IMG/VR virus record: IMGVR_UViG_3300025705_000012
Span: 1-30,776 of that record
Length of the DNA: 30,776 bases
Direction: 5' to 3' (one strand)
Source: a virus
The notes under the pieces were generated by a model. It did not search any database. It was given only the letters and a program-made list of their open reading frames with translations, and was not told the DNA's origin. Every line of letters starts with the position of its first letter. Position 1 is the stretch's first letter. A program made the translations under genes and the position numbers. Positions 1-30,776 of this stretch are shown piece after piece.

Positions 1-108
1 TTCATCTAATACTTTGTTGATGTCTGCTTGAAGGTTAAGGCTAATTTTGTGGTTTGCTAACTCCGTCTTTTTGTTCATCTTGCTGAGAACTTTATTTACT
101 ACCTGCAT
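1..108 (-). CDS. N-terminal part of capsid-assembly protein (continues at 30776)
   Basis: An open frame starts at ATG 108 and runs through the left edge without a stop after exactly 36 codons. It begins MQVVNKVLSKMNKK and is helical and basic. Joined to the right edge it continues in frame (LGQ, then MKLKNG) into the Glu-rich protein at 30189-30776, giving about 231 residues. The upstream gene ends at 110, one base before this ATG, which is typical of the tight packing here. The fit of frame and content across the edges is what a circular genome linearised inside a gene would give. Function is inferred from the position just ahead of the major capsid gene: scaffold or capsid assembly. Confidence 0.72.
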   Translation of the reverse strand, partial: MQVVNKVLSKMNKKTELANHKISLNLQADINKVLDE

Positions 109-109
109 A

Positions 110-367
110 TTATTTTAATTTTTGGATTGCTTTATATTCTACTGCTGTGTATTGATCTTCAATTTCATCGTCTTTTAAGGCTGTCAAAGCTGCGTTTCGA
201 GTTGCAACTGTATCGTTGTAAACCTTAATCTTTTCGTTGTTGATACCCTTAATCTGCTCAAAGGTATTTACGATTAATTCAATCTGTGGTGCAAGTACTC
301 CTAATACTGAGGTGCTTGAAATTAGATTGTTTTTTTCTTGTTCTTTGTCAATCTCTTGTTTTGCCAT
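110..367 (-). CDS. Small structural-module protein, unknown function
   Basis: An 85-residue soluble protein with a charged N-terminus (KQEIDKEQEK), a hydrophobic stretch around residues 18-34 (STSVLGVLAPQIELIV) and a charged helical tail. It lies between the Cys-rich mini-protein and the capsid-assembly gene, and its stop precedes the next ATG by one base. The start has an A-rich leader (AAGTTATAAGATTATG) like those at 1135 and 27936. I recognise no family. Position between the maturation protease and the scaffold suggests a head-assembly role, but that is only context. Confidence 0.7.
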   Translation of the reverse strand: MAKQEIDKEQEKNNLISSTSVLGVLAPQIELIVNTFEQIKGINNEKIKVYNDTVATRNAALTALKDDEIEDQYTAVEYKAIQKLK

Positions 368-402
368 AATCTTATAACTTTATATTTAACTTAATTGTGC
401 GT

Positions 403-549
403 TTAACGAGTGAGAGGCCCGATCCCTTGATTCATAAGGTAGCCTTGACAACATTTAATTGAGTAAGTATCTGAGTCGATACATAAACACGCTCTGCTGT
501 CGTTTGTAGGACTTGTTCCGTAGCCTACTGTATTATTATTTTCCTTCAT
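403..549 (-). CDS. 48-residue Cys-rich mini-protein
   Basis: An ORF of 48 codons from ATG 549 to TAA 403, with the core ACLCIDSDTYSIKCCQGY and a QGIG motif near the end. Small proteins with this CLC...TYS.KCC.G pattern recur in Bacteroidota phage structural modules, as I recall; their function is unknown. Its start lies inside the last 14 bases of the protease gene, a typical coupled overlap. The four clustered cysteines could bind metal or form disulfides. No signal peptide is visible. Confidence 0.7.
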   Translation of the reverse strand: MKENNNTVGYGTSPTNDSRACLCIDSDTYSIKCCQGYLMNQGIGPLTR

Positions 550-1135
550 TGTCTATTTTTTTTAAGGTTTTATAAATATCAGTAAGGACCGCCATAGCTA
601 AATCTTCCTCATTTTCTTTCTTCTCTGCCTTGTCTGCGAAATAACCTTCGATACTGAATCCTTTTACTTTTCCTGTCTTTACATAGTCATTCCAAATCTC
701 ATCATTGTCCACCTTTACAGTTCCTGCCCAAGTTCCTTTTGGCAAGTCCATTCCATAGAGTGCTGTCTTATCTATTTTGCTGTCCTCAACAATCCAAGAT
801 TCTACCAAAGTCAATCCCTTGATACTTTCTGCGTGTTCCAATGTAGAGTTTGCCTGTTTTCCGTTCTTTAAGTACATTTGAGACGCTTTTAAAACAGTAT
901 CTCTGCTGAAATATATATAGTATTCCTTTTCCGCATCTACTCGGTAAATCGGCTTATTTGGAATAAGTAAAGCACCCATAAGAATACGCTTTTCTTTATC
1001 CACTTCTTTGAATTTAAACTCCTTGCCTTTAAGAGCAATAAAGTTTTCCTCAATCGCAGGACTTTCCACAACTGAAATTGCGTCTACTCCTGTTTCTAAA
1101 TCCTGATCGTCTAATAACAATTCTATAATTTCCAT
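536..1135 (-). CDS. XkdF-like capsid maturation serine protease (peptidase S78 type 2)
   Basis: A 199-residue protein. I start it at ATG 1135 (MEIIELLLDD), not at the longer in-frame ATG 1177, because family members begin this way, with a GVDAISVVESPAIEENFI segment at residues 16-33. The protease core follows: GALLIPNKPIYR (54-65), His101 in STLEHAES and Ser161 in KGFSIEGYF, the expected His and Ser of prohead proteases of the XkdF group. It would process scaffold or capsid protein during head maturation. It follows the tape measure gene and, around the circle, precedes the scaffold and capsid genes. The upstream leader AAGTTATATAGATATG nearly repeats the one at 27936. Confidence 0.85.
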   Translation of the reverse strand: MEIIELLLDDQDLETGVDAISVVESPAIEENFIALKGKEFKFKEVDKEKRILMGALLIPNKPIYRVDAEKEYYIYFSRDTVLKASQMYLKNGKQANSTLEHAESIKGLTLVESWIVEDSKIDKTALYGMDLPKGTWAGTVKVDNDEIWNDYVKTGKVKGFSIEGYFADKAEKKENEEDLAMAVLTDIYKTLKKIDNEGK

Positions 1136-1154
1136 ATCTATATAACTTATAATT

Positions 1155-3026
1155 TTACAAACTTGCTGTTTTAACAATGTCTCTTTCCAAACTTTGTTTT
1201 GTTGTTACGTCTTTACTTACTACAAACGCCTTTATTGGTTTCTTATCTTGCTCTCCTATAACTCCTGCCAATTGGTTTGCATCGCTACTTCCTACTAAAT
1301 TAAATCTTGGTGGCTGAGGTGGTGCCGCAGGTTGTCCTGTCGCTCCTGTTGCTGCTGCTCCTTTTCCTTTGGGTGTCTTAACTGCTGTAATCTTTTTTAC
1401 CTGAGCAATACCACTTACAATTGCTGCTCCTGCCGCAACTGCACCCAATGCAGGACCAATTACAGGAATACCTGACATAGACTTGTAAGAATCTGTTGCC
1501 GATTGGTATGTGCTTATCGTAGTTGCTGCAATAGCCGCTGCTTTACCTGCTGCTGTTTCCTCTCCTAAAATTGTACTAAGGTTTTGGAATCCTTGTGCAA
1601 TCTGCATATTCTTTTCTCTCTTGGCTGCTACCTCAGCATCATCTATTTCCTTGTCTGTTTTCGCTTTGTCTCTTGCTACCTCTGCACTCTTTTGGGCATA
1701 AGCAATGTCTGCATCTGTTTTTGCCTGAGTACCTGCCTTAGCATTATCAGCTGCATTTTTAAGACGTTCTAATTCTAACCTATTCTCCTCATCGTTTATC
1801 TCCTTTAAAGCATTTAGCCTTTCAACTTCATTTTCAATTCCCTCTGCTGCTATTCTTTTGCTTTCAGCCGCAATTTGATTTTTACTTTCTGCTAACTGCT
1901 GAACCATATCGTTCTGCTCTTTCAACAAAGAGTTTTCGTTTGTAAGTTGCTCAGACCTGAATCCTGCAACCTTAGCATCAATAGCAATTATTTCTGTATT
2001 TAAAGCAAACCTCTCATTTATAATTTCATTTGTTTCTCCTTCTATTTTTGCTCGTTCGTTAAGTGCGTCTAACTGTGCCTGTATTGCTGTTTTTTCTGCA
2101 TCGCTTTGTTGTTTAAGAACTTCGCCTAATTGCTTATTTGCTGCTATCCTGTCCTCAATGCTTTTGCTTTCGTCATCTCTTATTTGCCTCTGAGTTTCTG
2201 CCGCAAGGTCATATTTCTCAACCAACCTTTGTTGCTCTAAAGCTAATAATTCAAAGTTCTTTTTTAAAGCTGTTAGTTTTTTAGAATCTTCTAATACTGT
2301 GTCTAAGTTTATATTCTTAATCGTGTCTGCTGTTGCCTGTGCCACGTTAGTTGCAAGAGTTCCTACTTCGGTAACTGCCTCTACAAAATTAGTCGCTATA
2401 TCTGTACCTGCTTGTTTTATGTTTTCGCCTGTTTCGGTTAGTTTGGTTTCTAAATCCTCAATATCTCCTTCAAGTCTTTTAATGGTCTCAGGGTCCTTAC
2501 CGCCTAAGAAACTATTTTCCCAAGCCAACTGTGCCTTCTTGACTCCTAAGGCCATTCCCTGAATAGCACCTACAACCAAGTTAATGGATAGCATCAAGGC
2601 CCCTCCTAATACCTTCTGCAACGCATCAAAGCCTCCTGTACTTTCGCTTGTACTTTTGAATACGTCAATTAGAACATCGGTAATCTGTTTAAAGATAATA
2701 GCTACTGCATTGAACGCTGTTTCAACTGCATCTGCAACCTCTTGATTTTTCATCAGGGCCTCACTCAGTTTTTCAAAGAGTTTCATTACGATACCAATAC
2801 CTGCTGCCTTCATAGCAAGTCCTATTCCTTTGACTCCCTTACCTAATACCTGAGTAGCTTTAGCCGCCTTGTTAGTTGCCTCCTCTTGTTGCTTGGCTTG
2901 TTTTATCGCAGCGTCTCCTTGCTCTTTCTGTTGCTTTTGTAAGTCTTCTATCTGCTTAGTTAAATCTTCAACGCCTTTGACAGCTTTTCCTACCTGAGCC
3001 TCAATTGTAATTGTTTCCTTTATCAT
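1155..3026 (-). CDS. Tape measure protein
   Basis: A 623-residue protein rich in Ala, Lys, Glu and Gln. It has an N-terminal coiled coil (residues 10-55), hydrophobic helices at about 68-90 and 130-165, a long coiled-coil centre (about 185-460), and a Gly/Ala hydrophobic segment near 515-545 (IPVIGPALGAVAAGAAIVSG). A Gly/Pro-rich C-terminal tail follows. Length, composition and position after the tail genes fit a siphovirus tape measure, which sets tail length; at about 0.15 nm per residue this predicts a tail near 90 nm. Its ATG overlaps the TGA of the 48-residue gene upstream (ATGA). The order is unusual: it lies downstream of the large tail-tip protein. Confidence 0.88.
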   Translation of the reverse strand: MIKETITIEAQVGKAVKGVEDLTKQIEDLQKQQKEQGDAAIKQAKQQEEATNKAAKATQVLGKGVKGIGLAMKAAGIGIVMKLFEKLSEALMKNQEVADAVETAFNAVAIIFKQITDVLIDVFKSTSESTGGFDALQKVLGGALMLSINLVVGAIQGMALGVKKAQLAWENSFLGGKDPETIKRLEGDIEDLETKLTETGENIKQAGTDIATNFVEAVTEVGTLATNVAQATADTIKNINLDTVLEDSKKLTALKKNFELLALEQQRLVEKYDLAAETQRQIRDDESKSIEDRIAANKQLGEVLKQQSDAEKTAIQAQLDALNERAKIEGETNEIINERFALNTEIIAIDAKVAGFRSEQLTNENSLLKEQNDMVQQLAESKNQIAAESKRIAAEGIENEVERLNALKEINDEENRLELERLKNAADNAKAGTQAKTDADIAYAQKSAEVARDKAKTDKEIDDAEVAAKREKNMQIAQGFQNLSTILGEETAAGKAAAIAATTISTYQSATDSYKSMSGIPVIGPALGAVAAGAAIVSGIAQVKKITAVKTPKGKGAAATGATGQPAAPPQPPRFNLVGSSDANQLAGVIGEQDKKPIKAFVVSKDVTTKQSLERDIVKTASL

Positions 3027-3169
3027 TGCTTTTCTTTTAAGGTGGTTTTAAGAGCGTTTACCAACTCTTTTGTATTTTCAGGTAGTTTGTATTTACCTTG
3101 TGCTATTTGTATCAACTCTGTTGCGTTTTTGTGTTCAAACTGCAAACAATCTAAAATGTTCTGTATCAT
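3023..3169 (-). CDS. 48-residue tail-module protein
   Basis: A 48-codon ORF (MIQNILDCLQFEHKN...TLKEKQ) fills the gap between the 870-residue tail protein and the tape measure gene. It is joined to both by ATGA overlaps (3166-3169 and 3023-3026), strong evidence that it is translated. The sequence is mostly helical and soluble. I recognise no family. A small chaperone or accessory factor for the tape measure is possible by position only. Confidence 0.7.
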   Translation of the reverse strand: MIQNILDCLQFEHKNATELIQIAQGKYKLPENTKELVNALKTTLKEKQ

Positions 3170-5778
3170 ACCTCGTTCAATAATTCTATATCACTCTCCC
3201 CTGATTGTAGGTTTGTCGTAATGCTGTTAATTCTATACAAGTTTTGGTTAATCTTAAATCTGTCTCCTAAATTGTAATTCAGTAAGATCTTTAAAGGCAA
3301 CCAAGCCTTGACACTTGTAATTCTTCTCTGCTTGTTAAATACGTCCTGCATATAGTTTTGGTAGTAACGTCTAAACAAAGTGCTTGTTTGTAAAGCAGCA
3401 CTATTCCACTCACTAAACTCGGCATTAAAATTTATAGAAAATGCATTACTTGCGGTACCAACAGAGTTTAAAGGTGCGTTGTAAGCTGTTCTTTGTACTA
3501 CATCATCAGAGGTCTCTAAAAAAGCGTATGGTGCTCCTGTTTTATAATTCATATAGTGTAACAAAGGCTCTCCGATATAGGGATTGAAACTATCATCAAT
3601 CATATTGCCAATTTGCAAGTCTGTTTGGTTTATTGTATTACCATCAAATAATCTCTCATAAACACATTTCTCAAATGGAACTTCTAACTTGTAAATACTA
3701 CCTGCCCAATTATTTGTCTGTGTCAAGTCTCCTGAATATTCTAAGTCTCCAAACCTTCTATTAAATATCTGCTCAAACTTCTTAGCAAACAAACTTCCGT
3801 GACCTTTAAACCTCATATCAATTTGCTTGTATGGTAGTCCGTTGGAAACTGTTCCACCACTTACATCTATGTACTCGCTTATATCGTAAACAATAGAGGC
3901 ATCGCTGTAATTTTTAACAGATACATAAGTACCTAAATAACCTGTAAACCCTGTTCCTGTGACTTCAAGCTTTGTTGTGGTTGCATCTAATACTACGCTA
4001 TAAATCCCATCTCCTGAAAACTCAGCACTTTGGTCTGTCTCTGTACTAAACCTAACTGTACCTGCTGAATAATTATCTATTTGAAAATTCAATTGGTACT
4101 TGTCAGGGTTCTTAAAAAAGTCATTATCTACTGCTGTGGTGCTTGCGTTGGCTCCTGTAAAACCTGTATAAATATCATAGCTCCAACCTGTTGGCGTACT
4201 GAAATTACTAAACTGATACCCTATTGTACTAACTCCATAAAATTCGTCTAAGGGTTCTACTTTTACAATGTCTCCCTCATAGTATGCTGTTAAGTTAAAC
4301 AGCCTAAAAATTCCTGTCAGAAAATCTATTACCTTCATCTTAGGTAGCTGCTGAGTTGGTTTCCAAGCAAACTGAATCAATGCACCCTCAATTTCACTAT
4401 TGTCGCTTTCAAGCATAGCAAAACAATTTGGTGTACAAAGAGACCTTGAATCTTGACAAATAGCTCCGCTTGAGTTTGTCTGTGAGCCTGTTGTGCGGCT
4501 GTCTGTTCCATTAGTCCAACGGATCCCTGCTCTCATAGTCATATTACCTGCCGGAAATGTTATAGGCTCATCGCAAACTAATTGCACTCTAAAATAGCCA
4601 TAATGAGTTGCGTGTGTATGGTTATTTCCTGCCAAATAGTGAATACTTACTGAATTGGTACTTGTTCCGTCTGAGGTTTGTGTATAAGATGGCGTAAGTT
4701 CCTCAGTTCCTCCAACAGGTGTGTAATAAATTTCAAGCGTATAAATTTTAGCAGCATCAGATGTTTGTGGTCTTGCATCAACACTAAAACCCCAAAGAAG
4801 TCCTATTCCATTTCCTCCTCCAAAAATTCCTGTTATTTGTTCAACTTCAAATCCATCGTCTCTTGAATTAATGTTAGCAGAAAAATTAACTCCATTTTTG
4901 TCAGGGCAAAGGCAACCACTTCCCAAAGAACTAAACGAAGAAAGTAATCCATAAGTCGCACTAAAAGAACTTGGCAATATAGTAAAACTTGAGGGCAAGG
5001 TAGTCTCAGGCTGTGCAACCCCTTGTTTTCTGTGCATATACATAAACAGGTCATCAAACCTTCCTAAGTTATTACCTTTTCCTAAAAAGTCTTCTGAAAA
5101 TGTTATTCCATATTGTATCTCAATAGCCTTAATAATCATAGGTACTCCCAAGCTAAATTTTAAGTCTGACCATAAAACTCCGTGCTTTTGTCCTGTTGAG
5201 TGATAATGCAAATTTCCATCTCCATTAATGTTTGTGCCTGTATCGTAATAGAGCCTCTTTGTAGGACTTATAAGAGCAGTTCTCATTACGTTGGTATAAG
5301 TAGTTCCATCAACTGTCATTGAGCCTGTGCTGTCAGATAAACTTGCTTTCATTACGTCCATACTAAAGACCTTTTCAAAGTTGTCCAACCAAATCAAGTC
5401 GCTTAATTCATCTTCACTAATAGCGTCTTTTAACTCTACCAAGTTTCCAATAAATACCACCTTGTATGCGTAGGCTACATTGTCTTTCATCTCAACACTT
5501 TGCAGTCTAATTTTGCCCTCTTGAAAAGTCTTAGAGTTTAGTTCAATTCTTGCAGGTGTTTTTATTCTGCCATCATATCCTTGAATTATATCAAAGTTAT
5601 AATAGTGTTCAAACAGCTTGTTGGTTTCCCTTGTAGCAGGTAAGCTAAACTCCTGCGTGAATCCTGTAAATATAGTTGCAGGGTCTTTTATGTTCTGTAT
5701 AGACTGAGTCAAAGAAATTATCTCATCGTCAAATAACTCTACTCTTTGTCCCTGTATGTATAGCTGTACCTGTTGCAT
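3166..5778 (-). CDS. Large tail protein (tail-tip/baseplate hub candidate)
   Basis: An 870-residue protein. The N-terminal part (VELFDDEIISLTQSIQNI, residues 13-30, then FTGFTQEFSLPAT and FEHYYNFDII) is a hallmark of a large tail protein widespread in Bacteroidota siphoviruses. The middle and C-terminal parts are beta-rich with many Ser, Thr, Gly and Asn and several cysteines (GSGCLCPDKN near 290), typical of tail-tip or fibre-like regions. Its ATG follows the stop of the upstream tail gene directly. The exact role, hub or host contact, cannot be set from sequence alone. Confidence 0.78.
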   Translation of the reverse strand: MQQVQLYIQGQRVELFDDEIISLTQSIQNIKDPATIFTGFTQEFSLPATRETNKLFEHYYNFDIIQGYDGRIKTPARIELNSKTFQEGKIRLQSVEMKDNVAYAYKVVFIGNLVELKDAISEDELSDLIWLDNFEKVFSMDVMKASLSDSTGSMTVDGTTYTNVMRTALISPTKRLYYDTGTNINGDGNLHYHSTGQKHGVLWSDLKFSLGVPMIIKAIEIQYGITFSEDFLGKGNNLGRFDDLFMYMHRKQGVAQPETTLPSSFTILPSSFSATYGLLSSFSSLGSGCLCPDKNGVNFSANINSRDDGFEVEQITGIFGGGNGIGLLWGFSVDARPQTSDAAKIYTLEIYYTPVGGTEELTPSYTQTSDGTSTNSVSIHYLAGNNHTHATHYGYFRVQLVCDEPITFPAGNMTMRAGIRWTNGTDSRTTGSQTNSSGAICQDSRSLCTPNCFAMLESDNSEIEGALIQFAWKPTQQLPKMKVIDFLTGIFRLFNLTAYYEGDIVKVEPLDEFYGVSTIGYQFSNFSTPTGWSYDIYTGFTGANASTTAVDNDFFKNPDKYQLNFQIDNYSAGTVRFSTETDQSAEFSGDGIYSVVLDATTTKLEVTGTGFTGYLGTYVSVKNYSDASIVYDISEYIDVSGGTVSNGLPYKQIDMRFKGHGSLFAKKFEQIFNRRFGDLEYSGDLTQTNNWAGSIYKLEVPFEKCVYERLFDGNTINQTDLQIGNMIDDSFNPYIGEPLLHYMNYKTGAPYAFLETSDDVVQRTAYNAPLNSVGTASNAFSINFNAEFSEWNSAALQTSTLFRRYYQNYMQDVFNKQRRITSVKAWLPLKILLNYNLGDRFKINQNLYRINSITTNLQSGESDIELLNEV

Positions 5779-6954
5779 TTATCGTATGTTGTTTTGAATG
5801 TCGTTGGCGTACTCGAACTCAATGGCGTAATTAATTACCTTCTCATTTGCATCTGTCTTTTCCTGTATGTTGCTCGTTATTATATTTACAGGATAAGCTG
5901 AGGAACTTGAGCTCCCTTTATTAATCCATACCTGCTCCGCCAATAAAAGGTCTTCTATCTTATCATTGTAATTTTCTGCTATCCAACCTGTGTTTAAACT
6001 AAACTTTCTTTTTCCTTTTTTGTTAAGAATACTTTTTTGCCTTTGGTAAGTTTCATAACCCCAATATCCATTTGTTTTTGCCCCTACTATATTGGCTCTG
6101 TATTCGTTCTTTGAGGTCTCGTAATTGTCTGTTTTAAGGCCCATAAAGGTAACTTTGTCTATTGCCCCAAACCTGTTTAAAAACCATATTATTGTCCCTG
6201 TGCTATTATTTGTAAAGTCAGGAATACAATCTATGTTGTCATAAGTTACTAAGGTTAAGTTTGCCCAAGTTGCTTTTGTAAGTCCTAAGCTATCTATGTA
6301 GGTATTTGAATATGTTAGATATTGAATAATATCTGCTGAGTTATTAGATGGCGTGCCTTGGGTTGTAATAAATTGTCCTGATGAACCATAATAATTTACA
6401 GAGGGTCCTGCTGTTGTATCTGATTGGTATATAGGTATAAAAGTGCTGTACTTATCTTTACTTTGAAAGAAATTTTGGTTTATCTGTATTTCAGTAAAAT
6501 GAGAGGTAACAGTTGGTGTGTCAAATGAAACTGCAACAGTACCACCCCCTGCTGAGGAATAAACTCCTACCATAGACTGCGAACCCTCTTCAAATTTAAT
6601 ATATCCATCAAATACTGCAAAGTCTTCAACACTTGAGGTAATTGTTGTTCCTGTGGCAGATGTTTTACTTATTTGAATCCCTCCCCACATTGCAGTTGCA
6701 GGGTATGTTGTAGGATCTCCAACTTTAGGTAAATAGTCTTTTAAAAGTTCTGCTACTTCAAACGTCCACCACTCATATACTCCTTCTCTTACTGATGTTG
6801 TTTTTTTTAATTCATAAAGTGGTGTAGCAGGTCTGTCAGTTGTTTTAACTCCTTCATACGCCCATACACTTACATTTACTGTTGCTATTGTGTTTACAGC
6901 TGCTTTGTATGATACGTAATACGGACTCCTTGCAAATATCTTCTGTGTTGCCAT
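5779..6954 (-). CDS. Tail protein, distal-tail or fibre-like
   Basis: A 391-residue beta-rich protein starting MATQKIFARSPYYVSY. The IFARSPYY start is one I associate with tail proteins of Bacteroidota phages placed next to the large tail-tip protein. It has many aromatic and Thr/Ser residues and no membrane segment. It abuts both neighbours (6955 upstream, 5778 downstream) within the tail operon. A distal tail or receptor-binding role is inferred from position and composition; no catalytic motif is seen. Confidence 0.65.
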   Translation of the reverse strand: MATQKIFARSPYYVSYKAAVNTIATVNVSVWAYEGVKTTDRPATPLYELKKTTSVREGVYEWWTFEVAELLKDYLPKVGDPTTYPATAMWGGIQISKTSATGTTITSSVEDFAVFDGYIKFEEGSQSMVGVYSSAGGGTVAVSFDTPTVTSHFTEIQINQNFFQSKDKYSTFIPIYQSDTTAGPSVNYYGSSGQFITTQGTPSNNSADIIQYLTYSNTYIDSLGLTKATWANLTLVTYDNIDCIPDFTNNSTGTIIWFLNRFGAIDKVTFMGLKTDNYETSKNEYRANIVGAKTNGYWGYETYQRQKSILNKKGKRKFSLNTGWIAENYNDKIEDLLLAEQVWINKGSSSSSAYPVNIITSNIQEKTDANEKVINYAIEFEYANDIQNNIR

Positions 6955-7485
6955 TTATTTTAAATCTTTTAATTGTAATTCTAAATATGCTTTACTGTCT
7001 TCTGTAAATGCTGTTGCCAATTCCACAGGTAGCTTTTCCATATACTTCTCAAATGGCTTTGTCATAAACAGGCTCGGCTTAATTCCGTTATTATATATTC
7101 CTCTTGAGATCAGCCACAGTAAGCTTTTTCTTGGTATAAATTTTCCTTTTGCGTCTCTTGGTGCTATCCCTCTCCTAACTGTCCATTTGTCTAATTTACT
7201 TGCAGGTGGCATTCTGTCCTTGTAGCTGTATGGTGTATCGTACTTTTTCTTGACCCCACTTACTCCCTTGTCAATAAATTCTCCATAGGCCTCCATTTCA
7301 ATACCTGCCTCAATCAACTTTCCTTTTTCAAACTTATCGGTACCCTGTATAGAATCTGATAAGGTCCCTGAGGCGTTTTTAGGCTTTCTAAACTTACCTT
7401 GAGGCTTTGCAAGGTTTGCCTTTGCCTCCTCAATGATAAGGTCTCTATACACCTTTAAAACGTGTTGTGTCTCTAATAAATACAT
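6955..7485 (-). CDS. HK97 gp10-like tail completion protein
   Basis: A 176-residue basic protein. It has an N-terminal helix, a central GEFIDKGVSGVKKKY segment (around 68-82), KWTVRRGIAP (around 100-110) and a C-terminal PSLFMTKPFEKYM motif. The pattern of a Y/F-G-x-F-I-D-x-G turn followed by a C-terminal F-x-x-K-P-F motif fits the HK97 gp10-like tail-completion family. Its start overlaps the upstream gene by 13 bases. It would act at the head-tail or tail-end joint. Confidence 0.6.
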   Translation of the reverse strand: MYLLETQHVLKVYRDLIIEEAKANLAKPQGKFRKPKNASGTLSDSIQGTDKFEKGKLIEAGIEMEAYGEFIDKGVSGVKKKYDTPYSYKDRMPPASKLDKWTVRRGIAPRDAKGKFIPRKSLLWLISRGIYNNGIKPSLFMTKPFEKYMEKLPVELATAFTEDSKAYLELQLKDLK

Positions 7486-7961
7486 ATATCAATATCGTTT
7501 CTTACATAAACACTAAATGTATATGCCCAACCTGCTACCTCGTTTTCAAATCTGTCTTTAAATGGTTCGCAAGTTCCCTGACCTACCAATTCAAAAGCAT
7601 CGGCCCTCAAAGAGCCTCTCATCATACTTTGGTTTAATAAATTCACAACTGTTAGCTGAGTGTTTAAAACATCTTGCTCGTTATCTATTCCGATAAAAGT
7701 ATTGTCATATTTTTGGTTCTGCTCCTTCTTGGTTTGCCATACAATATCCATAACCATAACAGTAATATTAAATTGGATCGTGCTATCATTCAGGTTTGCA
7801 TTATTTATCATAACGTGTCCCAATGGAAACATCTCCTGTTTGTTTAGATCTACTTGCGTAATGTCTCCTATCGTAACTGTATTAATATCATCATTAGCCA
7901 AAAGAAAGTCTCTTAGCTTTTCTGTTATCTGATAATATGCTCTTGCTCCCTTGTTACTCAT
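7473..7961 (-). CDS. Tail terminator-like protein
   Basis: A 162-residue alpha/beta protein. The N-terminal helix YYQITEKLRDFLLAND is followed by beta strands typical of tail-terminator or minor-tail folds (gpU-like), and the C-terminus is GWAYTFSVYVRNDIDICIY. It lies directly after the frameshifted chaperone (ATGA overlap at 7958-7961) and before the gp10-like gene, the usual neighbourhood of a tail terminator. Assignment rests on size, position and general pattern, with no diagnostic motif. Confidence 0.55.
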   Translation of the reverse strand: MSNKGARAYYQITEKLRDFLLANDDINTVTIGDITQVDLNKQEMFPLGHVMINNANLNDSTIQFNITVMVMDIVWQTKKEQNQKYDNTFIGIDNEQDVLNTQLTVVNLLNQSMMRGSLRADAFELVGQGTCEPFKDRFENEVAGWAYTFSVYVRNDIDICIY

Positions 7962-8703
7962 TTCTTAAAGTTTTTCTTTATTTGTTGCTTTTCTACCTCG
8001 TTCTTTTCCTGCTCAAAGCATAAAGCCAACATACAGGTATTTACATTCATTTCTTCTATATCCTTGAATCTCGTAACGTCTCCCTTAGCGAGTGCGTAAA
8101 TAGATTGATACCAACCCCACTTTCTTCCAAAGCTTGCAGCTGAGTCGAGTCCATTTGATTCTCCTCCTCCAAATATCTCATCATACTTTTTGATAAGTCG
8201 TTCCCTAAACGATAAAAAAAAACAATGGAACTAATAACAGCATCTAATGGCATATTATTCATAGCCTCGTGGTATATGTCTCCCTCGTAATCTCTGACTG
8301 TGTAGAACTTGCCTTTCTCTTTGTCGATAGGTCTGTACAATACAGCCATTGCCATATTCATAATTTCCCAATCTGAAATGCTGCTATCTAAATCTATGTA
8401 CTCTCCGAAACTCATATCATCTAACTTCGGTATGAATCCAAATTTTGTATCTCCCATCTCGAACTTGGTAACCAACTCAGGCGTTTCCTCTAATAGCTTG
8501 ACAAGTCTGTTAGTAATTCTTGTTACGTCCTTAGCTTTAAACTTGATAGCATCGTTATATGGTACGTTGCAGAATATTTCAAGCATCTTCAATCTTAGCT
8601 GAGTGTCGCTATCCTGATACTTGTTTATGGCCTTGATATAGGCCTTGTACTGTCTTAAATTTATCTCCTTTAGTGCAGAGGGTGTTTGTATGTTTATTTG
8701 CAT
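7958..8703 (-). CDS. Tail assembly chaperone, -1 frameshift product (GT form)
   Basis: If ribosomes slip by -1 at the T9 run (8214-8222), the chaperone reading frame continues past the normal stop to TGA 7958. The product has about 248 residues, 163 from frame 0 and 85 from the -1 frame. The -1 frame is open throughout and encodes a coherent sequence: FGRKWGWYQSIYALAKGD, then RFKDIEEMNVNTCMLALC and a charged tail. Aromatic segments ending in ALAKGD are typical of the T part of tail chaperones in related phages. It would help load tail-tube subunits on the tape measure. The -1 frame has no separate upstream start, so slippage is the simplest reading. Confidence 0.72.
8056..8703 (-). CDS. Tail assembly chaperone, unshifted (G form)
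   Basis: A 215-residue protein starting MQINIQTPSALKEINLRQYKAY. The frame-0 C-terminus contains FFYRLGNDL and ends with GVGINLFTHSLRETL, both features I associate with tail chaperones of Bacteroidota phages. It is the first gene of the tail operon, placed after a terminator at 8754-8782. The long T-run at its FFY codons is the probable frameshift site for the longer form. The chaperone is separated from the tape measure by five genes, unlike the lambda order. Confidence 0.75.
   Translation of the reverse strand: MQINIQTPSALKEINLRQYKAYIKAINKYQDSDTQLRLKMLEIFCNVPYNDAIKFKAKDVTRITNRLVKLLEETPELVTKFEMGDTKFGFIPKLDDMSFGEYIDLDSSISDWEIMNMAMAVLYRPIDKEKGKFYTVRDYEGDIYHEAMNNMPLDAVISSIVFFYRLGNDLSKSMMRYLEEENQMDSTQLQALEESGVGINLFTHSLRETLRDSRI
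8212..8223 (-). promoter_or_regulatory. Probable -1 frameshift site (T9)
   Basis: On the minus strand the frame-0 codons are GTT TTT TTT TAT, with nine T in a row. A shift of one base back keeps perfect codon-anticodon pairing (T TTT TTT). The new frame is then open for 85 codons into a conserved-looking chaperone extension. Transcriptional slippage on the same run could produce the same product. Confidence 0.6.
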
Positions 8704-8753
8704 CTTAAATCGCTTGTATTAATATAACGAGCAAGATACATAAATTATAACAC

Positions 8754-8782
8754 AAAAAAAAGAGCCAACATTTCTGCGGCTC
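8754..8782 (-). terminator. Intrinsic terminator after the 8808-9038 gene
   Basis: On the minus strand the RNA would form GAGCC, an 11-base loop region, then GGCTC, followed directly by eight U. It separates the short 8808-9038 gene from the tail operon that starts at 8703. Confidence 0.85.
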
Positions 8783-8807
8783 CTGCTTTACTTAAAATTT
8801 AATTTAT

Positions 8808-9038
8808 TTATCCTACATTGTAACCCATTAATTGGATATGGTCGTTATTGTTATAATCAAAACTAACATATTTATCTAAGGTTCTGTACGTGTACTTAAT
8901 TGAAAAATTAATGCCACACTGAAACCAATCATTTCTTGTGCGCTCAAATCCCTTAGATTCTAACATTGCTATAAAAGCGTCGATTCCGTTATCGTTATAA
9001 GTACAAAAATCTGTGGCAAAATATTCGTTAAAAGTCAT
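8808..9038 (-). CDS. Small protein of unknown function with its own promoter
   Basis: A 76-residue acidic, aromatic-rich protein (MTFNEYFATDFCTYNDNG...LMGYNVG). It is a single-gene unit: a promoter/leader module lies just upstream (9049-9114) and a terminator just downstream. A dedicated promoter of the same kind as the two early units (17116, 22447) suggests early or high expression, for example a host-takeover factor. That is inference; no family is recognised. Confidence 0.72.
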   Translation of the reverse strand: MTFNEYFATDFCTYNDNGIDAFIAMLESKGFERTRNDWFQCGINFSIKYTYRTLDKYVSFDYNNNDHIQLMGYNVG

Positions 9039-9048
9039 AATATAAAAT

Positions 9049-9114
9049 GTTTTAGTTAATTAATATTCGGCTAAATTAGAAACTAAATTCGGTTTAGAAA
9101 AATTTTTTCCAAAA
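9049..9114 (-). promoter_or_regulatory. Promoter/leader module B
   Basis: Reading the minus strand: TTTTG (9114-9110), 31 bases containing a T-run and AATTTA, then TAATTTAG (9078-9071), CCGAATATTAATTAACTAAAAC, and the ATG at 9038. The order, the 31-base spacing and the leader match the modules at 17116-17176 and 22447-22508. TTTTG with AATTTA 20 bases on resembles a Bacteroidota -33/-7 promoter. Confidence 0.62.
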
Positions 9115-9121
9115 TATTTTT

Positions 9122-10279
9122 TTATCTGACTGCGTAGGTTCCGTAATTCGGCCTGCTTAATTTATTTACAATACTGTATCTGAGTGCGTCTAAACTGTGG
9201 TTAAATAGATCAATTGGCTTATTGGTTAGGTTTCCGTTTTTATCCTCTACATATTTGTAGTTTCTCAGCTCCTTAATCGTGTTTACGCTATCCTCAGTTA
9301 CATAAAGGTTATGCCTCCTGACCATATCAATACCAATGTTTATAGCACCCTTAAAAGTCTTTTTAATATTCCAACCCATTCTGTAAATCTCCTCTATACT
9401 TTTTGGCTCGGCACTATCTGCCCATATTTCATCTCTCCTATCTAATCCTAACCTTTCAAGCTGTCTTGCAATATCTTGGTTTGTCATTCCTGTCCTGTAA
9501 AGCAACTCTCTAACATACATATTATTTCCTTCTACGTAAGTCTCAACAACTGCTGTGCTGTCATTACTGAATCCAAAATCCAATCCCCTTCCTAATAGTT
9601 TGGCTGATGCAGGTATCTTGTTAATTGTTTTAAAGCTGTAAACTAAAGACCTGCTTTGTCCTCTCTCTCCTAATCCATATACCCTCCAATAATTCTCGTC
9701 TGTGTCTCTTAGCCTCTCAATCTCATCTATAAGCGTCTGAGGTAGAAATGGATTGTCCTTATATGATGTTTGGTAAAATTCAACGTCTTCTCTTGTCAGG
9801 ACCTTGTCATATATCCAATGGAACTCCTCCGAAGGATTAAAATCTAATATTATGTTGTCAATGGTTCTAAATATAAGCTGCTGAAAGTCTTCGTAATTTA
9901 ATTCGTTGCACTCGTTTATGAATAGCAAGTCTCTTTTACGTCCCCTAATCTTTTGTGGCTGATCTAATGATATAAATTCAATCCTGTTTCCGTTTATGAA
10001 ATATTCATTTGTGGACTTGGAATGTAGTTCCTCGAAATATAAATCATATTCTTTAAGGATCTCAAAAAAGTCTCTCATAACTGTACCACGTACAGCAGGG
10101 AATGTTTTCCTACAAATGGTTACTGTCTTTCCTGTGTTTGCATTACAGTAATTGAAAATAAGCCATAAGAGAATGTTATATGTTTTTCCTGACCTCGTAC
10201 CACCTTGCTCTACTAATATCTTCTTAGAAAGGTTGTTTAGGTGTTCAAAGACAATATTACTCTGTATCTTCTTCCTCAT
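9122..10279 (-). CDS. terL: Terminase large subunit (PBSX type)
   Basis: A 385-residue DNA packaging motor. The N-terminal ATPase has Walker A GGTRSGKT at 26-33 and Walker B LLFINE at 118-123, with Glu123 as catalytic acid. The nuclease domain shows Asp234 (GLDFGFSND), Asp288 (WADSAEPKSI) and Asp364 (HSLDALRYS), the expected RNase H-like metal residues. It overlaps the small subunit gene by 23 bases. It is the last gene of the unit that carries the base-modification genes and is far from portal and capsid genes on this map, an uncommon split. Confidence 0.95.
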   Translation of the reverse strand: MRKKIQSNIVFEHLNNLSKKILVEQGGTRSGKTYNILLWLIFNYCNANTGKTVTICRKTFPAVRGTVMRDFFEILKEYDLYFEELHSKSTNEYFINGNRIEFISLDQPQKIRGRKRDLLFINECNELNYEDFQQLIFRTIDNIILDFNPSEEFHWIYDKVLTREDVEFYQTSYKDNPFLPQTLIDEIERLRDTDENYWRVYGLGERGQSRSLVYSFKTINKIPASAKLLGRGLDFGFSNDSTAVVETYVEGNNMYVRELLYRTGMTNQDIARQLERLGLDRRDEIWADSAEPKSIEEIYRMGWNIKKTFKGAINIGIDMVRRHNLYVTEDSVNTIKELRNYKYVEDKNGNLTNKPIDLFNHSLDALRYSIVNKLSRPNYGTYAVR

Positions 10280-10613
10280 TCTTTAATATCTCAACTTCAA
10301 ATAATCTTGTTCCTTCTAATCCTGTAATCTCTTGTCTCTCTACGTAGCCTCGTTTCTTGCCTTTAGTCTTTAGGTAGAAAATTGTAGCTGCTGTACTGCC
10401 TTCTCCTATCTGACTGTGTAACTGAGTTTCTGCAAAGTCCAATGCTATATCTTGTATTTGATTAACCTCTTTTGCAAATTCCTTATCCTCTTTGAGCCAA
10501 TCATAAAATGTGGTCCTACCTATTCCAACTTTCTTACAGGCTGTTGTAACGATCCCTAAGGATTTTTCCAATGCGGCTATCATTGCTTTTTTATGGTGTT
10601 CGGTTTTGTTCAT
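10257..10613 (-). CDS. terS: Terminase small subunit
   Basis: A 118-residue protein with an N-terminal helix-turn-helix (SLGIVTTACKKVGIGRTTFYDWL, about residues 18-40), a charged central helix, and a C-terminal part ending in acidic residues. This layout fits DNA-recognising small terminase subunits that begin with a transposase-like HTH. It overlaps the kinase gene upstream (ATGA at 10610-10613) and terL downstream, so packaging genes are translated together with the last modification gene. Confidence 0.88.
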   Translation of the reverse strand: MNKTEHHKKAMIAALEKSLGIVTTACKKVGIGRTTFYDWLKEDKEFAKEVNQIQDIALDFAETQLHSQIGEGSTAATIFYLKTKGKKRGYVERQEITGLEGTRLFEVEILKNEEEDTE

Positions 10614-11122
10614 TTGTTTATGAGTTTTATAATGTGATTGAATAGGTTCTCAGAGTCTTGCTCTGTGTTGTTGTCAAGTACTGTTACCTGATTTTTTTTT
10701 AGAATGTTATTTATCTTAGTTTGTTTAGCTTTCTTAAATCTGTCTGTTTGATTGTCGGCCCTAAGTTTGTGTCTTTGAACTATCGTTTCCTCGTTTGTAT
10801 TCAGAACTATTATTTCACAATCGTATTTATCAAATAAACTTTGGTTGAATAGTCTGTCTCCTTCAAACACAAATCTTGCCTCAGGTAACTTATTTATCAA
10901 TTTAAAAAAGTGAGGTTGGACCGCCATACTTAGTTTGTCTGTTCCGCAAAAGACTGAGTCATCATATATCCCTATGAAGTATAAATTCTTTTCCTTATCG
11001 TACAGGCCTCTTATCAATCCGTATTTAAAAGTTTTTAAGGATTTGTATTCCTTTATTACTTTCTTCATCAGGGTTGATTTTCCACTTGCAGGTACTCCTC
11101 CTATTGCTATTATTTCAGCCAT
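10610..11122 (-). CDS. 5-hydroxymethyluracil DNA kinase-like P-loop kinase
   Basis: A 170-residue P-loop kinase. Walker A is GGVPASGKST (residues 8-17). The segment FCGTDKLSMAVQP (58-70) and FEGDRLF (86-92) match the pattern of phage kinases that phosphorylate 5-hydroxymethyluracil in DNA during thymidine hypermodification, where a GTD-x-LSM motif is characteristic. It overlaps the amino acid:DNA transferase gene by 13 bases, as expected for consecutive pathway enzymes. Predicted reaction: ATP plus hmU in DNA to phosphomethyl-uracil in DNA. A general nucleotide kinase is less likely given the motif and neighbours. Confidence 0.82.
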   Translation of the reverse strand: MAEIIAIGGVPASGKSTLMKKVIKEYKSLKTFKYGLIRGLYDKEKNLYFIGIYDDSVFCGTDKLSMAVQPHFFKLINKLPEARFVFEGDRLFNQSLFDKYDCEIIVLNTNEETIVQRHKLRADNQTDRFKKAKQTKINNILKKNQVTVLDNNTEQDSENLFNHIIKLINK

Positions 11123-11976
11123 CTTTTGTCGTATGTTTCATTTCTAAAGTCCCATAGCACGTCCCAATCAACTCCTGTACTAATTGCTTGTTGCATTTTT
11201 AGTATCTCGCTTTTCTGTCTGTCGATATAATAACCAACATATCTTTTACCTTTATTGTACTTCTTAAAAGCACACAGCGTTGTTTCTATGTTCCAAATGT
11301 TTGTATGCTGTATGTCTAAGGTCCCTATTTCTTCTTTAAGTTGTTTAAAGTGGTATTGTAAGTAATTTATCTGTTTTGGTGTTAATCGTTTCTTGGTTCC
11401 GTGAGTGTCAAGTTCGTTATGTCCTAAGTGATATACCAACCCATTGCGGCAACTATCGGCATTCTTTAGATCTAAATGCGTAGGCTCTAAGTCATATCCT
11501 GTAAGCACGTTTATCATCTCCAAATATATAAACATCGTAAACCTCCCAAAGTTCTTTATACCTATCAAGTCTTCATAACAGTTGTCATAAGTCATTTGCG
11601 GTGTTGGTTGTTTAAGAGATCGAAAGTAATTTTCTTGTGTTGTGTTTCCTATCAGGTTCTTATAACTCTCAAAGGTTTCTACAAATTTGTTTTGTGTTTT
11701 GACTCTTAGCCTGTCAGTCTGAAATAATGTGTTTTGCTTATTCTCATTCCACCATCTTTTAAGCCTCTCCACGTCTACATTCTCAAAATCAGGAAACTCA
11801 TTGTAAATATAATATACTGTCGTAGCTGAGTAACAAGTTCCAAATAAAAAGGCCAACCAATAACGCTGCTCAATATTCAATTCAAACCTGTCTGAAATGT
11901 ATCTTAAACAATCGTTTGATGGATCTATGTCTTTTGCCTCTGAGGATCTTATGTGATAATTTATGTAGTCCACCAT
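11110..11976 (-). CDS. Amino acid:DNA transferase-like (alpha-glutamyl/putrescinyl thymine pyrophosphorylase family)
   Basis: A 288-residue helical protein. Recognisable blocks are QRYWLAFLFGTCYSATT (37-53), GIKNFGRFTMFIYLE (139-153), LDLKNADSCRNGLVYHLG (168-185) and IETTLCAFKKY with RYVGYYIDR (230-253). These are features of the DNA-glycosylase-like family that replaces the phosphate of phosphomethyluracil in DNA with an amino acid or polyamine. It lies between a glutamine amidotransferase and the hmU kinase. The attached group cannot be read from sequence. The start at 11976 follows a TGA that closes an in-frame GNAT-like fragment. Confidence 0.8.
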   Translation of the reverse strand: MVDYINYHIRSSEAKDIDPSNDCLRYISDRFELNIEQRYWLAFLFGTCYSATTVYYIYNEFPDFENVDVERLKRWWNENKQNTLFQTDRLRVKTQNKFVETFESYKNLIGNTTQENYFRSLKQPTPQMTYDNCYEDLIGIKNFGRFTMFIYLEMINVLTGYDLEPTHLDLKNADSCRNGLVYHLGHNELDTHGTKKRLTPKQINYLQYHFKQLKEEIGTLDIQHTNIWNIETTLCAFKKYNKGKRYVGYYIDRQKSEILKMQQAISTGVDWDVLWDFRNETYDKRWLK

Positions 11977-11985
11977 ATGTTTTTC

Positions 11986-12063
11986 TCAACTCCTGCTGAG
12001 GTTTTGTGTTTGCAGCTTTTTTATAAAATCCACATCTTCAATAGTCGCTAATCTAATATTCAT
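11986..12063 (-). pseudogene. GNAT acetyltransferase N-terminal fragment (or leader peptide)
   Basis: A 25-codon ORF, MNIRLATIEDVDFIKKLQTQ then NLSRS and TGA. The IRLATIEDVDFI start is that of a GNAT acetyltransferase first strand and helix. Its ATG sits inside the last codons of the amidotransferase gene, the same overlap style as real genes here, but it stops after 25 residues. The TGA is in frame with the transferase start ten bases later. The best reading is a remnant of a deleted acetyltransferase gene whose start now couples translation to the transferase. A pure leader peptide is the alternative. Confidence 0.5.
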
Positions 12064-12664
12064 ACAACTCGTATTCTTTTAACTGAACAGGTTCAAAATC
12101 TTTATTCACTCTTTTAAATATATCTTTTGTTGATGCGAAATAAACAGCGTTGTTATGTTCTAACTTCCACAAAGGTCTGTTAGCGTTCCTGATAGCTAAA
12201 AGTTTATTAGACTCGGTTAAAATCAATCCTGCAAAACTTCCTGTGGTTTCCTTTATGAATTGTTTTATTTTTAGCTTGTCGCTCCCACACTTTTTTAGAA
12301 CTATCTCTCCATCATTGTCTGTGTTCATACATATATCGTAACGCTGTTCCATCTCCTGCTTAGTTCCCATATCCAAAATCCCATTAAAAACTAATGAGGC
12401 CTGTTCGTTGGTTATTGGCTGATTGTTTTTGTGATCCTTATAATCTCCACTTGTTGCATATCTGTTGTGGAATATAATCTTGCTTGAAAAAGGTAAATTA
12501 ACATTCTTTAAATCGTGCCTCTTTTTCGTTTGCAGTCCGTTATCAATATATGAATATCCAAAACTGTGAAGGCCTCTTATCTTGCTTTGGTAAACAATTT
12601 CCTGCAAAAGTTTTATTTTATCTTCATCAGGTTCCTCACAACTAAATCCTACAACTCCACACAT
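12053..12664 (-). CDS. Class II glutamine amidotransferase domain protein
   Basis: A 203-residue Ntn-hydrolase. It begins MCGVVGF, so Cys2 would be the nucleophile after Met removal. HNRYATSGDY (66-75) and VFNGIL (92-97) are the usual glutamine-binding and oxyanion segments, and RNANRPLW in the C-terminal part fits the glutaminase fold. There is no synthetase or sugar-isomerase domain, so the ammonia it releases must be used by a partner. Its place inside the base-modification cassette, starting on the last base of the dioxygenase gene's stop region, points to amination or amidation of the modified base. That role is inferred. Confidence 0.85.
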   Translation of the reverse strand: MCGVVGFSCEEPDEDKIKLLQEIVYQSKIRGLHSFGYSYIDNGLQTKKRHDLKNVNLPFSSKIIFHNRYATSGDYKDHKNNQPITNEQASLVFNGILDMGTKQEMEQRYDICMNTDNDGEIVLKKCGSDKLKIKQFIKETTGSFAGLILTESNKLLAIRNANRPLWKLEHNNAVYFASTKDIFKRVNKDFEPVQLKEYELYEY

Positions 12665-13566
12665 TAATTATTCAATTTATCTCCTAAAACTCTACGCTTA
12701 GCCATACTTACTTCCTCCTCTGAGGTCCCACAGCTAATCATATTTTTTCTGTAATACATAACCAAAGAAACTCTAACAGCATCTGCATCAATCTTTTGTA
12801 TTGGTGTGTTTCCGTGCCATTGGTGTACATCTACTAAAAGTAAATCGCAATTCTGAACGTCAAAAGCAATTCCCCACTTAGGTACCACAAAATACCCACC
12901 TACATACTTTCCTTTTCTCAGGGCAACTAAATTACCAAAACCGTTTTCAAAATCTCCATTATCTTTATGTACTGCTGTCTGCCAATTCTTGTTTACAGTT
13001 ACTGTTGTAAAGGCTGTGTTTTTAATAACAAACTCCTGTGAGGTCTTGTCTGCCTCATCTCGTTGCAGCTTATAATGTTCAGGCATTAGATCAGAATACA
13101 CAGTATCAACATATTTAATAATTGGGTAGGCCTCTTTAAACTTTTTAAACTGTTTTTCATTAAAGGCTGTTTGTCTGCAATATGGTGTTCTTGGTGTTCT
13201 GTCAAAGTAACCTATAATGCCGCTTGCAGCTTTGTTTTTCATCTGTGTATTGGATTTTGTTCCGTCTTTTTTTACTGCTTGTCGGCTAAAATTTCCGTCT
13301 TTGCCTATACCTCCACTACTAACTGCTCTGTTATGAGATGCTATACTTACAGCTTTTAAAGACTCAAACGCTTTTGAGGCAATGTTAGAAGGTATTGTTT
13401 TCTTCCTGAACTTAGCAATACAATTCCCTGTTTCTTCACAGTAAACATCAGCATCATAAGTTATCAAGGTTCTGTAATCTTTTTCAGACAACAACGCTCC
13501 TTTTAGCTTATTGACCTGCTCATCAGACAAGCAAGGTTTTAATTTAATTATTTTTGGATTGCTCAT
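12664..13566 (-). CDS. JBP/TET-type 2-oxoglutarate, Fe(II)-dependent thymine dioxygenase
   Basis: A 300-residue protein with the double-stranded beta-helix core in the C-terminal half. Iron ligands are His200 and Asp202 (TAVHKDNGDF) and His251 (DVHQWHGNTP), and Arg265 is a candidate 2-oxoglutarate ligand (AVRVSLVMYY). The segments GFGNLVALRKGKYVGGY and DLLLVDVHQWHGN closely resemble trypanosome J-binding protein, which oxidises thymine in DNA to 5-hydroxymethyluracil. The N-terminal 150 residues are basic and may contact DNA. It follows the ParB-like gene with a 23-base overlap. 5-Methylcytosine as substrate is possible, but the kinase and transferase downstream favour thymine. Confidence 0.85.
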   Translation of the reverse strand: MSNPKIIKLKPCLSDEQVNKLKGALLSEKDYRTLITYDADVYCEETGNCIAKFRKKTIPSNIASKAFESLKAVSIASHNRAVSSGGIGKDGNFSRQAVKKDGTKSNTQMKNKAASGIIGYFDRTPRTPYCRQTAFNEKQFKKFKEAYPIIKYVDTVYSDLMPEHYKLQRDEADKTSQEFVIKNTAFTTVTVNKNWQTAVHKDNGDFENGFGNLVALRKGKYVGGYFVVPKWGIAFDVQNCDLLLVDVHQWHGNTPIQKIDADAVRVSLVMYYRKNMISCGTSEEEVSMAKRRVLGDKLNN

Positions 13567-14137
13567 ATAATAGTTTTATACATTCATAAACAGTATCGGT
13601 TACATTGTCGGTTCCTAAATCTTCTCGCAAAGCCAATTCCCATTTCTTAAATTCAGGCTCCGTATTAATGTTTAAAAACAACTGAACCATTTTTACGTGC
13701 GAGTTTTCTAAATCATCTTCAGGAAAGTCATAAGCACCTGTGTCCTCTATTTCGCCTTCAAACTCGTCCTTTTCTTCCCACTTTGGAATATCCAATCCCC
13801 ATTCTTTCAACTCTGAGGTGTCCCACGTGTTTGCCAATACGTCCCAATCCCATTCCCCAAAACCTACATTATCCTTTACAATAAATTCATTTTGTTGATC
13901 TAAAGTCAAGTCTGTGGCTTTTAAAATCCAAACCTCTTTGAGTCCTGCTGCTTTACAGGCCTTCAATCTCATATTGCCTCCCAATACAACCATATCTTCA
14001 TTAACGACAATAGGCCTCAATTTAAGCATTTGAGGGAACTCCTTTACAGAATTTACTAATTTGTTGAATTTATAATCCCTTATCACTCTTGGGTTGTCAG
14101 GATTTGAATTTACTTTTGAGATCTTTACTAATTCCAT
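13544..14137 (-). CDS. ParB N-terminal-like domain protein
   Basis: A 197-residue protein. Its N-terminal 70 residues form a ParB/sulfiredoxin-type fold: SNPDNPRVIR (11-20), LRPIVVNEDMVVLGG (40-54) and GGNMRLKACKAAGL (53-66), the counterpart of the ParB GxxR nucleotide-binding box. No helix-turn-helix follows. The rest is acidic with Trp residues, so it is not a classical partition protein. ParB-like proteins of this short type occur beside phage DNA-modifying enzymes. Here it is the first gene of the cassette and overlaps the dioxygenase gene. A nucleotide-dependent targeting or switch role is inference. Confidence 0.8.
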   Translation of the reverse strand: MELVKISKVNSNPDNPRVIRDYKFNKLVNSVKEFPQMLKLRPIVVNEDMVVLGGNMRLKACKAAGLKEVWILKATDLTLDQQNEFIVKDNVGFGEWDWDVLANTWDTSELKEWGLDIPKWEEKDEFEGEIEDTGAYDFPEDDLENSHVKMVQLFLNINTEPEFKKWELALREDLGTDNVTDTVYECIKLLYEQSKNN

Positions 14138-14207
14138 TTTAAATATTTTAACGTGTGTTTGTGTAAATATAACAATTTTTTTTTAACAATTATCACTAAC
14201 CGCTCAA

Positions 14208-14540
14208 TCAATACCTTTCCTGAACGATCTTGTTTAAAATCATTTGTCTCCAATCTTCTAAATACTTGCTGTACATCTTATAAATTTCATACTGATTAAC
14301 TGAGTGTATAACTGTTGAGTGGTCGCAGGACTTGCCTTTGCTCTCCATATAGTCTCTGATCCATAAATACGTTGCTCCATAGTCTTCTCTTAGAATTACG
14401 TAAAGTAAGGACCTTGCCTCAATATGGTCTCGTTTTCGAGTGTTGTCAAATATATCTAATCCTGTTACTAATTTCACTAATCCTGAAACATAATCTGCAT
14501 CTTTTAATGCTATCTCGTTTCTCTGTTCTGTTGCTGTCAT
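14208..14540 (-). CDS. Stand-alone DnaA domain IV-like DNA-binding protein
   Basis: A 110-residue protein that resembles only the C-terminal DNA-binding domain of DnaA. It shows RDHIEARSLLYVILRE (37-52), comparable to the basic loop and helix of DnaA domain IV, and CDHSTVIHSV (72-81), the counterpart of the DnaA signature RDHTTVxHA whose Asp-His-Thr contacts the DnaA box. There is no AAA+ domain. Two perfect TTATCCACA boxes occur in this genome. It could act at a phage origin, repress promoters, or compete with host DnaA. Confidence 0.82.
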   Translation of the reverse strand: MTATEQRNEIALKDADYVSGLVKLVTGLDIFDNTRKRDHIEARSLLYVILREDYGATYLWIRDYMESKGKSCDHSTVIHSVNQYEIYKMYSKYLEDWRQMILNKIVQERY

Positions 14541-14555
14541 AATTTTATTTTTGTT

Positions 14556-14750
14556 TTATTCTTCGGTAATATTTATCTGATGAAATATTCCATTAAATCC
14601 TATACTGTATTCATCGTCTATTTTATATCCTTTAGTTCCATCAAAAAATGTCAAGGTGTCTGAAATTAAACTTAAAAAATATTGTTTCTGTAAGGGCGTT
14701 GAGTTTCTGTAAAAATCCATAGCCTTTTGAAAATCTTCTCCGTATTCCAT
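14556..14750 (-). CDS. Small unknown protein
   Basis: A 64-residue acidic protein (MEYGEDFQKAMDFYRNS...FHQINITEE), one base after the RecE-like exonuclease gene. It is predicted soluble, helical then beta. No family is recognised. Tight spacing in the early operon supports expression. Confidence 0.6.
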   Translation of the reverse strand: MEYGEDFQKAMDFYRNSTPLQKQYFLSLISDTLTFFDGTKGYKIDDEYSIGFNGIFHQINITEE

Positions 14751-14751
14751 A

Positions 14752-15519
14752 TTACAATGTTCCTTTTAAATAATATTCATTTACATCTACTCCATACTCA
14801 AAGAAGGTTTTATATATCTCACAGGCTGCCTCTGTCTTTTTCTCTCCTTCCATATAAAATTCCTCTGATATGTCATAAATACCTATATCTAAACTCGCCT
14901 TATCAACTGCTATAAATCTTACGTCCTTGTAGTCTCTTTTAAATAGCTTACAGTAAATATACGCCTGTACGTCATATCCATACTTCTTAGCCGAGTAGGG
15001 AAATGCTTTTATGTCTGCTGTTGTTTTTAAATCCACTAAACTATTTTTACCTAATACATCTGCTTTGGCTCTAAATGGTAATCCAAACAGGTTTCCAATT
15101 GCAGGTTTTTCAAACTCTGTATCAATCAACAACTGCCTTGCGTGTTCATTCTTATAAAATGCGTCTGCCAATCTTTGAGCCTTTTCCTTTTCTACTGTTG
15201 TGTAAACCTTTCCGTGTTCCTCTACTGCGTCCTTATACGCTTTAGCGGCCTTTGTTTTACAGTCTACAAATATCTGTGCGTCAAATACGTGAGGTTCTAA
15301 TATTGCTGCGTGAAACAACCAACCATCTCTCAGGGCCTGACTTTCTGCTGAGCCATACTTTGTAACATACTTATATGTTTTAGGGGATTGTAATAGCATC
15401 TTAGCTGCTGAACTGCTCAATGCGTTCTTGCCTAAGTTTCCATAATAAAACGTATCATCTTCCATACGCTTTAACAACTCCTCTTTCTTGTACTTGTCTC
15501 CATTTAGTAATTCAATCAT
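14752..15519 (-). CDS. RecE/Cas4-type PD-(D/E)XK exonuclease
   Basis: A 255-residue nuclease of the RecB-like superfamily. LSSSAAKMLLQSPKTY (34-49) is the usual first helix region. The active-site set is His70 (WLFHAAILEP), Asp154 (RAKADVL), Asp163 and Lys165 (LVDLKTTAD) and the YDVQAYIYC motif with Gln185. This is the RecE C-terminal layout of phage 5'-3' exonucleases that produce ends for recombination. The probable partner is the OB-like protein at 21092-21487 or an annealing protein I cannot identify. It overlaps the small gene upstream by four bases. Confidence 0.88.
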   Translation of the reverse strand: MIELLNGDKYKKEELLKRMEDDTFYYGNLGKNALSSSAAKMLLQSPKTYKYVTKYGSAESQALRDGWLFHAAILEPHVFDAQIFVDCKTKAAKAYKDAVEEHGKVYTTVEKEKAQRLADAFYKNEHARQLLIDTEFEKPAIGNLFGLPFRAKADVLGKNSLVDLKTTADIKAFPYSAKKYGYDVQAYIYCKLFKRDYKDVRFIAVDKASLDIGIYDISEEFYMEGEKKTEAACEIYKTFFEYGVDVNEYYLKGTL

Positions 15520-15722
15520 AATGTTTCGCTTTTGGTTTTGTGTAATAAATTTGATAATATTTCTATGTTCTGAATATAAGCAACGTACTTATCTACCTTC
15601 TTACTGAGTTTATTTGTATCGTCAGGTCTTTGAAAGGTCCCATCTTCTAATCGCTGTCTAAGAGTTTCCATATTGTCTCTTAGTAAAATTTCCAAAGTGT
15701 GTATTCTTTTCTGTTTATCCAT
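15516..15722 (-). CDS. Small helical protein of unknown function
   Basis: A 68-residue charged helical protein (MDKQKRIHTLEILLRDN...HKTKSETL), with ATG four bases inside the next upstream frame and its stop overlapping the exonuclease start. A coiled-coil heptad pattern is plausible. Family unknown. Confidence 0.6.
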   Translation of the reverse strand: MDKQKRIHTLEILLRDNMETLRQRLEDGTFQRPDDTNKLSKKVDKYVAYIQNIEILSNLLHKTKSETL

Positions 15723-15843
15723 TTTTATTTGCTTGTTTTTTTAATATTCTTATTTCTGCATCTTGCTCTTTTATTCTAAGTTCTGCTGCCGCTACCTTTT
15801 CAATAAGGTATTGGTACTCAACCTCATCTATTGTCTGTTTCAT
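15715..15843 (-). CDS. 42-residue coiled-coil peptide
   Basis: A short ORF (MKQTIDEVEYQYLIEKVAAA then a Lys/Glu-rich helix) that fills the gap between two small genes. It overlaps the upstream one by four bases (ATGA type) and the downstream one by eight. The sequence is a single amphipathic helix. Overlaps on both sides are the main evidence that it is translated. Confidence 0.55.
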   Translation of the reverse strand: MKQTIDEVEYQYLIEKVAAAELRIKEQDAEIRILKKQANKNG

Positions 15844-16148
15844 AAATTTAAGTTTTTAATTGTTTCATATTCTTCTACCTTTAGCTGTAATTCTAAAGCT
15901 TTATCACAGGCCTTGTTTCTTGATTGTATTGCTCTATTTTTAGCTGATCTCATTTCCGATAACTGCTTTTCATATTCTCTTGATCTTGTCTGCATATTTG
16001 TACAATGCAGGAATACCTTTGTATAAGCGTCTATAACGTCTTGCAACTCTTTGTTGTCAGGTTTTGCCTTGTGCCATTTCAATAACGTCTTAGAAACCAC
16101 CTCGCTTTCGTTTAGGAACTGTATTTCCTCTATATCTAATATATTCAT
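15840..16148 (-). CDS. Coiled-coil protein of unknown function
   Basis: A 102-residue protein. The N-terminal 30 residues are acidic (MNILDIEEIQFLNESEVV), followed by a helix and a Lys/Glu/Arg-rich coiled coil (residues 55-98). Its ATG shares a base with the stop of the gene upstream. No enzymatic motif is seen. Confidence 0.6.
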   Translation of the reverse strand: MNILDIEEIQFLNESEVVSKTLLKWHKAKPDNKELQDVIDAYTKVFLHCTNMQTRSREYEKQLSEMRSAKNRAIQSRNKACDKALELQLKVEEYETIKNLNL

Positions 16149-16513
16149 TAGTTTACTCTAAATACGTAATACCAAGTTCTGTCTAATCTAAACTCCTCCT
16201 CAGAGTGGTCGTAGTGTGAAAAGTGATTGCCATAGCCATCTGAATCTCTAACATTCTGTGCTGTCTTTTCCCAATCAACTTCTATCCACCAAAGTTTTTC
16301 AAAATCAGCACACAAGGCGTCTTTCAGTTCTTCGGTATGTATTTCTTCGATAACGTCCTCGCAAATGATTCTGTATTCTGCTCCATCTGCCTCCCAATAA
16401 AAATCGTTCTCAGCGTTAATGCTGTTTAATAGTTCGTGTCTTTCCTCTTTGGTGGTTTCAATGTCCAAGTCCAAAAGGTTGTCATACATTTCTCTAATCG
16501 TACTAAGTTTCAT
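16148..16513 (-). CDS. Acidic protein of unknown function
   Basis: A 121-residue strongly acidic, Trp/Tyr-rich protein (DFEKLWWIEVDWEKTAQ near 70-86; HYDHSEEEFRLDRTWYY near 104-120). High acidity and small size recall DNA-mimic or host-takeover proteins, but no family is recognised. Its leader AACTAAAAACAGATATATTATG shares the AACTAAAAACAGAT element with other early genes of this genome. Confidence 0.62.
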   Translation of the reverse strand: MKLSTIREMYDNLLDLDIETTKEERHELLNSINAENDFYWEADGAEYRIICEDVIEEIHTEELKDALCADFEKLWWIEVDWEKTAQNVRDSDGYGNHFSHYDHSEEEFRLDRTWYYVFRVN

Positions 16514-16539
16514 AATATATCTGTTTTTAGTTAATAATT

Positions 16540-16746
16540 TTATTCGTGCAAGTCAATCCCTCTGTCCAAGGCCTCCTCCTCTATTCTCTCAAAAATATCT
16601 TCTTCTAACTTGTCCAATACGCTATCAATAATAATTGATGCCTCTGATTCGCTGCATTTATAATTGTCCGTTACATCTGATACGTGCCATAAATTTACAA
16701 CATATCCTAAATTTTCTAATGCTCTTACGCTTTCTGCTCTTGTCAT
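16540..16746 (-). CDS. Small acidic protein found in Bacteroidota phages
   Basis: A 68-residue protein with ALENLGYVVNLWHVSDV (9-25), a pattern I associate with short unannotated proteins in early regions of Bacteroidota phages, then an acidic helix (LDKLEEDIFERIEEEA). No function is known. Leader AAAAACAAACGATATG. Confidence 0.62.
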   Translation of the reverse strand: MTRAESVRALENLGYVVNLWHVSDVTDNYKCSESEASIIIDSVLDKLEEDIFERIEEEALDRGIDLHE

Positions 16747-16760
16747 ATCGTTTGTTTTTA

Positions 16761-16928
16761 TTATTCAATAATTGTTTTTAATTCATCATACACTTCCTGA
16801 AAAGTCGAGTTTTCTCTTACCAACTCATAACTACTGTAATCTTTAAAGACTACTGACATTTCGTAATTACCAAACCACTTGTTCAAGATTTGCCACTCTG
16901 CGTATTTACTTCTTAGTTTTACTTTCAT
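16761..16928 (-). CDS. 55-residue protein of unknown function
   Basis: The ORF from ATG 16928 to TAA 16761 encodes MKVKLRSKYAEWQILNKWFG and a second half rich in aromatics and acids. Its ATG overlaps the TAA of the upstream gene (TAATG). Predicted soluble; no family is recognised. Confidence 0.55.
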   Translation of the reverse strand: MKVKLRSKYAEWQILNKWFGNYEMSVVFKDYSSYELVRENSTFQEVYDELKTIIE

Positions 16929-17107
16929 TATATCTGATTTTTAAACTGTTCAACTGCCTCTTTTAGTCTCTTGGTTGCTGCCTCTTTTACCCACTCGGAA
17001 ACTTCGGTTCCTGCAAATGCAGGCTTATGGTTTACAAGTTCTGTTGCTGCGCAATAAACTGAATACAACTTTTCGTACTCTGCTGATGATAATTTTACTT
17101 CTGTCAT
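16928..17107 (-). CDS. 59-residue protein, first gene after promoter C
   Basis: The ORF from ATG 17107 to TAA 16928 encodes MTEVKLSSAEYEKLYSVYCA, a middle AGTEVSEWVKEAATKRL and a helical C-terminus. It is the first gene after promoter/leader module C and shares a TAATG junction with the next gene, which supports expression. Function unknown. Confidence 0.62.
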   Translation of the reverse strand: MTEVKLSSAEYEKLYSVYCAATELVNHKPAFAGTEVSEWVKEAATKRLKEAVEQFKNQI

Positions 17108-17115
17108 AATATATA

Positions 17116-17176
17116 GTTTTAGTTAATATTTGGCAATTTAGGTTTAAATTGTGGATAAAAAAAATTTAAGGCAAAA
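17116..17176 (-). promoter_or_regulatory. Promoter/leader module C
   Basis: Minus strand: TTTTTG at the end of the terminator T-tract, 31 bases containing T8, a DnaA box and AATTTA, then TAAATTG (17140-17134), CCAAATATTAACTAAAAC and ATG at 17107. Spacing and leader match modules A and B. It opens the unit running to terL, including the base-modification genes. Confidence 0.62.
17150..17158 (-). promoter_or_regulatory. DnaA box TTATCCACA
   Basis: A perfect consensus DnaA box on the minus strand, inside the spacer of promoter module C. A second perfect copy is in module A. The phage's own DnaA domain IV protein (14208-14540) or host DnaA could bind it. Confidence 0.5.
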
Positions 17177-17195
17177 AAAAACCGAAATTAATCGG
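17173..17195 (-). terminator. Intrinsic terminator ending the helicase-sigma unit
   Basis: Minus strand: CCGA, loop TTAATT, TCGG, then nine T; two G-T pairs can extend the stem. It overlaps the stop of the 44-residue gene and abuts the TTTTG box of promoter C. Confidence 0.72.
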
Positions 17196-17322
17196 CCTCC
17201 TCTTTTGGTGTGTTCATCAATTCTATCTTTTTCTCAACTACTTGAAGGCGTATCATAACCTCTGATAGCACTCTGTCATACAATGCAAAATGCTCTTTGT
17301 GTGTTCTTTTCTTAGGTTTCAT
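17188..17322 (-). CDS. 44-residue basic peptide
   Basis: The ORF from ATG 17322 to TAA 17188 encodes MKPKKRTHKEHFALYDRVLS, then a helical segment and PKEEAD. It is the last gene before the terminator and overlaps the nuclease-like gene upstream by 11 bases. No family is recognised. Confidence 0.55.
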   Translation of the reverse strand: MKPKKRTHKEHFALYDRVLSEVMIRLQVVEKKIELMNTPKEEAD

Positions 17323-17725
17323 CTTTTAGTATTTTAAGTGCTGCTAAATCTTCTGTCAATAGGTAAACAGGTTTGTTAATTTTCTTCTTGGTCCACATAG
17401 TTGTATCAGGGCAATACATCTCTTTTAAGGGTGGTAATTCTAAATTGTTAAGCCAATACAGGTACGTGCCTTTTGGATCGCTTACAAAGTAAATAGCAAC
17501 CTTGCCTGTTGAAATCAAAGCATCGTACTTGTCTTTTTCCAACATCTTATCAGGATAATGCTTATTTCTGAACTTCATCTCCATTACACATTCCTGTCCT
17601 TTCGGTGTCAGGCCCTCAGCGTCCCATTTTGTAAATCCTTCTCCTGTCCACTTTAAATCCCAACCATCAAATTTGTTAAGCATTAAAACTGTGGCCTCCT
17701 CCAACTTGTGAATCTTATCTATCAT
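17312..17725 (-). CDS. PD-(D/E)XK nuclease-like protein
   Basis: A 137-residue protein. Asp35 (KWDAEGLT) and Glu49-x-Lys51 (CVMEMKFR) are placed like the D...ExK catalytic core of the PD-(D/E)XK superfamily, with a hydrophobic strand AIYFVSD following. It could be an endonuclease or junction resolvase in replication. ATGA overlap with the gene upstream. Catalytic reading is from the motif alone. Confidence 0.55.
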   Translation of the reverse strand: MIDKIHKLEEATVLMLNKFDGWDLKWTGEGFTKWDAEGLTPKGQECVMEMKFRNKHYPDKMLEKDKYDALISTGKVAIYFVSDPKGTYLYWLNNLELPPLKEMYCPDTTMWTKKKINKPVYLLTEDLAALKILKDET

Positions 17726-17928
17726 TTCTTTTTCTTACGTGCATAAACCTCATTAATTTCATTAATCCATTGTTGAGCCTTTCTTCCATTGCAAGAGCAA
17801 AATGTGTGGTATTTGTGATTGAATACGTTGGCGTGAACTTCGCATATCATTTTAAATTCTTCGTGTGTAATGGTTTCCTTTCCTACCTCCTTGAAAGCCT
17901 TCCATCTTTTCCTATCCTCTCTTGTCAT
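17722..17928 (-). CDS. Small basic protein of unknown function
   Basis: A 68-residue protein. It starts MTREDRKRWKAFKEVG, has a Cys/His cluster NHKYHTFCSCNGRKAQQW (37-54) that could bind zinc, and ends in a Lys run. Similar short proteins occur in Bacteroidota phages as I recall. ATGA overlap on both sides. Confidence 0.62.
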   Translation of the reverse strand: MTREDRKRWKAFKEVGKETITHEEFKMICEVHANVFNHKYHTFCSCNGRKAQQWINEINEVYARKKKK

Positions 17929-18068
17929 CTTTTAAACTTAATTTTATTTAAACTATCTTTTCTTTTCTCGCACCCACAATCAAATCCAAATACCTTACTG
18001 AGTTTGTAAACTACCCATCTGATTCCTGTGTAAGTTGTTATCTTTTCTACTATGTCTCCTAACCGCAT
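17925..18068 (-). CDS. Small DCGC-motif protein
   Basis: I start it at ATG 18068 (MRLGDIVEKITTYTGIRWVV). The longer in-frame start at 18149 would run through the membrane-protein gene in another frame. The 47-residue product has FDCGCEKRKDSLNKI near its end. Proteins with LGDxVEKIT and a DCGCxKR motif are common small unannotated proteins in Bacteroidota phages. The two cysteines may bind metal. Confidence 0.68.
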   Translation of the reverse strand: MRLGDIVEKITTYTGIRWVVYKLSKVFGFDCGCEKRKDSLNKIKFKR

Positions 18069-18181
18069 ACAAAAAATATTATCGCTATTATACAATACAT
18101 AATAAATATGGTAACTATTGACGCAGCTGCATAAACAAGCGTCATACATAAGTCTGCTAATATTCCCTTACCTCTGCTCAT
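18059..18181 (-). CDS. 40-residue membrane protein
   Basis: The ORF from ATG 18181 to TAG 18059 encodes a short polar N-terminus (MSRGKGILADL) followed by one long hydrophobic segment (ASIVTIFIMYCIIAIIFF). It overlaps the genes on both sides (14 and 10 bases). Probably a single-pass inner-membrane peptide; role unknown. Confidence 0.6.
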   Translation of the reverse strand: MSRGKGILADLCMTLVYAAASIVTIFIMYCIIAIIFFVCG

Positions 18182-18590
18182 ATCTTAATTGTGTAAAATT
18201 GCTATTGTTATTATAATATGCCATTAATTCAATATCGTTTGCTGATCCTTCTCTTTTTCTTCTGCCTCCCATTCTTATCTCTCCTTTCAATTTTTCAACT
18301 CTTGAGAAAACTATGCCATCTGTACAGGCCCAAATAATTACTCCTTCTTGTTTTTTGTCTGTCATCTTTAAAAGTTTACGAACTGCAATAGGCAAAGGGA
18401 AACACTCATTCAAAGTTTTGATTCTGCCTTTGACTTCTAAGTTAAACAAAAAAACATCTTTGTTGTATATCTTAAAATCTACATCGTGCAATCCTAATTT
18501 TGCAAATGTTAATCCGTATGTATTACAAAACAATGTAACAGCTTTTGTTTCTCGTTCTAAGTCTACGCTGTTTTCAAACCTTAGGCTCAT
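18168..18590 (-). CDS. Possible PD-(D/E)XK nuclease-like protein
   Basis: A 140-residue protein. ENSVDLERETKAV (6-18), DVDF at 36-39 and LEVKGR (51-56) suggest an E...D...ExK arrangement as in small endonucleases or resolvases. The C-terminal part is basic (RMGGRRKREGS near 106-116). Family membership is a motif-level guess. It overlaps the MazG-like gene by four bases. Confidence 0.55.
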   Translation of the reverse strand: MSLRFENSVDLERETKAVTLFCNTYGLTFAKLGLHDVDFKIYNKDVFLFNLEVKGRIKTLNECFPLPIAVRKLLKMTDKKQEGVIIWACTDGIVFSRVEKLKGEIRMGGRRKREGSANDIELMAYYNNNSNFTQLRYEQR

Positions 18591-19003
18591 AACTTAGTTT
18601 TTAATTCCTCCACAAACCTCCGTAAATCTCTTACAGGTATCTGATGCCTTGACCTAAACTTTTCTGCGAAATTAGAGTACGGACAACCTGTGTTAATATT
18701 ATAGGTATCTTCATCTGTCATTTCTACTCCTGTAATCAAACAGTTTTTATGTCTTGGATAAGCAGGTGTCTCCAACATAGACTCAAAATGATTGACTGCT
18801 ACGTCTTTGGCACTTACTCCCAATTCCTTACTTTTCAAAGTCTCAATGTATAACGTTGCGTCCATTAATTCTTCTTGAAGGTGTTTTAGCCAATCTAAGC
18901 TGCTTAAATCGTTTCTCTCTAAAGTTGTACCATATTTCTTAACTCCAACCTTAGAACGCTGCTTATACCTATTTACTACTCTGTTTACTATTTTGTCTTC
19001 CAT
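18587..19003 (-). CDS. MazG-like phage protein
   Basis: A 138-residue protein. Residues 10-57 (YKQRSKVGVKKYGTTLERND, then WLKHLQEELMDATLYIE) match short phage MazG-like proteins, with EELMDA giving the Glu/Glu/Asp metal-binding pattern of nucleotide pyrophosphohydrolases. The C-terminal half (HKNCLITGVEMTDED, GCPYSNFAEKFRSRHQ) is an extra domain I do not recognise. It may clean the nucleotide pool or degrade alarmones. Only part of the MazG helix bundle is visible. Confidence 0.62.
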   Translation of the reverse strand: MEDKIVNRVVNRYKQRSKVGVKKYGTTLERNDLSSLDWLKHLQEELMDATLYIETLKSKELGVSAKDVAVNHFESMLETPAYPRHKNCLITGVEMTDEDTYNINTGCPYSNFAEKFRSRHQIPVRDLRRFVEELKTKL

Positions 19004-19116
19004 ATCTTGTTTTTAATTTTTAATAAAATACCATAGACTTCCATACAAGGCAATACAATACATACTGCAAATACTATGAATAGCCAAGTCCCTACTGTTT
19101 TTAATGCGTCTTTCAT
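18988..19116 (-). CDS. 42-residue membrane protein
   Basis: The ORF from ATG 19116 to TAG 18988 has one hydrophobic segment (VGTWLFIVFAVCIVLPC, 8-24) and a basic C-terminus (KIKNKIWKTK). It has an ATGA overlap with the sigma factor gene and overlaps the next gene by 16 bases. A small single-pass protein next to a sigma factor could be a tether or anti-sigma factor, but nothing beyond position supports that. Confidence 0.58.
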   Translation of the reverse strand: MKDALKTVGTWLFIVFAVCIVLPCMEVYGILLKIKNKIWKTK

Positions 19117-19610
19117 TTTATTGTCTTTATTAAATTTTTTACTTTTCTAACTGTTCTCTTAATTGAGTGGTAACTAATTCCTGTCATCTCAGCTAATTGT
19201 AGCCTGCTGATCTTCTTTACATACACGAGTTCAAATATTTTCCTATCATACCAATACATTTTAGAAAGCCTGTCTTCCACCTCCTCGTTTATCTCTTGAA
19301 AGTCTATTTCTTCTTTGTTGGTTCTGTTGAGAAAAACATCTTCTGTATCAGGGTTTATTGTATGCTGATTTTTTTTAACATCATCTAAATAAATACTTCT
19401 TAAAACCTTAAACACAAAGTAATAATTTACTTCATCTTGATTGTACATAAGACTTCTGTCATTTTTCTGAGACCAACTATGCAGCTTAATATACATATCC
19501 TGTGTAATGTCCTCAGCTGCCTCCTGAGATGCCCCAAAGCTTTTAACAACATTAATCCAATCGGTGTGCTTTTCTGCCAATAATTCTAATACCTCTACTC
19601 TGTGTCCCAT
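19113..19610 (-). CDS. ECF-type RNA polymerase sigma factor
   Basis: A 165-residue sigma factor with only regions 2 and 4. Region 2 includes ASQEAAEDITQDMYIKLHSW (27-46), the usual core-binding segment. Region 4 is the C-terminal helix-turn-helix (KISRLQLAEMTGISYHSIKR near 133-152). It would redirect host RNA polymerase to phage promoters. Candidate targets are the three promoter modules or the late units. It lies in the replication operon with the helicase, overlapping the membrane-protein gene upstream by 16 bases. Confidence 0.85.
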   Translation of the reverse strand: MGHRVEVLELLAEKHTDWINVVKSFGASQEAAEDITQDMYIKLHSWSQKNDRSLMYNQDEVNYYFVFKVLRSIYLDDVKKNQHTINPDTEDVFLNRTNKEEIDFQEINEEVEDRLSKMYWYDRKIFELVYVKKISRLQLAEMTGISYHSIKRTVRKVKNLIKTIK

Positions 19611-19804
19611 TTAAAAGTAATCAATATAAAAATAAAACTAAATTGCAGGGTGTTGTCATACAGATCCTCGTCTTCTACATAATACTTATCGTATAGAACT
19701 CCAACCAATATACTTTTGCTAACTGATACGCTTATATCTGCACCTGAAATAAAAGGCGTAATGAACAAAAAAGCTATAAACGTAAATAAAACTAAATAAA
19801 ACAT
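19595..19804 (-). CDS. 69-residue membrane protein
   Basis: A hydrophobic N-terminus (YLVLFTFIAFLFITPFISGA) resembling a signal anchor or signal peptide, an acidic middle (YVEDEDLYDNTL) and a second hydrophobic stretch (FSFIFILITF). It overlaps the sigma factor start. Similar to a short exported beta-rich protein; function unknown. Confidence 0.58.
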   Translation of the reverse strand: MFYLVLFTFIAFLFITPFISGADISVSVSKSILVGVLYDKYYVEDEDLYDNTLQFSFIFILITFKWDTE

Positions 19805-19836
19805 ATTAAAATTTTTACTAATATAATCATTTTTTT

Positions 19837-20751
19837 TTAAAAGGGAATATCTTCTTGCTTTAGTCTCTCAACTTTCAATAGACTCCTTCCTGAAATTTCA
19901 AATCCTACATTGTTTGGTATTGATCTCATTCTTATTGGCTCGTTCATAGATGTTGGCCTTCCTCCTGTGTCTGTCTCCTTAACTTTGCGAACGTGAATAT
20001 GGCTTTGCATCCAATCCGAAGGGTGCTGAGTGTATCTGTGTATAACAATAAAGTCATCAGCTCTATTTACAAACTTTCCTCCACCTTCTACATCTGATGC
20101 CAATGGCGGTATTGGGTGCCCTACGTATTCGTGTCCTAATGGGTGCTTGATTCTTAGGGCCTGTGTGTTGGCGTGAGTGTTTAGCCAAATGCTTACGTTG
20201 TTCTCTTTACAAAATAATCTCATCTCAGTTGTTGCCTCATAATCGTAGTCGTGGCCACTTATCCCCTCCATTTGTTTTCGGTCTTTTATAAGACTGTTAT
20301 ATGGATCAATAAAAAAGCCTTGAAACTTCCAAGCATTGTGTACTGCTTTTGCAACATCTAACAAGGACCTGTAAGTGTATAGCTTATTACAGTCAATAAA
20401 TTTAAATCTGTCATTTACCCACTCAGTCCATTTGTTAAATTCTTCTTCACTAACCTTGTTAATCGGTTTAGCTACTAAAAATTCTACAAGTTTTCTAATT
20501 ACGCTGTGGCTCTCATTCTCTGAACTAAACACTAACCACTTTATATCGTTTTTTTGGGCCTGTACAAGCATAAGGTATAATGCTACTGTTGTCTTACCTA
20601 CGTTTGCGTGTCCAAGTATTACGTTAAAATTTGAAGGCTTAAATCTAAAGTATTCATCTACTTCAGGTAGTCCATATCCTGCACCTTCTTTAATGCTACC
20701 TTTTCTAATTTCTTTTAAATGTTCTATCTGTTGTTTGTAGTCTATTAGCAT
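19837..20751 (-). CDS. DnaB/RecA-like replicative helicase
   Basis: A 304-residue single-domain ATPase. Walker A is GHANVGKTT (47-55), SENE (77-80) carries the catalytic Glu, Walker B is GFFIDP (145-150), and NTHAN (191-195) corresponds to the sensor motif of DnaB/RepA-type helicases. A GGGKFVNRADDFIVIHR segment (223-239) is typical of this group. No N-terminal primase-binding domain is present, and I see no primase or DNA polymerase, so the phage must borrow these from the host. It lies behind a terminator, with a TAACTTAG element before its start. Confidence 0.88.
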   Translation of the reverse strand: MLIDYKQQIEHLKEIRKGSIKEGAGYGLPEVDEYFRFKPSNFNVILGHANVGKTTVALYLMLVQAQKNDIKWLVFSSENESHSVIRKLVEFLVAKPINKVSEEEFNKWTEWVNDRFKFIDCNKLYTYRSLLDVAKAVHNAWKFQGFFIDPYNSLIKDRKQMEGISGHDYDYEATTEMRLFCKENNVSIWLNTHANTQALRIKHPLGHEYVGHPIPPLASDVEGGGKFVNRADDFIVIHRYTQHPSDWMQSHIHVRKVKETDTGGRPTSMNEPIRMRSIPNNVGFEISGRSLLKVERLKQEDIPF

Positions 20752-20777
20752 CTGTTTGTTTTTTGATCTAAGTTAGT

Positions 20778-20807
20778 AAAAAAAAGGGGATTGAATAAAC
20801 AACCCCC
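20778..20807 (-). terminator. Intrinsic terminator before the helicase gene
   Basis: Minus strand: GGGGGTTG, loop TTTATT, CAATCCCC, then eight T. This is an 8-bp stem with one G-T pair. It separates the small early genes from the helicase unit. Directly after it comes TAACTTAG, the second box of the promoter modules, without the 31-base-spaced TTTTG. Confidence 0.88.
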
Positions 20808-20833
20808 AAATTTAATTTAAAAGGCATATCATC

Positions 20834-21088
20834 TTACCTGTCAGGACTATGGTCTGCTGCTGTAACAGCCTCCTTTGGTTTCCAATCGTCATACTGACAA
20901 TAAATTTTGTCTCCTGCTTTACTTCTCAGGACGTTTACAGTAAGCCAACCATTGTTGTTTTTAATGTTTGGTTGCTTTTCTTCTAAAAACTGCTTAAACT
21001 CCTCTACGTTGATATTTAACTTTGCTACAATCCAACTTAACTGCGGTACCTCTTTAGCGACAATACCATTCACAAATTCTTTTGCCAT
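20834..21088 (-). CDS. Small replication-region protein of unknown function
   Basis: An 84-residue protein (MAKEFVNGIVAKEVPQ, then NINVEEFKQFLEEKQ, GWLTVNVLRSKAGDKIYCQ). The order of a short strand, a helix and a KSKAG-like strand pair recurs in small proteins beside replication genes in Bacteroidota phages. It lies between the OB-like gene and the terminator, three bases after the former. No function can be assigned. Confidence 0.62.
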   Translation of the reverse strand: MAKEFVNGIVAKEVPQLSWIVAKLNINVEEFKQFLEEKQPNIKNNNGWLTVNVLRSKAGDKIYCQYDDWKPKEAVTAADHSPDR

Positions 21089-21091
21089 AAT

Positions 21092-21487
21092 TTACTCGTT
21101 TATAAAATTAATTAATAATTGTGCGTCTGAAATGACGTCTTCAATTCCTGATCCACCTCTTTGAGAATGAAAGTCTACTGCTGCCTTTGTCATTGACTGT
21201 CTAATAATCAATTGGTCTTTTGACTTAGGCTGTACATAATTCGATCCTGCGGCCTGTGGTGCTTGTTGCATTTCGTTTGGTTTCGGATATACAACCTTTG
21301 CTGAGTTGTATTGCTCATTCGTAATTTCGTACTCACATAGCTCTCCTATGCCTTTCTTAAAATCCCCTTTAGCGAGAAAGTTTAAAATATCGCCATTCTC
21401 GAACGATACTTGGAATTTGTTAAATTGCTGATGTCCGTTTGAATACGTACCTCTCGCCTCTACTGTTTTTACTGTACTCGTTTTCAT
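21092..21487 (-). CDS. Candidate ssDNA-binding OB-type protein
   Basis: A 131-residue protein. The N-terminal 65 residues are short strands consistent with an OB fold (GTYSNGHQQFNKFQVSFENG, residues 13-32). A linker rich in Gln/Ala/Pro follows, then a C-terminal helix region QLIIRQSMTKAAVDF (92-106) and a short tail. The IRQS...KAA pattern is common in phage proteins next to replicative helicases. ssDNA binding is inferred. It has an ATGA overlap with the 41-residue peptide upstream. Confidence 0.6.
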   Translation of the reverse strand: MKTSTVKTVEARGTYSNGHQQFNKFQVSFENGDILNFLAKGDFKKGIGELCEYEITNEQYNSAKVVYPKPNEMQQAPQAAGSNYVQPKSKDQLIIRQSMTKAAVDFHSQRGGSGIEDVISDAQLLINFINE

Positions 21488-21609
21488 TTTTCAAGTGTAA
21501 TTAAATTAAACATTTCATTGTGTGCAACTTCTGAGCGTGCACTTAACTCCTCAACTTTCGATTCTAAGGCTGTAATTCTTGCCCTGTAATATTCTAACTG
21601 TTCTTCCAT
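21484..21609 (-). CDS. 41-residue coiled-coil peptide
   Basis: The ORF from ATG 21609 to TGA 21484 encodes MEEQLEYYRARITALESKVE and a further helical half. It is linked by TAATG to the gene upstream and ATGA to the gene downstream, so it is almost certainly translated. It is a single coiled-coil helix; role unknown. Confidence 0.62.
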   Translation of the reverse strand: MEEQLEYYRARITALESKVEELSARSEVAHNEMFNLITLEK

Positions 21610-21848
21610 TATGCTACCTCTTGTTCTAAGTTAAACAAATCTTTTCCACCATACCATTCTACTTCTGCACGGTCATAAAGTCCAATAAATATTGTAAGGT
21701 CTGTTAATTCGCCTATCGTTAAATGGCTGTACATTGTTTTCTGCAAAGAGTATAATACCCCCTTGTATGTCGCAGGATAAATTTTTGCCTTTTCTTCTAA
21801 AATGGATTTGTAGTTCGGTTTCAATCTGCTGTAAAGTGTAGTTCTCAT
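21609..21848 (-). CDS. Small early protein of unknown function
   Basis: A 79-residue protein (MRTTLYSRLKPNYKSILEEKAKI...FNLEQEVA), soluble, with a helical first half and TIGELTDLTIFIGLYDRAEV in the second. Its leader ACAACAGATATG carries the ACAGAT element. No family is recognised. Confidence 0.6.
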   Translation of the reverse strand: MRTTLYSRLKPNYKSILEEKAKIYPATYKGVLYSLQKTMYSHLTIGELTDLTIFIGLYDRAEVEWYGGKDLFNLEQEVA

Positions 21849-21864
21849 ATCTGTTGTAATTTAG

Positions 21865-22011
21865 TTAAATTCTGTCTATAAAATGCTGTATCTTGTTTAA
21901 AAAGGTAAGGTCATTTAACTCCTGATCTGTGTAAACCTCCACCCTTGTTACTCTGCTGCCTTTAAGGCGAACCTGTCTGTGTACTATATTAAGTCCTGTT
22001 GCTGTTCTCAT
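21865..22011 (-). CDS. 48-residue protein of unknown function
   Basis: The ORF from ATG 22011 to TAA 21865 encodes MRTATGLNIVHRQVRLKGSR, then VEVYTDQELNDL and a helical end. The ATG is preceded directly by AAACAG (AAACAGATG), the recurrent start element of this genome. Basic N-terminal half; function unknown. Confidence 0.58.
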   Translation of the reverse strand: MRTATGLNIVHRQVRLKGSRVTRVEVYTDQELNDLTFLNKIQHFIDRI

Positions 22012-22015
22012 CTGT

Positions 22016-22192
22016 TTATTTTAAAAGTGTTGAAAATTTTACCATCGTATTCTCTAAGTAGTCCGTATCAAATCTATTCCAATAAGACCTTTCAGGAATG
22101 TTCAACGATACAGCCTCGTGCTGACTGCTTAGTACATCAATAAGTAAACTCCTGTAACTTGTTTCTTCGTAATACGCCGCTTTGTATATCAT
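22016..22192 (-). CDS. 58-residue protein of unknown function
   Basis: The ORF from ATG 22192 to TAA 22016 encodes MIYKAAYYEETSYRSLLIDV, a middle SLNIPERSYWNRFDT and LENTMVKFSTLLK. Its leader is AAAAACAGATATTATG, shared almost exactly with the gene at 22439. It is followed four bases later by the next ATG. Soluble; no family recognised. Confidence 0.58.
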   Translation of the reverse strand: MIYKAAYYEETSYRSLLIDVLSSQHEAVSLNIPERSYWNRFDTDYLENTMVKFSTLLK

Positions 22193-22208
22193 AATATCTG
22201 TTTTTAAA

Positions 22209-22439
22209 TTAAAAAATTAATGCGTTCGCTTTATTTTGTTGGCGGACAATTTTATTTTGTTTTTTGATAAGAACATTTAAAGCTCGGATAACATCATTTC
22301 TTGAATCTCCGATAACGCCAACTCTCATCTCAATACCTTCTACTCGCATCATATCGCCTAACTCTCTCTCCCACTTTGAATTTAAATACTGAACTCTCAC
22401 TAATCTATTATTTTCAATTTTTACTAATCCTACGTGCAT
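22209..22439 (-). CDS. 76-residue protein, first gene after promoter A
   Basis: The product starts MHVGLVKIENNRLVRVQYLN, with a basic C-terminus (IKKQNKIVRQQNKAN). It is the first gene of the unit opened by promoter/leader module A. Basic character and early position allow a nucleic-acid-binding role, without motif support. Confidence 0.65.
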   Translation of the reverse strand: MHVGLVKIENNRLVRVQYLNSKWERELGDMMRVEGIEMRVGVIGDSRNDVIRALNVLIKKQNKIVRQQNKANALIF

Positions 22440-22446
22440 AATATCT

Positions 22447-22508
22447 GTTTTAGTTAATATTCGGCTAAGTTAGGATAAATTACAGTTAAAAAAAAATTAT
22501 CCACAAAA
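22447..22508 (-). promoter_or_regulatory. Promoter/leader module A
   Basis: Minus strand: TTTTG (ending at 22504), 31 bases containing a DnaA box edge, T9 and AATTTA, then TAACTTAG (22472-22465), CCGAATATTAACTAAAAC and ATG at 22439. It is the closest of the three modules to the shared consensus and opens the early gene unit. Confidence 0.65.
22497..22505 (+). promoter_or_regulatory. DnaA box TTATCCACA
   Basis: A perfect consensus DnaA box on the plus strand overlapping the TTTTG box of promoter A, next to A-tracts at 22505-22542. A-tracts beside a DnaA box are also what an AT-rich unwinding region could look like. Confidence 0.5.
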
Positions 22509-22533
22509 AAAATAAAAAAAAATAAAAAAAAGC

Positions 22534-22562
22534 AAAAAAAAAGGCTGAAAATTAATTCAACC
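22534..22562 (-). terminator. Intrinsic terminator after ninG
   Basis: Minus strand: GGTTGAA, loop TTAATT, TTCAGCC, then nine T. This is a 7-bp stem with one G-T pair. It has the same loop sequence as the terminator at 17173-17195. It ends the ninG unit. Confidence 0.88.
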
Positions 22563-22584
22563 CTTTCTAACTAAAAACAAATAT

Positions 22585-22602
22585 TTAGGAAACTACTCCT
22601 AA
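22585..22602 (-). other. Perfect hairpin between ninG and terminator
   Basis: Minus strand TTAGGA, loop GTAGTT, TCCTAA: a perfect 6-bp stem with a 6-base loop, 23 bases ahead of the terminator stem. It could be an operator, an mRNA-stabilising end or an extra terminator element; no T-run follows directly. Confidence 0.45.
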
Positions 22603-22638
22603 GTAAACAGATATTCAAATATAATACAAACTTCCTAT

Positions 22639-23025
22639 CTAATCAAGTTCTTTTACCTTTTGTTTATAAGTTTCATACATCATAACAAGATCAGCGTTTG
22701 AAAATTTTTCTATTTGCCTTGATCTAATTAATAATTCTTCTGATAGATTAGTGCCTAAATGTAAACTAAATTTATACTGCTCGCCATACCTCCACACATT
22801 ACAACCCTGACATTGAACCTCTACGTTTCTCTCGTCCCATCTTGTTGAATAGTGCTTTCGGCTCATAAAATGACCTGCCTGCAACTTCTTCCAATGGTCT
22901 TTCTTGCCACAGGTAACACATTCTGAAATATCGTTCTTAGCATAACGCCTCCTGATATATTCTGAAAATATGGTGTCAAGTTTTTTAACAAGTAGTTTTC
23001 TATTTGGTTTCTTAATCAATGGCAT
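22639..23025 (-). CDS. ninG: NinG/Rap-like recombination protein
   Basis: A 128-residue zinc-binding protein of the lambda NinG (Rap) family. CVTCGK gives Cys36 and Cys39, AGHFMSRKHYSTRWDERN carries His52 and His58, and QCQGCN gives Cys72 and Cys75, an HNH-like treble-clef layout. Known members act as recombination endonucleases on branched DNA. It overlaps the upstream 54-residue gene by 14 bases and is followed by a hairpin and a terminator. Confidence 0.88.
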   Translation of the reverse strand: MPLIKKPNRKLLVKKLDTIFSEYIRRRYAKNDISECVTCGKKDHWKKLQAGHFMSRKHYSTRWDERNVEVQCQGCNVWRYGEQYKFSLHLGTNLSEELLIRSRQIEKFSNADLVMMYETYKQKVKELD

Positions 23026-23176
23026 TGTCTAATATCTGTATCAGGTGTCTTATCTCACTTCTCTCAAATCGGCCCTCTATCGTGCTATTATACGTCTTAA
23101 AAGTCAAGTTGTAAAAGTCTCTATCTTCTTTGGAATCTTCTTTTCTTAGGTGCTGTACTTTGCAATCAAATTTCAT
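23012..23176 (-). CDS. 54-residue protein upstream of ninG
   Basis: The ORF from ATG 23176 to TAA 23012 encodes MKFDCKVQHLRKEDSKEDRD, then FYNLTFKTYNSTIEG and a helical end with RHLIQILDN. It overlaps ninG by 14 bases, which supports translation. Short strand-strand-helix content resembles a small nucleic-acid-binding fold, but no family is recognised. Confidence 0.58.
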   Translation of the reverse strand: MKFDCKVQHLRKEDSKEDRDFYNLTFKTYNSTIEGRFERSEIRHLIQILDNAID

Positions 23177-23195
23177 AATTTCAGGTTTTAGACTA

Positions 23196-23286
23196 TTATA
23201 TCATAGAATTATATAATATAATTATATCATATAATTGATTCGTAAGAATCATATAATTATTATTATATAATTATATCATATAATTG
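23196..23286. repeat. AT-rich palindromic repeats (TTATATCATA x3)
   Basis: TTATATCATA occurs at 23196-23205, 23222-23231 and 23271-23280. Two of these lie within perfect ATTATAT-C-ATATAAT palindromes extended to ATTATATCATATAATTG (23221-23237 and 23270-23286). Between them is GATTC-GTAA-GAATC, an inverted pair. The region sits between the lysis genes and ninG unit and holds no gene. It could be an origin, a protein-binding array or a transcript end. Confidence 0.72.
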
Positions 23287-23353
23287 TATTATAAAAAAGT
23301 GTTTTTTAAATAATTATACAAGTAAATATAATATTTTTTATCAACTTTATAGG

Positions 23354-23794
23354 CTATAAACCTATTTTTTTCACTTTTTCTATGCCTCGTGAACCAAAAT
23401 ATGCTACATAGACTGTTACAAGAAGTGTTTTAAGTAACTCTATCCAAGAAAAGTTGATAACCCAATTTGTGGCTGAGTCTATTATGATAAAAACTGTCGT
23501 TGCAAAAGTCAAGTATATAAGAACTAAAGGCCTTGTATTTTTAGACAACCAACTATCTGAACCCATATCAGACCTCCAACGCTCTGTTACCTCCTGCATC
23601 TCTACTAAGTCCATTTCGAGCAGTTTTAAGGCTGTTTCCTTATCTTTAGGCGTAAGTTGTTTATCATTTACTATAAGTCCCTTTAGAACCCCTAATATTC
23701 CCTTATCAGGTATTGTGTTGGCAAGAGTCTTAAACACTCCTTTTTCTCCGATCAGGAATTTACCTAACTTAGTATCTTTAAATTTTTTTTTCAC
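23354..23794 (-). CDS. Three-helix holin (GTA-type 3TM family)
   Basis: A 146-residue protein. The segment VTERWRSDMGSDSWLSKNTRPLVLIYLTF (about 74-102) is the signature of the three-TM holin family, in which an ERW..DM.SDSWLSKN.RP motif precedes the first membrane helix. A first membrane helix (residues 89-106) and a second (about 118-137) are clear; a third is weaker. It overlaps the amidase gene by four bases, forming a lysis pair. It would make holes in the inner membrane for endolysin release or activation. Confidence 0.85.
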   Translation of the reverse strand: MKKKFKDTKLGKFLIGEKGVFKTLANTIPDKGILGVLKGLIVNDKQLTPKDKETALKLLEMDLVEMQEVTERWRSDMGSDSWLSKNTRPLVLIYLTFATTVFIIIDSATNWVINFSWIELLKTLLVTVYVAYFGSRGIEKVKKIGL

Positions 23795-24213
23795 CTTAAA
23801 TCACTTATCCATTCGTATTCCTCTCTTGCATCGAAACTTGGGCAAGCCTTTGTGCTAAAGTCTCTATGTCCGTATATTCTTGCTCTTGGGTAGAGGTCCT
23901 TTAAGTCTGCTAATAATAATTCAAACGCCTCTTTCTGTTCGTAGTTTCTTGTGTCCTTAGGAATCATATCCTTAGACATTCCACCTGCGTAAGCAATACC
24001 GATTGATGCGTAGTTTTCTCCTTTGGTATGTGCTCCTGTTCTTTCCACAGGTCTGCACTCGTGAATTTCTCCATCAAGATCTATAAAAAAATGATAGCCT
24101 ATATCTGACCAACCTCTCTCAATAACGTGCCATTGATACAAGTCTTTTACTTTTACAACTCTTTCCTCAGGCGTAGCTGTGCAATGTATTATAATCTTAT
24201 TTATTTTCCTCAT
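23791..24213 (-). CDS. N-acetylmuramoyl-L-alanine amidase (T7 lysozyme-like endolysin)
   Basis: A 140-residue Amidase_2 enzyme. Zinc ligands are His10 (IIHCTAT), His116 (YGHRDFS) and Cys124 (KACPSFD); catalytic Tyr40 (GYHFFID) and Lys122 occupy the positions of Tyr46 and Lys128 of T7 lysozyme, with identical H-C and K-C spacing. It cuts the amide bond between muramic acid and the peptide stem. There is no signal peptide, so release depends on the holin. It overlaps the upstream small membrane protein by 17 bases. Confidence 0.93.
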   Translation of the reverse strand: MRKINKIIIHCTATPEERVVKVKDLYQWHVIERGWSDIGYHFFIDLDGEIHECRPVERTGAHTKGENYASIGIAYAGGMSKDMIPKDTRNYEQKEAFELLLADLKDLYPRARIYGHRDFSTKACPSFDAREEYEWISDLR

Positions 24214-24355
24214 TCTTATTCATTAAGTACCACTTCTGAATCGTGTAACCAATTGTAACAACCATTAGCATAACCTTTAAAACTATATCTATATTGCTCA
24301 TTGATATTCCGAACGTGCCTATGCTTAGAGCGTAAACTTTTAAATCTTGTGTCAT
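24197..24355 (-). CDS. 52-residue membrane protein in lysis cassette (second holin or regulator)
   Basis: The ORF from ATG 24355 to TAA 24197 has a polar N-terminus (MTQDLKVYALSIG), one hydrophobic segment (IVLKVMLMVVTIGYTI, 24-39) and a charged tail (WYLMNKNEENK). It overlaps the amidase start by 17 bases and has the recurrent AAAACAGATG start element. Membrane proteins now flank the endolysin on both sides. It may be a second holin, antiholin or spanin-like factor. The sequence does not settle which. Confidence 0.68.
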   Translation of the reverse strand: MTQDLKVYALSIGTFGISMSNIDIVLKVMLMVVTIGYTIQKWYLMNKNEENK

Positions 24356-24366
24356 CTGTTTTTATT

Positions 24367-25131
24367 TTAAGAGTTTCTATACCAAAAAACTGCATCTGCC
24401 TCTAAGAAAACTGCTGAGCCTGCATCTCCTTTAAAGTACAAATAGTTTTGATTTTGCATAGTTCCTCCATTACCCATTCCTCTTGAGGTTAAAAAACTAT
24501 ATGGGACTTCAATAGATATCCACTCACTTGAACCCCACTCAAAATTATAGTCTGCTGTTAATCCGCTTTGTGTACTTGCTACTGAAAATTCTGCAAATGA
24601 ACTATTTATTCCACCCACTCCAATAGTAAATTTCTCAGTTCTTGGTGCTGTCTGCTGAACCCTTAAACCAATATGCAGCTTATGGTCTGAACTTAATGTA
24701 TAATTTAAAGCAGGTGTAGAAACATAAAATCCACAACCCCACCAATCACTTCCATTTACACTTCCTAAAATAGAAAACCAACCTGAATCAGCAGTACCAT
24801 AAAAACTTTTTGAGCCTGTTAGAGGGTTTATGTTTCCTGCGTTGTTCCAAAATAATAAAGTTTTAGTAACATCATCTAACCAAAATTCTCCTTCAATTCT
24901 ATCTCTTAAATAGTTCCCACCTTCTTGCTCTAAAATATAAACATAGTAATCTGCGTTATCTTGCTGCAATTCCTTACCAACGCCAATTATATTCGTGTCT
25001 CCTGTCCAAGTCTTTTCATAGATACCTCCCCAACCATAAGCATTGGGTAGAATCGTTGAACTTACAAATCGAGCCTTACCCCAATTCACGTCATTATTTA
25101 CTGCTCCTTGTCCCCAATCTTTGTCTGCCAT
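24367..25131 (-). CDS. Trp-rich virion surface protein candidate
   Basis: A 254-residue protein starting MADKDWGQGAVNNDVNWGKA, with two WG repeats at the N-terminus and YGWGGIYEKTWTGDTNI by residue 48. Short proteins with repeated N-x-W-G and KxWSG-x-TNI patterns are virion-associated in Bacteroidota phages as I recall. The remaining 200 residues are beta-rich with many Gly/Ser/Trp, consistent with a jelly-roll or carbohydrate-binding module. It sits between the connector and lysis genes, a place where a fibre, decoration or cell-wall-binding protein could occur. Confidence 0.55.
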   Translation of the reverse strand: MADKDWGQGAVNNDVNWGKARFVSSTILPNAYGWGGIYEKTWTGDTNIIGVGKELQQDNADYYVYILEQEGGNYLRDRIEGEFWLDDVTKTLLFWNNAGNINPLTGSKSFYGTADSGWFSILGSVNGSDWWGCGFYVSTPALNYTLSSDHKLHIGLRVQQTAPRTEKFTIGVGGINSSFAEFSVASTQSGLTADYNFEWGSSEWISIEVPYSFLTSRGMGNGGTMQNQNYLYFKGDAGSAVFLEADAVFWYRNS

Positions 25132-25201
25132 TTTCTATCTTTTTTAAAAATTTCTTTAGTTTCACAACATTATGCTGCTTTGGTTTGCTTTTTCTAATCA
25201 T
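25094..25201 (-). CDS. Possible 35-residue basic peptide
   Basis: The ORF from ATG 25201 encodes MIRKSKPKQHNVVKLKKFLK and a basic end. Its ATG forms an ATGA junction with the connector stop, the style of real genes here, but it overlaps the next gene by 38 bases, more than usual. Without it the gap is only 66 bases, so it may be spurious. Confidence 0.3.
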   Translation of the reverse strand: MIRKSKPKQHNVVKLKKFLKKIENGRQRLGTRSSK

Positions 25202-25698
25202 ATTACTATACCTGTAAAGTCCGCATCTGTCGAAGGGTACATATCTGACTGAGTTGAACTATTGTATTCAGGAAACAAATTAGAGTTGTCGCAAATGTAA
25301 TCTAAGAACCTGCGTGTAAAAAACTGCGCAAACTGTCTGTACTTTTCTGTAAGTGTTTCTATTTCCTCCTGTGTCGCTGTATCGCTGTTTTCTGATCTGT
25401 GTTTATAAACTCCTCCATTTGATATTTGGAAAGCTGAAAACGGAACATAATCAACCATAGCAAAGTATATAACCATATCTTTTAAATAGTTGTTTACAAG
25501 GTTTAAATAATCGCCTCCTAAAGTTCCTGCTATAATTTTAGCCTGTATTGCTCTATATAAGGACGTCCCCAAATAGTTCTGTATATGTATTTCCTGAGCT
25601 ATACGCATAAATTGGATAAACTTGGCTGTGTCCACGTTCCCATCTATAATCGTGTTGTTTTTTAAATCGTCTGTCGTAACTAATAATGCTGTTGCCAT
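25198..25698 (-). CDS. Head-tail connector (adaptor) protein
   Basis: A 166-residue helical protein. An N-terminal DLKNNTIIDGNVDTAKFIQF segment, then AQEIHIQNYLGTSLYRAI (34-51), is the pattern of head-tail adaptors of Bacteroidota phages (gp6-like, related to DUF6712 as I recall). A central MVDYVPFSAFQISNGGVYKHRSE segment and a C-terminal charged helix follow. It lies directly after portal, as adaptors usually do. Confidence 0.72.
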   Translation of the reverse strand: MATALLVTTDDLKNNTIIDGNVDTAKFIQFMRIAQEIHIQNYLGTSLYRAIQAKIIAGTLGGDYLNLVNNYLKDMVIYFAMVDYVPFSAFQISNGGVYKHRSENSDTATQEEIETLTEKYRQFAQFFTRRFLDYICDNSNLFPEYNSSTQSDMYPSTDADFTGIVI

Positions 25699-25708
25699 AT
25701 CTTATTTT

Positions 25709-27502
25709 TTATCCTTTGTAGTCAGGGTGGTGTCCGTTATTCGGCATATCTATTGGTGCAATTTTGCTCTCCTTTGTCCCTCTTGGTTTGCGTTTGTAGC
25801 TCTTAGGTATACTCTTAGTTTCTTCGTAGTCGTAAAGCTTATTAGATCCGTCTTTTGTAATGTCCTTTATTCTGTATAGGACCTCAGAAAAATAATGCCC
25901 ACAGTTTACGCCTCCCTTAAATTTAAACAAATCGTATGGTTTTCTCTTGTGTCCAAGTTCCTTATTCACTCCATCTCGGCTTGCCTTATCTATATCTTCA
26001 AGTCTGTAAACATTTCCTTTTTTAGTTCTTGTCATCATAGCCTTGCAAAAGGTCCTTGAATTATCGCTGCTATATCTTTGGCTGTATCTGTATCTTACCT
26101 TGTAATAAGACTTATCCAAGTAGCTAAATCCACTCGGCTTAGCTTTTATATAGTCGGCTAACTTTTGTAGGCTTGTTTTTTCTACATCAATTGCATCTGT
26201 TGCCCATTCTTCAATACTAATATCGTCAAGGCCTGCCTCTCTGCTGCCTACCTCAATCCATTCTTCTCCTAAGTTGTCAGGATTAAGGGTGTCAAGTAAA
26301 CTCATTCCATCATCATCAGTAAGTTCAACGCCTTCTTTTGAGAATCGTCTTTTTTCTCCTGTTTCTTCCTCTACCTGATCTGCGTTCTGTGCGTTTTCTA
26401 AGTCTATAAACTCTAAAGGCTGTAAGGTCTTAAAATAGATGTTTAACGATATATTATTGTAAGCAAGTATCTTGTCAAACCCATCAATTAAAAGTTTCTG
26501 AAAAGGCCTAATAACAAGGTTGTCCATCAATGTTGATGCTGTTTTTAACTCGTCTGCGTTATTTCCTAATCCTGAATTATCTTTAATACCTAAAAGCATA
26601 GGCGAAACAACCCTGTGAGCAACCATAATTTTTTTCATACTTTCCTCTGACAAAAACTCATATTGGTTGTGTGCGTCCGAAAGTTGTACAGGCTGTATCT
26701 CTGCCGCTGAATCTTTATCGTCTGAGAAATTTAAAATAAATCTACCTGCGTTTGAACTGCCTCCCCATTTTTGTTGTATGCTGTTTTCTATTCTTCTGCG
26801 TGTCTCCTCGTCAGGTATTCCATTGGAAAAGTTTATAAGCATTGAGGGTGCTAATCCGTTCTGAATGTTGTTTAAGTGAAAGTTAGAAACTTCTCCTTCC
26901 AACTCTGCATATTGCAATCCTCCTTGATAGTCCACAGGTGAGTAATAATAATATCCTGCTGCATAAGGATTGATATACAAAATCTCAATAGGATCTCTAC
27001 TTGTTCCAAATGCAGGTATTCTTTGCAACTCCTCGTTTGGTTTTTTATTTTCCCAATCAGAACAATAGTAAAAACCTTCTATATCTCCATCTTCATTGCA
27101 CTTTTCCATAGCCAAAGTCTCCACAGGAATATGAGCCACCTGAGCAACTGTTTTTCTGTCCTTAGAGTAAATAACCTGAATAGCACATTGCCCTGCTAAT
27201 TTTAAGTCGTATGCAAACTTTCTCACGCAATCATCTGTAAACAAAGTCATCATCTTAGCGTACTCGTCAGGCTTTTTATTTGAGTCTGTTGCTCCTAAAC
27301 CTCTACCAAAAATCATCTGACTAATTCCGTTGATAATAGCATTGTTCGTTGGGGAATCTGTGTATCTGTCAATCAGGTATTGAAAGTAACTATTCTTGTC
27401 TCCATAGGTAACGTAATCTTTGTTCTTTACAACCTTAATATCAGGACTGTTATAAGTACTTAAATTAACTATGCTAATTTGACTTTTTCCTTTTTTCTTC
27501 AT
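25709..27502 (-). CDS. Portal protein with extra C-terminal domain
   Basis: A 597-residue portal. The N-terminal part SYFQYLIDRYTDSPTNNAI (about 38-56), the wing region, and the helical KKIMVAHRVVSPMLLGI segment (about 290-306) with GLGNNADEL form the portal core. From about residue 450, after an acidic linker, comes a distinct domain: SYLDKSYYKVRYRYS, SRTFCKAMM, VYRLEDI and GGVNCGHYF. That block resembles a Cys/His-containing C-terminal domain found on head-morphogenesis or XkdF-type proteins in related phages. It starts one base into the stop of the gene upstream. Confidence 0.85.
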   Translation of the reverse strand: MKKKGKSQISIVNLSTYNSPDIKVVKNKDYVTYGDKNSYFQYLIDRYTDSPTNNAIINGISQMIFGRGLGATDSNKKPDEYAKMMTLFTDDCVRKFAYDLKLAGQCAIQVIYSKDRKTVAQVAHIPVETLAMEKCNEDGDIEGFYYCSDWENKKPNEELQRIPAFGTSRDPIEILYINPYAAGYYYYSPVDYQGGLQYAELEGEVSNFHLNNIQNGLAPSMLINFSNGIPDEETRRRIENSIQQKWGGSSNAGRFILNFSDDKDSAAEIQPVQLSDAHNQYEFLSEESMKKIMVAHRVVSPMLLGIKDNSGLGNNADELKTASTLMDNLVIRPFQKLLIDGFDKILAYNNISLNIYFKTLQPLEFIDLENAQNADQVEEETGEKRRFSKEGVELTDDDGMSLLDTLNPDNLGEEWIEVGSREAGLDDISIEEWATDAIDVEKTSLQKLADYIKAKPSGFSYLDKSYYKVRYRYSQRYSSDNSRTFCKAMMTRTKKGNVYRLEDIDKASRDGVNKELGHKRKPYDLFKFKGGVNCGHYFSEVLYRIKDITKDGSNKLYDYEETKSIPKSYKRKPRGTKESKIAPIDMPNNGHHPDYKG

Positions 27503-27936
27503 TAGTCTATTATTATGAATTTATTCTCGTTTCCACCTGTGTTATGTTCCGTATAAGAACCTAAATTTGGCTTGTAAACGCTATTTTCTTTTTGGTTTAT
27601 TTCCTGTGCTGTGCAAAATATAGTTTCCCTGTATACAGGTCTCAGTTTTTTATCATAAAATTCACCATATTCCTCTATATACTCAAAGTCGTAATACCTA
27701 CCTTCTACCATCTTAAAAGTATTCTGTATGGCATTATCTGTCAATTCTATTACAAGTTCATTTCCAACAATAGAAACAGCACTAATTACAGCTGTGCCTG
27801 ATTGCCCATAGGTATATGAATAATTATACTCCTTATTCAAGTCTCTGTCTCTTACTCTAAGGTCAAACCTGCCTGTTCTAAAGACTCTTGGAATTATCTT
27901 TATGGCTTGGTTTCCTGTCGGTTTCAATATCTTCAT
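27502..27936 (-). CDS. Structural-module protein of unknown function
   Basis: A 144-residue beta-rich protein (MKILKPTGNQAIKIIPRVFR, RFDLRVRDRDLNKEYNYS, then YYDFEYIEEYGEFYDKKL). It is the first gene after the terminator at 27970-27996 and ends on the first base of the portal gene. It has the AAGTTATATAAGTATG leader shared with the protease at 1135. It may be a small neck or decoration protein; the family is not identified. Confidence 0.6.
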   Translation of the reverse strand: MKILKPTGNQAIKIIPRVFRTGRFDLRVRDRDLNKEYNYSYTYGQSGTAVISAVSIVGNELVIELTDNAIQNTFKMVEGRYYDFEYIEEYGEFYDKKLRPVYRETIFCTAQEINQKENSVYKPNLGSYTEHNTGGNENKFIIID

Positions 27937-27969
27937 ACTTATATAACTTAAAATTATCCAAACTTGTCC

Positions 27970-27996
27970 AAAAAAAAAGCACCCTGTAAAGAGTGC
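27970..27996 (-). terminator. Intrinsic terminator after the tail-tube-like pair
   Basis: Minus strand: GCACTCT, loop TTAC, AGGGTGC, then nine T. A 7-bp stem with one G-T pair. It separates the abundant virion proteins from the portal unit. Confidence 0.88.
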
Positions 27997-28020
27997 CTTA
28001 AAAAGTATGTTTTTTATCTG

Positions 28021-28563
28021 TTAGCCAATTGTTATTCCTACTGCACTCAATAGAGCAGTTGCAGTTGATAAACTTCCTGTACCTCCTGAACCATTAATAA
28101 TCCAAGCAGGATCTTTTTCGGTTGCTGAGAATGTCAAGCTATATCCTGACTTATCTGCCATAGCTGCTCCTCTTGAAATTGTGCCTCCTGTTACATCGCA
28201 ACCTCTTTCCAATCCTGCAAAAAAGAAATTGTTGTTATTATCCTCTACAACGATTCTCGGACGTCCTTTAGCCAAAAGAGCTACTTTTTCAGATGTCGAG
28301 GTGTCAATCGTGTTCAAGTTCAATGTTAATACTTGGTCATAAAACGTAGTTCCATTATCTCTACTTGATGTTACAGTCTCCTCAAAGGTACTGCCATTAA
28401 GTAATTCAAATTTATATCCTGTTGATGCTGTGAACGCTGTTAATTCCCCTGAGGCAATTGTCCACGTTGCTGCTGCGTCATAGTTTATAATATATACGTT
28501 TCGTAACCCTCCTAAATTCTTAGCACATTGTGCTGACCTTCCTGCTGTTATTATACAAGCCAT
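28021..28563 (-). CDS. Virion protein, tail-tube candidate (paralogue 2)
   Basis: A 180-residue beta-rich protein starting MACIITAGRSAQCAKNLGG. It shares the MAC..TGR...C...GG..N/D-x-Y start, a central FEETVTSSRDNGTTFYDQVLT-like strand segment and the overall length with the gene upstream, so the two are paralogues. The strands, absence of enzyme motifs and location after the capsid gene, bounded by terminators, suggest an abundant virion protein such as the tail tube. The exact role is inferred. Confidence 0.6.
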   Translation of the reverse strand: MACIITAGRSAQCAKNLGGLRNVYIINYDAAATWTIASGELTAFTASTGYKFELLNGSTFEETVTSSRDNGTTFYDQVLTLNLNTIDTSTSEKVALLAKGRPRIVVEDNNNNFFFAGLERGCDVTGGTISRGAAMADKSGYSLTFSATEKDPAWIINGSGGTGSLSTATALLSAVGITIG

Positions 28564-28581
28564 TTTTTATATTTTTAAGGG

Positions 28582-29154
28582 TTAAACTGTTGGTGTTACT
28601 TGAGACGTTGATACTACGATATTTTTTGTGCTTAAAATATAACTGTTTGCGTCTTCTAAAACTTTATATTGATGTCTTTCCTGTCCTGTCAAAGTAAATG
28701 TAACTCCATTCAAGTCAGCTGCTGCTTGTCCTGAACTAAAAACTCCATTATTTGTCATACCATTAAAGCAGCCAAAAAAGTAGGCGTTATTTGAGTTTCT
28801 GTCTTTTACAAATGCAACTGTTTTATCAGTAATTATATCGTAAAAAAGGTCTGAACTATTATCATCTAAGCCTTTCAATGTAACTGTGATTGATTGGTCA
28901 AACACCACTCCTGCTGTCTCGTGAGAAACTGTTGAGGTGCTTTCAAATGAATTGATACCTTTTAAGTCAAATTTAAAAGCTGACAAGTTCCCTCCACCTT
29001 TTTTTGTAAAGATTGGCGGTGTCAATGATATTGAACTTATACCTGTTATGCTTGCATAGTCTATATCAGACCATCGCATTAAGTACAACTCATCAATACC
29101 TCCTATGTATTGTTTACAAGGCTCTGTTCGCCCTGTTGATAAATTACAAGCCAT
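28582..29154 (-). CDS. Virion protein, tail-tube candidate (paralogue 1)
   Basis: A 190-residue beta-rich protein starting MACNLSTGRTEPCKQYIGGI. Common features with the next gene: MAC start, TGR, one Cys, GG, a STVSHETAGVVFDQSITV strand segment (96-113) and a C-terminal FTLTGQERHQYKVL block that corresponds to FSATEKDPAWII in the partner. It lies between two terminators with its paralogue. Two different tube or decoration subunits are possible. Confidence 0.6.
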   Translation of the reverse strand: MACNLSTGRTEPCKQYIGGIDELYLMRWSDIDYASITGISSISLTPPIFTKKGGGNLSAFKFDLKGINSFESTSTVSHETAGVVFDQSITVTLKGLDDNSSDLFYDIITDKTVAFVKDRNSNNAYFFGCFNGMTNNGVFSSGQAAADLNGVTFTLTGQERHQYKVLEDANSYILSTKNIVVSTSQVTPTV

Positions 29155-29172
29155 ATTATTTATGTTTTAAAT

Positions 29173-29207
29173 AAAAAAAAGGTAGGCAAGGACTATCCCA
29201 ACCTACC
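29173..29207 (-). terminator. Strong intrinsic terminator after the capsid gene
   Basis: Minus strand: GGTAGG, TTG, GGA, TAG, TCC, TTG, CCTACC, then eight T. An outer 6-bp stem, a symmetric internal loop and an inner 3-bp stem. It would cap the capsid transcript and lower expression downstream. Confidence 0.88.
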
Positions 29208-29231
29208 CATTTCTTGTTAATTATTATTTAC

Positions 29232-30164
29232 TTATGCGTAGCGTACGATGTCTGCAAGAACTCCAATTTGAACTCCTCCTGTGAAACGCATTACCATACG
29301 AACTTGCTCAGATCCATCAATGTCGGCCATATCAATTACCTTCACAGTATTTGTATCGTTCAACAATCCTGTACCAAACATTAAGTTAGATTTTTGAGCT
29401 GCAATCATTACGTTTGCACCCAATCCGTTTGTTACAAAGATTTTAACTCCGTTGATAGACAAGTTTCCACCTGAGTACCATTGAGAACCTTCGTTGTTGT
29501 AACCTGCTGCTCCAAGACCTGCTGCACCAAATCCACCCAATGCTGTGATGTAGTGGCGTGCAATGTTCTGAGATACGTAGATAAACAAATCTTCTTTTCC
29601 GTAAACTGCTGTTGGAATAGCGTTTGTTACCTTAGTCAATTCTGCTACTACGTTTCCTGCATTAACTCCTCCTGCAATCGCTGCAATTTTGTTTCCTGCG
29701 GGTGCTGCTGCTGACAAAGATGTAAAACCTTCAAAAGAGTTTGCTCCTGCGGCTCCTGACCAAATTTTAGTTTCCATAAATTCTGCTACCTCTGCTGATG
29801 CGTGTGCAATCAAGAAGTCAGAAAATTTTGGTGGCAAGTTGTCAAATGCTGAATATCCCATTTGTGTAGCCTCCCAATCGTTTCTGAACTGCTCCTTACA
29901 TACGATAAGGTTTTGTTGGAACGCTTTAGGCTCAAGGATAACTTCTGTCAAAGTGATGTCAGCTGTATCTGTGAACTCACAAGTTGAGTCTACGATAGAT
30001 GAACCCTTAGAAAAAGATTTGATAACCTCTTTGAATTTTACATTCGGTTTAATTGTGATAGCGTTGCTATCCAATGTAACGCCTGAAAACAATGCCGCTG
30101 AGATGTATTCTCCTGCAAATTCACCTGCGTAAGTTGTTGTTACTGTTGGTTGTGGTTGTGCCAT
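29232..30164 (-). CDS. Major capsid protein
   Basis: A 310-residue protein starting MAQPQPTVTTTYAGEFAGEY, followed by VKFKEVIKSFSKGSSIVDS and FTDTADITLTEVILEPKAF, which look like N-arm and E-loop strands of the HK97 fold. Then come QFRNDWEATQMGYSAFDNLP and an Ala/Gly-rich A-domain ending FTGGVQIGVLADIVRYA. Size, position after the Glu-rich assembly protein and the terminator right behind it fit the main capsid gene. Codons look more uniform than in neighbours, as for highly expressed genes, but I did not count them. Confidence 0.88.
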   Translation of the reverse strand: MAQPQPTVTTTYAGEFAGEYISAALFSGVTLDSNAITIKPNVKFKEVIKSFSKGSSIVDSTCEFTDTADITLTEVILEPKAFQQNLIVCKEQFRNDWEATQMGYSAFDNLPPKFSDFLIAHASAEVAEFMETKIWSGAAGANSFEGFTSLSAAAPAGNKIAAIAGGVNAGNVVAELTKVTNAIPTAVYGKEDLFIYVSQNIARHYITALGGFGAAGLGAAGYNNEGSQWYSGGNLSINGVKIFVTNGLGANVMIAAQKSNLMFGTGLLNDTNTVKVIDMADIDGSEQVRMVMRFTGGVQIGVLADIVRYA

Positions 30165-30188
30165 AACTTAAAAAAATTTAATTGTTTA

Positions 30189-30776
30189 TTATTTATTTGA
30201 AATTCTGTTCAATACTCTACTCATTGTTCCTCCTTGCTGCTTAGCAAACTTTTGTTTTTTAACAGTCTTGTTAGCCTCAGGATTGTGTTTAAGAGGTTTA
30301 GATGCAGGCTTAGAAAGTTCTGCTTTCAACTCCTCTGATTCTTGCATTTCTTCTTCTTCCTCTTTATTAGGATTTTTAAGGTCCTCAATCATTGCTTTGA
30401 TCTCGTCAATCGCTGCTCCCAATTCTTCTTTGGTTGCATATCCTGCCTCAACTTCTACTTCCTCCTTAACTTCTTCCTCCAAGTCAGCTTTTACTTCCTC
30501 CTCAAAGTGAGTTTCTTTTACTGTGCTTTCAACTACCTTTTTAGGCTCTTTAGTTTCTGCCTCAGCCTCAACCTCAACTTCTTCTTCTACTTCTTCGGCT
30601 TTAGCACCTCCAATGACTCCTTCCTCAGTTACTACCAAAATAGAACCATCTTCCATTTCGTACTCTCCAATTGGCATAGCTACTTTCTCATCTTCTGTAA
30701 CGATAAATACAGCCTCGCCTTCTTTAAATTCCTCTGCCTCAATTACAGTTCCGTTTTTAAGTTTCATCTGTCCAAG
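30189..30776 (-). CDS. Capsid-assembly (scaffold-like) protein, C-terminal part
   Basis: The frame is open at the right edge (LGQ before MKLKNG) and continues the 108-to-1 frame in a circle, so the ATG at 30767 is probably internal. A small beta domain (MKLKNGTVIEAEEF to YEMEDGSILVVTEEGVIGG) is followed by a long Glu/Val/Lys-rich region (about 55-135 from 30767) with a coiled coil (KEELGAAIDEIKAMIEDLK). The tail is basic and ends MSRVLNRISNK. Acidic middle plus basic C-terminus just ahead of the capsid gene is the layout of a scaffold that binds capsid subunits through its tail. Confidence 0.75.
   Translation of the reverse strand, partial: LGQMKLKNGTVIEAEEFKEGEAVFIVTEDEKVAMPIGEYEMEDGSILVVTEEGVIGGAKAEEVEEEVEVEAEAETKEPKKVVESTVKETHFEEEVKADLEEEVKEEVEVEAGYATKEELGAAIDEIKAMIEDLKNPNKEEEEEMQESEELKAELSKPASKPLKHNPEANKTVKKQKFAKQQGGTMSRVLNRISNK

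Follow-up and report, generated by a model that had tools for sequence, protein, structure and literature searches.

Known phages that hypermodify thymidine depend on a hydroxymethyl-dUMP synthase and, in many cases, on a rebuilt nucleotide pool, which raises the question of how a small phage whose consecutive genes resemble the later enzymes of such a pathway would obtain its hydroxymethylated base, and what would then be built on it. Judging from sequence comparisons, we consider it probable that this locus encodes a thymine hypermodification started by a TET/JBP dioxygenase and dependent on a kinase and an amino acid:DNA transferase (ADDT), a judgement that leaves aside the identity of the added group. 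In the proposed route, the TET/JBP enzyme would hydroxylate thymine at its methyl group within phage DNA to give 5-hydroxymethyluracil (5hmU), a P-loop kinase would phosphorylate the hydroxyl, and the phosphate would be displaced by an amine through the ADDT. The product would be a pyrimidine hypermodified after replication, most probably a derivative of thymine, and would protect the DNA against nucleases.

A compact cassette beside the terminase genes

The window (the whole 30,776-nucleotide stretch analysed here, a 30.8-kb record) is a near-complete phage genome by synteny, since the record ends adjoin in relatives, and gene absences thus apply to the entire phage. The source phage is small and marine, with flavobacteria as the probable hosts; a search of genome contigs gave no host assignment and returned four distantly related TET homologues from metagenome-assembled genomes. 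No polymerase was detected in this 31-kb phage. The cassette occupies ~3.5 kb and consists of five tightly packed minus-strand ORFs with mostly overlapping ends, all present where the first-pass annotation had placed them. It is immediately followed by the genes for the small (TerS, 10257..10613, minus strand; phrog_309 and others, head and packaging) and large (TerL, 9122..10279, minus strand; Pfam Terminase_3, 1e-26) terminase subunits, which give context and lie outside the pathway. The family calls hold, resting on Pfam, on profiles of solved structures or, for the kinase, on a confident predicted fold.

Marine viral contigs commonly carry the cassette, and most relatives show the order ParB-TET-module-kinase-TerS-TerL. 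Of 62 contigs that have the kinase and at least 3.5 kb of sequence upstream of it, 61 encode TET and 61 encode ADDT. The first gene encodes a 197-residue ParB-N-like protein (13544..14137, minus strand), whose earlier ParB-like assignment agrees with a Pfam ParB_N match slightly below the Pfam cut-off (2.5e-4) and with phrog_620 (ParB-like, 6e-20). It adjoins TET upstream in nearly all relatives and in cultured actinophages, and might act as a loading or targeting factor that brings the enzymes to DNA.

The second gene (12664..13566, minus strand) encodes a 300-residue 2-oxoglutarate/Fe(II) dioxygenase that matches Pfam Tet_JBP above the cut-off (4.1e-29), a 2OGFeDO domain with an HxD...H iron triad and a 2OG-binding Arg. 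The residues singled out in the first-pass annotation (His200, Asp202, His251 and Arg265) do not vary in an alignment of 31 sequences and show at least 98% conservation across 47 relatives. Its "JBP-type" label stands at the level of the TET/JBP family; sequence does not separate JBP-type from TET-type, TET2 chains being the only solved structures reached by profile search (1.3e-3). The predicted structure is poor (pLDDT 58), and single-sequence searches of the PDB with TET and with the kinase gave nothing useful. As a discriminator between thymine and cytosine we also considered the HxDxxD position (D205, a plausible base contact), which is common to both groups and was rejected.

Two exchangeable modules between oxygenase and kinase

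Across the relatives, a constant TET and a constant kinase flank one of two mutually exclusive modules, exchanged with sharp borders. The first, carried here, comprises a glutaminase, an optional acetyltransferase and a long ADDT; the second pairs a short ADDT with a homologue, by structure-profile match, of solved flavin-dependent lyases, which are enzymes of thymidine pathways. The long ADDT of this phage (288 residues; 11110..11976, minus strand) matches Pfam ADDT (PF18724) at 2.3e-21, with 77 bits against a curated cut-off of 26.2, and aGPT-Pplase3 at 2.9e-7. Profile searches of solved structures reach an ADDT (25qc, 1.7e-9) and a glycinyltransferase (8z2m, 1.2e-4), bearing out its previous description as amino acid:DNA transferase-like.

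Equally well founded was the call of a class II (Ntn) glutamine amidotransferase (GATase), a stand-alone protein of 203 residues (12053..12664, minus strand) with GATase_7 (1.1e-9) and GATase_6 (5e-8) matches that both exceed the Pfam cut-off. Its Cys2 is the N-terminal Cys of an Ntn glutaminase, and C2, R68, N94, G95 and D118 are conserved in 28 relatives. Between the GATase and ADDT genes, alignment to intact relatives identifies 11986..12063 (minus strand) as the remnant of a deleted GNAT acetyltransferase gene, with 25 codons and a stop (MNIRLATIEDVDFIKKLQTQNLSRS before the stop) that begin within the GATase 3' end, like the intact GNAT genes, and align with their N-termini. This relic had been overlooked in the first-pass annotation. 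In most relatives the amine would then be acetylated by GNAT, a step that would have been lost in this phage.

For the long-ADDT version of the last step, the glutaminase may be the source of ammonia, which would give 5-aminomethyl-dU or a close relative; we found no precedent in the literature for direct ammonia transfer by an ADDT. Compatible with the main reading, and with a chance that we put somewhat below even, is a variant in which TET still produces 5hmU, the ADDT attaches an amino acid (e.g., glycine or glutamate), and the GATase amidates it or is unrelated instead of feeding ammonia to the ADDT. Such a variant would fit the glycinyltransferase name of the solved ADDT relative and the presence of alpha-glutamylthymine in SP10 (PMC5977210), but amidation by a stand-alone class II GATase would require a ligase or adenylating domain, which the cassette lacks, and in our contig survey the GATase is strictly linked to the long ADDT and never accompanies the short ADDT-lyase module. 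More tentatively still, one TET-kinase chassis may serve two interchangeable chemistries converging on 5-aminomethyl-dU, either glycine transfer plus flavin lyase or glutaminase-fed ammonia transfer, while optional acetylation would come and go as camouflage.

Thymine or 5-methylcytosine as the substrate

Scans of the full record for thymidylate synthase/hydroxymethylase (PF00303), ThyX (PF02511) and C5-cytosine methylase (PF00145) were empty, and PF00303 was likewise absent from 43 related contigs, in line with the earlier remark that no thymidylate synthase/hydroxymethylase homologue is seen. The same PF00303 was detected in Ackermannviridae (Marshall, D506) that carry ADDT together with a guanylate-kinase-like gene. 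Given the three absences in this phage, the preferred reading is that thymine is oxidised directly in DNA. The earlier proposal that 5hmU is made in DNA and then phosphorylated and substituted draws support from gene content, synteny and transferase/flavin-lyase homology; its preference for thymine over 5-methylcytosine is the part that we infer.

On the competing account, TET would oxidise 5-methylcytosine that a host methylase or a stray phage methylase had made, and the kinase and ADDT would build on the resulting 5hmC. According to literature that PMC12730594 cites, the phage TETs characterised so far use 5-methylcytosine, together with a phage C5-methylase. In the Melnitz phage an HhaI-type methylase accompanies TET and a related kinase, which suggests that one chassis can probably serve cytosine too, and C5-methylase-like genes occur in 4 of the 43 scanned relatives and, in L143/L144, beside TET-ADDT-kinase. 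We nevertheless regard cytosine as an unlikely substrate here: C5-methylase is absent from an essentially complete genome, from the other 39 related contigs, from cultured phages with the same gene order (Zemanar, CaiB and Cinna) and from P12024L (the glycosyl variant), HTVC112P and Cr30. Moreover, the downstream enzymes match solved structures of thymidine-pathway enzymes.

The kinase

The last cassette gene (10610..11122, minus strand) encodes a 170-residue P-loop kinase, a putative 5hmU-DNA kinase by predicted fold and profile match. Its AlphaFold model (pLDDT 92) has a nucleotide-kinase fold, with nucleotide-kinase matches in the PDB; the P-loop and the GTDKLSMA motif are conserved, with GTD and EGDR invariant. 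The Pfam AAA_33 match (8e-6) is slightly below the cut-off, and the 14.3 bits against PF18751 are below its 27-bit cut-off; by hhalign, the protein scores ~97% to PF18751 (Ploopntkinase3) members of TET-ADDT operons, versus 65% to the ViI-group protein. The hmU DNA kinase-like annotation is upheld in its P-loop kinase fold and motif, but the protein appears to group with Ploopntkinase3 members and not closely with the ViI-group protein.

That both the kinase-like and the ADDT-like protein function in packaging or repair, with TET alone modifying the DNA, is highly improbable: the genes adjoin the terminase genes and PHROGs and GenBank label the kinase family "terminase small subunit", but we reject that label in view of the nucleotide-kinase fold and the separate TerS gene downstream, and the kinase occurs without TET in just 1 of 62 contigs.

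Relation to known hypermodification systems

Thymidine-hypermodifying phages use a kinase acting on 5hmU in DNA and ADDT/aGPT-type transferases, with optional tailoring by a flavin lyase or GNAT. Four such phages (ViI, M6, phiW-14 and SP10) have ADDT genes related to the one here and kinase-like genes that are weakly related, but make hm-dUMP via a thymidylate-synthase homologue, whereas this cassette would begin with TET/JBP. Burke and colleagues reportedly described in 2021 a phage TET-dependent cytosine hypermodification with C5-methylase, TET and glycosyltransferases. Systems of that kind and the cassette share a TET/JBP oxygenase, with a 5-methylpyrimidine in DNA as its known or proposed substrate, and TAGT glycosyltransferases adjoin related TETs; in contrast, the cassette has no C5-methylase and would rely on a kinase and amino-transfer chemistry rather than sugars.

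For phiW-14, 5hmU in DNA and its pyrophosphate and amine substitution are established (PMC5977210). In base J synthesis of kinetoplastids (JBP1/2 plus a glucosyltransferase), a TET/JBP family enzyme hydroxylates thymine in DNA (PMC6449724), as proposed here, but the cassette includes no glucosyltransferase and the hydroxyl would apparently be phosphorylated and then substituted. Some enzymes of the CmoX/CmoY 5-carboxymethylcytosine amide systems carry a glutamine-hydrolysing domain with a proposed role in ammonia supply (PMC12783734), a likeness in phage DNA hypermodification, although those systems use a carboxyl handle on cytosine and an ATP-dependent amide ligase, with no TET or kinase.

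The same gene order and families recur, as ParB-TET-ADDT-Ploopntkinase3-terminase operons, in two cultured actinophages, Zemanar of Mycobacterium (Cooper group) and CaiB of Gordonia. These operons have neither GATase nor GNAT, and we found no reported product for them in the literature. CaiB has an additional oxidoreductase, rejected as a flavin-lyase homologue (hhalign 3.5%).

Implications

TET-linked base hypermodification had already been predicted by computation; new here are the frequency of the cassette in marine viral contigs, its two exchangeable modules, the GNAT relic and the counterparts in cultured actinophages, whose related gene orders make the base measurable now. To our knowledge, no thymine-oxidising phage TET pathway has been known before, and the two-chemistry reading, if true, would be a first and imply a new amination reaction on DNA. 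The cassette would also be a source of candidate thymine-specific TET enzymes and of a swappable enzyme set for DNA amination. If the proposed pathway is true, phage DNA armour of a large class would be reached by way of a TET/JBP oxygenase, with no need for a modified nucleotide supply, small phages could carry complex bases by oxidising thymine already in DNA, and hidden modified genomes would be predicted throughout marine viromes.

A putative base-modification cassette beside the terminase genes

The minus strand of this 30,776-base virus record carries five genes (10610-14137) lying head to tail, with small gaps or short overlaps between neighbours, in the order ParB-like protein, TET/JBP dioxygenase, class II glutamine amidotransferase (GATase), ADDT-like transferase and P-loop kinase, followed directly by the genes for the small and large terminase subunits (TerS, TerL). 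ORF and Pfam or fold calls confirm this series, as proposed in the first-pass annotation: the TET/JBP (Tet_JBP, 4e-29), ADDT (2e-21) and GATase (GATase_7, 1e-9) proteins score over the Pfam cut-offs, and the ParB_N match falls just below. The dioxygenase residues singled out there (iron-binding H200, D202 and H251, and the 2-oxoglutarate arginine R265) are indeed kept in 47 related proteins, and the 288-residue ADDT also matches the solved glycinyltransferase 8z2m. By sequence the 170-residue kinase is the weakest call (just below the Pfam cut-off); its predicted model confidently takes a nucleotide-kinase fold (pLDDT 92), and 33 relatives keep the GTD and EGDR motifs without exception.

Both PHROGs (phrog_800) and the GenBank records of Cr30 and Zemanar label the kinase family (10610-11122 here; 3789-4334 and 2875-3465 in records L055 and L178) “terminase small subunit”. 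Since the Zemanar protein matches Ploopntkinase3 (3e-71), the label seems to be an annotation error that recurs. A small protein encoded a short way upstream of the cassette (14208-14540), with counterparts in many relatives, is weakly similar to the DNA-binding C-terminal domain of DnaA (1.8e-4); another (19113-19610) weakly resembles sigma-70 regions 2 and 4, and Nonlabens phage P12024L has a similar annotation.

Thymine as the probable substrate

The record has no terminal repeat. Because the genes at its two ends adjoin in two contigs from relatives (G003 and G004), and their spacing there resembles that across its ends, it is taken to be an essentially whole, permuted genome. Thymidylate synthase/hydroxymethylase (PF00303), ThyX and C5-cytosine methylase (PF00145) were not found in it, and scans of its sizeable ORFs gave a DnaB-like helicase, with neither DNA polymerase nor dUTPase. 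PF00303 was likewise absent from all 43 related contigs (two Ackermannviridae-type phages with ADDT, used as positive control, do score), so the earlier statement that no such homologue is present holds.

Phage phiW-14 pyrophosphorylates the hydroxymethyluracil of its DNA before substitution by putrescine (PMC5977210), and M6 and ViI rely on a 5hmdU DNA kinase to activate the base (PMC6449724). The cassette shares this kinase-then-transferase logic, but has a TET/JBP where the nucleotide-pool enzyme would stand; trypanosome JBP hydroxylates thymine in DNA, so the fold is capable of that reaction (PMC6449724). The glutaminase might simply supply ammonia, yielding 5-aminomethyl-dU, which GNAT acetyltransferase, where present, could acetylate; a glutamine-hydrolysing domain proposed as ammonia source in phage base hypermodification (PMC12783734) provides a phage precedent for this GATase role.

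Alternatively, TET would oxidise 5-methylcytosine. The phage TET work cited in PMC12730594 concerns 5-methylcytosine and a phage C5-methylase, and Methylophilales phage Melnitz (L056, 4010-8090) combines an HhaI-type C5-methylase with TET, a 427-residue protein that hits no Pfam family, and a related kinase, possibly a cytosine version of the same chassis. C5-methylase-like genes also occur in some relatives (PF00145 in 4 of 43 contigs, one under the family cut-off). However, our genome and most relatives lack one, and the downstream enzymes match structures of thymidine-pathway enzymes. Cytosine is unlikely, and thymine is the probable substrate. The cultured phage P12024L (L053, 6004-8269) offers a candidate base-J-like system: its TET has a TET-associated glycosyltransferase (TAGT) and an N6/N4 methylase as neighbours, and its entire genome lacks a C5-methylase.

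Exchangeable modules in a widespread cassette

Viral contigs were scanned three times, in searches seeded with TET or kinase, whose counts therefore describe the cassette family rather than all phages; at least 116 distinct records are among the matches listed, with ParB-TET-module-kinase-TerS-TerL as the dominant order. Among these matches, 62 contigs carry the kinase and have 3.5 kb or more of upstream sequence; 61 of them encode TET and 61 ADDT. In otherwise similar cassettes the TET position can be taken by a strongly diverged subfamily of this enzyme (L148, 1590-2501; L150, 2500-3339; L152, 2719-3558), marked by HxDxGN in place of HxDxGD, which suggests replacement of the first enzyme. 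The 26-kb contig L151 encodes a short ADDT and kinase (3979-5408), with no detectable TET, PF00303 or PF00145.

Between TET and kinase lies either GATase with long ADDT, usually also with GNAT, or short ADDT, in most cases accompanied by a protein of 262 residues. Among the contigs compared, GATase and short ADDT never co-occur, the 262-residue protein is never found with GATase or long ADDT, and GNAT is always accompanied by GATase (51/51). The 262-residue protein matches the solved flavin-dependent lyases 8z2o and 8z79; these and 8z2m are reportedly enzymes of the N-alpha-glycyl-thymidine/5-aminomethyl-dU pathway (Wen et al. 2024, cited in PMC11946847).

Closely related phages can differ in module: contigs L006 and L002 share 90% identity as far as the end of TET and 96% from the kinase onward, with no similarity between, and the pair L018/L008 shows the same pattern. 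The TET tree agrees with exchange, both module types falling inside well-supported pairs. Two divergent cassettes (L153, about 2298-2905; L161, about 2469-3076) encode, between GATase and ADDT, a GNAT-like protein of another kind, about 190 residues long.

Among cultured phages, Mycobacterium phage Zemanar has a related order (ParB-TET-ADDT-Ploopntkinase3-terminase), and Gordonia phage CaiB has an oxidoreductase between kinase and terminase (ParB-TET-ADDT-kinase-oxidoreductase-terminase); neither C5-methylase nor PF00303 was found in either. The general idea is older, since Iyer et al. (2013) reportedly predicted that TET/JBP enzymes are associated with kinases and transferases in phages. No description of the two modules (glutaminase/GNAT and flavin-lyase), of their exclusivity and swapping, or of the marine spread was found in the accessible literature. 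The only named records that the portal protein matches are those of Nonlabens phages P12024S and P12024L, so the host is probably a marine flavobacterium.

Although our genome has no intact GNAT, its GATase-ADDT gap retains 25 codons and a stop, MNIRLATIEDVDFIKKLQTQNLSRS, which start within the GATase end, exactly as intact GNAT genes do, and align with the N-termini of intact GNAT proteins. Other lineages lost GNAT by different routes; in contig L009 its first codons are apparently fused to ADDT. Given this relic and the different losses elsewhere, acetylation looks dispensable and repeatedly lost.
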